Origin: Cryptosporangium minutisporangium
Lineage (GTDB): Bacteria; Actinomycetota; Actinomycetes; Mycobacteriales; Cryptosporangiaceae
Reading direction: 5' to 3'
Assembly: GCF_039536245.1 (NCBI RefSeq)
Contig: NZ_BAAAYN010000024.1
Coordinates: 26,032 to 76,266, forward strand
DNA length: 50,235 nt
In this document: piece by piece, positions 1 to 50,235 of the stretch
Layout: each line of letters begins with the position of its first letter
Position numbering within the stretch: the first letter of the stretch is position 1
The notes under the pieces: generated by a model
The model's input: the letters and a program-made list of their open reading frames with translations, nothing else
Databases searched by the model: none
What the model was told of the DNA's origin: nothing
Program-made: the position numbers and the translations under genes

Positions 1-4
1 ACAG

Positions 5-50
5 TGGTTGTCGTCGATCCTGTGCCATGGCACGGAATCGACGACAACCA
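5..50. repeat. 46-nt near-perfect inverted repeat (long hairpin)
   Basis: Perfect 14-nt arms (TGGTTGTCGTCGAT at 5-18 and its complement at 37-50) flank a perfect 12-bp palindrome GTGCCATGGCAC at 22-33. Between them only 19/36 mismatches and 21/34 is a G-U pair, so the whole element can fold as one stem of about 23 bp with essentially no loop, or as a DNA cruciform. There is no T tract on either side. It is either a bidirectional terminator for a gene left of the window or a protein-binding dyad. It lies 171 bp before the first gene. Confidence 0.75.
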
Positions 51-155
51 TTTGGCGGCCACCCCGAAGGCGTGACAACCACTCCCTGCCGCGCGCCTGT
101 CCTCACGGGCGGCGGAGGCCGGGCTGGCGTCGCGCCCCGCGCCGAACCGAGAGCG

Positions 156-206
156 TTGACGCAACCGAGAGGTTGCTATAGGTTCGGTGGCAACCGACGA
201 GTTGCT
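156..206 (+). promoter_or_regulatory. Promoter with two tandem ArsR-type operator dyads
   Basis: Two related 16-bp dyads stand 29 bp apart: GCAACCGAGAGGTTGC at 161-176 (perfect arms) and GCAACCGACGAGTTGC at 190-205 (one mismatch). A TTGACG hexamer at 156-161 and TAGGTT at 179-184 (17-bp spacer) make a plausible promoter, so the first dyad fills the spacer and the second lies at about the start point. This is where an autorepressor would bind. The ArsR-family gene two cistrons down is the likely ligand; that assignment is inference. Confidence 0.6.
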
Positions 207-220
207 ACCTGGAGGCGGAG

Positions 221-658
221 ATGACGTTCCCCGATCGGATCGAGCGCACGCTGGAGCTGACCCACTCCCCCGAGAAGGTCTGGGCCGCGCTCACCACGGC
301 CGAAGGCCTCGGCACCTGGTTCGGCCAGCGCGCCGAGGTCGACCTGCGCGTCGGTGGTCAGGTCAAGCTCGCCTGGGACAGCGGCGACACCGCCGTCCTC
401 ACGATCGAGCGGCTCGAGCCGCCGCACGTCTTCGCGTACACCTGGCCGATCTACGGCCTCCCGGAGGGCGATCCGCGACGCACCTTTGTGGAGTTCACGC
501 TGGCGCCCACCGGCACGGGCACCACGCTGACGATGGTCGAGACCGGGTTCGCCCAGGCACCGGACGCCGAGACCCACAAGGTCGCCCACAACGGCAACAC
601 CGAGGGCTGGACGAACGAGCTCGGCGAGCTGGTCGCGTACCTCGATGGACGACTTTGA
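221..658 (+). CDS. SRPBCC / AHSA1-family domain protein
   Basis: The 145-residue product fits the START-like SRPBCC fold of the AHSA1/Aha1_N-related group. Features seen are the N-terminal RTLELTHSPEKVWAALTT, the GLGTWFGQ turn, the G-G-x-V strand and the closing helix NTEGWTNELGELVAYLD. These proteins bind hydrophobic ligands in a deep cavity; the ligand here is unknown. ATG at 221 has a strong GGAGGCGG ribosome site. The stop lies 14 nt inside the next gene, an ArsR regulator in another frame, so the two are translationally coupled. SRPBCC/ArsR pairs of this kind are common in actinobacteria, where the regulator usually represses both genes. The two dyads just upstream fit that scheme. Confidence 0.88.
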   Translation: MTFPDRIERTLELTHSPEKVWAALTTAEGLGTWFGQRAEVDLRVGGQVKLAWDSGDTAVLTIERLEPPHVFAYTWPIYGLPEGDPRRTFVEFTLAPTGTGTTLTMVETGFAQAPDAETHKVAHNGNTEGWTNELGELVAYLDGRL

Positions 659-974
659 TCCGGAGGCGGTGGCCCAGGAGGTCTTCACCGCCCTGGCCGA
701 TCCGAGCCGGCGCAGCATCCTCGCCGCGCTCGCGGCTCGGGGGCCGGCCACCGCGACCGACCTCGCCGGCCAGCTGCCGATCACCCGGCAGGCGATCGCC
801 AAGCACCTCGCGCTGCTGGCCGAGGCCGGGCTGGTCGTGGCCGAGCCCGGCGAGCGGCGCCGGGTCCGGTACCGGTTGGACTCGGCGCCGATGAAGGTGG
901 CGCAGCAATTCCTCGGCGCGCTGGCCCGCGACTGGGACGGCCCGCTCGCGGCACTGCGCGACCGCCTGACGTGA
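645..974 (+). CDS. ArsR-family winged-helix transcriptional regulator
   Basis: The 109-residue protein is one winged helix-turn-helix domain: ALADPSRRSILAALA (helix 1-2), ATATDLAGQLPITRQAIAKHLALLAEAGLV (HTH, about 39-67) and the wing AEPGERRRVRYRLD. No CxC metal-binding motif is present, so it is more likely a ligand- or redox-independent ArsR of the type partnered with SRPBCC proteins than a metal sensor. It overlaps the SRPBCC gene by 14 nt and shares its promoter. Autorepression through the dyads at 161-205 is the simplest model but is not shown by the sequence. Confidence 0.9.
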   Translation: MDDFDPEAVAQEVFTALADPSRRSILAALAARGPATATDLAGQLPITRQAIAKHLALLAEAGLVVAEPGERRRVRYRLDSAPMKVAQQFLGALARDWDGPLAALRDRLT

Positions 975-985
975 GGGAGAGATCG

Positions 986-1093
986 ATGGACAACCAGGAG
1001 GCGTGGGAGGAACCGCGGGGACGCGCGGTCCCGCTCGGACTGCACGTCGGTGGCCCGGCGATGCGGGTGCCCGACGAGTACTCGGCCGGGTGA
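986..1093 (+). CDS. Possible 35-residue small ORF after the ArsR gene
   Basis: ATG at 986 follows a GGGAGAGA ribosome-site-like stretch and opens 35 codons ([12 protein letters not shown]... ending DEYSAG). It begins 11 nt after the ArsR stop, in operon orientation. No family is recognised. It could equally be non-coding leader sequence of the next gene, because a GGGAC...GTCCC dyad (1018-1032) lies inside it. Confidence 0.25.
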
Positions 1094-1110
1094 GACCTTG
1101 GCGGGGCCGG

Positions 1111-1116
1111 TAGCGT
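1111..1116 (+). promoter_or_regulatory. -10-like hexamer suggesting a leaderless start
   Basis: TAGCGT (TANNNT form) ends 8 nt before the ATG at 1125, with no ribosome-binding sequence between. In actinobacteria this spacing is typical of leaderless transcripts that begin at or next to the start codon. No clear -35 was found at the right distance. Confidence 0.4.
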
Positions 1117-1124
1117 CGCTGGCC

Positions 1125-1967
1125 ATGACGTGGCCTCCGGATCCCCAGCAGCCCCACAACGGACCTCCGCCGCCGTACGGGCAGCCCCAGCAACCTTTAC
1201 CCCAGCCACCCTCGTACGGCGGCGGCCCCCAGCAGCCCTACGGCGCCCCCGACCCCTACGGGCAGCCCGCGTACGGCCAGCCCGCTTACGGGCAACCCGA
1301 CTACGGCCAGCCCGCTTACGGGCAGCCGGGCTTCGGCCAGCCCGGGCCCGGACCCGGCCAGCCCGGTCCCGGCCAGCCCGGACCCGGCCACCCGTACGGG
1401 CAGCCCCCGAAGAAGTCGTCCGGCGGCAAGATCGCGCTGTTCGTGATCGGCGGCGTCGTCGCGCTGTGCTTGGTCTTCGGCGTCATCGGCGCGGTCTGGT
1501 ACGGCATGCGGGACTCCGACTCCGACGCCGACACCGTGACGACGGCGGAGAGCGCGCAGTCCGGGTCCGACGGCGCGTTGAACCAGCCGGCCCGCGACGG
1601 GAACACCGAGTTCACCGTGAAGTCCGCGGAGTGCGGCGCCACCTCGGTCGGCGACGAGTACTCCCAGAAGACCCCGAAAGGTCAGTTCTGCCTGGTCACC
1701 GCCACGGTCAAGAACCTCGGCAACGAGCCGCTGTCGTTGGAGGCCGGGACGAACGAGGCCTACAACGCCGAAGGCCAGGAGTTCAAGGCCGACATCTCGG
1801 CGTCGATCGCGGCCAACGAGGACCTGACGCTGTTCCTGAGCGACGTCAACCCGGGCACCAGCACGGAGGTGACCTGGGTGTGGGACATCCCGCAGGGCCA
1901 GAGGATCACCAAGGTCAAGCTGTTCGAGTCGTTCTCCAGCAACGGGGTCGAGATCAAGGTCGGCTGA
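1125..1967 (+). CDS. Membrane-anchored DUF4352-type protein with Pro/Gly/Gln/Tyr-rich tail
   Basis: The 280-residue protein starts with a low-complexity cytoplasmic tail of about 95 residues built from YGQPA-type pentapeptides. One membrane span follows ([21 protein letters not shown]), then an acidic linker and an extracytoplasmic beta-sandwich of the DUF4352 (telokin-like) class. Markers are [31 protein letters not shown], an Asn-Pro-Gly-Thr turn and a VxWxWDIP strand. Two cysteines, in SAECG and GQFCLV, could pair outside the cell. ATG at 1125 is preferred over in-frame upstream codons because the proline-rich [10 protein letters not shown] opening is usual for this group. Function is unknown; it is probably a surface-exposed ligand-binding or envelope protein. 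Confidence 0.82.
1257..1400 (+). repeat. In-frame 15-nt repeats encoding YGQPA/PGPGQ
   Basis: Tandem units of the type TACGGCCAGCCCGCT recur through this stretch and encode [15 protein letters not shown] and then GPGQP variants. The repeat is multiple-of-three, so length changes would keep the reading frame. It forms the disordered N-terminal tail of the DUF4352-type protein. Confidence 0.75.
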
Positions 1968-1996
1968 GCGCGGCGAGCCCTGGGCCTCCCAGCCAC

Positions 1997-2914
1997 TCAC
2001 CCGCTCGCCGACCGTGGTCGCCCCGCGAGCCGGGCCTCCAACCGGCGGATCCTCGTCTCCAGCCGGGCCTGATCCATCCGGAGCTCGCCGATCAGCCGCC
2101 CCAGGCTCTCGGCCGGCCGGTCGGCCAGCTCGACGGCGTGCGGCGGCGACTCGCGCTCGTCCCGCAGGTCGCCGGAGAGCATCCGGGCGTGCAAGTGCCG
2201 GAGCTCCGCGCCGGGTCCGACACCGACGTGCTCGACCAGATGCTCCCGCGCCGCGCGGTAGGCGGCAAGCGCCTCGCCCACCCGGCCGCTGCGGTAGAGC
2301 GCGAGCATCAGCGCGGCCCGCAGCCCCTCGCGCAGCGGATAGGCGTCGACGAGCGGCAACAGCTCGGTGACGAGCGCCCGGTGGGCGCCGACGCGGAGCA
2401 GCGCCTGGGCGCGCTCCTCCAGCACGGTGACGCGTAACTCCTCCAGCCGCGAGCGCTCGGCCTGGACGCAGGGTGAGTCGCCGGCGGCGCCGGAGAGCGC
2501 GGGGCCCTGCCACAGCTCCAGGGCGTCGTCGTAGAGGCCGGAGCCGCGGTGGTACGCGCCGGTGGCGACCGCCTGGCGGGCGGCGAGCACCAGGGCCTGG
2601 AAGCGCAGCCCGTCGACCGCGTCGTCCGCGACGTGCAGCGCGTAACAGGCGCCGCGGGTGACGATCACCGCGCCGGCCACCTCGGTGCAGGCGAGGCTGA
2701 GCCGGTGGCGGAGCCGGCTGACGAGCGCGTGGACGGCGTGCGCCGGGTGGCGGACCCGGCCGGACCAGATGCCCTCGGCCAGGTGCTCACGGGTGACCGG
2801 TTGCCCGAGGTGGGCGACCAATTCGGCGAGCAGAGCGGACTCGCGGGCTGCGGAGATCGGCACGATGCCCCGCGGTCCTTCGACGGTGAGGGAACCAAGG
2901 ATGTTGAGGCGCAC
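1997..2914 (-). CDS. SARP-type transcriptional activator (winged helix + BTAD)
   Basis: The 305-residue protein has the AfsR/DnrI/SARP architecture. An OmpR-like winged helix occupies about 1-90 (MRLNILGSLTVEG, SALLAELVAHLGQPVTREHLAEGIW, HAVHALVSRLRHRL). A bacterial transcriptional activator domain covers about 97-240 and ends ALMLALYRSGRVGEALAAYRAARE. There is no NB-ARC domain, so it is a small SARP. The last 40 residues form a charged coiled coil (LGRLIGELRMDQARLETRI), an extra dimerisation element. SARPs activate secondary-metabolite clusters. It is divergent from the RiPP precursor gene across 225 bp and is the natural candidate activator of that cluster, though no convincing heptamer array was found there. 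The 3' end faces the DUF4352-type gene 29 bp away. Confidence 0.92.
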   Translation of the reverse strand: MRLNILGSLTVEGPRGIVPISAARESALLAELVAHLGQPVTREHLAEGIWSGRVRHPAHAVHALVSRLRHRLSLACTEVAGAVIVTRGACYALHVADDAVDGLRFQALVLAARQAVATGAYHRGSGLYDDALELWQGPALSGAAGDSPCVQAERSRLEELRVTVLEERAQALLRVGAHRALVTELLPLVDAYPLREGLRAALMLALYRSGRVGEALAAYRAAREHLVEHVGVGPGAELRHLHARMLSGDLRDERESPPHAVELADRPAESLGRLIGELRMDQARLETRIRRLEARLAGRPRSASG

Positions 2915-3090
2915 CGATCCTCCGGTTCTGTCAAAGGGGAATCGACAAGTCCTTAACAGGCGACATAAGGCAGAAGGTAACGCAGGGTTCGACAGTTACT
3001 ACCGTTCGATGCCGAGCCGTTATCTCGTCCCCGTTGGAGCGGGATGAGACCGGTTTGAGAGCACCGTCGGGCAGAGTTCCGCGTCGCAGG

Positions 3091-3111
3091 GCTCCCGGTG
3101 ATCCCGGGAGC
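3091..3111 (+). promoter_or_regulatory. 5'-leader hairpin before the RiPP precursor
   Basis: GCTCCCGG at 3091-3098 and CCGGGAGC at 3104-3111 form a perfect 8-bp stem with a 5-nt loop. It ends 12 nt before the GAAGGGA ribosome site (3124-3130) used by the GTG at 3140. It could stabilise the 5' end of a highly expressed precursor mRNA or modulate initiation. Its position argues against starting the precursor at the in-frame GTG at 3098, which lies in the stem and loop. Confidence 0.45.
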
Positions 3112-3139
3112 GAGCCGACTTCCGAAGGGACCACCGACC

Positions 3140-3391
3140 GTGAGCAGACTCTTCGCGTTCCGGGTTGCGAGCCCGGTCACCGATCCACCGCAGAGCCCCG
3201 TGGCGACCGGCTACGACGCCGCCACTCAGACGCTCGTCTGGGAGGGCGACAGCGGCACCACGATGGGCAGCGCCCTCTGTTCGGGCGGCTACTACAGCGG
3301 CCGGAACCCCTGCCAGTCCACCGGCACGGCGTGCACCGGAACCAGGTGCAGCAAGTCCTACCTGGGCTGCTACGCCTGCGACTACGCCTGA
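3140..3391 (+). CDS. tgmA: RiPP precursor: ATP-grasp target (TgmA-like) leader fused to a six-Cys core
   Basis: From GTG at 3140 (GAAGGGA site 9 nt upstream) the product is 83 residues. Its first 37 residues carry the signature of ATP-grasp target RiPPs: F-A-F-R near the N terminus, SPVTDPP, then GYDAATQTLVW and an acidic turn (E35, D37). Members of that family normally end in a short, poorly conserved tail. Here a 46-residue core follows, rich in Gly/Ser/Thr, with six cysteines at 47, 58, 65, 70, 77 and 80 (C-x10-C-x6-C-x4-C-x6-C-x2-C) and ending CYACDYA. The even cysteine number and the MauE and CXXC genes downstream suggest three disulfides. The only acidic residues near or in the core are E35, D37 and D81, which limits classical ester/amide graspetide links. 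The ATP-grasp gene follows after a GC-rich hairpin. GTG at 3098 would add 14 residues and is judged less likely. Confidence 0.8.
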   Translation: MSRLFAFRVASPVTDPPQSPVATGYDAATQTLVWEGDSGTTMGSALCSGGYYSGRNPCQSTGTACTGTRCSKSYLGCYACDYA

Positions 3392-3398
3392 TCCGGTC

Positions 3399-3433
3399 GC
3401 GGCGCCGGCCGACGGCGCTCCGGCCGGCGCCGC
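3399..3433 (+). terminator. Intercistronic hairpin between precursor and maturase genes
   Basis: GCGGCGCCGGCC at 3399-3410 pairs perfectly with 3422-3433 (12 bp, 11-nt loop), starting 8 nt after the precursor stop and ending before the GGGAGGAA ribosome site of the ATP-grasp gene. There is no T run. In RiPP clusters such hairpins commonly let the precursor mRNA accumulate above the enzyme mRNA, by partial termination or by blocking 3' decay. That role is inferred here. Confidence 0.65.
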
Positions 3434-3448
3434 ACCCCGGGAGGAAGC

Positions 3449-4459
3449 GTGAGTTCTGCCCAGATCGTCATTTCGACGAACGTCTTCGACGCACACACCG
3501 ACGTCCTGATCGATCTGCTCGTTCGACGCGGGCACGAGCCGATCCGGGTCAACTCCTCGGAGCTCCCCGGCGGCGCGGTGCTCTCCGCCCGCCTCGACGG
3601 TCCGGAGTGGACCGGCACGCTGCACGTCACGGCCGGTGGCCGCACGTTCGCGTGGGAAGACGTCACCGCGGTCTGGTGGCGCAAACCGACCGGCTTCGGA
3701 CTGCCCGCCGACCTGTCGGAGTGGGAGCGGGAGTTCGCCGAGGAGGAGCTCCGGCACGCCACCGGTGGCCTCTGGGCGTCGCTGGACTGCTACTGGATGA
3801 GCCGCCCCGACGACATCCGGCGAGCCGGCTACAAGCTCGAGCAGCTCCAGCGGGCGCGCCGGCTCGGGCTCGCGGTCCCCCGGACGCTGATCAGCAGCGA
3901 TCCGGCGGCCGTGCGCGAGTTCGCCGACGACTGCGACGGCCGGATCGTCTACAAGGTCCTCACCGACCCGTACCTGATGGCCGGACGCACCGTTGATCGC
4001 AACCACGATGCCGACGTCGAACCGCGGTTCGTCGCGACGACGCTGGTCACCGCCGCCGAGCTGGCGGCGCTGGAGTCGACGGTCCGCACCGTGCCGTGCC
4101 AGTTCCAGGAGTTCGTCGAGAAGCGGGTCGAGTACCGGGTCACGGTGATCGGGGACGACCTGTTCGTCGCCGAGATCAGCCCGGCCGACGGTCCGCCGCC
4201 GGGCGTCGACTGGCGGACCGAGACCGATCGGCTCCGGATGCGGCCCGGATCGCTCCCGGACGACGTCGCCGAGGCGTGCCTGGCGCTGGTGCGGTCGTAC
4301 GGTCTGCAGTTCAGCGCGATCGACCTGGTCCGGGACAGGGACGGCCGGCTGCTGTTCCTGGAGAGCAACCCCAACGGCCAGTTCCTCCACGTCGAACAAC
4401 GGGTGCCGGAGCTGCGGATGGCCGACGCGGTCGCGACCCGGCTGATCACGGGGCGGTGA
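3449..4459 (+). CDS. tgmB: ATP-grasp ribosomal peptide maturase (TgmB/MvdD-like)
   Basis: The 336-residue protein is a peptide-modifying ATP-grasp ligase. Diagnostic features are the N-terminal substrate-recognition domain with AVWWRKPTGF (about 70-79), the central region VYKVLTDPY and CQFQEFVEKRVEYRVTVIGDDLFVAEI (nucleotide clamp), and the C-terminal Mg/ATP site FSAIDLVRDRDG...FLESNPNGQFLHVE with its Glu and Asn metal ligands. The NPNGQF ending is typical of the SAV_5884/TgmB group paired with TgmA precursors. The family activates carboxylates as acyl-phosphates to form side-chain lactones or lactams or to add amino acids; the bond formed here is unknown. GTG at 3449 has a GGGAGGAA site. The protease gene starts 3 nt after its stop. 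Confidence 0.9.
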   Translation: MSSAQIVISTNVFDAHTDVLIDLLVRRGHEPIRVNSSELPGGAVLSARLDGPEWTGTLHVTAGGRTFAWEDVTAVWWRKPTGFGLPADLSEWEREFAEEELRHATGGLWASLDCYWMSRPDDIRRAGYKLEQLQRARRLGLAVPRTLISSDPAAVREFADDCDGRIVYKVLTDPYLMAGRTVDRNHDADVEPRFVATTLVTAAELAALESTVRTVPCQFQEFVEKRVEYRVTVIGDDLFVAEISPADGPPPGVDWRTETDRLRMRPGSLPDDVAEACLALVRSYGLQFSAIDLVRDRDGRLLFLESNPNGQFLHVEQRVPELRMADAVATRLITGR

Positions 4460-4462
4460 GCC

Positions 4463-5278
4463 GTGGACGCGCTCACTGCACTCGCCTCCGTCCGCGGCCG
4501 CCCGGTGCTCTGTTGCCACGGGCGGATCGACGAGGACCTCGCCGACCGGCTCGATCCGCTCGTCCGGGACCTCCCCTGCGGCGCCGGCCTGGACGTCGTC
4601 CTGTCCACCCGGGGCGGGTCGCCCACCGGGGCGCGCCGGGCCGTGGCCGTCCTGGCGGACCGGACACCTCACCTCGCGGTGCTGGTCGGAGTGCGGGCCC
4701 GCTCGGCAGGCACCCTGTTCTGCCTCGGTGCCGACGAGATCGTCCTCACCGCCGGCGCCGAGCTCGGCCCGATCGACCCGGTGATCGAGCAGGCGTCCGG
4801 TGATCCGGCCGTCGGCGCGCTCTCCGCCGCCGATCTCCGGGCGTTCCGAAGCCTGGCGGCCGACTGGTTCGACGTGTCCGCGCGGGAGAACGGCGTCGAT
4901 CTGCTGGCGCTGCTGTCCCAGCGGATCGCCCCGACCGCGCTGGCGCGGCTCTACCGGGCGGACGCGCTGGCCCGCTCCCTGGCGACCGCGCTGCTCCGCC
5001 GGAGCGAGGCCGATCCGGCGGCGATCGACGCGATCGTCGAACGGCTCGTCGCCGGCTACCCGTCGCACGACTACCCGATCCTGCGCGACGAGGCCCGGGA
5101 GGCCGGGCTCCCGGTCGTCGACGCCACCGACGCGGAGACCAGGGCGTTGCGCGCCGTCGACGACGCGGGCCGCGCGCAGTTCGCCGCGGCCGCCGCCGAC
5201 GGGCTGGAGCTGCCCACGATCGTCCTCTCCGCCCAGCCCGAAGCAGCACCGTCCCCACCGTCCCTGCTCCGGAGGTGA
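4463..5278 (+). CDS. SDH/Clp-fold serine protease, likely RiPP leader peptidase
   Basis: The 271-residue protein matches the SDH_protease (serine dehydrogenase proteinase) branch of the Clp/crotonase fold. LSTRGGSPTGARRA is the oxyanion-region loop. RARSAGTLFCLGADEIVL carries the presumed nucleophile Ser81, GAELGPIDP is the family's conserved turn, and YPSHDYPI contains His202. Family members usually have Y-K-A before the SAGT serine and an N-terminal membrane span. This one has R-A-R there, no transmembrane segment and no lysine anywhere, so an SppA-style Ser-Lys dyad is impossible and Ser81/His202 is the likely pair. It sits 3 nt after the ATP-grasp gene and 3 nt before MauE. Since the exporter lacks a C39 domain, it is the best candidate for leader removal. 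Confidence 0.82.
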   Translation: MDALTALASVRGRPVLCCHGRIDEDLADRLDPLVRDLPCGAGLDVVLSTRGGSPTGARRAVAVLADRTPHLAVLVGVRARSAGTLFCLGADEIVLTAGAELGPIDPVIEQASGDPAVGALSAADLRAFRSLAADWFDVSARENGVDLLALLSQRIAPTALARLYRADALARSLATALLRRSEADPAAIDAIVERLVAGYPSHDYPILRDEAREAGLPVVDATDAETRALRAVDDAGRAQFAAAAADGLELPTIVLSAQPEAAPSPPSLLRR

Positions 5279-5281
5279 GCC

Positions 5282-5848
5282 ATGCCGTGGGCTGCCGCCC
5301 TCCCCGTCCTGGCCGGCGCCGTCGTCGCGACGACGTTCGCCGTGTCAGCCGTCGCCAAGGTCCGTGACCTCGACGGCTTCCACCACACGATCACGCTGTT
5401 CACCCCGCTGCCCGATCGCGTCGCCCGGTGGACGGCACCGGCGGTGGTGGCGCTCGAAGCGCTGCTCGTGGCGCTGCTCGCCGCGGGCGTGGTGCTCGGT
5501 GCCGGCGGTGCCATCGCCGCCGGGCTCGCCGGGGGCGTGGTCCTGCTCGCCGGCTACACCGCGATCCTCGCGCGGGCGCGGCTGCAAGGCACGAGCGTCG
5601 GCTGCAACTGCTTCGGCCGCACCGCGCAGCGGCTGTCCTGGTACGACGTCGTCCGCAACCTGCTGCTGCTCGGCGTCGGCGGAGCGGGGTGGGCGGCGTC
5701 GGCGGAGCCGGCGCCCCCGCTGGCCGGGGCCGACACCGGTCTGCTGGTGATCACCGGGGCGGCGCTGACCGTGCTCGTCATCCACCTCGGCGACCTCGCC
5801 GAGGTGCTCCGCCGACCGCTCGCGCTGGATCTGGAGGACGCGTCATGA
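5282..5848 (+). CDS. MauE/DoxX-like redox-associated membrane protein
   Basis: The 188-residue protein has four to five membrane spans (roughly 5-22, 45-62, 68-88, 118-135 and 150-168). It carries the MauE hallmark CNCFG at residues 108-112 after a short loop, and VSAVAKVRD near the N terminus. MauE was named from methylamine dehydrogenase maturation. In RiPP and bacteriocin clusters such proteins partner thioredoxin-like proteins for thiol-disulfide exchange across the membrane, in a VKOR/DsbB/CcdA-like role. A GGAGG site precedes ATG at 5282, and the stop overlaps the next start as ATGA. With a six-Cys precursor in the same operon, disulfide formation or protection in the product is the natural reading. 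Confidence 0.85.
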   Translation: MPWAAALPVLAGAVVATTFAVSAVAKVRDLDGFHHTITLFTPLPDRVARWTAPAVVALEALLVALLAAGVVLGAGGAIAAGLAGGVVLLAGYTAILARARLQGTSVGCNCFGRTAQRLSWYDVVRNLLLLGVGGAGWAASAEPAPPLAGADTGLLVITGAALTVLVIHLGDLAEVLRRPLALDLEDAS

Positions 5849-6444
5849 CCGCGGTGAGCCTTTCCCTCTACGTGCTCGGGACCCTGATCCTGGTCAACCT
5901 GCTCCTGACCCTGCGATTGGTCGCCTGGGCGCGGCGTCGGACCAGCACCGCGTCGCTCGCCGAGAACTGGCTGCCCGAGCTGGCGGTCGGCGCGACCGGC
6001 CCGACGTTCCGGGCCCGATTCCTCGACGGGCGGCGGATCGACGAGCGCACGTACGCCGGCCGCGAGGTGGCGTACGTGTTCCTCTCCCCCAACTGCGACG
6101 GCTGCACGCGCACGCTGCCGCAGCTGCAGAAGTTCTACGGCGCCGCGGCAGCCCGCGGCACCGAGATCGTCGTCGTCACCGACACCGGCCCGCGGCAGAC
6201 CTCCAGCTGGTTGGAGGAGATGACCGCGGACGGAACGCCGCTGCGCACGCCGGTCGTGGCCGCGCCGCACTCCGAGAGCGCGTTCATCAAGGTCTACAAC
6301 GGACCGCTGCTGTTCCCGTACTTCTGCGTCGTCGGCACCGACGGCACGGTCCGGGCGCGCGGCCTGGTCGGGCGGGACGCCTGGATGGAGCAGGTCGAGG
6401 TGTGGGCCGGCCGTACCGCAGGCGTCCCCGCCGATGTCTCGTAA
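5845..6444 (+). CDS. Membrane-anchored thioredoxin-like (TlpA/redoxin) protein, CDGC motif
   Basis: The 199-residue protein has an N-terminal signal anchor (residues 4-28) and a charged stop-transfer ARRR, then an extracytoplasmic thioredoxin fold. The YVFLSPNCDGC strand places the active-site CXXC at 84-87, and LLFPYFCVVG supplies the cis-proline region. It is of the redoxin/TlpA type, which often occurs with MauE, and it starts in the ATGA overlap with the MauE gene. Probably it shuttles electrons or disulfides between the MauE protein and the exported cysteine-rich peptide. Direction (oxidant or isomerase) cannot be told from the motif. Its 3' end overlaps the exporter gene by 11 nt. Confidence 0.87.
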   Translation: MTAVSLSLYVLGTLILVNLLLTLRLVAWARRRTSTASLAENWLPELAVGATGPTFRARFLDGRRIDERTYAGREVAYVFLSPNCDGCTRTLPQLQKFYGAAAARGTEIVVVTDTGPRQTSSWLEEMTADGTPLRTPVVAAPHSESAFIKVYNGPLLFPYFCVVGTDGTVRARGLVGRDAWMEQVEVWAGRTAGVPADVS

Positions 6445-8239
6445 GGCCGCGACGGTTCTGCGGGTCGCGCGGTCGACGACCCGCCTGCTGTGGCGGTCCG
6501 CACCCCGGCTGACGCTGTTCGTGCTGCTGTCGCAGGTGGCCGCCGCCGCCGGTGCGGCCGCCGCCCTGCTGCTCGTCCGCGCGCTGATCGCGACGCTGGT
6601 CGGGGACACCGGCGGGAGCGGCGGGCCGCTCCCGCTCCTGCTCGGCCTCGGCGCGCTGCTGGGCTCCTCGTCGGTGCTGCTGGCCGTGCAGCGTCACCTC
6701 ATGACGCTGCTCGGCGAGCACGTCGCGATGTACGCGATGGAGCGCGTGCTGGACGTCGCGTGCCGGGTCGAGCTGGCGGCGTTCGACTCACCGGAGTTCC
6801 ACGGACGGCTCCGCCGCGTGCAGGACGCCGGGCACCGCCCGATCGAGTTCACCGAGGCGCTGCTCTCCGCGACGTCGTCGCTGCTCACCGGGGTGGCGGT
6901 GCTCGGGACGCTGTGGGTGATCGACCCCCTGCTCGTCGTCTGCGTCCTGCTCTCCACCGTGCCGCTGCTGCTGGCCGGCGCCGCCGCCAGCCGCGGGATG
7001 TTCACGCTCAGCGTCGATCTGGTCCGCAACGACCTGCGGCGCACCTACGTGCGGTCGCTGATGACCGGCCGGGAGAGCGCCAAGGAGGTCCGCGTGTTCG
7101 GGCTGGCGTCGGCCCTCTCGGCGCGGCACCGCACGCTGTTCGCCGAACGGCTGGTGGCGCTGCGGGCGGTGCTGCGCCGGATCACCTGGCTCAGCCTGCT
7201 CGGCGGGGTGGGCACGGCGCTCGGCGTCGCGCTCGGCGGCGGACTGCTGGTGCGGTCGGTGGCGGCCGGCGAGCTCACGGTGGCGTCGGCAGCCACCGCG
7301 GTCGCCGCGCTCATGCAGGTCGTGCCGCTGCTCGTCGGTGCGTCGCAGAGCGTCGCCCAGGTCTACGAGAACAGTCTCTTCGTGGACGACTACGAGCGGT
7401 TCTGTGCGGACGAGGCCCGGCTCCCGGTCGCGGCGGAGGGCCGTCCGGCGCCCGCCTCGCTCGACCGGGTCACGGTCGAGCACGTCACGTTCACCTACCC
7501 CGGCGCTGCGGTGCCCGCGCTGCGCGACGTCTCGCTGTCGGTGCGGCGCGGGGAGGTGGTCGCGCTGGTCGGGCCGAACGGGTCCGGCAAGACGACGCTG
7601 GCCAAGCTGCTGTGCGGGCTCTACCGGCCGGACCTGGGCGCGATCCGGTGGGACGGCACCGACCTCGCCGAGCTGGACCCGGACGGTTACCGGGCGCGGC
7701 TGACCGTGATGTTCCAGGACTTCATCCGGTACCAGTTCACCGCGGCCGAGAACATCGCGCTCTCCACTCAGCGGAGCGTCGCGGAGGCCGCGCGCCGGGC
7801 CGGTGTCCACGACTTCGTGGCCCGGCTTCCGGCCGGCTACGAGACCGTACTCAGCCGCGAACTGAGCGACGGCGTCGACCTCTCCGGCGGCCAGTGGCAG
7901 CGGATCGCGCTGGCTCGGGCCTTCCACCGGGACGCGCCGCTCGTCGTCCTCGACGAGCCGACCGCGGCGCTCGACGCGGAGGCCGAGCACGACCTGTTCA
8001 CGCGGCTCCGCGACCTCTACACCGACCGGGCCGTCGTGCTGGTCTCCCACCGGTTCTCCACCGTCCGCGAGGCGGACCGGATCTACGTGGTGGAGGGCGG
8101 CACGGTCACCGAGAGCGGCGAGCACCGCGACCTGATGGCCCTGGACCGCACCTACGCCCGAATGTTCCGTCTCCAGGCGGCCGGCTACGCCCCGCCGCTG
8201 CGTCCGGCCGGGACCCCAGTGGCGAGCGGCCGAGGATAG
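6434..8239 (+). CDS. ABC exporter, fused permease and ATPase (RiPP export)
   Basis: The 601-residue protein is a half-transporter. A six-helix type I exporter domain (about 20-320, with coupling region RESAKEVRVFGLA) is followed by a nucleotide-binding domain with Walker A GPNGSGKTT (about 379-387), Q-loop FQDF, signature LSGGQWQR (about 482), Walker B VVLDEPTAALD (about 503) and H-loop VSHR. There is no N-terminal C39 peptidase domain, so it should export an already cleaved or uncleaved peptide. It overlaps the thioredoxin-like gene by 11 nt and closes the RiPP operon. It presumably works as a homodimer. Selectivity for the neighbouring Cys-rich product is inferred from the linkage. Confidence 0.92.
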   Translation: MSRKAATVLRVARSTTRLLWRSAPRLTLFVLLSQVAAAAGAAAALLLVRALIATLVGDTGGSGGPLPLLLGLGALLGSSSVLLAVQRHLMTLLGEHVAMYAMERVLDVACRVELAAFDSPEFHGRLRRVQDAGHRPIEFTEALLSATSSLLTGVAVLGTLWVIDPLLVVCVLLSTVPLLLAGAAASRGMFTLSVDLVRNDLRRTYVRSLMTGRESAKEVRVFGLASALSARHRTLFAERLVALRAVLRRITWLSLLGGVGTALGVALGGGLLVRSVAAGELTVASAATAVAALMQVVPLLVGASQSVAQVYENSLFVDDYERFCADEARLPVAAEGRPAPASLDRVTVEHVTFTYPGAAVPALRDVSLSVRRGEVVALVGPNGSGKTTLAKLLCGLYRPDLGAIRWDGTDLAELDPDGYRARLTVMFQDFIRYQFTAAENIALSTQRSVAEAARRAGVHDFVARLPAGYETVLSRELSDGVDLSGGQWQRIALARAFHRDAPLVVLDEPTAALDAEAEHDLFTRLRDLYTDRAVVLVSHRFSTVREADRIYVVEGGTVTESGEHRDLMALDRTYARMFRLQAAGYAPPLRPAGTPVASGRG

Positions 8240-8350
8240 AACATCCCTGAAAGGTTTACTATCCCGCTTTTGTCCTACTCTTGATACCGACGCACTGGTG
8301 GTCGGCGACGCGGCAGCGGTGGCGTGCCCGCCGCGAGAGGAGGGCGCGTC

Positions 8351-10882
8351 ATGCTGACGCTCGATCCGGCGGCGCTGGCCGATCCGCTGCGCCTGGCCGC
8401 CGTCGCACGCGCCCGACTGGTGCTGCCGACGCTGCCGATCCCGCTGACCAAGATGAGCCGGCACGCCGCCCGGCTGCTGGACGCACCGATGGGCCTGATC
8501 ACGCTCGTCGGGCAGGACTTCGAGTACTTCGCCGGCAGCTACGGGGCTCCGCGTTCGCTGGTCGCCGGTGACGAGGCGTCGGTGGCCTACTCGCTCTGCA
8601 AGTACGTCGTCAGCGCGGACGGCCCGGTCCTCTCCGCCGACCTGGACGCCGAGGACGACGCCCGGCTGCGCCACCACCCGCTCGCCGTCGAGTACGGCGT
8701 CCGGGCGTTCCTGGGCGCTCCGCTGCGGGACACCGACGACCGGCCGGTCGGATCGGTGACCGTCCTCGACACCCGGCCACGGCCGTGGACCGGTTCCCAG
8801 ATCGCGGCGGTGGTGGAGATCGCCGAGCTCGTCGGCCCGGTGCCCGCGACCGCGCCGCACCTGGACACACCGCTGGCCGGCGTCGAGGCCGCCGTCGTCT
8901 TCGACGCGGTCGCCGAGGCCTTCCTCACCCTGAACCCCGACGCGGTGATTACCGGCTGGAACTCCGCCGCCGAGGAACTGTTCGGCTGGACGTCGGAGCA
9001 GGCCTGCGGTCGGCACGTCGAGGACCTCCTCCGCCCGGGCGACGGCCCACCGGCGATCCACACGATCCTCGATCGGCTGCTCCAGGTGCACGCTACCGAG
9101 GTCGACGCCGACCGGCACCTGCACGGCGCGGTGCGGGTGCGCCACCGGGACGGCCGTCCGATCCACGCGCAGGTCCGCCTGTCGGTCATCCACAGCCCCG
9201 CCGGTGCGATCATCTGCGCGTTCTTCACCGACATCACCGGACAGGTCACGATGGCCACCGAGGCGGCCAGCGCCGCCGAAGCGGCCGAGATGCAGCGGGC
9301 CTTCGCCGACGCCCTGCTCGACAGCCTCTCCGAGGGCGTGGCGGCCGTCGACGCCGAGGGCCGGGCGGTCGTGTTCAACCGGGCCCTGCGTCGGCTCTGC
9401 GGCCAGCCGGAGACGGCGTCCACGGCCGAGGCGATGGCCGGAGTGCTGCCGGTGCTCCACCACCCCGACGGCGAGCCGTTCACCGCCCGCGACCTGGTTC
9501 TGACCGCCGCGCTGAGCGGAGCCACGCTCCGCGACACCCAGGTGCTGGTGCGCCTCCCCGGCCTGCCCGACCGGCACGTGCTCACCAGCGGGCAACCCAT
9601 CCAGGCCACGGACGGACGGGTGATCGGAGCGGTCGCCACCATCCGGGACGTCACCGTCCGGCGCCGCACCGAACAGTTCCGCGACTGCGAGCTGGCCGTC
9701 GCCCGGCTGCTCAACCACGCGACTTCGTTGGAGGAAGCCGCTTCCGAGCTCGCACGCATCGTCGCCGCGACCCTCGGCTGGCCCTACGTCAGCATCCGGC
9801 GGATCGACCCGGCCACCGGCGTCCTCCGCCGGATCGGGCACTGGGACGAGGGTTCCGACGCCATCCGTGAACTGCTCACCGCGCAGCTCACGCCCACCAC
9901 CGAGGCCGTGATGCGTCAGGTCTGGGCCACCGGCGAGCCGGTCTGGATCCCCGATCTGGAGACGTCGCCGCTCTTCGACGACCCGGAGGCACGCGAACGG
10001 ACCAAACTCTACGTCCACCACGGCCTGCGGTCCGCGGTCTCGGTCCCGTTCCACGACGGCACCGACACCGTCGGCGCGCTCACCTGCTTCGCCGATACCG
10101 CGGAGACCGACCAGATGCTGATCACCGGCCTGGTCACCGCGATCGGCGCGCAGGTCAGCCAGTTCCTGATCGGGCGCCGCGCAGCCGACCTGGCGCTGCA
10201 GCTGGCGCACACCCGCGCGGAGTTCACCGCGCTCGTCGGCCACGACATGCGCACCCCGCTGACCACGATCGCCACCTACACCCAACTGTTGCTCGACGAT
10301 CCGGCTCCGCGGCCGGACTCCGACCAGCAGCTGCTGCGCGGGATCGACCGCGGCACGGCCCGGCTCCGCAGCCTGGTCGACGCGCTGCTCGACCTGGCCG
10401 CTCTCGAAGCCGGCGACCAACCGCTGCAGGCGCACGACGTCGACCTCAGCGCGCTGCTCCGGCAGGCCGTCGCGGACGTCCGGCCCACCACCGAAGCCGC
10501 CGGGATCACCCTGCACGCCCAGATCGACCCCGACGTCCACCTCGACGGCGACGACCAGCGGCTGCACGCCCTCGCCGACACGCTCCTCGCGTCGGCCAGC
10601 TCCGCCACCTCCGGCGGTGACCTGTTCGTCGCGCTGCACGCCCGCAACGGTGCCGCCGAGCTCACGCTCTCCGCGCCCGGCGACGCGGCCACCGAGCTGG
10701 TCAGCCGCTTCTCCCCCGCCAACGCCACCGGTACCGGGCTCGGCTCGAGCGCCGACACCGTGCCGCGGCTCGGGCTGGCCCTGGTCCGGGTGATCACCGA
10801 GCGGCACGGCGGGACCTTCGCCCTCACCGGGCCGTCGACGATCAGGCTGCGGATCCCGCTCGCGGCGGCCGAGACCCCCTGA
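8351..10882 (+). CDS. GAF-PAS-PAS-GAF histidine kinase-like protein with degenerate ATPase domain
   Basis: The 843-residue soluble protein has no membrane span. Domains in order are GAF (about 20-170, PMGLITLVGQDFEYF), PAS (about 185-300, PDAVITGWNSAAEELFGW), a second PAS (about 315-435), GAF (about 455-610), HisKA with phospho-acceptor His631 (LVGHDMRTPLTT), and a C-terminal HATPase_c-like region. In that last domain the N-box Asn is missing (ADTLLASASS instead of a NLLxNA motif) and the DxGxG box reads SAPGDA. Only a GLALVR-like G2 box remains, so ATP binding is doubtful. ATG at 8351 has a GAGGAGGG site and is preferred to GTG at 8324. It is convergent with, and paralogous to, the intact kinase on the other strand. 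No response regulator is nearby. Confidence 0.88.
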   Translation: MLTLDPAALADPLRLAAVARARLVLPTLPIPLTKMSRHAARLLDAPMGLITLVGQDFEYFAGSYGAPRSLVAGDEASVAYSLCKYVVSADGPVLSADLDAEDDARLRHHPLAVEYGVRAFLGAPLRDTDDRPVGSVTVLDTRPRPWTGSQIAAVVEIAELVGPVPATAPHLDTPLAGVEAAVVFDAVAEAFLTLNPDAVITGWNSAAEELFGWTSEQACGRHVEDLLRPGDGPPAIHTILDRLLQVHATEVDADRHLHGAVRVRHRDGRPIHAQVRLSVIHSPAGAIICAFFTDITGQVTMATEAASAAEAAEMQRAFADALLDSLSEGVAAVDAEGRAVVFNRALRRLCGQPETASTAEAMAGVLPVLHHPDGEPFTARDLVLTAALSGATLRDTQVLVRLPGLPDRHVLTSGQPIQATDGRVIGAVATIRDVTVRRRTEQFRDCELAVARLLNHATSLEEAASELARIVAATLGWPYVSIRRIDPATGVLRRIGHWDEGSDAIRELLTAQLTPTTEAVMRQVWATGEPVWIPDLETSPLFDDPEARERTKLYVHHGLRSAVSVPFHDGTDTVGALTCFADTAETDQMLITGLVTAIGAQVSQFLIGRRAADLALQLAHTRAEFTALVGHDMRTPLTTIATYTQLLLDDPAPRPDSDQQLLRGIDRGTARLRSLVDALLDLAALEAGDQPLQAHDVDLSALLRQAVADVRPTTEAAGITLHAQIDPDVHLDGDDQRLHALADTLLASASSATSGGDLFVALHARNGAAELTLSAPGDAATELVSRFSPANATGTGLGSSADTVPRLGLALVRVITERHGGTFALTGPSTIRLRIPLAAAETP

Positions 10883-10917
10883 TCGTCAGCGGCCGGTCGC
10901 CGGGCGAGCGTCGATGG

Positions 10918-13125
10918 TCAGTCCGGGGTTGCTGCCGGTCGTTCGGAGGCCGGCAGCCGGACCTCGAACGTCGTCCCCGGCCCCGGGACGTCGGCGATCG
11001 CGATCGTTCCGCCGTGCGCCTCGACGATCGCGCGGACGATCGTCAGCCCCAGACCGGTGCCGGGGATCCCGTGGTTGCGGGCGGTCGAGGCCCGGTAGAA
11101 GCGGTGGAAGAGCCGCGGACGCTCCGCCTCCGGGATCCCGATGCCGGTGTCGCTCACCGCGAGGCGGACCGTGTCGTCCTCCGTCCGGACCCGGATCCGT
11201 ACTTCCCCACCGTGCGGGCTGTATTTCACCGCGTTGGAGAGGAGGTTGTCGAGCACCTGACGGAGACGGACGACGTCGGCCCAGAGGCCGGCCCGGTCGG
11301 GCACGTCGGTGAGCACCTCGACGCCTGCGGCGCGGGCGGCGCCGGCGGCCGCCCCGACCGAGTCGTGGACGACCGCGACCAGGTCGACGTGGTCGCAGCT
11401 CACCGTGAACCGTCCGGACTCCAGCGCCGCGAGGTCCAGCAAGTCGTTGACGATCGCCCGCAAGCTGCGCGTGTTGCGGTCGACCCGTTCGAGCAGCAGG
11501 CGGTGCTGGGCGGAGCACTCCTGCTCGGGGTCGGTGAGGATCAGCTCGGTGTAGGTCGAGATCGCGGTCAGCGGCGTCCGCATCTCGTGGCTGACCAGCG
11601 CGAGGAACTGGTCCTTGGTGCGGGCCAGCTCCAGCGCGAGTTCGTCGGCGCGGCGCCGGGCCATGTACTGCCCGATCTGGTGCGCGATCGTTCCGAGCAG
11701 AGTCGTGAGGAGCTCCTCGCCGCCCTCGATGGTGTCCGCGAAACACGCGAGGACGCCCTGCACCACCCCCTCGTCGAGGAGCGGGACTGCCAGCACCGTC
11801 CGGAGTCCCTGGCGGGCGCACTCGCGTGTCCGCGCGGCCGCCTCGCCGCTTCCCACGTACGGGCTGGTGAGCAGGTCGGGCACCCAGAGCGGCTGCCCGC
11901 TGGCCCACACCGAGCCCACGATCCCCTCGGGACCAGTCACGGACGGGAGCTCGACGCGGAGGTCGAGGGCGGGCGCGCTCCACTGGGCCACCGGCTCCAG
12001 GTGCTCGGAGGTCGCGTCGAGGAGCCACAGCTCCGCGTGCGGCCACTGCAGGCTCCGCGCCACCGCCTTCAGGACGGTGGGCGCCGCGTGCGCGACCGAG
12101 TGCGCCTCGGCGAGCGCCCGGGCCACCTGCAGCTCGCAGTCGGCGAAGCGCTCGGCGCGCCGCCGGTCGGTGATGTCGTGGAACGCGGTCACCGCGCCCA
12201 GACACCGGCCGTCGCCGGAGTAGATCGGCTTCGCGTTCGCCGATCCGATCCGCAGACGTCGGCCGGGCGCCGTCATGATCACGTCGGTCTGCTCCACGAC
12301 CTCGCCGTTCAGGGCCCGAACCAGCGGCACCCCGGTGAGCGGCAGCGGTTGCCCATCCAGTCCGAGCAGCGGGTTGGTGACCAGCGACGCCTCCAGCCCG
12401 TCCGTCGGTGACCAGGATGCCGGTAGGTCGCGGAGCTCCCGGAGCGCGCGGTTGTAGAGGAGTAGCCGGCCGTCTGCGTCGCAGGCGGCCACCCCCACGT
12501 CCAGGGTCTCCAGCAACGCGCTCAGGAACAGGTGCGGAACGTCGGGGTACGGCTCGGCCGGGTCGTGCCGGATCGGCCGAGCGTTACCGGCTAGGATCGC
12601 CAACCGGTCCACCGCCTCGACCTGCGCTTCCTCCCAGTGCCGCGGAGCCGCGTCGACGACGTAGACCGCACCCACGATCCGCTCGTCGTCGTCCCGCAGC
12701 GGCACGCCGAGCAACGCCCGGATGCCCTCGGACACCGAGACCGGGCAACAGCCCCAGCGGAGGTCCTCGGACGTGTCGTCGACCACCACCGAGCGATTCG
12801 ACCGCAACACGCACGCGGCCGGTCCGGCCTCGATCGGCGAGGCCTCCGGCCAGGTCTCCGCCGCAGCACCGTAGCGGCCCGCGACCCGCTCCGCGCTGGC
12901 GTCGATCGCGGTGCAGACCGCGGCCGGAGCGTCGGCCAGCCGCGCAGCCAGCTCGGCGAGCTCGTCCGGCGCGACCGACCGGCGGTGCCCGACCGCCCCA
13001 TTGGCCCCGGCGGAGCCCAGCGCCCGAGCAGACCCCGCCGCCCCAGCCGGACCGGCGGGCACCGCGGAGGCGCGGTCCGGCGCTGCGCGCCCCCGCTTCC
13101 GGCTCTGCTTCCCGCTCACGCCCAT
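10918..13125 (-). CDS. GAF-PAS-GAF sensor histidine kinase (intact)
   Basis: The 735-residue cytosolic kinase starts with a Lys/Arg- and Ala/Gly/Pro-rich tail of about 45 residues. GAF (about 65-210), PAS (about 215-345), GAF (about 360-500), HisKA with His513 (LVSHEMRTPLTAIS) and a complete HATPase_c follow. Its boxes are LDNLLSNAVKYSPHGG (N), DTGIGIP (G1), FHRFYRA (F) and GTGLGLTIV (G2). ATG at 13125 has a GGGCGGGGGGG site and fits the basic N terminus; longer in-frame readings upstream have no homology-like content. It lies tail-to-tail (35 bp) with its paralogue. As an orphan kinase it must signal to a regulator encoded elsewhere, or heterodimerise with the degenerate paralogue. Confidence 0.9.
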   Translation of the reverse strand: MGVSGKQSRKRGRAAPDRASAVPAGPAGAAGSARALGSAGANGAVGHRRSVAPDELAELAARLADAPAAVCTAIDASAERVAGRYGAAAETWPEASPIEAGPAACVLRSNRSVVVDDTSEDLRWGCCPVSVSEGIRALLGVPLRDDDERIVGAVYVVDAAPRHWEEAQVEAVDRLAILAGNARPIRHDPAEPYPDVPHLFLSALLETLDVGVAACDADGRLLLYNRALRELRDLPASWSPTDGLEASLVTNPLLGLDGQPLPLTGVPLVRALNGEVVEQTDVIMTAPGRRLRIGSANAKPIYSGDGRCLGAVTAFHDITDRRRAERFADCELQVARALAEAHSVAHAAPTVLKAVARSLQWPHAELWLLDATSEHLEPVAQWSAPALDLRVELPSVTGPEGIVGSVWASGQPLWVPDLLTSPYVGSGEAAARTRECARQGLRTVLAVPLLDEGVVQGVLACFADTIEGGEELLTTLLGTIAHQIGQYMARRRADELALELARTKDQFLALVSHEMRTPLTAISTYTELILTDPEQECSAQHRLLLERVDRNTRSLRAIVNDLLDLAALESGRFTVSCDHVDLVAVVHDSVGAAAGAARAAGVEVLTDVPDRAGLWADVVRLRQVLDNLLSNAVKYSPHGGEVRIRVRTEDDTVRLAVSDTGIGIPEAERPRLFHRFYRASTARNHGIPGTGLGLTIVRAIVEAHGGTIAIADVPGPGTTFEVRLPASERPAATPD

Positions 13126-13299
13126 ACAGCCCCCCGCCCGGGGAACAAAAGTAACATTTGGCAAATATTCACGACATAGGCCCCAGCGCTTGCCGCGCAC
13201 CGTGCGAGTCGGCGGCGCCGCGGCGTAGGACGCCTCGCTTCCGGGTACCCGGAGGTCCGATCCGGTGCGCGCCGGTCCAGCGAGTCGCAGGGGTACTCC

Positions 13300-13551
13300 G
13301 TGTTCTTGATCTTCGGTTTCCGTACGAAGGCCCACGTGCTGGGAAGGGCGGCGGGCGGCTGTCAGGTCTGCGGGCAGCCCGGCAGCGCCCTCGTGGTGCG
13401 GGAGACCACCAAATTCAGCCTCTTCTTCGTCCCGGTGCTGCCGGTGCGCAGCCGGTACGTACTGGAGTGCCAGCACTGCCGGTCCCGCGTCAAGATCAGC
13501 CGCGGCGAGGCGAACCGGCTCCTCCACGCCGGCCTGCCCGCGTCCTACTGA
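13300..13551 (+). CDS. Small zinc-ribbon protein
   Basis: The 83-residue protein begins MFLIFGFRTKAHVLGR and carries two CxxC knuckles, C21-QV-C24 and C57-QH-C60, separated by a basic/hydrophobic hairpin (KFSLFFVPVLPVRSRYVLE). This is the zinc-ribbon family common in actinobacteria, with the typical FFVPV(L/F)P motif. GTG at 13300 is the start. Function is unknown; such proteins are usually single-gene units. It is convergent with the cupin gene, with 1 bp between stops. Confidence 0.85.
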   Translation: MFLIFGFRTKAHVLGRAAGGCQVCGQPGSALVVRETTKFSLFFVPVLPVRSRYVLECQHCRSRVKISRGEANRLLHAGLPASY

Positions 13552-13552
13552 G

Positions 13553-13885
13553 TCAGTGGCTCGCGGCCACGGTGAGCAGTACGGCAGCGTCCTCCAGGGC
13601 GTGCAGTCCGTGCCGGGCTGGCGGCACGACGAGCAGGTCGCCCGCGCTGCCCTCCCACGAGTTCGTGTCCGATACCAGGCGCACCCGCCCGTGCAGGACG
13701 TGCACCGTCGCCTCACCCGGATTCTCGTGCTCGCTCAGCTGCTGCCCGGCGGCGAGCGCGATCACCGTCTGCCGCAGGACGTGTTCGTGCCCTCCGTAGA
13801 CGGTGCGGGCGCTCCGTCCGCTCGTCTCCCGGGCGGCGTTCTCGAGCTGCTCACGGGCGAGGGCGGTCAACGACATCTTTCGCAT
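13553..13885 (-). CDS. Cupin-domain protein
   Basis: The 110-residue protein is a single small beta-barrel cupin. Motif 1 is GQQLSEHENPGEATVHVLHGRVRL and motif 2 is GDLLVVPPARHGLHALEDAAVLLTV. The metal-type ligands are partly kept (the motif 1 His/Glu set in HENPGEATVHV, and the motif 2 H in RHGLH), so metal binding is possible. It lies 13 nt downstream of the PNPOx-like gene on the same strand and is probably cotranscribed with it, hence under the DosR-like box at 14446. Substrate is unknown; such cupins often respond to stress. Confidence 0.85.
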   Translation of the reverse strand: MRKMSLTALAREQLENAARETSGRSARTVYGGHEHVLRQTVIALAAGQQLSEHENPGEATVHVLHGRVRLVSDTNSWEGSAGDLLVVPPARHGLHALEDAAVLLTVAASH

Positions 13886-13898
13886 GGTCTTCCAGCTC

Positions 13899-14360
13899 CT
13901 ACTCGGCGGCGATCGCGCGACCGCTGATCTCGTCAGGGCGAATCAGGACCCACCGGCCGGTGCGGGCGGCGGACGGTAGCAGCGGCAGCGACTCCTCGCG
14001 CTCCAGATCCTGGAGGAGGTCGTCCTCGGTGACCAGGCCCGCGACGCCCTTCACCAGCACGCTCCACGCGGCGACACCGGTGGACGGCAACCCGACCCCG
14101 TCCACTTCGAACGTGACCGCGGCGCCGTCCATCGCTGCGCCCAGCTTCGATCCGTGCCCGGTCTTGAACGCCACGCCGGACCCGGCCACGACGTAGTTCA
14201 CCGGCAAGATCTCCACGGTTCCCGCGCGGACGAAGCCGACGCGGCCGAGCTGTTCGCACCGGAGGTACCGCCGGCACTCCGCCAGATCGAGGACCACCAG
14301 ACCCGCGTGGTCCACCGGATGGCCGGACAGTCCTGCGGACCCGGACATGCCTGCGGACAT
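13899..14360 (-). CDS. Pyridoxamine 5'-phosphate oxidase-like flavin-binding protein
   Basis: The product of about 153 residues has the split beta-barrel of the PNPOx-like family. LDLAECRRYLRCEQLGRVGFVRAGTVEILPVNYVV is the typical opening, then VAFKTGHGSKLGAAMDGAAVTFEVDG (flavin-phosphate region), WSVLVKGVAGLV, and a C-terminal RTGRWVLIRPDEISGR. Relatives in Mycobacterium tuberculosis belong to the DosR dormancy regulon; these proteins bind FMN or F420 and have mostly unknown reactions. ATG at 14360 follows a GGAGGGGGTGAGG site; GTG at 14369 would add three residues. It leads a two-gene operon with the cupin, with a DosR-like box about 86 bp upstream. Confidence 0.87.
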   Translation of the reverse strand: MSAGMSGSAGLSGHPVDHAGLVVLDLAECRRYLRCEQLGRVGFVRAGTVEILPVNYVVAGSGVAFKTGHGSKLGAAMDGAAVTFEVDGVGLPSTGVAAWSVLVKGVAGLVTEDDLLQDLEREESLPLLPSAARTGRWVLIRPDEISGRAIAAE

Positions 14361-14445
14361 CGTCCTCACCCCCTCCGTTGCCGGTACGCCGGGAACGTCC
14401 CCGTCTCAACGCCTTCAGTCTCGGGGGCCGTGCCGCCGAAGAGTA

Positions 14446-14459
14446 GGGCCTTAGGTCAC
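14446..14459. promoter_or_regulatory. DosR/DevR-like box upstream of the PNPOx-cupin operon
   Basis: GGGCCTTAGGTCAC matches 11 of 14 positions of the mycobacterial DosR consensus core GGGACTWWAGTCCC. It lies about 86 bp before the PNPOx start, the distance at which such activator sites usually work. A better match stands in the same place relative to hmp-nar (29316-29329). The match is by eye and the regulator gene is not in this window. Confidence 0.45.
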
Positions 14460-14545
14460 AGTGCCGGGTTCGCCTGTGTCTGGGCTTGTTATTTTGGACT
14501 GACGTCGGCCCCGGGTGGCGCACGCCGGAAGGGGATGATGGCGGG

Positions 14546-14845
14546 GTGGCTGCCCGCATCATCTCCCCGAGCGATCGCCTGCTGGAGGGCTTCTGCCCCG
14601 ACGAGACGCACGCCCGGCTCCGCACCGAGCCGGTCGGCGACCACCGCGCCGGACGCTGCGACGGCTGCGACGCGTGGTGGCGAGCCGAGTTCCGCGGCGG
14701 CCAGTACACGCGCGTGTGGATCACCGTCCGGACGCGCGACGACCGCGTCGTCGACCTCCCCGCCGACCTCGGCTCGCTCGACCAGGGCGCGGCCATCCCG
14801 ACCTACGTCGCCTACGCCCACCGCAGGGCGGACGACGAGCGCTGA
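14546..14845 (+). CDS. Hypothetical small protein with CDGC motif
   Basis: From GTG at 14546 the reading frame encodes 99 residues: an acidic N terminus, RCDGCDAWWRAEFRGG in the middle, then RVWITVRTRDDRVVDLPADLG and an Arg-rich end. Codon use (third-position G/C) supports coding in this frame. The two cysteines might hold a metal or be redox active, but no family is recognised. An in-frame ATG at 14486 would add 20 residues and cannot be excluded. It stands alone, divergent from the PNPOx operon and convergent with the SDR gene. Confidence 0.5.
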   Translation: MAARIISPSDRLLEGFCPDETHARLRTEPVGDHRAGRCDGCDAWWRAEFRGGQYTRVWITVRTRDDRVVDLPADLGSLDQGAAIPTYVAYAHRRADDER

Positions 14846-14869
14846 GGCACCGGCCCGGCGGAGCTCGGC

Positions 14870-15577
14870 TCAGGGCAGGGGCGCGAGCGCGTACGGAACC
14901 GGCGGGCGTCCGGGCTGGACGACGAGCTCGGTACCGGGCGCACCGGTGTCCAGCGTCTGCTCGACGGCGGCGGCGACGTCCTCGGCGGTGAGCATCGGGA
15001 TGCCGGCCGCGCGGAAGCGGTCCCGGGCGCCCGCGGTCAGCGGCGTGTCGACCAGGCCCGGGCAGACGGCGGACAGCCGGACGTTCTCCCGGGACAGCGG
15101 TCCGGAGAGCGCGCGCACCAGGCCGATCACCGCGTGCTTGGTCATCGTGTAGATCGGGTCCTGCTCGACGCCGTGCAACGCGGCGAGCGACGCGGTGACC
15201 ACCACCGAGCCGCCACCGGCACGCCGCAGCACCGGCAGGGCCGCCCGGAGGCCGTACACGACCGAGTGCTGGTTGACACCGACGACGGCCTGGTACCGCT
15301 CGAGGTCGAGCGTCGCCGGGTCCTTGTCGACGGAGTTGACGCCGGCGTTGAGCACGAGCCGGTCCAGCCCGGCACCGGCCGCCGCGACCGCGCGCACCGA
15401 CACGTCGGGGTCGGTCAGGTTGCCGACCACCGCGGTGCCGCCGATCGACGCGGCGACCTGCTCCACCAGCGGGTTGCGGTCGACCAGGACGCAGCGCCTC
15501 CCGCCCGCGGCGAGCCGCCGGGCGACGGCCTCCCCGATCCCGCCCGCTGCCCCGGTGACGACCGCACCGTGCTCCAT
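14870..15577 (-). CDS. Short-chain dehydrogenase/reductase (SDR)
   Basis: The 235-residue protein is a classical SDR. The Rossmann dinucleotide motif VVTGAAGGIGEAVARRL lies at 6-22, LNAGVN at about 77-82, SLAALHG with the catalytic Ser at about 130, and YTMTKHAV supplies Tyr and Lys (about 143 and 147), followed by CPGLVDTPL. The acidic D after strand 2 (VLVDRN) suggests NAD(H) preference. The substrate is unknown. It is divergent from a TetR gene across a shared 26-bp palindrome that also provides its GGGAGG ribosome site, so it is very probably the TetR protein's regulated target. Confidence 0.92.
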   Translation of the reverse strand: MEHGAVVTGAAGGIGEAVARRLAAGGRRCVLVDRNPLVEQVAASIGGTAVVGNLTDPDVSVRAVAAAGAGLDRLVLNAGVNSVDKDPATLDLERYQAVVGVNQHSVVYGLRAALPVLRRAGGGSVVVTASLAALHGVEQDPIYTMTKHAVIGLVRALSGPLSRENVRLSAVCPGLVDTPLTAGARDRFRAAGIPMLTAEDVAAAVEQTLDTGAPGTELVVQPGRPPVPYALAPLP

Positions 15578-15582
15578 CGCGC

Positions 15583-15608
15583 CTCCCTACCTACATGTAG
15601 GTAGGGAG
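15583..15608. promoter_or_regulatory. Perfect 26-bp palindromic operator shared by SDR and TetR genes
   Basis: CTCCCTACCTACA at 15583-15595 is followed immediately by its exact reverse complement (15596-15608). The palindrome lies 5 bp from the SDR ATG and 6 bp from the TetR ATG. It contains a GGGAG ribosome-binding sequence for each gene, one per strand. Such symmetrical sites between a TetR gene and a divergent enzyme are its operator. The 37-bp intergenic gap leaves no room for ordinary non-overlapping promoters. Confidence 0.9.
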
Positions 15609-15614
15609 CATAGT

Positions 15615-16193
15615 ATGGCGCTCGTGAACGGCAAGCGGAACGAGATCCTCACCGTCGCGATGGAGATGCTGGCCGAGCGCGGCTACCGCGGAACGTCACT
15701 CAACGCCGTCGCCCATCGAGTCGGCCTGACCCGGCAGGGTGTCCTGCACTACTTCCCCAGCAAGGAAGCCCTGCTCAGCGCGATTCTGCAGCGCCGCGAG
15801 GAGCTCAGCCGCGAGCACCTGCTGGCTGGCCACGCCGAGGAGGACTGGCCGGCCCAACTGGCCGAGGTGGTGGCCCACGACCACGACGAGCCAGGGCTGG
15901 CCCGCGCGTACAGCGTCCTGATGGCCGAGAGCGTGACCGACGGGCACCCGGCCCAGGAGTACTTCCGTACGCACTACGCCGACGTCCGCGCCCGGATGAC
16001 CGAGGCGTTCGCCCGACGCTGGGGCGACCGCCTGCCCTCCGGCCTCACCCCCGCGCAGGCCGCGACCGCGGTCCTCGCCCTTCTCGACGGCATGCAGCAG
16101 CAGTGGCTGCTCGACCGGAGTCAGACCGGTCACCCCGACACGATGCGAGCCGTGCTCACCGTCCTCTTCGGCAGCTCCGGTCAGCCTGCGTAG
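15615..16193 (+). CDS. TetR/AcrR-family transcriptional repressor
   Basis: The 192-residue protein has the TetR N-terminal DNA-binding domain: NEILTVAMEMLAERGYRGTSLNAVAHRVGLTRQGVLHYFPSKEALL, with the HTH at about 27-46. An alpha-helical ligand domain follows, with an inserted HDHDEPG loop and a TetR_C-like end (ATAVLALLDGMQQQWLLD). ATG at 15615 lies 6 bp after the 26-bp palindrome. It probably represses itself and the SDR until an unknown ligand binds. The last 13 bp overlap the end of the TPR gene on the other strand. Confidence 0.92.
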   Translation: MALVNGKRNEILTVAMEMLAERGYRGTSLNAVAHRVGLTRQGVLHYFPSKEALLSAILQRREELSREHLLAGHAEEDWPAQLAEVVAHDHDEPGLARAYSVLMAESVTDGHPAQEYFRTHYADVRARMTEAFARRWGDRLPSGLTPAQAATAVLALLDGMQQQWLLDRSQTGHPDTMRAVLTVLFGSSGQPA

Positions 16194-16492
16194 TGCGGTT
16201 CGGTGAGCCGGCGGCGGAACTCCGCGTGCGCGGTCTGGACGACGTCGTTGAGCCGCTCGAGCTCGGTCTCGGTCGGTTCCCGGCGGAGACCGACGTCGAT
16301 CTTGAATTCGCCCTGCACGATCGTCACGTCGAGGCGGTCCAGCAGATCCGCGGGGAGCCTGGTCAGAACGAACTCGCGGAAGGCGTCGGCGATCGTGCCC
16401 GCCAGGTCGCCGCACCCGCAGGTCCGGCCCTCCAGTACCGCGCCGAGGTGGCTGCGGCCGATGAGCGCGTCCGGGTGGACGGGGTTCAGCAC
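16181..16492 (-). pseudogene. Frameshifted C-terminal part of the TPR gene
   Basis: This frame reads on naturally from the TPR gene. At about 16552 the upstream frame switches from GLSSSTTVGW to an out-of-frame GRLAEARTVLEEGLSVLNPVHPD, which is a normal TPR helix. It continues through LIGRSHLGAVLEGRTCGCGDLAG, DAFREFVLTRLP and EFRRRLTEPHYAG to a stop at 16181. One missing base in the TCCTCC run near 16546-16552 accounts for it. If translated alone from an internal ATG it would give 103 residues, but it lacks a good start signal. The joined product would be about 491 residues. Confidence 0.6.
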
Positions 16493-16494
16493 GC

Positions 16495-17655
16495 TCAGGC
16501 CCTCCTCCAGGACCGTGCGGGCCTCCGCCAGCCGACCGTCGTGCTGGAGGACAGGCCCAGCGCGACACAGGCGCGCCCGACCATGTCGTGGTCTGCCCCG
16601 CGGCGGGCCTGGCTCACGGCCTCGCTCAGCCGGTGCTCAGCCGGGCCGGCGTGGCCGCCGTCCTTGAGCGCGAGACCCCAGTTGCGCAGCACCTGGCTGG
16701 TCAGCTCCGGACGGCCGATGCGCTCCGCTCGCGCGGACGTCGACGCGTACGTGTGCAGCGCCGCCTCGGCGTCCCCGGCTTCGTCCTGGGCCATCGCCAG
16801 GCCGAGCGCCGCCATCACCGCCTCTTCCTGACGGCCCTGGCGGTCGTAGGACGCGAGCACGCGTTCGATCGCCTCGACCCGCCCCGAAGGGTCACCGAGG
16901 ACACGGCCGAGGTTCGCCAGCGCGGCCAGGGCGTTGAGCGTCGCCTGGTGGTCGACGCCCAGCCGCTCCTCCAACGCGGCGACCAGGGAGGTGAGCAGGG
17001 GTTGGGCGGCCGGATCGTCGTCGTCCAGCAACTGGGTGACCGATCGTCCGATCTCCTCGACGACGTCGTCCGGCAGTTGGTGCCAGCCCACGAAGAGCGG
17101 CTCGCCGGTGCCGCCGGCGTGCACGATCACTGCGCGCAGCGCCAACGCGGAGGCGACCCGCTCGTGCCCGCTGTCCCACAGGTTGGCCACCGCCTCTTCG
17201 ATGACCTGCCGGGCACCCGGCACGTCGCCACGCTGCCGCAGCAGCGCCGCCAGCGGCTCGAGGCCGAACGCGTACCCCGGGTGCGCGCGGCCGTAGAACT
17301 CGAGCCGCTCCTCCACGCCCCGGCGTAACTCCGCCTCCGCCTCGTCGAGCCGTCCGGCTAGACGCAGCGCCGAGCCCAGATTGAGCCGGTAGGTCAGCTG
17401 GTCCTTTCGCGACTCGGTATCGCGCGGCGGCGCGGAGACCGCGTAGCGGTAGCACTCGATCGCGCGGGGAAGTTGATCGGCGTTGAGCAGCACCGTGCCG
17501 AGGTCACACTGGGCCGAAGCCCATTCCGGGCTGCCGGGGCCGGAACGGTCCGTGGCGGCCTGCAGTTCACGGGTCATCAGGTTCTCGGCGTCGCCGATCC
17601 GGCCTTCCCGCATCAGCGCGAAGGCCAGCTCGACCGGCGTGGGCGATGTCGTCAC
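16495..17655 (-). CDS. Tetratricopeptide-repeat protein, C terminus lost to a frameshift
   Basis: The 386-residue product is a string of TPR units. Examples are ALMREGRIGDAENLMTRELQAATD, SAQCDLGTVLLNADQLPRAIECYRYAV, YRLNLGSALRLAGRLDEAEAELRRGVEE, PLAALLRQRGDVPGARQVIEEAVANL, and later ALAALANLGRVLGDPSGRVEAIERVL and QVLRNWGLALKDGGHAGPAEHRLSEAV. It therefore serves protein-protein interaction; the partner is unknown. The last 17 residues (SSTTVGWRRPARSWRRA) do not look like TPR sequence and are the product of a 1-nt frameshift. The correct continuation lies in the adjacent frame down to 16181. ATG at 17655 starts MTTSPTPVELAFALMREG. Real mutation and sequencing error cannot be told apart here. 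Confidence 0.82.
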   Translation of the reverse strand: MTTSPTPVELAFALMREGRIGDAENLMTRELQAATDRSGPGSPEWASAQCDLGTVLLNADQLPRAIECYRYAVSAPPRDTESRKDQLTYRLNLGSALRLAGRLDEAEAELRRGVEERLEFYGRAHPGYAFGLEPLAALLRQRGDVPGARQVIEEAVANLWDSGHERVASALALRAVIVHAGGTGEPLFVGWHQLPDDVVEEIGRSVTQLLDDDDPAAQPLLTSLVAALEERLGVDHQATLNALAALANLGRVLGDPSGRVEAIERVLASYDRQGRQEEAVMAALGLAMAQDEAGDAEAALHTYASTSARAERIGRPELTSQVLRNWGLALKDGGHAGPAEHRLSEAVSQARRGADHDMVGRACVALGLSSSTTVGWRRPARSWRRA

Positions 17656-17771
17656 GAGCCGCGAGTGTAGGGGTCGCCGAGGCCGGCCGGGCTCGCGCGC
17701 CCTGACTCGGGGTCGAGCGGTCCCTCGGCTACGGTCGGCCCTCCGTGACCCCGGCGAAGCGGAGTTGATCG

Positions 17772-18302
17772 ATGACCGACCGAGCCGTCCCGATCGGACG
17801 AGATCCTTGGCGCGGTGGTGCCGTGGCCAGAATCGACCGGGCTGCCGAACCAGTGAACCTTCCCTCGGACGCAGTGGACGTCCTCGCCTCCGTCGGGGTT
17901 CCGGCGGCGATCGAGGGCATGTTCCACCTCGCCGGAGCGCCGTTGCTCTCCGGCGTCACCGTGGACGGTGCGGACTACTACCACCTCGGGCGGGACGAGG
18001 TCGACTTCGCCGGGGCCTACCTGGTCCGCCGCGGCGACGGCGAGGTGTGGCACGTCTCCGTGGACGGTTCGGAGACGGTGTTCGTCAACTCGACGGTTCC
18101 GCTGTTCCTGGTCTTCCTCGAACGGTGGCTCGGTTTCCTCGAGGACTTCCGGGCTGTGGACGACAAGCAGGCGATCCGGCACGGGAAGAAGCTGCGGAAG
18201 GAGCTGCGGAAGCTCGATCCGCGAGCGTTCCGCGGCGACGAAACGTGGTGGGGATTCGTCTTCGAGGAGGTAGCCGACGGAATTCGACTGCCGGGTGACT
18301 GA
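17772..18302 (+). CDS. SUKH-4-like immunity protein
   Basis: The 176-residue protein resembles the SUKH-4 branch of the SUKH immunity superfamily. It has a central GADYYHLGRDEVDFAGAYLVRRGDGEVWHVSVDGSETVFVNSTVPLFLVFLERW, that is, a strand carrying the bound-state D-G turn followed by the VNS...FL helix typical of the fold, and an aromatic WWGFVFEEVADGI end. Such proteins neutralise nuclease or deaminase toxins of polymorphic secretion systems. No toxin gene is adjacent, so it may be an orphan immunity gene acquired against competitors. A TACGGT -10-like hexamer at 17730 and a GAAGCGGAG site precede ATG at 17772. Family assignment is from motif shape only. Confidence 0.62.
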   Translation: MTDRAVPIGRDPWRGGAVARIDRAAEPVNLPSDAVDVLASVGVPAAIEGMFHLAGAPLLSGVTVDGADYYHLGRDEVDFAGAYLVRRGDGEVWHVSVDGSETVFVNSTVPLFLVFLERWLGFLEDFRAVDDKQAIRHGKKLRKELRKLDPRAFRGDETWWGFVFEEVADGIRLPGD

Positions 18303-18348
18303 CGCCGCCGCCCTCGGCCCGCTGCGGGCTCACGATTCCGGCGCGATA

Positions 18349-18372
18349 CCGAAAGCAATACTGTAGCTTCGG
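18349..18372 (+). promoter_or_regulatory. Candidate promoter/operator dyad of the aldehyde dehydrogenase gene
   Basis: CCGAAAGC at 18349-18356 and GCTTCGG at 18366-18372 form an imperfect dyad (one bulged base) around TACTGT (18359-18364), a TANNNT -10-like hexamer about 76 bp before the start codon. The arrangement suggests a repressor site over the -10. No other structure was seen in this 138-bp gap apart from a 7-bp hairpin at 18393-18412 in the leader. Confidence 0.3.
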
Positions 18373-18440
18373 CTGCATCTGATGGCTCTCCCGCGGGCGG
18401 GGCGACGCCCGCCGTCGATGACGACGAAGGGAAGTTCGCG

Positions 18441-19928
18441 ATGACGACCGTGCACAGCGACAGCGGTGTGCTCGCCGGGGACGAGCGGATGCTCATCGAC
18501 GGCGAATTACAGCTCACCGGTAGCGGTGCGATGTTCGACGTGATCAACCCGGCGACCGAGGAGGTCGCCGGCCGGGCCACCGACGGCACGACCGACGACA
18601 TGGCACGCGCCGTCGGCGCCGCACGACGGGCGTTCGACACCACCGACTGGTCCCGGGACGTCGAGTTCCGCTACCACTGTCTGACCCAGCTGCACGCCGC
18701 CCTCGAGCGCAACACCGAACGGCTGCGGAGGGTCATCGTCACCGAGGTCGGGTGCCCGATCAGCCTCACCGGGAGCCAGGTCGACAGCCCGGTCGAGGAG
18801 GTCGCCCACTGGGCGGAGGTCGGGCGGTCGTTCGAGTACCTGCAGGACACCGGCGTCCACGACTCGCAGGCCGGGCCGTCCCGCCGCCTGATCCACTACG
18901 ACGCGGTCGGCGTCGTCGGAGCGATCACCCCCTGGAACGTGCCGCTGTACCTCAACATCGCGGAGACGACGCCCGCGCTGATGGCCGGCAACACCGTCGT
19001 GCTCAAGCCCGCGCAGCTCACCCCGTGGGCGGGGAGCGAACTGGGCCGCATCGTCGCCGAGGAGACCGACATCCCGCCCGGCGTGTTCAACGTCGTGGTC
19101 TCGAACGCGAACGAGGTCGGCGCGGCGCTCTCGGCCGACCCGCGGGTCGACATGATCACGTTCACCGGCTCCACCGCCACCGGGCGCGCGATCCTCGCTG
19201 CCGGAGCGCCGACCGTGAAGAAGACGCTGCTCGAACTCGGCGGGAAGTCCGCGCACATCGTGCTGGACGACGCCGACCTCACCGCGGCGCTGCCGATGGC
19301 CGCGATGCTGGCCTGCATCATGTCCGGCCAGAGCTGTGTGCTGCCGAGCCGGATCCTGCTCCCGCGCTCCCGCTACGACGAGGGCCTGGCGATTCTGCAG
19401 GCCACGATGGAGGGTTTCCCGGTCGGTGACCCCTGGGCCACGCAGAACCTCCAGGGTCCGCAGATCAGCAAGGGCCAGCAGGACAAGGTGCTCGGGCTCA
19501 TCGCCGACGGGGTGGCGTCGGGTGCGCGGCTGGTGACCGGCGGCGGGATCCCCGAGGGCCTGGAGAAGGGGTACTACGTCCAGCCGACGCTGCTGGCCGA
19601 CGTCGACCCCGACTCGCGCGTCGCTCAGGAGGAGATCTTCGGGCCGGTGCTGTGCGTGATCCCCTACGACACCCAGGACGAGGCGATCGCGATCGCGAAC
19701 AACTCGATCTACGGCCTGTCCGGGCAGGTCAGCAGCGCCGACGAGGACCGGGCGCTGCAGGTCGCGCTGCGGCTGCGCACCGGGAGCGCGAACATCAACG
19801 GCGGTCAGCACTTCGGGCTGACCAGCCCGTTCGGCGGCACCAAGCAGAGCGGGCTGGGCCGCCGCAACGGCCTCCACGGCTTCGAGGAGTACCTCGAGAT
19901 CAAGACGCTCGGTCTGCCGCCGGCCTGA
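18441..19928 (+). CDS. NAD(P)-dependent aldehyde dehydrogenase
   Basis: The 495-residue protein has the full length of the ALDH superfamily. Motifs in order are GAITPWNVPLYLNI and the cofactor-site Lys in VVLKPAQLTPW, then FTGSTATGRAI (Rossmann turn). LLELGGKSAHIVLDDADL carries the general base Glu (about 261), SGQSCVLPSRIL the catalytic Cys (about 295), and QEEIFGPVLCVI the cofactor-ribose Glu, before the closing FGGTKQSGLGRRNG. It oxidises an aldehyde to the acid; substrate is not evident, though the group resembles enzymes of xenobiotic and terpenoid-aldehyde breakdown. GAAGGGAAG precedes ATG at 18441. It is monocistronic and ends at the strong bidirectional terminator before narK. Confidence 0.95.
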   Translation: MTTVHSDSGVLAGDERMLIDGELQLTGSGAMFDVINPATEEVAGRATDGTTDDMARAVGAARRAFDTTDWSRDVEFRYHCLTQLHAALERNTERLRRVIVTEVGCPISLTGSQVDSPVEEVAHWAEVGRSFEYLQDTGVHDSQAGPSRRLIHYDAVGVVGAITPWNVPLYLNIAETTPALMAGNTVVLKPAQLTPWAGSELGRIVAEETDIPPGVFNVVVSNANEVGAALSADPRVDMITFTGSTATGRAILAAGAPTVKKTLLELGGKSAHIVLDDADLTAALPMAAMLACIMSGQSCVLPSRILLPRSRYDEGLAILQATMEGFPVGDPWATQNLQGPQISKGQQDKVLGLIADGVASGARLVTGGGIPEGLEKGYYVQPTLLADVDPDSRVAQEEIFGPVLCVIPYDTQDEAIAIANNSIYGLSGQVSSADEDRALQVALRLRTGSANINGGQHFGLTSPFGGTKQSGLGRRNGLHGFEEYLEIKTLGLPPA

Positions 19929-19933
19929 CGTCG

Positions 19934-19975
19934 CGAGCGTCGGAGGGGCCCGCCAACGGGCACCTCCGACGCTCG
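19934..19975. terminator. Bidirectional terminator between ALDH and narK genes
   Basis: CGAGCGTCGGAGG (19934-19946) pairs perfectly with 19963-19975. Inside it GCCCG/CGGGC (19948-19952 and 19957-19961) pairs around the loop CCAA, with a single G-A mismatch between the stems: 18 bp in all. It lies between two convergent stop codons (19928 and 19985) and can serve both. Confidence 0.9.
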
Positions 19976-19984
19976 GCTCATTTC

Positions 19985-21211
19985 TCAGCCGGTGCGGTGG
20001 CTCGGAACCGGCGCCGGGCGCATCGCCAGCTGCGTGTAGACGGCGGCGACCAGCGCGGTGATCGCGAGCAGCGCCAGCCCCGGCTTGTAGTTGCCCACCC
20101 ATCCGTAGATCGCGCCCATCACCAACGGCGGAGCGAACCCGCCGAGGCCACCCGCCGCTCCGACGATGCCGGTGACCGAGCCGACGGTGCCGGGTGGGGC
20201 GACCAGCGCCACGAGGGCGAAGACGGCCCCGGAGGCGGCGCCGAGCGCGGCGGCCATCGCGAGGAACGCGACGGTGCCGAGCGGTGCGAGCGGCCGCTCC
20301 AGCGCGGAGATGCCGGCGAAGACCGCCACGACCACGAAGCACGCGACCAGCACGCGGACCGGGTGCAGGCGATCGGAGAGCCACCCGCCCACCGGCCGCA
20401 TCGCGACGGCCAGCACGACGAACCCGGCGGTGCGGATCGCCGCGTCACCCGGGCTCAGGTCGTGCGCGTCCTTGAGGTAGGTGGGCAGGTAGACGCTGAA
20501 CGCGACGAAGCCGCCGAAGCCGACCGCGTAGAGGAACGACAGCTGCAGGGTGACCGGGAGCCGGAAGGTGTTCCAGGCGCGCCGGACCGCGCTGCCCTGC
20601 GGGATCTGCCGGTTCGGGGCGTCGCGGAGCACCAGGTAGGCCACGACGGCGTAGATCGCGAGCGCGATCGCGACGAGCGTGAACGGGAACGTGAGCCCGA
20701 CGGCGTCCTTCAGCGCCACGGTGGTGAACGCGGAGATCGCGGTTCCGCCCATGCCGATGCCGAAGATCCCGAGCGCTGTGCCGCGCTTCTCCGCCGGGAA
20801 CCAGGCGTTGACCAGCGGGACGCCGACCGCGAACGTCGTGCCGCCGAGGCCCAGTGCGGTGCCGCCGATCAGCATCAACGTCAGCGAATCCGTCGCGACG
20901 TAGCCGACGAACAGCACCGGGATGATCGTCAGCGCAGAGATCAGCGGGAACATCGTGCGGGCGCCGAATCGGTCGGTGAGCGCACCGACCGGGATCCGCC
21001 CCAGCGACCCGACGACCACCGGGACGGCGACGAGCAGCGACTTCTGCATCGCGGACAGCTGCAGATGACCGGCGAAGAAACTACCGAGCGGGCTGATCAG
21101 GGCCCAGGCCCAGAAGTTGATCGTGAACCCGATGGTGGCGACCGCGAGCATCGTCCAGGCCTGCCGGGGCACGGCCGGGGCGACTCGGTCGGCGGTGTGT
21201 GTTCTGGCCAC
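19985..21211 (-). CDS. narK: Nitrate/nitrite transporter NarK
   Basis: The 408-residue, 12-span major facilitator protein belongs to the nitrate/nitrite porter family. Diagnostic elements are FTINFWAWALISPLGSFF in span 1, RIPVGALTDRFGAR, a first nitrate-signature-like GLGGTTFAVGVPLVNAWFPAEKRGTALGIFG (G-rich helix), and GAAGGLGGFAPPLVMGAIYG (second signature). It brings nitrate in and, in exchange, exports nitrite for the cytoplasmic-facing NarG. It is the last gene of hmp-narGHJI-narK, 30 bp after narI, and ends at a strong hairpin. The 408-residue size matches NarK-type single transporters, not NarK1-NarK2 fusions. Confidence 0.94.
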   Translation of the reverse strand: MARTHTADRVAPAVPRQAWTMLAVATIGFTINFWAWALISPLGSFFAGHLQLSAMQKSLLVAVPVVVGSLGRIPVGALTDRFGARTMFPLISALTIIPVLFVGYVATDSLTLMLIGGTALGLGGTTFAVGVPLVNAWFPAEKRGTALGIFGIGMGGTAISAFTTVALKDAVGLTFPFTLVAIALAIYAVVAYLVLRDAPNRQIPQGSAVRRAWNTFRLPVTLQLSFLYAVGFGGFVAFSVYLPTYLKDAHDLSPGDAAIRTAGFVVLAVAMRPVGGWLSDRLHPVRVLVACFVVVAVFAGISALERPLAPLGTVAFLAMAAALGAASGAVFALVALVAPPGTVGSVTGIVGAAGGLGGFAPPLVMGAIYGWVGNYKPGLALLAITALVAAVYTQLAMRPAPVPSHRTG

Positions 21212-21241
21212 GGTGGCCTCTCCTCTCGATCCGGCCGACGG

Positions 21242-21973
21242 TCAGCGGCGGGGCGGCCCGACGCGCTCCCAGCCCCGCGCGTTGGCGCGGTTTCCGAGCT
21301 GGGGCGTCCGGCTGCGGTAGACGATGTAGGGCCGGGTGAAGTAGCCGATCGGGGCGCTGAAGACGTGGACGAGCCGGGTGAACGGCCAGATCGCGAACAG
21401 CGCGCAGGCCGACAGCGCGTGCAGCTGGTAGCCGAGCCCCGCGTCGGCCATCAGCTCCGGCTCCGGCCGGAAGTAGAACAGGCTCCGGAACCAGGGCGAG
21501 ACGCTCTCCCGGTAGTCGGAGGCCTGGCCGATGACGTTGCCCAGCACCGTGTTGCTCAGCCCGAACACGATCGTCGCGGTGAGCACGACGTACATCAGCT
21601 TGTCGTTCCGCGTGGTGGCCGAGAACACCGGTCCGACCGTGCGGCGACGGTAGATGAGGATCGTGAGCCCGGCGAGCGTGCAGAACCCCGCTACGGCGCC
21701 GGTGGTGACCGCGATGACGTGGTAGGCGTGCTCGCTGATCCCGACCGCGTCGGTCCAGGACGACGGGATCGCCAGCCCGATGACGTGGCCGCCGAGCGCG
21801 GCCAGGATGCCGAAGTGGAAGAGCGGACTCCCCCACCGCAGCAGCCGGCGCTCGTAGAGCTGCGTCGAGCGGGTCGTCCAGCCGAACTTGTCGTAGCGGT
21901 AGCGCCAGTAGTGACCGACGACGAAGACCGCGAACGCGATGTACGGGACGATCACCCAGAGGAAAATGGTCAT
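21242..21973 (-). CDS. narI: Respiratory nitrate reductase gamma subunit (cytochrome b) NarI
   Basis: The 243-residue membrane protein has five spans and carries the two b-type hemes that pass electrons from menaquinol to NarH. Candidate heme ligands are the His pair in the second-span region (SPLFHFG and GGHVIGL) and the pair in the fifth (YQLHALSA and RLVHVFSAP). It begins with MTIFLWVIVPYIAFAVFVVGHYWRYRYDKFGWTTRSTQLYE, the usual NarI opening. ATG at 21973 overlaps the narJ stop as ATGA. Confidence 0.95.
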   Translation of the reverse strand: MTIFLWVIVPYIAFAVFVVGHYWRYRYDKFGWTTRSTQLYERRLLRWGSPLFHFGILAALGGHVIGLAIPSSWTDAVGISEHAYHVIAVTTGAVAGFCTLAGLTILIYRRRTVGPVFSATTRNDKLMYVVLTATIVFGLSNTVLGNVIGQASDYRESVSPWFRSLFYFRPEPELMADAGLGYQLHALSACALFAIWPFTRLVHVFSAPIGYFTRPYIVYRSRTPQLGNRANARGWERVGPPRR

Positions 21974-22629
21974 ACCGGCACTCCTGGGATGTACTCAGGC
22001 GGCGCGAACGGTGCCGTGCCGTAGGGATCCAGACCGACCTCTTCGGTGGGCGGCCCGGTGCGGGCGAGCCGGAGCGCCGCCTCGCGATCGGCGGCCTCGA
22101 CCGGCGGCAGCGTGACGCAGACCGCGTGCAGCACGTCGGCGTAGGGCGAGCGCTGCTCCTCCAGCGCCAGCCGGATGAGCTCAACCGCCGCCCGGTGCTC
22201 CTGCAGCAGCGTCTCGGCCCGGACCGCGTCCCCGGTGGCGGCGAACTCCAGGACCACGCAGAGGTGGTCGGGCAGCTCGGCCGCGCCGAGCACCAGGCCG
22301 GCCCGGGTGTAGAGGTGCTTGAACCGCAGCAGGGCCATGCCGCGCTTGCGGGTGTCGCCGTACCGGTAATACGTCAGGTACAGGCAGGAGCGGCGGCGCA
22401 GGTCGAACGTCTGGACGTAGGCGGCCTGCTGCGCTTCCAGCGGCGTCGCCTCGACGTGGTCGATCATTCGCCGCAGCGGGTCGGCCAGCCGATCCGGGAG
22501 CGGGTCGACCGCCGCGGTCAGCAACGGGAGCCGGGCGATGAGCTGCTCGTCGGGGTAGTCCAGCAGCAGTGAGGCGACCTGTCGGGCGGTCGCCGCATCC
22601 GCGCGCGCCACCGCACTCCGGCGCTTCAC
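21970..22629 (-). CDS. narJ: Nitrate reductase molybdenum-cofactor assembly chaperone NarJ
   Basis: The 219-residue all-helical TorD/NarJ-family chaperone holds apo-NarG until the molybdopterin cofactor is inserted, and is not part of the final enzyme. The motif FDLRRRSCLYLTYYRYGDTRKRGMALLRFKHLY is the NarJ hallmark, and AELPDHLCVVLEF is typical. It is translationally coupled on both sides: its start overlaps the narH stop (ATGA at 22626-22629) and its stop overlaps narI. Confidence 0.95.
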   Translation of the reverse strand: MKRRSAVARADAATARQVASLLLDYPDEQLIARLPLLTAAVDPLPDRLADPLRRMIDHVEATPLEAQQAAYVQTFDLRRRSCLYLTYYRYGDTRKRGMALLRFKHLYTRAGLVLGAAELPDHLCVVLEFAATGDAVRAETLLQEHRAAVELIRLALEEQRSPYADVLHAVCVTLPPVEAADREAALRLARTGPPTEEVGLDPYGTAPFAPPEYIPGVPV

Positions 22630-24287
22630 GACCGGTTCTCCTCGTCAAAGCCGCCGCTCTTCGGGGGGAACAGCCCCTGCGGCGTGCTCTTCCCGTCCCA
22701 GTTCAGGAGGTTGACCCGCCCCGATGTCACGCTGTCGCTGGTCTGCCGCCCGGCCAGCATGTGGAAGTTCTCCACCGCGATCGGGGTGACGCCGCCGGAG
22801 GTCTCACCGAACGGACCCCATCCGCCCATACCGGGCCCGCCGTCGTAGTCCAGCGAGCACCCGGTGTCGAACTCCTGCTGGTCGGGGCCCTGCTCGGCGT
22901 GTGCGGTGGGGATGACGTACCGCTCGTCGTACTTGGCGATCGCCAGCAGCCGGTGCATGTCCCGCACCTGTTCGCCGGTCATCCCCACCGCGGTCGCGAT
23001 CGACTCCTGCGGTGGACGCCCGAGGTTGAGGTCGCGCATGTACGAGCGCATCGCGCCGAGCCGCCGCAGCACGCCGGTGACCCGCGCCGCGTCACCGGCG
23101 GTGAACAGCTCCGCGAGGTACTCCACCGGAATCCGCAGCGCCTCGATCGCACCGAAGAGGTTTCCGGCGTCCTCCCCGTCGTGGCCGGTCTCGGTCAGCG
23201 CGTCGACGACCGGGGAGAGCGGCGGGATGTACCAGACCATCGGCATCGTGCGGTACTCCGGGTGCAGCGGGAGCGCGACCTCGTAGTCGTGGATGAGCGC
23301 GTAGATCGGTGACCGCTGCGCCGCGTCGATCCAGTCCCGCGGAATGTCGGCCTGCGCGGCGGCGTCGACCACCCGGGGGTCGGACGGATCGAGGATCAGC
23401 GACCGCTGCGCCTCGTACAGGTCCTTCGGGTCGGGCGTCGAGGCGGCTTCGAGGACGCGGTCGGCGTCGTAGAGCACGATCCCGATGTACCGGAGCCGCC
23501 CGACGCACGTCTCCGAGCAGACGGTCGGGATGCCGACCTCGACCCGCGGGAAGCAGAACGTGCACTTCTCGGCCTTGCCGGTGCGGTGGTTGAAGTAGAT
23601 CTTCTTGTACGGGCAGCCGGTGACGCAGGCCCGCCAGCCGCGGCAGCGGTCCTGGTCGACCAGGACGATCCCGTCCTCGGCCCGCTTGTAGATGGCCCCC
23701 GACGGGCAGGACGCCGCGCACGAGGGGTTGATGCAGTGCTCGCAGATGCGCGGCAGGTAGAACATCGAGGTCTGCTCGAACTGCTTCTTCACCTCGTCGG
23801 AGAGGCGTCGGAGCACGGGATCGTCCTGGGTGAGCTCCGGGGCGCCGCCGAGATTGTCGTCCCAGTTCGCGCTCCACTCGATCTTCATCGGCTTGTCCGA
23901 GAGCAGCGACCGGGGCTGGGCGACCGGCGTGTGCTCCTGCAGGGGCGCGTTGAGCAGCGTGTCGTAGTCGTAGGTCCAGGGTTCGTAGTAGTCGCCGATC
24001 GAGGGCTGCACCGGGTTGGAGAAGATCGTCAGCAGGCGCTTGAGCCGGCTCCCGGTGCGCAGGCGCAGCCGGCCGTTGCGGCCGAGTTCCCAGCCGCCCT
24101 TCCACTTCTCCTGGTCCTCGTAGGTCCGCGGGTATCCCTGCCCGGGGCGGGTCTCGACGTTGTTGAACCAGACGTACTCCACGCCGGAGCGGTTGGTCCA
24201 CGCCTGTTTGCAGGTGACCGAGCAGGTGTGGCACCCGATGCACTTGTCGAGGTTCATCACCATGCCCATCTGGGCCATCACGCGCAT
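22626..24287 (-). CDS. narH: Respiratory nitrate reductase beta subunit (Fe-S) NarH
   Basis: The 553-residue electron-transfer subunit holds four clusters. Cysteine groups visible are C16-IG-C19-HT-C22-SVT-C26, then CEHCINPSCAASCPSGAIYKR, CRGWRACVTGCPYKKIYFN (the Trp replacing a Cys marks the 3Fe-4S site) and CTFCFPRVEVGIPTVCSETCVGR. It passes electrons from NarI to NarG on the cytoplasmic face. The start MRVMAQMGMVMNLDKCIGC at 24287 shares one base with the narG stop (TGATG), so the two are coupled. Confidence 0.96.
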   Translation of the reverse strand: MRVMAQMGMVMNLDKCIGCHTCSVTCKQAWTNRSGVEYVWFNNVETRPGQGYPRTYEDQEKWKGGWELGRNGRLRLRTGSRLKRLLTIFSNPVQPSIGDYYEPWTYDYDTLLNAPLQEHTPVAQPRSLLSDKPMKIEWSANWDDNLGGAPELTQDDPVLRRLSDEVKKQFEQTSMFYLPRICEHCINPSCAASCPSGAIYKRAEDGIVLVDQDRCRGWRACVTGCPYKKIYFNHRTGKAEKCTFCFPRVEVGIPTVCSETCVGRLRYIGIVLYDADRVLEAASTPDPKDLYEAQRSLILDPSDPRVVDAAAQADIPRDWIDAAQRSPIYALIHDYEVALPLHPEYRTMPMVWYIPPLSPVVDALTETGHDGEDAGNLFGAIEALRIPVEYLAELFTAGDAARVTGVLRRLGAMRSYMRDLNLGRPPQESIATAVGMTGEQVRDMHRLLAIAKYDERYVIPTAHAEQGPDQQEFDTGCSLDYDGGPGMGGWGPFGETSGGVTPIAVENFHMLAGRQTSDSVTSGRVNLLNWDGKSTPQGLFPPKSGGFDEENRS

Positions 24288-27200
24288 CAGTACTGCACCT
24301 CCTGCGAGCGGCGGCGGATGACCGTCACCTCGTCGCGCTGGTTGCCGGTGGGGCCGAGGTAGTTGAACGCGAAGCTGAGCTGGGCGTAGCCGCCGATCAG
24401 GTGGGTCGGTTTGAGGAACAGCCGGGTCAGCGAGTTGTGGATCCCGCCGCGTTTGCCGGACGTCTCGGCCCGGGGGACGTCGATCAACCGGTCCTGGGCG
24501 TGGTGCATGTAGACCGTCCCCTCCGGCATCCGCTGGGAGACGATGGCCCGCGCGACGACGACGCCGTTGCGGTTCACCGCCTCGATCCAGTCGTTGTCGC
24601 GGACGCCGATCGCGGCGGCGTCCTGGGTGCTCATCCAGATCAGCGGCCCGCCGCGGGAGAGCGACAGCATGAACAGGTTGTCCTGGTACTCGGAGTGGAT
24701 CGACCACTTGTTGTGCGGGGTCAGGTACCGGACCGTGAGCCCGAGCTCGCCCTTCTCGCCCAGGTGTGGCTCGCCGAAGAGCGTGTGCATGTCCAGCGGC
24801 GGCCGGAACACCGGCAGGTTCTCCCCGACCTCGGTCATCCAGTCGTGGTCAACGAAGAAGTGCATGCGACCGGTGAGCGTGTGCCACGGCTTGAGACGTT
24901 CGACGTTGATCGTGAACGGCGAGTACCGGCGACCCCCGTGCTCGCTGCCCGACCACTCCGGCGACGTGATCACCGGGGTGGGCCGCGACTGGGTGTCGGC
25001 GAACGTGATCAGCTTGCCCTCGTGCTCGGCGGCGAGGTCCGCCAGCGGGGTACCGGTGCGCTCCTCGGCGAACCGGAACCCCTGGGTCGCGAGCCGCCCG
25101 TTGGTGGTACCGGAGAGCGCGAGGATCGTCTCGCACCAGTCCACGTCCCGCGCGAGCGACGGGCGTCCGTCGACCGCCCCGCCGCGGACCGCGCCGTTCT
25201 TGCTCCGCAGGTAGGTCACCTCCTCGTCCGGCCGGGTCGTGACGCCCTTGATCTGCAGACCGGCGTTCTCCACCAGCGGTCCGAGTGCGGCCCACTTCTC
25301 GGCGACCGCCGGGTAGTCGCGCTCGACCACCACGAACTTCGGCATCGTCCGGCCGGGGATCGGCTCGCACTCGCCGGCCTTCCAGTCCCGGGCGACGCCG
25401 CGCGGGTTCGCCATCTCGTCCGGGGTGTCGTGCAGCAGCGGTACCGCGACCAGGTCCCGCCGCACCCCGAGGTGCGTGGCGGCGAGCCGGCTGAACGCCC
25501 GCGCGATCGTGCCGAACGCGTCGAAGTCCGTGCGGGTCTCCCACGGCGGGGCGATCGCCGGGTTGAACGAGTGCACGTACGGATGCATGTCCGTGGTGTT
25601 CAGATCGTGCTTCTCGTACCAGGTCGCGGCCGGCAGCACGACGTCGGCGAAGACGGTGGTGCTGGTCATCCGGAAGTCGAGGGCGAGCAGCAGGTCGAGC
25701 TTGCCGGTGGGTGCCTCGTCGCGCCAGACCAGCTCGCGCGGGCGCGCGTCCGGCGGAGTCTCGGTGGCCCGCAGCGAGGAGTCGGTGCCCAGCAGGTGGC
25801 GCAGGAAGTACTCGTTGCCCTTCGCCGAGGAGCCGAGCAGGTTGGCCCGCCAGACCGTCAGCACGCGCGGGAAGTTCTCCGGCGCGTCCGGATCCTCCCC
25901 GGCGAACCGGAGGCTCCCGTCGGCGAGCCCGTCCAGGACGTGCTGCCCCGGCTCCTTGTCCGCGGCGGCCGCCTCGTCGGCGAGTTCCAGCGGGTTGCGG
26001 TTGAACGTCGGGTGCGACGGCATCCAGCCCATCCGCGCCGAGAGCGCGAGCACGTCGGCCGGGGCCTTGCCGGCGAAGCGGCCCGTCCCCAGCGGCGAGG
26101 CGAGGCCGTCCAGCGTGGTCTGGTCGTAGCGCCACTGGTCGGTGTGCAGGTACCAGTACGCGGTCTGGATCATCTGCCGCGGTGGCCGCACCCAGTCCAG
26201 AGCGAACGCCAGCGTCGTCCAGCCGGTGACCGGGCGGCACTTCTCCTGGCCGACGTAGTGCGCCCACCCGCCGCCGTTGACGCCCTGGCAGCCGGTGAGC
26301 GTCGTCAGCGTGAGGAACGCCCGGTAGATCGTGTCGGAGTGGAACCAGTGGTTGGTGCCGGCGCCCATGATGATCATCGACCGGCCACCGGAGTCCTCGG
26401 CGTTCTGCGCGAACTCCCGGCCGATGCGGGCCGCCGCGGCAGCCGGTACACCGGTGAACTGCTCCTGCCAGGCCGGTGTGTACGGCTGGCCGGCGTCGTC
26501 GAGCCCGGTGGGCCACTCCCCCGGCAGACCGGGCCGCCCGACGCCGAACTGGGCGAGCAGCAGGTCGAACACCGTCGTGACGAGACGATCCCCGATCCGT
26601 CGCACCGGCACACCGCGCCGCATCGTCGCACCCTCGCCGCGCGGGGTGTCGAAGCGCGCGAGGTCCACCTCCACCGCCTCCCCACCGACTAGCGACAGAA
26701 GCGGGTCGACGACGCCCAGGTCCAGGTTCCACTTGCCCTTGCCGGCCTCGCCGAACCGGAAGCCGAGCGAGCCGTTGGGCACGTGCGGTTGTCCAGCGGC
26801 ATCCAGAAGCACGGTCTTGAACTGGGCGTCGTCGCCTGCTTCCCCGAGGTCCGCGGCGGTGAGGAACTTCCCGGGAACGTACGCATCGCCTCGCTCCTCC
26901 AGCGTCAGCAGGAACGGCAGGTCGGTGTAGCGCTTCACGTACTCGGTGAACCGCGGCACCTGCCGGTCGACGAAGAACTCGCGCAGGACGACGTGGCCCA
27001 TCGCCATCGCCAGCGCGCCATCGGTGCCCGGGTGCGGTGCCAGCCACTCGTCGGCGAACTTCGTCGCGTCCGAGTAGTCCGGCGACATCACCACGACCTT
27101 CTGGCCGCGGTAGCGGGCTTCGGTCATCCAGTGGGCGTCCGGTGTGCGGGTCACCGGCACGTTCGAACCCCACAGCATCAGGTAGGACGCGTCCCACCAG

Positions 27201-27967
27201 TCACCGGACTCCGGAACGTCGGTCTGGTCGCCGAACATCTGCGGGGAGGCGACCGGCAGGTCGGCGTACCAGTCGTAGAACGAGAGCATCGGCGCGCCGA
27301 TGAGCGACATGAACCGGGCACCGGCCGCGTGCGACACCATCGACATCGCCGGGATCGGCGAGAAGCCGGCGATCCGATCCGGTCCGTACCTCTTGACCGT
27401 GTGCACGTGCGCGGCCGCGATCATCTCGGCGGCCTCGTCCCAGGACGCCCGCACCAGGCCGCCCTTGCCCCGGTGGGACTTGTAGACCCGGGAGCGCTCC
27501 GGATCGGAGACGACGTCGGCCCAGGCCAGGACCGGATCACCCAGACGCTGCTTGGCCTCGCGGTACATCTGCAGGAGCGAGCCGCGGACGTACGGGTAGC
27601 GGACCCGCGTCGGCGAATAGGTGTACCAGGAGAACGCCGCACCCCGCGGGCAGCCGCGCGGCTCGTACTCCGGCCGGTCCGGACCGGTGGACGGATAGTC
27701 GGTCTGCTGGGCCTCCCAGGTGATGATGCCGTCCTTGACGAACACCTTCCACGAGCAGGAGCCGGTGCAGTTGACGCCGTGGGTCGACCGCACCACCTTG
27801 TCGTGCGCCCACCGGTCCCGGTAGAAGCTGTCCGCGTCCCGCCCACCGATCTGGTGCAGCGAACGCAGATCCGCGCTGACCTCTCCCCGGCGGAAGAAGC
27901 GGGACGTGCGGACCAGGCTCTCGGCCAGGCCGCTGTCCAGGCCCACCCTGCTGTTGTCGCGTGCCAT
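24287..27967 (-). CDS. narG: Respiratory nitrate reductase alpha subunit (Mo-bis-MGD) NarG
   Basis: The 1226-residue catalytic subunit is full length. The FS0 cluster site is H63-x3-C67-x3-C71-x34-C106, with His in the first position as in NarG and unlike Nap. The region around YWYADLPVASPQMFGDQTDVPESGDWWDASYLMLWGSN carries the Mo-ligand Asp and neighbouring loops. The C-terminal molybdopterin-binding domain includes MHHAQDRL and HLIGGYAQLSFAFNYLGPTGNQRD. No Tat signal is present; the RRGE near 26-29 belongs to the vestigial leader usual in cytoplasmic NarG. It reduces nitrate to nitrite with menaquinol. It starts 1 nt after the hmp stop. Confidence 0.97.
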   Translation of the reverse strand: MARDNSRVGLDSGLAESLVRTSRFFRRGEVSADLRSLHQIGGRDADSFYRDRWAHDKVVRSTHGVNCTGSCSWKVFVKDGIITWEAQQTDYPSTGPDRPEYEPRGCPRGAAFSWYTYSPTRVRYPYVRGSLLQMYREAKQRLGDPVLAWADVVSDPERSRVYKSHRGKGGLVRASWDEAAEMIAAAHVHTVKRYGPDRIAGFSPIPAMSMVSHAAGARFMSLIGAPMLSFYDWYADLPVASPQMFGDQTDVPESGDWWDASYLMLWGSNVPVTRTPDAHWMTEARYRGQKVVVMSPDYSDATKFADEWLAPHPGTDGALAMAMGHVVLREFFVDRQVPRFTEYVKRYTDLPFLLTLEERGDAYVPGKFLTAADLGEAGDDAQFKTVLLDAAGQPHVPNGSLGFRFGEAGKGKWNLDLGVVDPLLSLVGGEAVEVDLARFDTPRGEGATMRRGVPVRRIGDRLVTTVFDLLLAQFGVGRPGLPGEWPTGLDDAGQPYTPAWQEQFTGVPAAAAARIGREFAQNAEDSGGRSMIIMGAGTNHWFHSDTIYRAFLTLTTLTGCQGVNGGGWAHYVGQEKCRPVTGWTTLAFALDWVRPPRQMIQTAYWYLHTDQWRYDQTTLDGLASPLGTGRFAGKAPADVLALSARMGWMPSHPTFNRNPLELADEAAAADKEPGQHVLDGLADGSLRFAGEDPDAPENFPRVLTVWRANLLGSSAKGNEYFLRHLLGTDSSLRATETPPDARPRELVWRDEAPTGKLDLLLALDFRMTSTTVFADVVLPAATWYEKHDLNTTDMHPYVHSFNPAIAPPWETRTDFDAFGTIARAFSRLAATHLGVRRDLVAVPLLHDTPDEMANPRGVARDWKAGECEPIPGRTMPKFVVVERDYPAVAEKWAALGPLVENAGLQIKGVTTRPDEEVTYLRSKNGAVRGGAVDGRPSLARDVDWCETILALSGTTNGRLATQGFRFAEERTGTPLADLAAEHEGKLITFADTQSRPTPVITSPEWSGSEHGGRRYSPFTINVERLKPWHTLTGRMHFFVDHDWMTEVGENLPVFRPPLDMHTLFGEPHLGEKGELGLTVRYLTPHNKWSIHSEYQDNLFMLSLSRGGPLIWMSTQDAAAIGVRDNDWIEAVNRNGVVVARAIVSQRMPEGTVYMHHAQDRLIDVPRAETSGKRGGIHNSLTRLFLKPTHLIGGYAQLSFAFNYLGPTGNQRDEVTVIRRRSQEVQY

Positions 27968-27968
27968 G

Positions 27969-29222
27969 TCAGCGCCCGCCCGACTCGGGCTCGGTGAGGC
28001 GGGCCGACCAGAGGTCCGGCCCGAACACCTCGTAGCGGATCCGGGCGGCCGGCACGCCGCGCGCCAGCAGCGTCGTCCGGACGTGCCGCATGAACGGCAG
28101 CGGCCCGCAGGTGAACACCTGGACGTCGTCCGGCAGTGGGACGTCGGAGAGGTCCATGTAGCCGATGCGCGCCTGGTCGTCGCCCACGTCCGGCTGCTCG
28201 TACCAGGTGTACGCGGTGAAGTGGTCGAGCTCGCGGGCGACGGTCAGCACGGTCTCGCGCAGGGCGTGGTCACGAGGCGTGCGGTCGGCGTGCGCCACGA
28301 TCACCGGACGCTGGGGCTGCGTGCGGGCGAGGTGCTCGACGATCGGGAGCACGGTGGTGATGCCGGCGCCCGCGCTCGCGAGCAGCACCGGCCCGGTGGC
28401 GTCCTGGAGCACGAAGTCCCCGGCCGGGGCGCTGACGTCGAGCAGGTCCCCCACCGTGACGGAGTCGTGGAGGAAGGACGAGACCTGACCGTCCGGGGCG
28501 CCCCCCGCTCCGCGGACCCTGCGGACCGTGATCTGCAGCCGGGTGTCCTGCCGGGTGGAGGAGACCGTGTACTGCCGCGGTTGCCGTGCGCCGTCGGGCA
28601 GGTCGACGAAGACCGAGACGTACTGCCCGGGGGTGATGCGCGGGAGCGGGCCGCCGTCGGCGGGCTCGAGCACCAGCGAGATGACGTCCTGTGTCTCGTC
28701 GATCCGGCGGACGACCCGGTAGGGGCGCGCCGGGCAGGCGGGGTCCACCTCGGCCTGCTGGTAGAGCCGGGCCTCCTCGGCGACGAGCTGGGTGGCGAAC
28801 AGCCAGTACACCTCGTCCCAGGCGGCGGCGACCTCGGGGGTGACCGCCTCGCCCAGCACCTCGGCGACCGCGGCAAGCAGGTGGTGCCCGACGATCGTGT
28901 ACTGCTCCGGCCGGATGCCCAGCGAGACGTGTTTGTAGGCGATCCGCCGCAGGATGTGGTCGAACGGCGGCGCGTCCGGGTTCACCAGCTGGACCGCGTA
29001 CGCGACCACCGAGCCGGCCAGCGCGCGGCTCTGCTCCCCGGTGGCCTGGTTGCCCTGGTTGAACACCCGGAGCAGGTCCGGGCGCGCGGCGAACATCCGC
29101 GGATAGAACCGCGCGGTGATCTCCTCCGCGTGCGCCGCCACCACGTCGGCGGTGGCGCGGACCACCTCCGCGGAGCTCTCGGACAGCAGCGATTGCCGCG
29201 CACGGACGGATGCCTCGGTCAT
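27969..29222 (-). CDS. hmp: Flavohemoglobin, nitric oxide dioxygenase
   Basis: The 417-residue protein has three domains. A globin domain lies at about 1-145 (SLLSESSAEVVRATADVVAAHAEEITARFYPRMF, proximal His in RIAYKHVSLGI, LLAAVAEVLGEAV). An FAD-binding barrel (about 158-265) has RQYTVSS, and a NAD-binding domain (about 270-400) has VLLASAGAGITTVLPI and FTCGPLPFMRHVR. It converts NO and O2 to nitrate and protects against NO leaking from nitrite reduction by Nar. ATG at 29222 follows a GGGAGAAGG site; an in-frame extension to 29360 is basic, low-complexity and not globin-like. As the first gene of the nar operon it ties NO defence to nitrate respiration. A DosR-like box lies about 94 bp upstream. 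Confidence 0.93.
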   Translation of the reverse strand: MTEASVRARQSLLSESSAEVVRATADVVAAHAEEITARFYPRMFAARPDLLRVFNQGNQATGEQSRALAGSVVAYAVQLVNPDAPPFDHILRRIAYKHVSLGIRPEQYTIVGHHLLAAVAEVLGEAVTPEVAAAWDEVYWLFATQLVAEEARLYQQAEVDPACPARPYRVVRRIDETQDVISLVLEPADGGPLPRITPGQYVSVFVDLPDGARQPRQYTVSSTRQDTRLQITVRRVRGAGGAPDGQVSSFLHDSVTVGDLLDVSAPAGDFVLQDATGPVLLASAGAGITTVLPIVEHLARTQPQRPVIVAHADRTPRDHALRETVLTVARELDHFTAYTWYEQPDVGDDQARIGYMDLSDVPLPDDVQVFTCGPLPFMRHVRTTLLARGVPAARIRYEVFGPDLWSARLTEPESGGR

Positions 29223-29315
29223 GCCTTCTCCCGGATCTCCACGACGAGATGTCGTCCGAGCGGGCCGGTCTGCCCGCCCAGCGCCACCCTTTCGCCGGGC
29301 AGGAGGGGCGCAAAA

Positions 29316-29329
29316 GGGCCGAAAGTCCC
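29316..29329. promoter_or_regulatory. DosR/DevR-like box upstream of hmp-narGHJIK
   Basis: GGGCCGAAAGTCCC matches 12 of 14 positions of the DosR core GGGACTWWAGTCCC and has a dyad with GGG...CCC ends. It is 94 bp from the hmp start and reads toward the nar operon, which suits hypoxia/NO control. The same type of box precedes the PNPOx gene at 14446. No DosR gene lies in the window. Confidence 0.55.
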
Positions 29330-29340
29330 GAGCTGGACGG

Positions 29341-29541
29341 GACGCCTCCGACGCCGACACCGCTTGCCCGGACGCGCTGCGATCCCTGCGGCTACCGCCC
29401 GCCGGTCCGGTGCACCGCGTCGACGTCTACGGACGACAGGCTCGGGTCGAGTTGCGCGGCGACACGATGTTCCTCGCCCAGGCCGGCACCGGGTGGGTGG
29501 TCACGGCGGCCGGCTGCCTGCTGCACCGCGGTGAGCGGCCT
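29341..29541 (+). pseudogene. Remnant of a small actinobacterial lipoprotein gene
   Basis: In this frame the sequence reads like the C-terminal half of a common actinobacterial lipoprotein: SLRLPPAGPVHRVDVYG, then RVELRGDTMFLAQAGTGWVVTAAGCLLHRGERP. The strand pattern GDTxFLAxxxxGWxVxAAGC is usually followed by P-Y-D-C-x-V and a Gly-rich end. Here it is cut at GERP and runs into another frame, and no signal peptide or start is present upstream. It is judged a decayed fragment. With the next entry it fills most of the 503-bp gap between hmp and the hydrolase. Confidence 0.45.
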
Positions 29542-29688
29542 TCCTGCTGCTGTTCGTGCTCGCGCTGGTCGGGCAGGCCTTCGCGGGACACGCCGTCTGC
29601 AACGGGGACCAACCGACGAGCGGACTGCCCGGCGCCTCGCTGGGCCGCTACGTCACCTCGGCGCCGCTCGCCACCGAACCATCGGCGG
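29541..29688 (+). pseudogene. Remnant of a DUF6766-like membrane protein gene
   Basis: A second frame takes over directly from the lipoprotein fragment. FLLLFVLALVGQAFAGHAVCNGDQPTSGLPGASLGRYVTSAPLATE follows the DUF6766 pattern: one membrane span ending AG, N-x-x-Q, then a YxxS segment before F-x-E-A. The conserved ENWxSEFLQM and second span that should follow are missing, and there is no start codon. A deletion apparently joined the tail of one gene to the head of another, possibly neighbours in the ancestor. Recognition is from memory of the family pattern, so confidence is limited. Confidence 0.4.
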
Positions 29689-29725
29689 GCGCCGATAGTT
29701 CGATAGCGGCTCAACTTTGTGGGGC

Positions 29726-30604
29726 TCACGCCGTCGCGTGGAGGAAGTCTGCGAGGTGCTTAGCGACCGCGTCCGGCTGCTCCAGGTGCAGGAAGTGACC
29801 GGCCCCGGTCAGCAGCTCCGCACGCGAGGGCGGCGTGATCCGCGGCCGGATGACCGACAAGAACCGCGGGTCGAGGGCGCCGTCCCGGTCCCCGTGGAGG
29901 TAGAGCAGCGGGACCCGCGGCTCGACGAGGGCGACCCGGCTGCGCCGGGAGGCCATCGCGCGGTAGTACGAGATCACTGCTTCGGCGTGCGCCCGGTCGG
30001 GTACCGCCCGCGCCACGTGGGCGACGTCGTCGCCGGCGTCGTATCCGGGTGACCAGAGTGTCCACAGGCGCCGGACGAGCCACTCGAAGTTCCGCTCGGC
30101 CAACCCGGGGATCTGGTTGTACGCGATGTACCAGGAGTGCAGTGGCTGCCGCAGCGCCGCGCCGAGCCACGGACCGAGCGTCTTCGACGTCGGGTTCATC
30201 CAGGCCAGCGGCGGCACCGCCAGCGACGCCACCCGAGAGTACGGCGAGGCCGGGTCACCGGCGAGGGTGTTCGCGGTGATCGCGCCCCAGTCGTGGCCGA
30301 CCAGGGCCGTTGTCGCGTCGCCGCCGAGACGCTCGTGCAGCGCGACGGCGTCGGCGGCGAGCGCGCTCACCGAGTAGTCGTGGTCGGCGGGCAGGCCGGA
30401 GGGTGCGTAGCCGCGCAGGAACGGTGCGGCCACGCGGTAGCCCGCCTCCCCGAGGAGCGGGCCGACCGTGCGCCAGGTCCACGCGGTATCGGGGAACCCG
30501 TGGAGCGCCACCAGCAGCTCACCGCCGGGCGGTCCCCACTCGAGGACTCCGACGTCGTGGGTGGGCAGCTGGACCGAGTGCTCGCGCGGCGCCGTCGGCG
30601 TCAT
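29726..30604 (-). CDS. Alpha/beta-fold hydrolase with Asp nucleophile (epoxide hydrolase-like)
   Basis: The 292-residue protein has the alpha/beta-hydrolase core: VALHGFPDTAWTWR (oxyanion HGFP), LRGYAPSG, nucleophile elbow ALVGHDWGAITA, acid YLHGDRDGALDP and the closing GAGHFLHLEQPDAVAKHLADFL with the catalytic His. The nucleophile is Asp (GHDWG), as in epoxide hydrolases and haloalkane dehalogenases, not the Ser of esterases. Two cap-domain tyrosines that would open an epoxide are plausible (WYIAYNQ, ISYYRAM). ATG at 30604 opens MTPTAPREH; the upstream in-frame extension is not conserved-looking. It appears to be a lone gene. Confidence 0.88.
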   Translation of the reverse strand: MTPTAPREHSVQLPTHDVGVLEWGPPGGELLVALHGFPDTAWTWRTVGPLLGEAGYRVAAPFLRGYAPSGLPADHDYSVSALAADAVALHERLGGDATTALVGHDWGAITANTLAGDPASPYSRVASLAVPPLAWMNPTSKTLGPWLGAALRQPLHSWYIAYNQIPGLAERNFEWLVRRLWTLWSPGYDAGDDVAHVARAVPDRAHAEAVISYYRAMASRRSRVALVEPRVPLLYLHGDRDGALDPRFLSVIRPRITPPSRAELLTGAGHFLHLEQPDAVAKHLADFLHATA

Positions 30605-30685
30605 GACAGCACACGCTAGTGCGTTCGCCGGGCACATTCATGGGGGTTGGCCATCGCCCCCGCCGGAAATCGCAGTACGCCGCGC

Positions 30686-30724
30686 CGCGCTCCCCGCCCG
30701 GCCGTGATCCGGGCGGGGAGCGCG
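30686..30724. terminator. Strong hairpin terminator of the DUF899 gene
   Basis: CGCGCTCCCCGCCCGG at 30686-30701 pairs perfectly with 30709-30724 (16 bp, 7-nt loop CCGTGAT). It lies 16 bp beyond the DUF899 stop on the minus strand and upstream of the hydrolase start, so it isolates the two minus-strand genes. No T tract, as is usual in high-GC actinobacteria. Confidence 0.88.
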
Positions 30725-30740
30725 GGGCCGGCGGAGCCGG

Positions 30741-31523
30741 TCAGTGGCGGGGGCCGTGTCGGCCGAGCGTCTCCACCGGCGTAGCGCCCGGGCGGGTCCA
30801 CTGCGGCACGGGGCGGCTCGTCCCGCCCCACTCGGCGTTCCCGTCCGAGTCCGAACGCCAGTACCAGCAGGGGTGCCGCCCCTCGGGCCAGCCCTCGGGG
30901 TTGTCCTCCCACGCCTCACCGCGGCCGTACGGCGTTCGGTCGAGCAGCGCGAAGAACGGGTTGGCGACCTCGTTACCCCGGCCCGTGCTGGAGTAGGTGA
31001 GGTACACCCGGTCGCCGTCGCGCAGGAAGCAGGTGAGGTGTCCCATCGCTCCGCCGATCGGCGCCTCCACGTCGCGCACCGAATACCAGGGCTGGGCGTA
31101 CCCCATGAACTGGACGTACGGCTCGACCTCGTCCCACCGGCCCGTCGTGAGGATGGCGAACGAGACGCCGCGGGCGTTGAGGTAAACGGCGTCCTTCAGG
31201 CCCCAGGCCGCCCAGGTGCAGCCCTCGCACTGCCCCTGGTGCGGTGCGCGGTCGTGCCACATGTGCTGGTAGGTCATGAGCTCGGTACGGCCCTCGAAGA
31301 GGTCCAGGAACGGGACCGGTCCGTCGGCTCCGACGACCTCGACCGCTCCGTCGACCTCCACCATCGGCAGTCGTCGGCGGGCCGCGGCGAGGGCGTCGCC
31401 CTCGCGGGTGTGGGCCTTCTCCCGGACCAGCAGCTGGTCACGGGCGGCCTGCCAGGTGGCCAGGTCGACCACGGGCGGGCGGCCTGGCCGGGTGGTGGTC
31501 GGATCGTCCGGTGTAGTGAGCAT
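30741..31523 (-). CDS. DUF899-family thioredoxin-like protein
   Basis: The 260-residue protein is of the DUF899 family, a thioredoxin-fold group of unknown reaction. The features are VDLATWQAARDQLLVREKAHTREGDALAAARRRLPMVEV (family opening), DLFEGRTELMTYQHMWHDR, CEGCTWAAWGL in the active-site position (C-E-G-C), YVQFMGYAQPWYSVRD, and a C-terminal PEGRHPCWYWRSDS. GGAGGACACC precedes ATG at 31523. A 13-bp dyad CGTCGAATCGACG (31540-31552) stands 17 bp upstream and may be an operator. It is bounded by a strong terminator. Confidence 0.9.
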   Translation of the reverse strand: MLTTPDDPTTTRPGRPPVVDLATWQAARDQLLVREKAHTREGDALAAARRRLPMVEVDGAVEVVGADGPVPFLDLFEGRTELMTYQHMWHDRAPHQGQCEGCTWAAWGLKDAVYLNARGVSFAILTTGRWDEVEPYVQFMGYAQPWYSVRDVEAPIGGAMGHLTCFLRDGDRVYLTYSSTGRGNEVANPFFALLDRTPYGRGEAWEDNPEGWPEGRHPCWYWRSDSDGNAEWGGTSRPVPQWTRPGATPVETLGRHGPRH

Positions 31524-31539
31524 GGTGTCCTCCGGGCAG

Positions 31540-31552
31540 CGTCGAATCGACG
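31540..31552. promoter_or_regulatory. Small perfect dyad upstream of the DUF899 gene
   Basis: CGTCGAATCGACG is a perfect 6+1+6 inverted repeat 17 bp before the DUF899 start codon, just above its ribosome site. A repressor site here would block initiation. In GC-rich DNA a dyad of this size can occur by chance. Confidence 0.25.
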
Positions 31553-31624
31553 TCCAACTGCGGTCACCGGAAGAGACTCGCGCCGCGGCCGGAAATCATC
31601 GCGGCCGGAGCACGGGGATCGCGG

Positions 31625-34267
31625 TCACTCGTCCGGTTGCCAGAACGGCTGGGGTCGCTCCACCGGGGCGGGCACGGTCACGGTGCGCACGAACGTGTGC
31701 TGCCCCGAGCCGACCCCGAACGACGCGCTGCCGTCGGGCAGCGACACCTCGGCGCTCGTGTTCGGCGGCACGGTCAGCGCGAGCGTGAACACCGCACCGA
31801 CGAGCGTCCACGACACCGCGGCCCGGCCGTACGGCGTGTCGTGGGTGGCGGCCGCGGACGTGATCCCCGGGCCGGGGCGCGGTGCGACCCGCAGCCGCCG
31901 GTAGCCGGGCGCCGCCGGGGCGAGGCCGGCGACCGTGCGGTGCAGCCAGTCGGCGACCGCTCCGTACGCGTAGTGGTTGAACGACGTCATCTCGCCGGGG
32001 TTGATCGAGCCGTCCGGGAGCATGGAGTCCCAGCGCTCCCAGATCGTCGTCGCGCCCCTCGTCACCGGATACAGCCACGACGGGTGCTCCCGCTGGAGCA
32101 GCAGTTCGTAGGCGGACGCGATCGCACCGGCGTTCGTCAGCGCGTCGGTGACCAGCGGCGTGCCGAGGAAGCCGGTACCGATGTGCCAGCCGTCGTTCGC
32201 GACCTGCTCGGCGAGCAGCCGACCCGCGTGGTCGCGCTGGGCATCGGCGAGCAGGCCGAACTCCAGCGCCAGCGCGTAGGCGGTCTGCGACGGGTAGGCC
32301 ACCCGCCCGGTCGGCGTCACGTACTCGGCGCGGAACCGCTCGGCCGCCCGTTCGGCGAGCACGGCGAACCGGCCGCCGTCGCGCCCCAGCACGGCCGCGG
32401 CGTCGGCGACGATCCGCGCCGACCGGGCCAGGTAGGCGGTGGCGACGCACTGCCACGGCGCCCGCGCGGCACCGGGATTCTCCGGCGGGGCCGCCGGGTC
32501 GAGCCAGTCGCCGAACGAGAAGCCACCGTCGGGGAAGTCGAGGCCCGCCCCGGCGCGCCGCGCGAACGCGTCGATCCACGCGACCATCGACTCCCACTGG
32601 TCGGCGAGCACCCCGGCGTCACCGAACCGCTGGTACAGCGTCCACGGGACGACCACGGCGGCGTCACCCCAGCCCGCCTCGGCCTGGTCGGGGAAGGGCA
32701 GCACGTGCAGGAACGGTACGAAGTTCGGTACGAAGCCGCCGTGGTCGCGCAGCTGCTCGGCGGCGAGGTCGGCCAGCCAGGACCGCAGCATGCCGGCGGT
32801 GTCGTAGAGGAACGCGGCGGTCGGCGCGAAGACCTGCAGATCGCCGGTCCAGCCGAGCCGCTCGTCGCGCTGCGGGCAGTCGGTGGGGATGTCGAGGAAG
32901 TTGCCCCGCATGCCCCGGACGACGTTCTCGTGCAGCCGGGTCACGTCCGGGTCCGAGCAGGTGAACGTGCCGGTCGGGCGCAGATCGGTGTGCACGACGA
33001 CGGCCTGGAGGTCGGCGGTGGTCAGCTCACCCGGCCAGCCCTCCACCTCGGCGTAGCGGAAACCGTGGAACGTGAACCGCGGCTCCCAGGTCCGCGGACC
33101 CGCCCCGTCGAGCACGACGACGTCGGTCTGTGCTGCCTTGCGCAGCGGCCGGGTGCCCAGCTCCCCCGATTCGAGCACCTCCGCGTGGCGGACCGTGATC
33201 CGCGTACCGGCCGGGGCGTCGGGCAGCGTGAGCCGGAGGCGGCCGACCAGGTTCTGTCCGAAGTCGACGAGGACCTTGCCGGACGCGGAGCGGAACACCT
33301 CGCGGGCGGGCAGAACCTCGGTCCGACGCACCGGGGGCCCGGTCGGCGCGACCAGCGTCGTCACCGGCGCGGGCCCGACGTCGACCGGGGTCCAGCCGGT
33401 GTCGTCGAAGCCAGGCGCCGACCAGCCGGGCAGGTCACCGCGCGCGTCGAACGTCTCACCGCCGTAGAGGCCCGCGCGGACGGTCGGCGCCGGCGCCGAT
33501 CGCCACGAGCCGTCCGTGGTCACCACCGTGCGGCTGCCGTCGGGGTGCTCGACCTCCAGCTGCGCGAACAGGCCGGTGCGCTCGCCGTAGTGGGCGCGCC
33601 CGCCGGTGAAGCCGAGGTAACCGCGGTACCAGCCGTCGGCCAGTTGCGCGCCGAGCACGTTCGTGCCCTCGGTGAGCAGGCCGGTGACATCGTAGGTCTG
33701 GTAGCGCAGCCGGTGCCGGTAGCTGGTCCACCCCGGGGCCAGGACGTCGTCGCCGACCGGGGTGCCGTTGATCTCGGCGTCGTAGACGCCGAGCGCGGTC
33801 GCGTACAGCCGGGCACGCGCCACCGGCTTGGCGAGCGGAAACTCCCGGCGCAGCAGCACGACCGGCTCCTCCGAGGAGGCCGGCAGCACCGGCTGCGCCA
33901 GCGCGGCCGACCAGTCCGAGCGCGCCAGCAGACCGGCTTCGACCACGGCCTCGTCACTCCACGCCGTGGGCCCCACCGCCGACGAGCCCGCGGCGCCGCT
34001 CCCCCAGACCCGCACCCGCACGGTCCGGCGCTCCCGGCTGGTCAGTGGCGGAGCGCCCCAGGGGACCAGCACCAACTCGCCCGCGTCGACGCGGCCCGAC
34101 GTCCAGGCCGGGCCGCTCTCCGGCGCGATCTCCAGCTCGTAGGCCGACTGCCGCCAGCCGGGCAGCTCGGTGCGGACGATCCAGGACAGCCGCGGTGCCG
34201 GCTCGCCGATGCCGAGCGGCTCACGGTGATGCTCGAACGTGACCGGCGCGACCGTGACGTCCCTCAT
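31625..34267 (-). CDS. GH78 alpha-L-rhamnosidase (first of two)
   Basis: The 880-residue protein shows the standard bacterial rhamnosidase order. An N-terminal beta-sandwich (APRLSW, YELEI) is followed by the Bac_rhamnosid_N region (ARLYATALGVYDAEINGTPVGDDVLAPGWTSY), the CBM67-like concanavalin domain, and an (alpha/alpha)6 catalytic barrel. That barrel has PTDCPQRDERLGWTGDLQVFAPTAAFLYD (general acid in DER) and TTIWERWDSM (base Glu), with NHYAYGAVADWLHR and a C-terminal sandwich after it. It lacks a signal peptide, so it should cleave terminal rhamnose from imported glycosides in the cytoplasm. ATG at 34267 overlaps the preceding gene as ATGA. It is the last gene of the operon. Confidence 0.95.
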   Translation of the reverse strand: MRDVTVAPVTFEHHREPLGIGEPAPRLSWIVRTELPGWRQSAYELEIAPESGPAWTSGRVDAGELVLVPWGAPPLTSRERRTVRVRVWGSGAAGSSAVGPTAWSDEAVVEAGLLARSDWSAALAQPVLPASSEEPVVLLRREFPLAKPVARARLYATALGVYDAEINGTPVGDDVLAPGWTSYRHRLRYQTYDVTGLLTEGTNVLGAQLADGWYRGYLGFTGGRAHYGERTGLFAQLEVEHPDGSRTVVTTDGSWRSAPAPTVRAGLYGGETFDARGDLPGWSAPGFDDTGWTPVDVGPAPVTTLVAPTGPPVRRTEVLPAREVFRSASGKVLVDFGQNLVGRLRLTLPDAPAGTRITVRHAEVLESGELGTRPLRKAAQTDVVVLDGAGPRTWEPRFTFHGFRYAEVEGWPGELTTADLQAVVVHTDLRPTGTFTCSDPDVTRLHENVVRGMRGNFLDIPTDCPQRDERLGWTGDLQVFAPTAAFLYDTAGMLRSWLADLAAEQLRDHGGFVPNFVPFLHVLPFPDQAEAGWGDAAVVVPWTLYQRFGDAGVLADQWESMVAWIDAFARRAGAGLDFPDGGFSFGDWLDPAAPPENPGAARAPWQCVATAYLARSARIVADAAAVLGRDGGRFAVLAERAAERFRAEYVTPTGRVAYPSQTAYALALEFGLLADAQRDHAGRLLAEQVANDGWHIGTGFLGTPLVTDALTNAGAIASAYELLLQREHPSWLYPVTRGATTIWERWDSMLPDGSINPGEMTSFNHYAYGAVADWLHRTVAGLAPAAPGYRRLRVAPRPGPGITSAAATHDTPYGRAAVSWTLVGAVFTLALTVPPNTSAEVSLPDGSASFGVGSGQHTFVRTVTVPAPVERPQPFWQPDE

Positions 34268-36885
34268 CGGAGAACCTGCCAGTGGTGGCTGCCCGGTCCC
34301 GCACGGTGGACGTCCCCGTCGGGGAGGACGATCTCGGCGCTCGTGGCCGCGGGCACCACGACCCGCAGCTCGAAGACGTCGCCGGTGATCCGCCACGCCG
34401 ACTCGATCCGGCCGTACGGCGACTCGTGGGCCGCCTCGGCGGAGGTCAGCCCGCCGCCGGGGCGCGGGCGGACGCGAAACCTCCGGTAGGCGGGTTCGAC
34501 CAGCTCGATCCCGGCGAGGTAGCGGTGCAGGAACGAGACCACCGCGCCCTTGGAGTAGTGGTTGAGCGACTCGTGCGGGACGCCGTCGGCGTCCACGCCG
34601 TGCCAGTGCTCCCAGACGGTGGTCGCGCCGCGGTCGATCATGACCAGCCAGGACGGCTCGGTGTCCTGCAGCAGCAGTTCGTAGGCGACGTCGAGGTGCC
34701 CGGCGTCGGCCAGCACCGGGAGCAGGTACGGGGTGGCGAGGAAGCCGGTGCCGAGATGGGTACCGGCCTTGCGGATCAGCTCGACCAGCCGGTCCGCGAC
34801 GGCCGGGCGCAGCTCGTCCGGCACCAGGTCGAACGCGAGCGCCCGCACGTGGTCGGCTTGCGTGTCGGGGACGAGCCGCCCGTCGTCGTCGAGATACTCG
34901 GCCTGCCAGGCGGTGCGCACCGCCTCGGCGAGGGCCGCGTACCGCCCGGAGTCGTGGCCGAGGATGTCCGCGATCCGGCTCATCAGCCCGGCGCTGTGGG
35001 CGAAGTACGCCGTGGCTACCTCGCCCTCGTCCGCGGCGACGAACGCCCCGTAGTCCCCGACCTCCTCACCCGGTACCAGCCACTCGCCCCAGTGGAAGCC
35101 GGTGTCCCAGAGGTACTGCTCGTGGGGGCGGGGCGGGCGGTGCGCCCGCGACGAATGCCGCTGCTCCCGCGCCATCCGCTCGGCCCGGTCCAGCCAGCGG
35201 CCCATCGTCGGCCAGAGCTCCTCGAGGATCCGCACGTCGCCGTAGGCGCGGTACAGCTCCCAGGGCACGATCACCGCCGCGTCGCCCCACCCGGCCGAGC
35301 CGTTGAGCATCGCGATCGGACCCTGGCGTCCCTCGTGCCGCGGGCTGGGGCTGACGTTGGCGATCGTGCCGTCGGGCCACTGGTCGGCCGCGACGTCGCG
35401 GAGCCACTTCGTCGAGAAGCCCGCGACGTCGTAGAGGAACGCGGCGGTCGGCACGAACAGCTGCCAGTCGCCGGTCCAGCCGTGCCGCTCGCGGTGCGGG
35501 CAGTCGGTGGGGATGTCGCAGGCGTTGGCCCGGAAGCTCCACACCGCGGCCTCGTGGAGCGCGTTGAGCCGCTCGTCGCTGCTGGTGAACCAACCGGTGC
35601 GGGGCAGGTCGGTGTGGACGACGACGCCGCGGACGTCGTCGGTGGTCAGCGGGCCGGGGTGCCCCTCGATGCGGACGTACCGGAAGCCGTGGGTGGTGCG
35701 GCGCGGCTCGAAGACGTCGCCCGGGACACCGGCGGAGACGACGACGTCGACCTGGCCGGCCGGCAGCGGATGCGGCAGGAACGGGACCGCCGGCCGGAGG
35801 TGCTCCACCGTGAGGTCGCCGTCCGGCCCGAGCCACTCGCCGTGCGTCAGCGTGAGCTCGGTCCCGGCCGGGCCGAGGTTCGTCAGCCGGACCCATCCGT
35901 TGACGTTCTGCCCGAGGTCGACGAGGTGCGGGCCGCTGGGAAGCCTCGTGACCGACCGCGGCACCAACTCCTCGACCCGCCGCACCGGCGGGGCGGGCGA
36001 GTCGACCAGCCCGGCGTACCCGTGGTCCACCACGACGACGTCGTCCCAACCCGTGTCGTCGAAGCCGGGCACCTCCCAGCCCCGGGGCGTCCGGCTGAGG
36101 TCCCAGCGCTCGCCCTCGATCAGGTCGGCGGCGACCACGTGGCCGAACCCGCTGCGCCAGCCGGGGCCGGTGCCGACGATCGTGACGCTGCCGTCGTCGT
36201 GGACGAGTTGGAGCTGAGCCAGCAGCGCCAGCCGGTCACCCCACTGTTCGGCGGCGCGGGTGATGCCGACCTGCCCGCGGAACCACCCGTCCGCGAGGAT
36301 CACGCCGAGCGCGTTGCGTCCCGGGCGGATCGACGTCGTCACGTCGTGGGTCTGCACCTGCAGCCGCACGTCGTACTGGGTGTACCCGGGCGTCAGCTCG
36401 GCGTCGCCGACCCGCTCGGCGTTGAGGAACGCCTCGTAGAGACCCTGGGCGGTGGCGTGCAGCCGGGCTGCGACGACCGGCCGGTCGACGTCGAACTCCC
36501 ATCGCAGCAGCGCGGCCGGGCGGTCGCCCTTCTCGCCCGCCGGCATGGTGCCCGGCTCGATCCAGGTGGCGTGCCAGTCCTCGCTGGACAGCAGCCCGGT
36601 CTCGAACCAGGCCGGCGCGGACAGCGGGGTCTCGCCCAGATCGGTGCGCACCCGCACCCGCCACTCGACGCGCTGGGACGACCCGAGGCGCGGACCGGTG
36701 TAGGGCACCAGCAGGCTCTGGTCACTCTCCACCCAGCCGGTGTCCCAGCCGTTGTCCGCGGTGATCCGGTACGCACGCTGCTCGCGGGCTCCCTCGGGCA
36801 GTCGCCAGGACAGCCGGGGGGCGGTCGTCCGGATGCCCAGGGCGGGTTCGAGGTGCTCGGTCCGCAGCCCTGTGGGTCCGGTCAT
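34264..36885 (-). CDS. GH78 alpha-L-rhamnosidase (second, divergent paralogue)
   Basis: The 873-residue protein has the same domain order as its neighbour: APRLSWRLPEG, ARLHATAQGLYEAFLNAERVGDAELTPGYTQYDVR, then the barrel with PTDCPHRERHGWTGDWQLFVPTAAFLYD and TTVWEHWHG, then LNHYSKGAVVSFLHRYLAG. The acid motif is one residue shorter (RERHGW against RDERLGW), the variant seen in another GH78 subgroup, so the two enzymes probably differ in aglycone or linkage preference. No signal peptide. Both ends overlap neighbours by ATGA, indicating one polycistronic, coupled operon. Confidence 0.95.
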   Translation of the reverse strand: MTGPTGLRTEHLEPALGIRTTAPRLSWRLPEGAREQRAYRITADNGWDTGWVESDQSLLVPYTGPRLGSSQRVEWRVRVRTDLGETPLSAPAWFETGLLSSEDWHATWIEPGTMPAGEKGDRPAALLRWEFDVDRPVVAARLHATAQGLYEAFLNAERVGDAELTPGYTQYDVRLQVQTHDVTTSIRPGRNALGVILADGWFRGQVGITRAAEQWGDRLALLAQLQLVHDDGSVTIVGTGPGWRSGFGHVVAADLIEGERWDLSRTPRGWEVPGFDDTGWDDVVVVDHGYAGLVDSPAPPVRRVEELVPRSVTRLPSGPHLVDLGQNVNGWVRLTNLGPAGTELTLTHGEWLGPDGDLTVEHLRPAVPFLPHPLPAGQVDVVVSAGVPGDVFEPRRTTHGFRYVRIEGHPGPLTTDDVRGVVVHTDLPRTGWFTSSDERLNALHEAAVWSFRANACDIPTDCPHRERHGWTGDWQLFVPTAAFLYDVAGFSTKWLRDVAADQWPDGTIANVSPSPRHEGRQGPIAMLNGSAGWGDAAVIVPWELYRAYGDVRILEELWPTMGRWLDRAERMAREQRHSSRAHRPPRPHEQYLWDTGFHWGEWLVPGEEVGDYGAFVAADEGEVATAYFAHSAGLMSRIADILGHDSGRYAALAEAVRTAWQAEYLDDDGRLVPDTQADHVRALAFDLVPDELRPAVADRLVELIRKAGTHLGTGFLATPYLLPVLADAGHLDVAYELLLQDTEPSWLVMIDRGATTVWEHWHGVDADGVPHESLNHYSKGAVVSFLHRYLAGIELVEPAYRRFRVRPRPGGGLTSAEAAHESPYGRIESAWRITGDVFELRVVVPAATSAEIVLPDGDVHRAGPGSHHWQVLR

Positions 36886-39278
36886 GCGGGCACTCCTTCG
36901 GAGGTGATCTCAACGGTGACCAACGCCCGGACGTCACCGGCGGAGGGGCCGGTGAGCAGATCGAGAGGGCCCGGCTCCACCGCCCAGCCGTCGTCGGTCC
37001 AGTGCCGCAGGGTGCGGGCGGAGATCTCGACCGGAACGTCGACGGTCTCGCCCGGGGCGGCGGTCACGACGGCGAACCCGGCCAGCCAGCGGGCCGGGCG
37101 GTCGATCGCCGAGTCCGGGCGCGCGGCGTAGACCTGCACGACCTGCTTGCCCGGCCGGTCGCCGGTGTTGCGCAGCCGGACGACGGCACTCCGCCCCTGT
37201 GCGTCGATCGAGCACCACTCCCAGGTCGTGTAGCCCAGGCCGTGGCCGAACCAGTACGCCGGCTCGGTACCCGCTCGCAGGTACGCGCGGTGGCCGATGT
37301 GCACGCCCTCGGTGTACTCCAGCCGCCCGCCGGTCGGTGCGGTGCCGGTCACCGGTGCGTCGGCGAGCGCGGCGGGCCAGGTGGTCGGGAGCCGTCCACC
37401 CGGCTCGGCGTCGCCGAGCAGCACGTCGGCGAGCGCGGCGCCGAACTCCATGCCGCCGAACCAGGACACCAGGACGGCGGCGACGTCGTCGCGCCACGGC
37501 AGCTCCACCGGCGCCCCGGCGTTGACCACGACGACCGTGCGAGGGTTGACCGCGGCGACCGCGCGCACGAGCTCGTCCTGGCGGCCGGGCAGCGCCAGCG
37601 AGGTGCGGTCGAAGCCTTCGCTCTCGACGTCCTCGCTGGTGCCGACGACGATGACCGCGACGTCGCTGCTCCGGGCCAGGTCGACGGCGCGCGCCAGCTC
37701 CTCGTCGGCCGGGCCGAGCGGAAGTCCGACGACGAGCCCGGCGCGGAAGAGCGGTGCGTCGTCGGCCCACCGGTAGTCGATGCGGACGTCGACGCCGTGC
37801 CCAGCCCGCAGCGGGACGGTCGCCGCGTGCTGCGGCCCGCGCTGGAAGATCTCACCGATGTCGACGGTCGTCTGGTGCTGCTCGCCGGCCGCGACCCGCA
37901 CACCGTCGACGAACAGCGCGCACTCGCCGAAGCCGGTCGCCCCGAGCCGCCAGTGCCCGCCCTCGTCCGGGGTGAACCGGGTCCGCAGTTGCACCGCCAC
38001 GGCCCCGGCCGGGATCACGGCGGCCATCCGCACCAGGATCGCGGTGCCGGCCTCCTGTTCGGCGACCGTGCAGCCGTCCGCGTCGAGCCAGCGCAGGTGG
38101 ACCGGCCCGGTCAGCTCATCGGCGCGCGCCGGGCGGAGCAACGCGGAGAGCCCGGCGCCGACCGCGCTGACGACCTCGGCCCGCCCGGCCAGGGCCGCGG
38201 TGAGCCCGGCGACCGGGGTGATCAGGTACGGCAGCGGTACGGTCGCCGAGCCGCCGCCGAGCGCGCGGGCGTCCCTGGCCCCGGGGCCGAGCACGGCGAC
38301 CCGGCGCAGTTCCTCCGCGCGCAGCGGCAGGACGCCGTCGTTGCGCAGCAGGACGGTGCCGGCGACCGCGGCTTCCCGGGCCGGCGCGGAGGCGTCCTCG
38401 ATCCGTCCGGGTACGGTCTTCCCGCCGCCGCCCAGGGCTCCGACCCGGGTGGCCAGGAGAAGCATGCGGCGCACCTTCGCGTCGATGGCGGCCTCCGGCA
38501 CGCGGCCCGCCTTCACGGCGTCGACCAGCGACGATCCCCACTGCGCGTCGGGCCCCGGCATCGCCAGATCGAGCGCGGCGCGGGCGGCCGGCTCACCGGA
38601 GTAGAGCGCGCCCCAGTCCGAGACGACCGCGCCGGAGAAGCCCCACTCCCCCTTCAGCGGCTCGGCGAGCAGGTCGTTCTCGGTCATCGGCGCGCCGTTC
38701 ACGCCGTTGTAGGCGGCCATCACCATCCACGGCTCGGCGTCCGCGACGACCGCCTCGAACGGCGCCAGGTACAGCTCGCGCAGGGTCCGCTCGTCGACCC
38801 GGTTGTCGACGGTCATCCGGTCGGTCTCGGCGTCGTTGGCGACGTAGTGCTTGGGGCAGGCCCCGACGCCGTTCTCCTGGACACCGCGCACGTAGGCGGC
38901 GGCGAGCCGCCCGGAGAGCAGCGGGTCCTCGCTGAAGCACTCGAAGTGCCGCCCACCCAGCGGCGAGCGGTGCAGGTTGATCGTCGGGCCGAGGACGACG
39001 TCGACGCCCTTGCGCACCGCCTCTCCGGCGAGCAGCGCGCCGAGGCGGTGCAGCAGGTCCTCGTCCCAGGACGCTGCCAGCGCGGAGCTGGACGGCAGCG
39101 TCGCGGCGGGGTCGAGCTCGGAGTCGGTGCCGCCGCGCACGCCGATCGGCCCGTCGGAGAGCGTCATCGCGCGCAGCCCGATCTCATCGACCGGCTGGGT
39201 CGTCCACACACCAGAGCCGGAGAGAAGTCTCACCTTCGTCTCGAGGTCGAGTCGCGCGACCAGGTCGTCGACGCTCAT
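36882..39278 (-). CDS. GH3 beta-glycosidase with PA14-like insert
   Basis: The 798-residue enzyme has the GH3 N-terminal barrel (MTLSDGPIGVRGG, KHYVANDAETDR, nucleophile Asp in VVSDWGALYSG at about 236). The alpha/beta sandwich follows, interrupted by a PA14-like domain (about 390-520: GHWRLGATGFGECALFVDGVRV). The fibronectin-III-like end is ARWLAGFAVVTAAPGETVDVPVEI. In PA14-carrying GH3 enzymes the insert shapes the sugar site. It probably removes beta-glucose exposed after rhamnose is cut. No signal peptide, so cytoplasmic. ATG at 39278 overlaps the ATPase stop; the longer in-frame reading to 39383 lies inside that ATPase gene and is discarded. Confidence 0.95.
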   Translation of the reverse strand: MSVDDLVARLDLETKVRLLSGSGVWTTQPVDEIGLRAMTLSDGPIGVRGGTDSELDPAATLPSSSALAASWDEDLLHRLGALLAGEAVRKGVDVVLGPTINLHRSPLGGRHFECFSEDPLLSGRLAAAYVRGVQENGVGACPKHYVANDAETDRMTVDNRVDERTLRELYLAPFEAVVADAEPWMVMAAYNGVNGAPMTENDLLAEPLKGEWGFSGAVVSDWGALYSGEPAARAALDLAMPGPDAQWGSSLVDAVKAGRVPEAAIDAKVRRMLLLATRVGALGGGGKTVPGRIEDASAPAREAAVAGTVLLRNDGVLPLRAEELRRVAVLGPGARDARALGGGSATVPLPYLITPVAGLTAALAGRAEVVSAVGAGLSALLRPARADELTGPVHLRWLDADGCTVAEQEAGTAILVRMAAVIPAGAVAVQLRTRFTPDEGGHWRLGATGFGECALFVDGVRVAAGEQHQTTVDIGEIFQRGPQHAATVPLRAGHGVDVRIDYRWADDAPLFRAGLVVGLPLGPADEELARAVDLARSSDVAVIVVGTSEDVESEGFDRTSLALPGRQDELVRAVAAVNPRTVVVVNAGAPVELPWRDDVAAVLVSWFGGMEFGAALADVLLGDAEPGGRLPTTWPAALADAPVTGTAPTGGRLEYTEGVHIGHRAYLRAGTEPAYWFGHGLGYTTWEWCSIDAQGRSAVVRLRNTGDRPGKQVVQVYAARPDSAIDRPARWLAGFAVVTAAPGETVDVPVEISARTLRHWTDDGWAVEPGPLDLLTGPSAGDVRALVTVEITSEGVPA

Positions 39279-40270
39279 CCGAGGGTCGCCGTGCGCTCGG
39301 CGTGGTGGCACGCGGTGTGGGTGTCGTCGACCTGCCGCAGCGGCGGACGCTGCTGGCTGCAGATCTCGGTGGCGAGCGGGCAACGCGGCACGAACGGACA
39401 GCCGGTCGGCGACGGCTTCGCTGCACCGGCGGTGCCGATACCGAGCGCCTCCCGCGCAGCCCGGCGAGCGGCCTGCTCGGCCGGGCGCGGCACCGGCGCC
39501 GCGGCGGTCAGCGCGACCGTGTACGGGTGACGCGGGGCCTGCGTCACCGACTCGACCGGACCGGTCTCCATCACCTGCCCGCGGTAGAGGACCACGACGC
39601 GCTGGGCGAGGAACCGGACGACGCCGAGGTCGTGGGCGATGAACAGGAACGCCAAGCCGTGCTGGTCGCGGAGGTCGGCCAGCAGGTTGAGCACCTGCGC
39701 CTGGGTCGAGAGGTCCAGCGCCGACACCGGCTCGTCCAGGACCAGCACCTTCGGGTCGCAGACCAGCGCGCGGGCGATCGCGACGCGCTGCCGCTGCCCA
39801 CCGGAGAACTGCGCCGGGTAGCGGTCGGCGGCGTCCCCGGGCAGGCCGACGGACTCCAGCGCGGCCCTCGCCTTGGCATTCGCAGCCGGCCCGCGGACGC
39901 CCAGCAGCCGCAGCGGTTCGACCAGCGTCTGACCGATCGTGCGGGCCGGGTTCAGCGAGGAGTACGGGTCCTGGAAGACGACCCGCAGGTCGGCGGCGTG
40001 CCGGCTGCGCTGCTTGAGCGGCATCCGCGTGACGTCCTGGCCGTGCAGCCGCACGGTTCCGGCCGCCGGTGGGTGCAGCCCCAGCACCGCCTTGCCGATC
40101 GTCGACTTGCCGGAGCCGGACTCGCCGACCAGGCCGAGGGTCTCGCCGGGGGCGATGTCGAAGCTCACTCCGTCCACGGCGGGCGGCGTCTGCCGGGCCC
40201 GGCGTCCCGAGCCGTAGCGGACGACGAGGTCGCGGACCTCCAGCGCCGTGGCGGTGGTCAACGTGCTCAT
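39275..40270 (-). CDS. Opp/Dpp-type ABC importer ATPase (DppF/OppF-like)
   Basis: The 331-residue ATPase has Walker A GESGSGKST (about 50), Q-loop FQDPYSSLNP, signature FSGGQRQR, Walker B VLVLDEPVSALD and H-loop IAHDLG. The oligopeptide-type C-terminal extension contains CPFVPRCPLATEIC...C, the cysteines that bind a 4Fe-4S cluster in this family. It pairs with the ATPase half of the neighbouring fusion protein to drive the importer. ATG at 40270 overlaps that fusion gene's stop (ATGA), and its own stop overlaps the GH3 start, binding transport and hydrolysis genes into one operon. Confidence 0.94.
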   Translation of the reverse strand: MSTLTTATALEVRDLVVRYGSGRRARQTPPAVDGVSFDIAPGETLGLVGESGSGKSTIGKAVLGLHPPAAGTVRLHGQDVTRMPLKQRSRHAADLRVVFQDPYSSLNPARTIGQTLVEPLRLLGVRGPAANAKARAALESVGLPGDAADRYPAQFSGGQRQRVAIARALVCDPKVLVLDEPVSALDLSTQAQVLNLLADLRDQHGLAFLFIAHDLGVVRFLAQRVVVLYRGQVMETGPVESVTQAPRHPYTVALTAAAPVPRPAEQAARRAAREALGIGTAGAAKPSPTGCPFVPRCPLATEICSQQRPPLRQVDDTHTACHHAERTATLG

Positions 40271-42315
40271 CGCGACGCTCCTGCGATCTGGTCGGGGGCC
40301 GGTGCGAGCGTCTCCGCGCCGGGTGCGGTCTCGGCGCCGACGGCCTCGGTGTCCCAGGTGGCGTGCGCTCGGGAGAGCTCGTCGAAACGGACGCAGAGCA
40401 CGTGCCCGGTGTGGTGGGCGGCTCGCGCCGGGAACGGCTCGGCGCAGGCGTCCTGCGCGAACTGGCAGCGGGTGGCGAATCGGCAGCCGGTCGGCCACTC
40501 GCCCGGCGGTGGCACGGTTCCCGGGATGGACGCCAACCGGAGTGGTACCGGCTCCCCCTCCGGCACGTGTGGGTTCGCTCCGAGCAGCGCCATCGTGTAC
40601 GGGTGCGCGGGCGCGTCGAGCACGCTCGGGGCGCTGCCGGACTCCACGACGGCGCCGGCGTACATCACCGCGACGTCGTCGCAGATGTCCGCGACCACGC
40701 CGAGGTCGTGACTGACCAGGATGATCGAGAGGCCGGTGTCGCGGACCAGCGCCCGGAGCAACGACAGGATCTCCGCCTGCACGGTGACGTCGAGCGCCGT
40801 GGTGGGCTCGTCGGCGATCAGGAGTTTCGGCTCGCCGGTCAGCGCCAGGGCGATGCACACCCGCTGGGCCATGCCGCCGGAGAGCTGGTGCGGGTAGCTG
40901 CGCAGCACGCGCTCCGCGTCGACGATGCCGACCTGGGCCAACAGCCCGGCGGCGATCCGGCGGGCCTCCGCCCGGCCCACCCCGCGGAACCGGCGGATCG
41001 GCTGGGTCAGCTGGTAGGACACGGAGAACATCGGGTCCAGCGCGACCATCGGCTCCTGGGAGATCAGCGCGATCTCCCGGCCCCGCACCGAGCGGGACCC
41101 GCGGCCGAGGAGTTCCCGGCCCTGCCAGCGGATCGATCCGCCGGACACCGAGACGCCCTCGGGCAGCAACCCCAGCAGCGAGCGGGCGGTCATCGTCTTG
41201 CCGCAGCCGGACTCGCCGACGAGCCCGAGGACGGTGCCCGGGCGCAGCGCGAACGACACCCCGGTGACCAGCTCCGTTCCGTCGTCCACCGCGACGGAGA
41301 GGTTGCACACCACCAGCACCGCGTCGGAGTCGTTCGGCGCGGATTCGTTCGGCGGCGCGGGTGCGGTGGGTGCCGGAATGCTCGCGGGGGCGCCGGCCTG
41401 GGCGCGGCGGCGCCGGGTCTTCCCGCTCCGGCCGGCGGGCGCGCCCTGCGCGGCGAGGGCGTCGGCCAGCTCGTTGGCGGCCACCACCGTGACCGCGAGG
41501 ACCAGGCCGGTCGGCACCATCAGCCACGGGTCGTCGAACAGGTACTTCGATGCGTCCTGGATCATGAAGCCCCAGCTGGGCTCGGGCTCGGCCGGTCCGA
41601 AGCCGAGGAACGCCAGGCCCGCGTTGATCAGCAGGCCGATGCCGAACAGCTGCGCGCCCTGCACCGCGACGACGGTCGCCATCGACGGCAGCACGTGCAA
41701 CAGGTTCACGCGCAGTGAGCTCAGCCCGTTGACCCGCGCCGCGTCGACGTAGAGCCGCTGCCGCACCGACTGGGCCACCCCGAGCAGCACCCGGTAGACC
41801 GCGGCCGAGATCAGTACACCGAGAACCGCCATGACGACGTAGAGCCGGTTGCCGATCGCGCCGATCACCGCGAGCAGCAGGATGATCAGCGGCAGCGCCA
41901 GCAGGACCTCGGTGAGCCGGCTGATCACCCGCTCGGTCGTGCGTCCGCGTTCGGCGGCGATCAGCGCCAGCGGCAGCCCGATGCCGAACGCCACGACCAG
42001 CATCAGCGCCGAGGAGAGCAGCGGCAGCGCGCCGGCGGTGAAGATCCGGCTGAGGATGTCGCGACCGAGCGGATCGGTGCCCAGCCAGTGCGCGCCCGAC
42101 GGCAGTGCGAGACGGTTGGCCAGGTCCTGCTCGTCCACGGCGTACGGCCGCCACAGCGACGCGGTGAGCGACGCGACCAGCATGAAGAGCAGCCACGCGG
42201 CGCCGAACGCACCGCCGGGACGGCGCAGGGCGGCGGGCAGGCCGCGGCGCCGCCGTACGGGCTCGGTGGCGACGCTATCCACGCTGTCGGCCGCGTCGAG
42301 AGGCAGGACGCTCAT
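40267..42315 (-). CDS. Fused ABC importer permease (DppC) and ATPase (DppD)
   Basis: The 682-residue protein joins two subunits that are usually separate. Residues about 25-290 are a DppC-type permease: GAFGAAWLLFMLVASL, HWLGTDPLGRDILSRI, the EAA-like loop VYRVLLGVAQSVRQRLYVDAARVNGLSSLRV, and LLINAGLAFLGFGP. A linker of about 60 residues rich in Ala/Pro/Arg follows. Residues about 345-682 are a DppD-type ATPase with GESGCGKT, SQEPMVALDP, LSGGMAQR, LLIADEPTTALDV, VSHDLG and the Cys-rich end CRFATRCQFAQDAC. One polypeptide therefore fixes permease and ATPase at 1:1. ATG at 42315 overlaps the first permease gene's stop. Confidence 0.93.
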   Translation of the reverse strand: MSVLPLDAADSVDSVATEPVRRRRGLPAALRRPGGAFGAAWLLFMLVASLTASLWRPYAVDEQDLANRLALPSGAHWLGTDPLGRDILSRIFTAGALPLLSSALMLVVAFGIGLPLALIAAERGRTTERVISRLTEVLLALPLIILLLAVIGAIGNRLYVVMAVLGVLISAAVYRVLLGVAQSVRQRLYVDAARVNGLSSLRVNLLHVLPSMATVVAVQGAQLFGIGLLINAGLAFLGFGPAEPEPSWGFMIQDASKYLFDDPWLMVPTGLVLAVTVVAANELADALAAQGAPAGRSGKTRRRRAQAGAPASIPAPTAPAPPNESAPNDSDAVLVVCNLSVAVDDGTELVTGVSFALRPGTVLGLVGESGCGKTMTARSLLGLLPEGVSVSGGSIRWQGRELLGRGSRSVRGREIALISQEPMVALDPMFSVSYQLTQPIRRFRGVGRAEARRIAAGLLAQVGIVDAERVLRSYPHQLSGGMAQRVCIALALTGEPKLLIADEPTTALDVTVQAEILSLLRALVRDTGLSIILVSHDLGVVADICDDVAVMYAGAVVESGSAPSVLDAPAHPYTMALLGANPHVPEGEPVPLRLASIPGTVPPPGEWPTGCRFATRCQFAQDACAEPFPARAAHHTGHVLCVRFDELSRAHATWDTEAVGAETAPGAETLAPAPDQIAGASR

Positions 42316-43253
42316 GCGGTGCGCACCTTCGGGTCCAGGGCCGCGACCACGAGGTCGAGCAGCAGGTTGACGACGACCACGACGACGGTCGCCACGACGA
42401 CGACGCTGATCAGCGCCGGGATGTCGTGCGAGGCGGCGGCGGCCTGGCTGGCCTGTCCCAACCCGGGGAGCGCGAACAGGTTCTCCACGATCACCGAGCC
42501 GCCGAACAGCGCGATGAACTGGATGCCGAGGACCGAGACGACCGGAACGCTCGCGTAGCGCAGCGCGTGCACGTAGCGGATCCGCCACTCCGGGGTGCCC
42601 ATCGCACGCAGCGTGCGGACGTGCTCCTGGGTCAGCGCTTCGCGCATGCCGACGCCTGCGGTGCGGGCGATGATCGCCGCACCGCCGACCGTCAGCGTCA
42701 AAATCGGGATCAGGAGGCTCTGCAGCCAGCCGACCGGGTCGTCGGCGAACGGAACGTAGCCGGTCGCCGGCAGCCACCCCAGCTGCAGGGAGAGCAGGTA
42801 GACCAGCAGGATGCCGACCCAGAACGCCGGCAGCGAGAGCGCGATGCCCGCGCCGGAGTTGACGATCTTGGCGAGGCGCCCGCCTCGGACGGCCGCGGTC
42901 ACCCCGAGAACGATCCCCACGACGCCGGAGAGCAACGTGGCGAGCAGGGCGATCGAGGCAGTGATCGGCAGTCGGGCGGTGAGATCGGCTCGGAGGTCCC
43001 GGCCGTCGATCAGCGAGGTGCCGAAGTCCAGGCGCAGCAGCTGGCCGATCGTGTCACCGAACTGGATCCAGAGCGGACGGTCCCAGCCGAGCGCGTGGTT
43101 CTGCTCGGCGATCTCCGCGGCGCTGGCCCCCGGCCCGGCCTTGACCGCGCCTGGGCTGCCGTCACCCACGTGGACCAGCAGGAACGTGATGAGGACCGCG
43201 GCGAACACCGTGCCGATCGCCAGGCCCAGCCGTCGTACGACGTAGGCGAGCAT
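42312..43253 (-). CDS. Opp/Dpp-type ABC importer permease (DppB-like)
   Basis: The 313-residue permease has six membrane spans and the DppB opening MLAYVVRRLGLAIGTVFAAVLITFLLVHV. It has the LRLDFGTSL region, a periplasmic loop, the EAA-type coupling loop TAGVGMREALTQEHVRTLRAMGTPEWRIRYVHALRYA, and a last span near LLLDLVVAALDPKVR. It forms the channel with the DppC half of the fused protein. It lies 81 bp after the binding-protein gene, separated by a 15-bp-stem hairpin. GGAGCCCC serves as a weak ribosome site. Confidence 0.93.
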   Translation of the reverse strand: MLAYVVRRLGLAIGTVFAAVLITFLLVHVGDGSPGAVKAGPGASAAEIAEQNHALGWDRPLWIQFGDTIGQLLRLDFGTSLIDGRDLRADLTARLPITASIALLATLLSGVVGIVLGVTAAVRGGRLAKIVNSGAGIALSLPAFWVGILLVYLLSLQLGWLPATGYVPFADDPVGWLQSLLIPILTLTVGGAAIIARTAGVGMREALTQEHVRTLRAMGTPEWRIRYVHALRYASVPVVSVLGIQFIALFGGSVIVENLFALPGLGQASQAAAASHDIPALISVVVVATVVVVVVNLLLDLVVAALDPKVRTA

Positions 43254-43293
43254 CTGGGGCTCCTCGTCCGGGTTAGGGAGTCCGGGGATGGGG

Positions 43294-43328
43294 AGCCGGT
43301 GGCCGCGGGCGTGCCGCGGCCACCGGCT
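43294..43328 (-). terminator. Intra-operon hairpin after the substrate-binding protein gene
   Basis: The 15-nt arms at 43294-43308 (AGCCGGTGGCCGCGG) and 43314-43328 are perfectly complementary with a 5-nt loop. The element sits 7 bp after the binding-protein stop and before the permease. Such hairpins in binding-protein operons usually act as partial terminators or as 3' stabilisers that raise binding-protein mRNA over permease mRNA. Confidence 0.8.
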
Positions 43329-43334
43329 GCGGCG

Positions 43335-44885
43335 TCAGCTCGCCGGCTTCAGGCTGGAGAGCACCAGGTAGTTGTTGGTGCCGGCGTAGGAGGGCGCGGC
43401 GACCTTGGTCTTGTTGTAGCCGGTGTAGGTGAAATCCTCGTAGATCGGGATGTACCAGCCACCGTTCGTGAGCGCGGCGTTGAGGTCCTTGAGCGCGGCC
43501 TCCTGGTCGGCGCCGGTGGTGCCCAGCGACTTGCCGAGCGCGGCGTCGATCTTGGGGTCCTTGGCCTTCTGCTGATTCATGAACCCGCCGTAGACCACTC
43601 CGGCGACGAACCCGGCCGGGTTGCTGCCGACGGCGAACGGGCCGAAGCCGAGCGGCTCGGTGTTGGTCGCGGCGAAGACCTGGTCGGTCGAGGTCGCGGT
43701 CTTGACCTTCATCGTGACCCCGATCGCCGACCACTGCTTCTGGACCGCGATCAGGTCCTCGGTCGGCTGGCCCGCGATCGTGATCTCGAACGAGAAGCCG
43801 TTCGGGTAGCCGGCCTTCGCCAGGAGCTGCTTGGCCGCCGCGGGGTCGTACGAGTAGGTCTGGTTGAGGCTCGGGTCGAAGCCGGTCGCGTCCGACGGGA
43901 AGAGCTGCTTGGTGCCCTTGGAGCCCTGGTGCAGCGTCTTGACGATCGTCGCGTCGTCGATCCCCCGGAGCAGCGCCAGCCGCACCTCGGGCTTGGCGAA
44001 CGCGGGGTTGGTCTTGCCCTGCTTGTCCCAGACCGGGAACCCGACGATCGTGCCGCCGACCTTGACGGTTCCGGCCCGGGACTGCACCAGCTCCACGACG
44101 CTCGGCTTGAGGATGCCGGCCACGTCGGTCTGGCCGGAGATCACCGCGTTCGCCAGCGACTGGGCGTCGAGGATGACCTTGACGACGATGTGGTCGTACG
44201 CCCACCGCTCGGCGTTCCGGTCGTCGGACTGCTTGTCGAGCGTGTAGACGCTCGCCTTCGTCGTCTTGCCGGTGTTGAGCGTGTAGGCGCCGGAGCCGTC
44301 CGGCTTGGTCAGCAGCGAGTCGGGGTTCGCGATGCCGTCCGGCCCGATGATCGCACCGGCGGTGTCGGCCAGGTTGTTCTCCGGCGTCGCCTGGGGCGCC
44401 TTCCAGGTGATGACGACGGTCTTCGGGTCGGGCGCGGCGACATCGGTGATCTCGCTGGCACCGCCCGGCGCGAGCGAGCCGTACGCGACCAGGTCCTTGT
44501 CGCTGCGGCGGTCGAGGTTGGCCTTGACGACGGTCGAGTCCAGCTTCTTGCCGTCGGTGAACGTGACGCCGTCGCGCAGCGTCAGCGTGGTCTTGAGGTT
44601 GTCCGGGCTGTTCGAGAACTTCTCGACCAGCTCGGGCTGCGCCTTGCCCTCGGTGTCGAGGACGAACAGGGCGTCGTAGAGGGCACCGAAGAACGTGTAC
44701 TGGCCCTGCGAGTAGAGGAGCGGGTCGTAGCCGGTCGGGGCCGCGTCGGCGTCGAGCGCGATGGTGACGGTGTCGCTGGCGCTCTGGCTGCTGCTCCCAC
44801 CGCCGTTCCCACCGCAGGCGGCGAGCGTGGTGAGGGCGAGAGTGGTGGCGAGTGCCACCCCGATCCGAGCTGTGAATCGTTTCAT
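43335..44885 (-). CDS. ABC importer substrate-binding lipoprotein (SBP family 5)
   Basis: The 516-residue protein has a lipoprotein signal (MKRF, hydrophobic core, lipobox TLAAC with Cys24), a Gly/Ser linker, and the SBP_bac_5 fold. Its markers are DPLLYSQGQYTFFGALYDALFV, LRDGVTFTDGKKLDSTVV, and VRLALLRGIDDATIVKTLHQGSKG. It is tethered outside the membrane and delivers substrate to the Opp/Dpp-type permeases. Family 5 proteins bind peptides, nickel, or oligosaccharides and glycosides. The two rhamnosidases and the GH3 enzyme in the same operon favour rhamnosylated glycosides; this is inference. GAAGGAGCCCGGAG precedes the ATG. Confidence 0.93.
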   Translation of the reverse strand: MKRFTARIGVALATTLALTTLAACGGNGGGSSSQSASDTVTIALDADAAPTGYDPLLYSQGQYTFFGALYDALFVLDTEGKAQPELVEKFSNSPDNLKTTLTLRDGVTFTDGKKLDSTVVKANLDRRSDKDLVAYGSLAPGGASEITDVAAPDPKTVVITWKAPQATPENNLADTAGAIIGPDGIANPDSLLTKPDGSGAYTLNTGKTTKASVYTLDKQSDDRNAERWAYDHIVVKVILDAQSLANAVISGQTDVAGILKPSVVELVQSRAGTVKVGGTIVGFPVWDKQGKTNPAFAKPEVRLALLRGIDDATIVKTLHQGSKGTKQLFPSDATGFDPSLNQTYSYDPAAAKQLLAKAGYPNGFSFEITIAGQPTEDLIAVQKQWSAIGVTMKVKTATSTDQVFAATNTEPLGFGPFAVGSNPAGFVAGVVYGGFMNQQKAKDPKIDAALGKSLGTTGADQEAALKDLNAALTNGGWYIPIYEDFTYTGYNKTKVAAPSYAGTNNYLVLSSLKPAS

Positions 44886-45240
44886 GTCGCTCCGGGCTCC
44901 TTCGCCTGAAACGGAGGGGGTTCTGGGGGTTCCGGGGTCGCCGGTGAGTTGGGGGTGTGCTGCCGCCGAGGCGTCGGCCCGGCTTGGGCGCCAACGATGC
45001 GATGCGGCTCACAGCGGTGTCCCGGAGGTTGCCGGTCAATGAAATACAAATTGTGGTGCGCGCCTCATCGGTGACCCCGAGATGACACCCGTGACGCCTG
45101 CGTCTCCCAGCGCGCCAGGCGGCGGGGGGGATTCGCCTGCCGCTCAATGGCAAGGCCACTAGGACGGCGCGGCCGTCACCCGTGAGCATCGCCGCACGGC
45201 GCCGTGACCGGCGCCACAGCATCACGTGCGGAGGTAATCA
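44886..45240. promoter_or_regulatory. Divergent regulatory region between importer operon and esterase
   Basis: This 355-bp gap separates the minus-strand importer operon from the plus-strand esterase-GH1 genes. It holds the only markedly A/T-rich patch nearby (45037-45056, CCGGTCAATGAAATACAAAT), where promoters for either side could lie. Small dyads such as TCACC/CGTGA-type (45176-45185) occur but none is convincing. The esterase ribosome site GGAGG is at 45231-45235. No regulator gene, transposon or RNA was recognised. Confidence 0.4.
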
Positions 45241-46215
45241 GTGCCGATCCACCCGCAGATCGCGGCGAAGCTCCCCCTGCTCGAGGGCATCACCTCGTTC
45301 GAGGCCGCCATGACCGACCCGGCGCAGCGCGCGCTACTAGACGAGTTCCTGATGATCACCGGCGCGCCGGAACCGCCGCAGGTCGCGACGCGCGACGAAA
45401 CCGTCGCCGGTCCGCACGGCCCGGTGCCGGTGCGGATCTACGAGCCGTCCACGCCCGGCCCGGACCGCCCCGCTCTGGTCTGGATGCACGGCGGCGCTTT
45501 CGTCGGCGGCGACCTGGCGATGCCCGAGGCCGACTGGACCGCTCGGCAGATCTGCGACCGCGCCGGGACCGTCGTCGTCAGCGTCGACTACCGGCTCTGC
45601 CACGGCGGGGTGCACTACCCGGTGCCGCACGACGACGTGGTCGCCGCGTTCCGCTGGGTGCGCGAGAACGCCGAGACCCTCGGCGTCGACACCGCGCGGC
45701 TCTCGATCGGCGGCGCCAGCGCCGGCGGCAACCTGGCGATCGGCGCCGCGCTGAAACTGCGCGACGCGGACGGCCGCCCGCCGGTGGCGCTGCTGGCGCT
45801 CTACCCGGTGGCCCACGCCGTGCTACCCCCCGCGTCGGCGTCGCTGGCCGCGGACATGGCCGCGATCCCCGCCGTCCTGCGCTTCGCCCCACCCCAGACG
45901 GCCTGGATCAACCAGAACTACCTCGGCGGCCCGCTGAGCACCGCCGACGGCTACGCGTTCGGCGCGCACGCCGTCCTGGAAGGACTGTGCCCGACGCTGG
46001 TGATCAACGCGGAGTACGACGACCTGCGCCCGTCCGGCGAGGACTTCGCCGCGCGCTGCGCGCGGGCAGGCGTCGACGTGCGCCAGCTCACCGCGCCCGG
46101 CATGCTGCACGGCTTCCTCAACAGCCGCCCCGACCTGGAGCCGGTCGGACACGCGCTCGACGTGATGGCGGAGGTCGTGACCGGAAGCCGGATCACGGCG
46201 CCGCTACCCGCGTGA
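45241..46215 (+). CDS. HSL-family (alpha/beta fold-3) esterase/lipase
   Basis: The 324-residue protein is a family IV (hormone-sensitive-lipase-like) esterase. The oxyanion motif is VWMHGGAFVGGD (about 80-91), nucleophile GGASAGGNLAIG with Ser at about 160, acid EYDDLRPSG (Asp at about 261), and His in PGMLHGFLNS (about 291). It hydrolyses short acyl esters. Beside glycosidases it may deacylate plant glycosides or hemicellulose sugars; that is inferred. GTG at 45241 has a GGAGG site. It is cytoplasmic. Its stop overlaps a tiny GH43 remnant (GTGA), then GH1. Confidence 0.92.
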   Translation: MPIHPQIAAKLPLLEGITSFEAAMTDPAQRALLDEFLMITGAPEPPQVATRDETVAGPHGPVPVRIYEPSTPGPDRPALVWMHGGAFVGGDLAMPEADWTARQICDRAGTVVVSVDYRLCHGGVHYPVPHDDVVAAFRWVRENAETLGVDTARLSIGGASAGGNLAIGAALKLRDADGRPPVALLALYPVAHAVLPPASASLAADMAAIPAVLRFAPPQTAWINQNYLGGPLSTADGYAFGAHAVLEGLCPTLVINAEYDDLRPSGEDFAARCARAGVDVRQLTAPGMLHGFLNSRPDLEPVGHALDVMAEVVTGSRITAPLPA

Positions 46216-46298
46216 CACCGAACCCGCTGCTCCCCGGGTTCCACCCCGACCCGAGCGTCGTCCTCGTGGACGGCGTGTACTACCGCGGAGTCTTCTGA
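46212..46298 (+). pseudogene. 28-codon N-terminal remnant of a GH43 glycosidase
   Basis: GTG at 46212 overlaps the esterase stop and opens a 28-residue frame containing NPLLPGFHPDPSVVLVDGVYY, then RGVF and a stop. The N-P-x-x-x-G-F-x-P-D-P-S-(I/V)-x-x-x-x-x-x-Y-Y sequence is the hallmark start of GH43 beta-xylosidases/arabinofuranosidases, which carry a catalytic Asp in the PDPS motif. Everything after YY is gone. The stop then overlaps the GH1 start (TGATG). A large in-frame gene appears to have been deleted, leaving the coupled overlaps intact. Confidence 0.7.
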
Positions 46299-47470
46299 TG
46301 ACCACTTTCCCCGACGGCTTCCTCTGGGGCGCGGCCACCGCGTCGCACCAGGTCGAGGGCGGCAACGTCAACAACCACTACTGGCAGTGGGAGCACGAGG
46401 AGCACTCCCCGTTCGCCGAGAAGAGCGGCGACGCCGTCGACCACTACCACCGGTGGCGCGAGGACCTGGACCTGCTCGCCGGCGTCGGGGCCAACGCCTA
46501 CCGCTTCAGCCTCGAGTGGAGCCGGATCGAGCCGGAGGAGGGCGAGATCTCCCGCGCCGCCCTCGACCACTACCGGCGGATGATCGACGGCTGCCGGGAC
46601 CGCGGGCTGGCCCCGGTCGTGACGCTGTGCCACTTCAGCACGCCGCGTTGGTTCCACAACGACAGTTCGTGGCTCGGGCCGAAGTCCGGCGATCGGTTCG
46701 CCCGCTTCACCGAGGTCACCACACCGATCCTCGGCGACGCCGCGTACGTCGTGACCCTCAACGAGCCGAACCTCGCCGCCGCGCTGCCCGTCCTCGGCGC
46801 GATGGCGGCGCGCGGCGAGGCGGTCAAGGGCCTGCCCAAGCCCGACCAGGCGCTGACCGACGCGTTCCTCGCCGCGCACCGCCGCAGCCTGGAGGTGTTG
46901 CGGGGCGCCGGCTCGCCGCCGGTCGGCCTCGCGCTGGTCGGCCAGGAGTGGATCGCCGAGGACGGTGGCGAGGAGCGGATGGCCGAGCACCGTGCCGCGT
47001 TCGAGGACCAGTTCCTCGACGCGGCCGCCGACGGGGACTTCGTCGGCATGCAGGTCTACAGCTGTGCGCGCATCGGACCGGACGGGCCGGTCGCGCCGAA
47101 GCCCGAGCTGGTGACCCAGGCCCACATGGAATACCGGCCGCAGGCGCTCGGCGCCTCCGTCCGCCGGGTGCGGGAGGTGCTGCCCGACCTGCCGATCCTG
47201 ATCACCGAGAACGGCATCGCCACCGCGGACGACGCCCAGCGCATCGCCTACACCGAAGGGGCGCTGCGCGGACTCGCCGCGGCGATCGCCGACGGCGCCG
47301 ACGTGCGCGGCTACCTCCACTGGAGCCTGTTGGACAACTTCGAATGGTTCTCGGGTTACGCGCCGACGTTCGGCCTCGTCGCCGTCGACCGGACGACGTT
47401 CGTCCGGACGCCGAAGCCGAGCCTGGTGTGGCTGGGCGGTGTCGCCCGCCGGAACGGATTCCCGGGGTGA
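46298..47470 (+). CDS. Compact GH1 beta-glucosidase
   Basis: The 390-residue GH1 enzyme has FPDGFLWGAATASHQVEG (family opening), YRFSLEWSRIEPEEG, TLCHFSTPRWF, the acid/base Glu156 in TLNEPN, and the nucleophile Glu304 in LITENGIA, then YLHWSLLDNFEWFSGY near the end. It is about 60 residues shorter than usual, with only 148 residues between the two catalytic Glu, so loops around the barrel entrance are trimmed. It probably cleaves beta-glucosides freed from imported glycosides. No signal peptide. It starts in the TGATG overlap with the GH43 remnant and ends at a hairpin terminator. Confidence 0.93.
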   Translation: MTTFPDGFLWGAATASHQVEGGNVNNHYWQWEHEEHSPFAEKSGDAVDHYHRWREDLDLLAGVGANAYRFSLEWSRIEPEEGEISRAALDHYRRMIDGCRDRGLAPVVTLCHFSTPRWFHNDSSWLGPKSGDRFARFTEVTTPILGDAAYVVTLNEPNLAAALPVLGAMAARGEAVKGLPKPDQALTDAFLAAHRRSLEVLRGAGSPPVGLALVGQEWIAEDGGEERMAEHRAAFEDQFLDAAADGDFVGMQVYSCARIGPDGPVAPKPELVTQAHMEYRPQALGASVRRVREVLPDLPILITENGIATADDAQRIAYTEGALRGLAAAIADGADVRGYLHWSLLDNFEWFSGYAPTFGLVAVDRTTFVRTPKPSLVWLGGVARRNGFPG

Positions 47471-47482
47471 TCGCCCGAGCGT

Positions 47483-47520
47483 TGTGCGTTCCGGCAGGGC
47501 ATAGGTCGCCGGAACGCACA
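47483..47520. terminator. Bidirectional terminator between GH1 and FHA genes
   Basis: TGTGCGTTCCGGC (47483-47495) pairs perfectly with 47508-47520 across a 12-nt loop. Flanking CGAGCG (47476-47481) and CGCTCG (47522-47527) lengthen the stem after one mismatch. It separates convergent genes ending at 47470 and 47532. Confidence 0.85.
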
Positions 47521-47531
47521 CCGCTCGGCGA

Positions 47532-48344
47532 TCAGGTCGCGCTGCCGGCTCGCAGGGTGAGCCGGGTCCAGGCACCGACGTGGACGGTCGCGCCGTCGGT
47601 CAGCACGACGGGCTGCTCGGCGTCGATGGGATCGGTGCTGCCGTTGACGTAGGTGTGGTTGGTGGAGCGGAGGTCGATCACCGACCAGCGGCCGTCCGGC
47701 TGGGGCAGCAGCAGCGCGTGCGTGTGCGAGACCGCCGGGTCCTCCGGGGGGCCGACCAGGTCGATGTCGGGGTAGATGCCGCGCGACCGGCTCCGCCTGC
47801 CGATGAGCATCTGCTGCCCGGAGAGCGGGAACCGACGCTCGGGGCAGAACAGCGGGAACGTGACCGTGCCGGCGTCCGGGCCGTTCATCGCGCGGACCCG
47901 CTCGAAGTACTCGCGGTCCGCGGTGACCACCACCCACCACTCCCCCGCGGGAGACGCGTCCGCGGGAGACGCGTCCGCGGGAGGCGCGTCCACCGCCGAC
48001 GGAGCCGACGGCACCCCCGGAGCCGACGGAGCCGGATCGGCAGGGACGACCGGCGCCGCGAGGGAGTCGTGACCACACTCCTCGCAGAACCGCCCGTTCA
48101 GCGGCGCACCGCACTCCGCACAGACGGTCGCCGCCCCCGTCCCGGCGGCCCCACCCCCGGAAGCGGCGGCCCCACCCGCGGACGCGGCGCGCCCACTCCC
48201 GGACGCGGCGCGCCCACTCCCGGACGCGGCGCGCCCACTCGGGGACGCGGCGGGCGACTGCCCGACCGATCCGGACAGCCGCGTGCCGCACTCGTCGCAG
48301 TAGTCCGTCGCGTCGGACTCGTGACCTCTCGGGCAGACAACCAT
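47532..48344 (-). CDS. Double zinc-ribbon and FHA-domain protein
   Basis: The 270-residue protein has a first zinc knuckle at C4...(C-D-E-C) about 16-19, a low-complexity GRAASGS linker, a second ribbon CAECG...CEECG (about 74-90), and a Pro/Ala/Asp linker. The C-terminal FHA domain has QQMLIGRRSRSRGIYPDIDL, SHTHALLL and STNHTYVNGS. FHA domains bind phosphothreonine, so it likely reads the output of a Ser/Thr kinase. It follows a VWA gene and a PP2C gene on the same strand. It is cytosolic. The two linkers are built on in-frame DNA repeats. Confidence 0.9.
   Translation of the reverse strand: MVVCPRGHESDATDYCDECGTRLSGSVGQSPAASPSGRAASGSGRAASGSGRAASAGGAAASGGGAAGTGAATVCAECGAPLNGRFCEECGHDSLAAPVVPADPAPSAPGVPSAPSAVDAPPADASPADASPAGEWWVVVTADREYFERVRAMNGPDAGTVTFPLFCPERRFPLSGQQMLIGRRSRSRGIYPDIDLVGPPEDPAVSHTHALLLPQPDGRWSVIDLRSTNHTYVNGSTDPIDAEQPVVLTDGATVHVGAWTRLTLRAGSAT
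47947..47990 (-). repeat. In-frame 15-nt repeat encoding PADAS in the FHA protein
   Basis: Units of the form GGGAGACGCGTCCGC are repeated about three times in tandem, giving the linker PPADASPADASPAGE on the minus strand. The unit length keeps the frame if copies are gained or lost. Confidence 0.75.
48179..48250 (-). repeat. In-frame 21-nt repeat encoding GRAASGS in the FHA protein
   Basis: Three near-identical 21-nt units of the form GGACGCGGCGCGCCCACTCCC stand in tandem and give the heptapeptide GRAASGS between the two zinc ribbons. Flanking variants (GGAAGCGG..., GGGGACGCGG...) look like degenerate further copies. The copies are so alike that this tract is probably recent or unstable. Confidence 0.8.
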
Positions 48345-48416
48345 GGCAGCGATCTCCTGGAGCGTGGCGATCCCCGGACGGAGCCGCCGGGAGGGACGAG
48401 GCGGGTGCCGACGGGA

Positions 48417-49691
48417 TCAGCCGGGCGGCTCCGGCCGGACCTGCCGGGTCTTCCGGGAGCCGACCGCGGCCATCTCCACGTCGATACTGGCCGCGAGTGG
48501 CCGCAACTTGACGGTTCCGGTGCTCTCGTCGATCACGTCGACGACCTTCGCCAGCATCTTCGCGGTGTCCTCCCGACCCGCCTCGGCCGCCAGCCGCACG
48601 GCGGTGCCGAGGCGGTCGGTGGCCCGCTCCACGTCCCCCGCCGCCCGGGCGGTCAGCCCGGTCTGGATCGCCTCGGCCAGCTCGGTCTCGTTCGAGTAGT
48701 GCGCGACCTGCCGGTGGATCCTGGTGGACGAGGCCACGTCGTCCGTCCAGACCGCCCGGACCAGGCTCTGCGCCAGGACCGCGTCGCCGTGCACCGCGCT
48801 GACCCGGGCGGCGAGCACCTCCTCGCCGACCGGGTTGGGCTCCACCTCGACCCGCAGGTGGTACTCCCGGGTCTCGGCGCCCCAGGTACCGATCGGGTAC
48901 TCCCCGATCCGCGGGGAGACGTCGGTGCGGCGGTCGGTGAGGTCGGTGATCTCCGGATGAACCTGCTTGACGAACCGCACCTGGGCGCCGGTCGGCGTCC
49001 ACACCCGCAGCTGCACGCCCGCCATCGTTTTGCCCACGGTGGCCCTGGTCATCTCGAGGAAGTCGGCGGTGAGCTCGCTGGGGTCGGTGATGCCGGACGC
49101 GGTTCCGTGCAGCTGCTCCGCGATCTTGATCAGGTCGCGGGCCACCCAGCCCGTGCCCACTCCCCGGCTGTCGCAGACGAACTGGCCGACGCACGGGGCC
49201 AGCGCCTTGTCGAACGTCGACTCGGCTTCGCCGTTGGCGCCGTCGGTCAGCAGGATCGCGTGGTTGATGGCGGCACCACGCCGGGCGAACAGGGTCCGGG
49301 CCAGCGTCAACCAGGCCCCGATCCCGGTTCCGCCACCGGCCCGGAGGCCGCGCAGCGCGATCCGCGCGGCCTCGCGCGTCCGGCTCGACGACACCGCGAG
49401 GTCCTTGCCGGGCGGGTAGGCGAGTCGTGCGCCCATGTCGCCCTCGACGATGCCGAACGCGATGCCGTCGGGCAGCGCGGCGATCGCGGCGGCGGCGGCT
49501 TCCTTGGCGGCGACGAGTTTCGGCCCGGCCATCGATCCGGACGTATCGATGAGGATGACCTCGGCGATCTCGCCGGGTAACGGGGCCGCGCCGCCGTCCG
49601 CGCCGGAGCCGGTCACCGTGAGCACCGCGTCGACGGTCCGTCCGTCCACTGGCAGGAACTCGTTCTGGTGAGTCTCGATCGACATCGTCAT
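48417..49691 (-). CDS. VWA-domain protein
   Basis: The 424-residue protein has a von Willebrand A domain (about 40-225) with an intact MIDAS: DTSGSM (about 49-54), the distal Thr in GGGTGIGAW, and LLTDGAN. Then comes an Ig-like or vault-type sandwich (about 240-345), and a helical C terminus (ELAEAIQTGLTARAAGDVERATDRLGTAVRLA) which resembles the family's TPR-like tail. Proteins like this, adjacent to PP2C and FHA genes, belong to Ser/Thr-phosphorylation modules. The MIDAS binds Mg2+ and a partner acidic residue. Its start overlaps the PP2C stop (ATGA). Confidence 0.9.
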   Translation of the reverse strand: MTMSIETHQNEFLPVDGRTVDAVLTVTGSGADGGAAPLPGEIAEVILIDTSGSMAGPKLVAAKEAAAAAIAALPDGIAFGIVEGDMGARLAYPPGKDLAVSSSRTREAARIALRGLRAGGGTGIGAWLTLARTLFARRGAAINHAILLTDGANGEAESTFDKALAPCVGQFVCDSRGVGTGWVARDLIKIAEQLHGTASGITDPSELTADFLEMTRATVGKTMAGVQLRVWTPTGAQVRFVKQVHPEITDLTDRRTDVSPRIGEYPIGTWGAETREYHLRVEVEPNPVGEEVLAARVSAVHGDAVLAQSLVRAVWTDDVASSTRIHRQVAHYSNETELAEAIQTGLTARAAGDVERATDRLGTAVRLAAEAGREDTAKMLAKVVDVIDESTGTVKLRPLAASIDVEMAAVGSRKTRQVRPEPPG

Positions 49692-50235
49692 AGCGAGGCT
49701 CCTCGCGGGTGAGGTGGCGGGGACGAGAGAACCACAACGGCGATGTTGTCCGCTCCCCCGGCGTCGAGCGCGAACCGGGTGAGTCGTTGCGCCGCGTCGA
49801 GCGGCGACGCAGCCGCCACCGCGTCGAGCGCGGCGGGTTCGGGCAGGTACCGCGACAGACCGTCGGAGCAGAGCACGAGGTGGCCGGCCTCGGCCGGCTC
49901 GACCGCCACGACCTGGATCTCGACGCCACCGGCGTCGCCGCCGACCCAGCGGAGCAGCGGCGCACCGGCCACGCCGGGCAGCGCGTCGTCGACGGTCAGG
50001 CAGCGTGCCGTGCCGGCGTCCGGGACCCAGTACGCCCGGCTGTCACCGACCCACCCAACGGTGATCCCGCGGCCGGTGACCGTCCCGGACACGTACGTGC
50101 AGCTGGGCGCGTTGCGGGGGTCCGGTCGAGCCAGACGGCCCACCGCGGCGAACGCGGAGCGGAAGGCCACCGCTGCGGCGTCGCGGTCCGGCGCACCCTC
50201 GGCCAAGGCCTGCAGCAGGTCCCGGATGCCGACGT
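49688..50235 (-). CDS. PP2C-type Ser/Thr phosphatase, 5' end outside the window
   Basis: The visible 182 residues are the C-terminal two thirds of a PP2C (PPM) phosphatase. They show TYVSGTVTGRGITVGWVGDSRAYWV (metal-binding core; the GDSR Asp is a Mn/Mg ligand), a truncated LTVDDALPG, LLRWVGGD, HLVLCSDGLSRYL (second metal Asp) and GGADNIAVVVL (last metal Asp and Asn). It removes phosphate from Ser/Thr and would oppose a kinase probably encoded beyond the edge. The frame is open to the last base, so the true start is off-window. Its stop overlaps the VWA start. Confidence 0.9.
   Translation of the reverse strand, partial: VGIRDLLQALAEGAPDRDAAAVAFRSAFAAVGRLARPDPRNAPSCTYVSGTVTGRGITVGWVGDSRAYWVPDAGTARCLTVDDALPGVAGAPLLRWVGGDAGGVEIQVVAVEPAEAGHLVLCSDGLSRYLPEPAALDAVAAASPLDAAQRLTRFALDAGGADNIAVVVLSSPPPHPRGASL

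Follow-up and report, generated by a model that had tools for sequence, protein, structure and literature searches.

A putative graspetide-type RiPP cluster with an SDH-type protease and a MauE/thioredoxin pair in Cryptosporangium minutisporangium

Gene content of the cluster

The window, i.e. the whole stretch of 50,235 nt of C. minutisporangium DNA that was analysed, contained a cluster of six genuine and tightly packed genes, all encoded on the plus strand (3140..8239), next to a divergent regulator gene:

1997..2914, minus strand: SARP-type regulator (Trans_reg_C and BTAD; PF03704 132.8 bits, PF00486 34.4 bits), divergent from the operon
3140..3391, plus strand: precursor peptide, 83 aa, with homologues in locus L017 (TIGR04186 13.1 bits)
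about 3399..3433, plus strand: GC-rich, foldable 13-bp hairpin in the gap between precursor and ATP-grasp genes
3449..4459, plus strand: graspetide-synthetase-type ATP-grasp ligase, 336 aa (PF21068)
4463..5278, plus strand: SDH-type ClpP-fold serine protease, 271 aa, Ser81-Asp105-His202 (PF01972)
5282..5848, plus strand: MauE/DoxX-like membrane protein with five long helices and CxCFG (PF07291)
5845..6444, plus strand: membrane-anchored TlpA/MauD-like thioredoxin, CxxC at 84-87 (PF00578)
6434..8239, plus strand: ABC exporter, 601 aa, hydrophobic N-terminal half and ATPase (PF00005)

These coordinates bore out the gene calls of the initial annotation and the packing it described, with gaps of 3, 3, -4 and -11 nt downstream of the ATP-grasp gene. 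The precursor and ATP-grasp genes were separated by a 57-nt spacer, whose hairpin was of unexceptional stability given its composition (z -1.87; 7 of 200 shuffles equally stable) and might possibly set the ratio of precursor to enzyme. The SARP-type regulator is a possible regulator of the cluster. A homologue (46.8% identity over 218 aa) adjoined the syntenic cluster L017 of another actinobacterium, and none was found in the 33 other loci searched.

The precursor carried a leader of the form LFAFRVAS...YDAATQTLVW and six core cysteines (Cys47, 58, 65, 70, 77 and 80), with a Cys47-Ser48 dyad and Asp81 directly after the last cysteine. It was present in a single copy within its own genome, and it is a real gene, as two homologues (53-54% identity over 83 residues) were found in cluster L017. 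The precursor had been described as TgmA-type. With TIGR04186 (GRASP_targ, TgmA) it scored below the cut-off of 25 (E 0.077), in an alignment covering leader residues 5-42 only, and the label therefore fails the curated test, an outcome that the initial annotation had itself named as refuting. The TIGR04186 member of this genome, C44, lies at another place. Among eight precursors from related loci no NCBIfam match was found at E <= 1.

The ATP-grasp protein scored above the cut-off for the MvdD pre-ATP-grasp domain (PF21068, 40.6 bits vs 27), and its profile was similar to solved peptide ligases (5ig8, 1.1e-56; 5ig9, 3.7e-55; 7mgv, CdnC, 4e-54), which together place it in the graspetide-synthetase ATP-grasp superfamily. 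D and E-x-N motifs near its C-terminus aligned with those of 5ig9. Membership in the TgmB family proper, as initially proposed, was not borne out by TIGR04187 (SAV_5884 type; 250.9 bits, E 1.6e-74, cut-off 350).

The remaining proteins showed the following assignments. The protease was above the gathering cut-off of PF01972 (47.1 bits vs 31.3) and below that of the equivalog NF047768, SDH family Clp-fold proteinase (65.3 bits vs 250); its triad S81, D105 and H202, in the Ser-Asp-His order of the PF01972 family description, was kept in 32 of 32 proteins. MauE matched PF07291 (75.8 bits vs 27), with CxCFG in 31/31 proteins. The thioredoxin matched PF00578 (37.5 bits vs 26), with CxxC in 31/31 proteins, and was below the cut-off for MauD (TIGR02661, 25.2 bits vs 188.6); it is of the AhpC-TSA/TlpA type. 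The transporter contained an ABC ATPase (PF00005, 112.4 bits vs 25); its membrane domain remained below the cut-off (PF00664, 18 vs 28), and no C39 peptidase domain was found among the 25 Pfam matches listed.

Recurrence of the gene set and conserved precursor signatures

The window ATP-grasp belonged to a supported clade (99/99; 100/99 in a second tree) with members from Actinomycetota, Chloroflexota, Verrucomicrobiota and Pseudomonadota. The protease/redox module was encoded in 31 of 34 clade rows when L032, with SDH only, is counted. The 84 tree rows contain near-copies, seven of them from Janthinobacterium; in a larger tree with near-copies thinned, the module was present in 26 of 30 clade rows, L032 again counted. 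The module clustered on the ATP-grasp tree, with none of 500 shuffles as low. Judged from these trees, the combination is the regular architecture of the ATP-grasp clade to which it belongs, not a one-off and not a Tgm pair locally joined with other genes, and the earlier wording of a hybrid joined to other genes is misleading.

All three of SDH, MauE and TlpA-type thioredoxin were found in 34 of 39 loci (clade members and the divergent L019), 32 of these 34 with identical gene order and strand, and SDH accompanied the ligase in 35/39. Absence of synteny between ATP-grasp and redox genes had been named as a refutation; such synteny was present, and the proposed logic of ATP-grasp modification, protease, redox handling and export is supported by the gene set. 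As loci were picked for either their SDH score or the resemblance of their ATP-grasp to that of the window, the sample is non-random; L026 was left out since it shares a contig with L017. Neither SDH nor MauE occurred in any of 49 other graspetide-type loci outside the clade, where flanks of at least 3 kb were available on both sides in 36 and downstream of the ligase in 43. An ABC homologue was present somewhere in 31/34 loci (tblastn; a broad family, with adjacency not required). Several clusters belong to named isolates from the genera Janthinobacterium, Massilia, Rheinheimera and Kangiella.

Some loci departed from this pattern. The Deinococcus clade member L141 encoded a precursor free of cysteine, and a search at E <= 1 still showed none of SDH, MauE and thioredoxin there; as SDH and the redox pair are absent alike, it cannot separate their roles. 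At L032 we found SDH and a precursor with one cysteine, and neither MauE nor thioredoxin, and at L027 no module gene was found within 2.8 kb beyond the ATP-grasp. No precursor was found at L031, L036, L027 and L028. Three pattern matches, at L034 (9688-10119), L051 (12375-12488) and L055 (11473-11901), were rejected as antisense or unrelated frames.

An LFAFxLA-type leader was common to the cluster precursors. The leader motifs LFAFxLA, PFGLGLA or PFGMNIA occurred in the precursors found, the same motif having been used for searching them. Graspetide leaders have been described to carry a conserved hydrophobic motif of the Phhx(1,2)h type near the N-terminus (PMC8939145). The proteobacterial pattern demanded a leader F[AG]..., [AG]GC and a cysteine no more than two residues from the end; it thus selected for these features but not for Ser/Thr after the cysteine, nor for the Asp and Gly close to the end. 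Non-proteobacterial precursors came from a leader pattern search, plus reading by eye at L018. Some proteobacterial N-termini are cut because start codons were assigned mechanically, and rows from multi-precursor loci are related sequences and do not count as independent events.

Directly after the first core cysteine we found Ser/Thr in 48/48 proteobacterial precursors (S 22 and T 21 among 43 distinct cores), with S+T making up 10.9% of residues beyond that position as background, and in all 14 non-proteobacterial precursors with at least two cysteines; only 7 of 44 later cysteines were followed by Ser/Thr. Asp/Glu stood five residues before the last cysteine in 43/43 distinct proteobacterial cores, and an acid lay within six residues of it in 13 of the 14 non-proteobacterial precursors, L033 having none. 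The cysteine number was even (2, 4, 6 or 8) in 13 of these 14; in L025, with five, not all can therefore pair. Exactly two cysteines were present in 47 of 48 proteobacterial precursors, the extra one of the 48th lying in the leader. The six conserved cysteines of the window precursor would fit the initially predicted mass change, a decrease of 6 Da together with the loss of one or more waters.

Comparison with known systems

TgmA/TgmB graspetides share with the window the ATP-grasp superfamily and a precursor upstream of the ligase, and leaders are alike (PFGLRFA...YDDDTQ in C44, LFAFRVA...YDAATQ in the window). The window cluster differs in falling under both curated cut-offs, in its cysteine-bearing core, redox pair and SDH, and in an ATP-grasp clade apart from the one holding the C44 ligase. 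Microviridin-type ligases (5ig8/5ig9, presumably MdnB/MdnC) and CdnC resemble the window ligase in profile (E 1e-56 to 4e-54) and in the C-terminal motifs, but their leader and core differ and we know of no SDH or MauE module with them.

Class I lasso clusters such as that of sviceucin also pair a DoxX-type membrane protein (SviE) with a CxxC thioredoxin (SviF) and yield a product with disulfides; they differ in lasso chemistry, and the relevant passages mention no graspetide ligase or SDH (PMC9266682). Candidate RiPP families of Streptomyces from decRiPPter include mauE, one also mauD, with precursors of at least eight cysteines, but are separate families in which, in the passages concerned, mauE is not tied to ATP-grasp or SDH (PMC7794033). 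In Makarova 2022, a single precursor cluster sharing one leader contained the motifs of groups 8, 9 and 11. For group 9, which may or may not coincide with this clade, Carter 2026 reported an unspecified serine proteinase as a possible self-resistance gene; the main text leaves the proteinase family unnamed and mentions no MauE, SDH, DoxX, thioredoxin, Cys or disulfide. We found no description of an ATP-grasp, SDH and MauE/thioredoxin cluster in the open papers that were searched.

Proposed pathway and alternatives

Calculation established the gene set, its recurrence in one clade, the conservation of catalytic residues, and the Asp and Cys-Ser/Thr signatures. From these we propose a graspetide-type RiPP that carries nested ester and disulfide links, is matured by a protease and leaves the cell through the ABC protein (probability roughly 0.7). 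The leader (LFAFxLAxP...YDxxxQxxVW) would bring the precursor onto the ligase, which would activate a side-chain carboxylate near the C-terminus, judging by conservation most likely Asp81 beside the last cysteine, and couple it to a hydroxyl group, the likeliest candidate being Ser48 after the first core cysteine, with loss of one water. The MauE/thioredoxin pair would oxidise the core cysteines, six in the window and two in proteobacteria, so that disulfides and ester adjoin. Electrons would pass to MauE and then probably to the quinone pool; quinone use is assumed here, since the MauE structure model (pLDDT 93.5) had no match among solved proteins at E <= 0.001. The SDH protease, with its Ser-Asp-His intact, would cut off the leader in the cytoplasm, a role assigned to it for want of any recognised peptidase domain in the exporter, and the ABC protein would export the final peptide.

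The charge distribution suggests that both redox sites lie on the cytoplasmic side, and oxidation would therefore precede export. By simple hydropathy and charge count, 31 thioredoxins with real start codons together had 6 K+R before and 88 after the anchor helix (2 vs 88 when profile edges served as starts), and MauE had 10.8 K+R per 100 in the CxC loop vs 1.3 at the N-terminus, 1.3 in loop 2 and 3.8 in loop 4. These values argue against the strongest competitor, a pair facing the cell surface that would oxidise a peptide exported in reduced form. Known bacterial thiol oxidation is mostly extracytoplasmic, which favours that arrangement. The passages on lasso DoxX/thioredoxin clusters give no side (PMC9266682). 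We hold it to be a serious minority possibility.

Somewhat less probable, though still to be reckoned with, is a self-resistance or quality-control role of SDH in place of leader removal. It would agree with the view of the group 9 proteinase in Carter 2026, possibly a duplicated housekeeping gene, and SDHs free of clusters are common. However, three cluster SDHs outside the model scored 310-315 bits, whereas non-cluster matches reached at most about 100 bits, except G819 at 144; the presence of SDH with the ligase in 35/39 loci and an exporter without a recognised peptidase domain among its 25 listed matches also speak for the leader peptidase.

The redox pair might instead serve the ligase or protease, or keep core cysteines reduced and ready, e.g. 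for a thiolactone made by the ATP-grasp, leaving a disulfide-free product. A thiol could in principle be used by ATP-grasp chemistry, L025 and L032 have odd and single cysteines, and the lasso pair was reported as seemingly dispensable for disulfide formation (passages in PMC9266682). We consider this improbable given the predominantly even or paired cysteines, the Ser/Thr at the conserved partner position and the cysteine-free precursor where the pair is missing (L141). Chance proximity of an ordinary Tgm-like pair to unrelated protease, redox and transport genes, to which the weak leader match to TIGR04186 might point, is ruled out by shared order and strand across phyla (32/34), overlapping genes and the clustering on the ATP-grasp tree.

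The favoured nested ester and disulfide pathway could be extended to a separate cross-phylum graspetide class in which every product would be doubly clamped (an ester from Ser/Thr by the first core cysteine to Asp/Glu near the last, nested against a disulfide) on the cytoplasmic membrane face by an inward-facing MauE/thioredoxin relay, and freed by a dedicated SDH leader peptidase. This full version we regard as doubtful. Against the favoured pathway itself we count the odd cysteine number of L025, L033 without a nearby acid, the four loci where no precursor was found, L027 with no module gene in its 2.8 kb, L019 with the module and an ATP-grasp outside the clade (on a long branch), L031 without an ABC homologue by tblastn, the seemingly dispensable lasso pair and the self-resistance reading of Carter 2026.

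If true, graspetides would gain a second, orthogonal cross-link type, possibly with an example of inward-facing disulfide formation, and SDH would be a leader-removing protease family not so named in the open literature searched. The enzyme cleaving graspetides was called unknown by Makarova 2022; peptidase-containing transporters and apparently a microviridin protease (PMC13039773, 2026) have since been proposed or reported. The gene set and cysteine-bearing precursors across several phyla would represent an unexplored natural-product family that is directly testable, with a minable signature of ATP-grasp, SDH, MauE and CxxC thioredoxin beside a precursor of C[ST]...Dx(4)C or C[ST]...CD. Massilia sp. 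BJB1822 encoded nine tandem precursors, a natural library for ligase specificity.

Cluster genes and family assignment

The window encoded six co-directional, tightly spaced genes with intergenic gaps, from precursor through ABC exporter, of 57, 3, 3, -4 and -11 nt, at the positions that had been claimed for them in the initial annotation:

1997-2914, minus strand: SARP-type regulator, divergent from the cluster genes
3140-3391, plus strand: precursor, 83 aa, GTG start
3449-4459, plus strand: ATP-grasp ligase (Pfam MvdD-type ATP-grasp over cut-off)
4463-5278, plus strand: SDH-type protease (Pfam SDH over cut-off)
5282-5848, plus strand: MauE (Pfam MauE over cut-off)
5845-6444, plus strand: membrane-anchored CxxC thioredoxin (Pfam AhpC-TSA over cut-off)
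6434-8239, plus strand: ABC exporter (Pfam ABC ATPase over cut-off)

A 47% homologue of the SARP-type regulator adjoins the closest cluster. The initial annotation had described a TgmA/TgmB pair joined to a protease and a thiol-redox export module; this was sound as an observation and half right as an interpretation. The TgmA/TgmB identity was not upheld by the NCBIfam models, which scored 13.1 bits for the precursor (cut-off 25) and 250.9 bits for the ligase (cut-off 350). The system is thus not TgmA/TgmB, although its ligase is a member of the graspetide ligase superfamily and the cluster would work in the manner of a graspetide pathway. The TIGR04186 member of this genome lies on a separate contig, at a canonical locus of its own (G000:C44:382307-382486; L001, L021). 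All four genus members searched encoded a ligase at the score level of that locus, and among these four only Cryptosporangium minutisporangium had the cluster of the window.

Directly 3' of the operon lie two convergent GAF/PAS sensor histidine kinases (8351-10882, plus strand; 10918-13125, minus strand). Positions 1126-1967 probably encode a protein that crosses the membrane once and begins with a long repeat region rich in Gly, Gln and Pro (YGQPAYGQP).

Distribution of the protease and redox module

Matches to SDH occurred in 12 of 394 genomes of the class, and besides the window's own genome three of these 12 (G155, G319, G315) encoded the same gene set. Inspection of the flanks showed SDH alone in G152, one of the remaining eight, as well as in G180 and in G049 and G078, which came from the search of relatives. 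A further SDH of intermediate score (144 bits; L140, G819:C13) had no ligase or redox genes within 19 kb. An Acidothermaceae MAG contig (L017; L026 is the identical contig under a second label) encoded all six genes in the same order, with two precursors 53-54% identical to that of the window and retaining all six cysteines.

Genome contigs were scanned with an ATP-grasp alignment and the best 80 of 168 loci taken. Profile mapping of the loci gave a sharp split between window-like ligases, accompanied by SDH, MauE and thioredoxin, and the remaining ligases, which lacked them. In a tree of 84 ligases the window fell inside a clade of 34 rows (support 99/99), 31 of them labelled as carrying the module (30 with all three genes, and L032 with SDH only). 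As to the other three, the L056 contig stops just past the ligase and that of L028 within the ABC gene after it, while at L027, whose contig begins at the ligase, the module genes were absent from the 2.8 kb past it. A second tree, in which near-copies were thinned and to which L137-L139 (three actinobacterial clusters) and L141 (on a Deinococcus plasmid) were added, recovered the clade with 30 rows (support 100/99), 26 with the module, counting L032. Across the 39 loci examined (35 plus L137-L139 and L141), all three module genes were present in 34, SDH only in L032, and none in L027, L028, L056 and L141. The larger finding is a graspetide clade that spans phyla and has its own dedicated protease and a predicted disulfide module.

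Locus L019 encoded the full module and two precursors, and its ligase fell outside the clade on a very long branch. The Chloroflexi MAG AL-N1 carried two different clusters with the window-type module on two contigs (L030, L033), with MauE and thioredoxin on the opposite strand in L033.

The redox pair resembles SviE/SviF of class I lasso peptides, where the pair is seemingly dispensable for disulfides according to a review (PMC9266682), and the decRiPPter mauE/mauD families (PMC7794033). MauE, DoxX, SDH, thioredoxin and disulfide do not occur in the available main text of either Makarova 2022 (PMC8939145), which also lacks the word redox, or Carter 2026 (PMC13097080). The latter reports a serine proteinase of unnamed family in more than half of graspetide group 9 and oxidoreductases at low frequency in some clusters; these are the main risk to novelty.

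Core regularity of the precursors

The cores of the clade are strikingly regular, with the arrangement Cys-Ser/Thr...Asp...Cys. Each of the clade's 22 proteobacterial loci encoded between one and nine precursors, 48 in total, in which a leader mostly of the form ...FAFxLAEK... was mostly followed by W[KQ]xR...AGC[ST]...DxGx[YWF]C. Exactly two cysteines were present in 47 of the 48, the last having a third inside the leader. In 22 of 43 distinct proteobacterial cores the first core Cys was followed by Ser, and in the other 21 by Thr, although Ser and Thr made up 10.9% of core residues past that position. In the 41 cores with a C-terminal Cys, position Cys-5 was Asp (40) or Glu (1) and Cys-3 was Gly; the two ending CysAla retained the same Asp and Gly. 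In the nine tandem precursors of Massilia sp. BJB1822 (L034:7929-9941), the GC[ST] and DxGx..C ends were invariant and the loops that they enclose varied.

Among 16 precursors found at other loci, 14 had at least two cysteines (2, 4, 5, 6 or 8), L032 had one and L141 none. Ser or Thr directly followed the first Cys in all 14, compared with 7 of 44 later cysteines, and 13 had an acidic residue no more than six positions from the last Cys, the exception being L033. Precursors ended in CD in the window, L017, L025, L030 and L139, and in D...C in L018, L019, L137 and L138. Eight typed precursors gave no match in NCBIfam and sub-threshold matches only in Pfam. A precursor was not found at L027, L028, L031 and L036; at L031 (Nonomuraea), an open frame just 5' of the ligase (9757-9897), overlapping another frame, ends in RPCSADYFPDGTCLW, which fits C[ST]...DGxC.

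Predicted product and pathway

At two fixed sites beside the outer cysteines, Ser and Thr replace each other and, in one case, Glu replaces Asp; we infer that this would be the expected trace of a hydroxyl-carboxylate ester made by the ATP-grasp enzyme. A product in which this enzyme installs a cross-link is predicted with a probability of about 0.85, Ser48-Asp81 being the linked pair at roughly even odds. Disulfides in the product are also likely.

Loci without the redox pair might serve as natural controls. MauE and thioredoxin were not found within 19 kb at L032. The Deinococcus wulumuqiensis plasmid locus L141 (NZ_CP031163.1, 441121-455993) encoded a ligase of the clade together with a precursor whose leader is of the LFAF type, and profile searches (E <= 1) of its 14.9 kb found no SDH, MauE or thioredoxin, so that SDH is missing there as well as the redox pair. 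The Cys-free precursor of L141 and the one-Cys precursor of L032, two loci only, are consistent with a redox pair acting on core cysteines.

In the most likely order of steps, the precursor would be esterified under guidance of its leader, then oxidized via thioredoxin and MauE, after which SDH, rather likely the leader peptidase, would take off the leader and the product would be exported. For the oxidation step, a cytoplasm-facing position of the MauE and thioredoxin redox sites is slightly favoured, because of the Lys/Arg distribution and the positive-inside rule. In 31 thioredoxin proteins, 88 Lys/Arg lay in the 15 residues after the anchor helix versus 6 before it, five of the six stemming from one uncertain start (L029). 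In 31 MauE proteins, Lys plus Arg per 100 residues reached 14.2 in loop 1, 10.8 in the CxC loop and 14.6 at the C-terminus, versus 1.3, 1.3 and 3.8 on the opposite membrane side. An inward-facing VKOR of one archaeon is a precedent for such an orientation.
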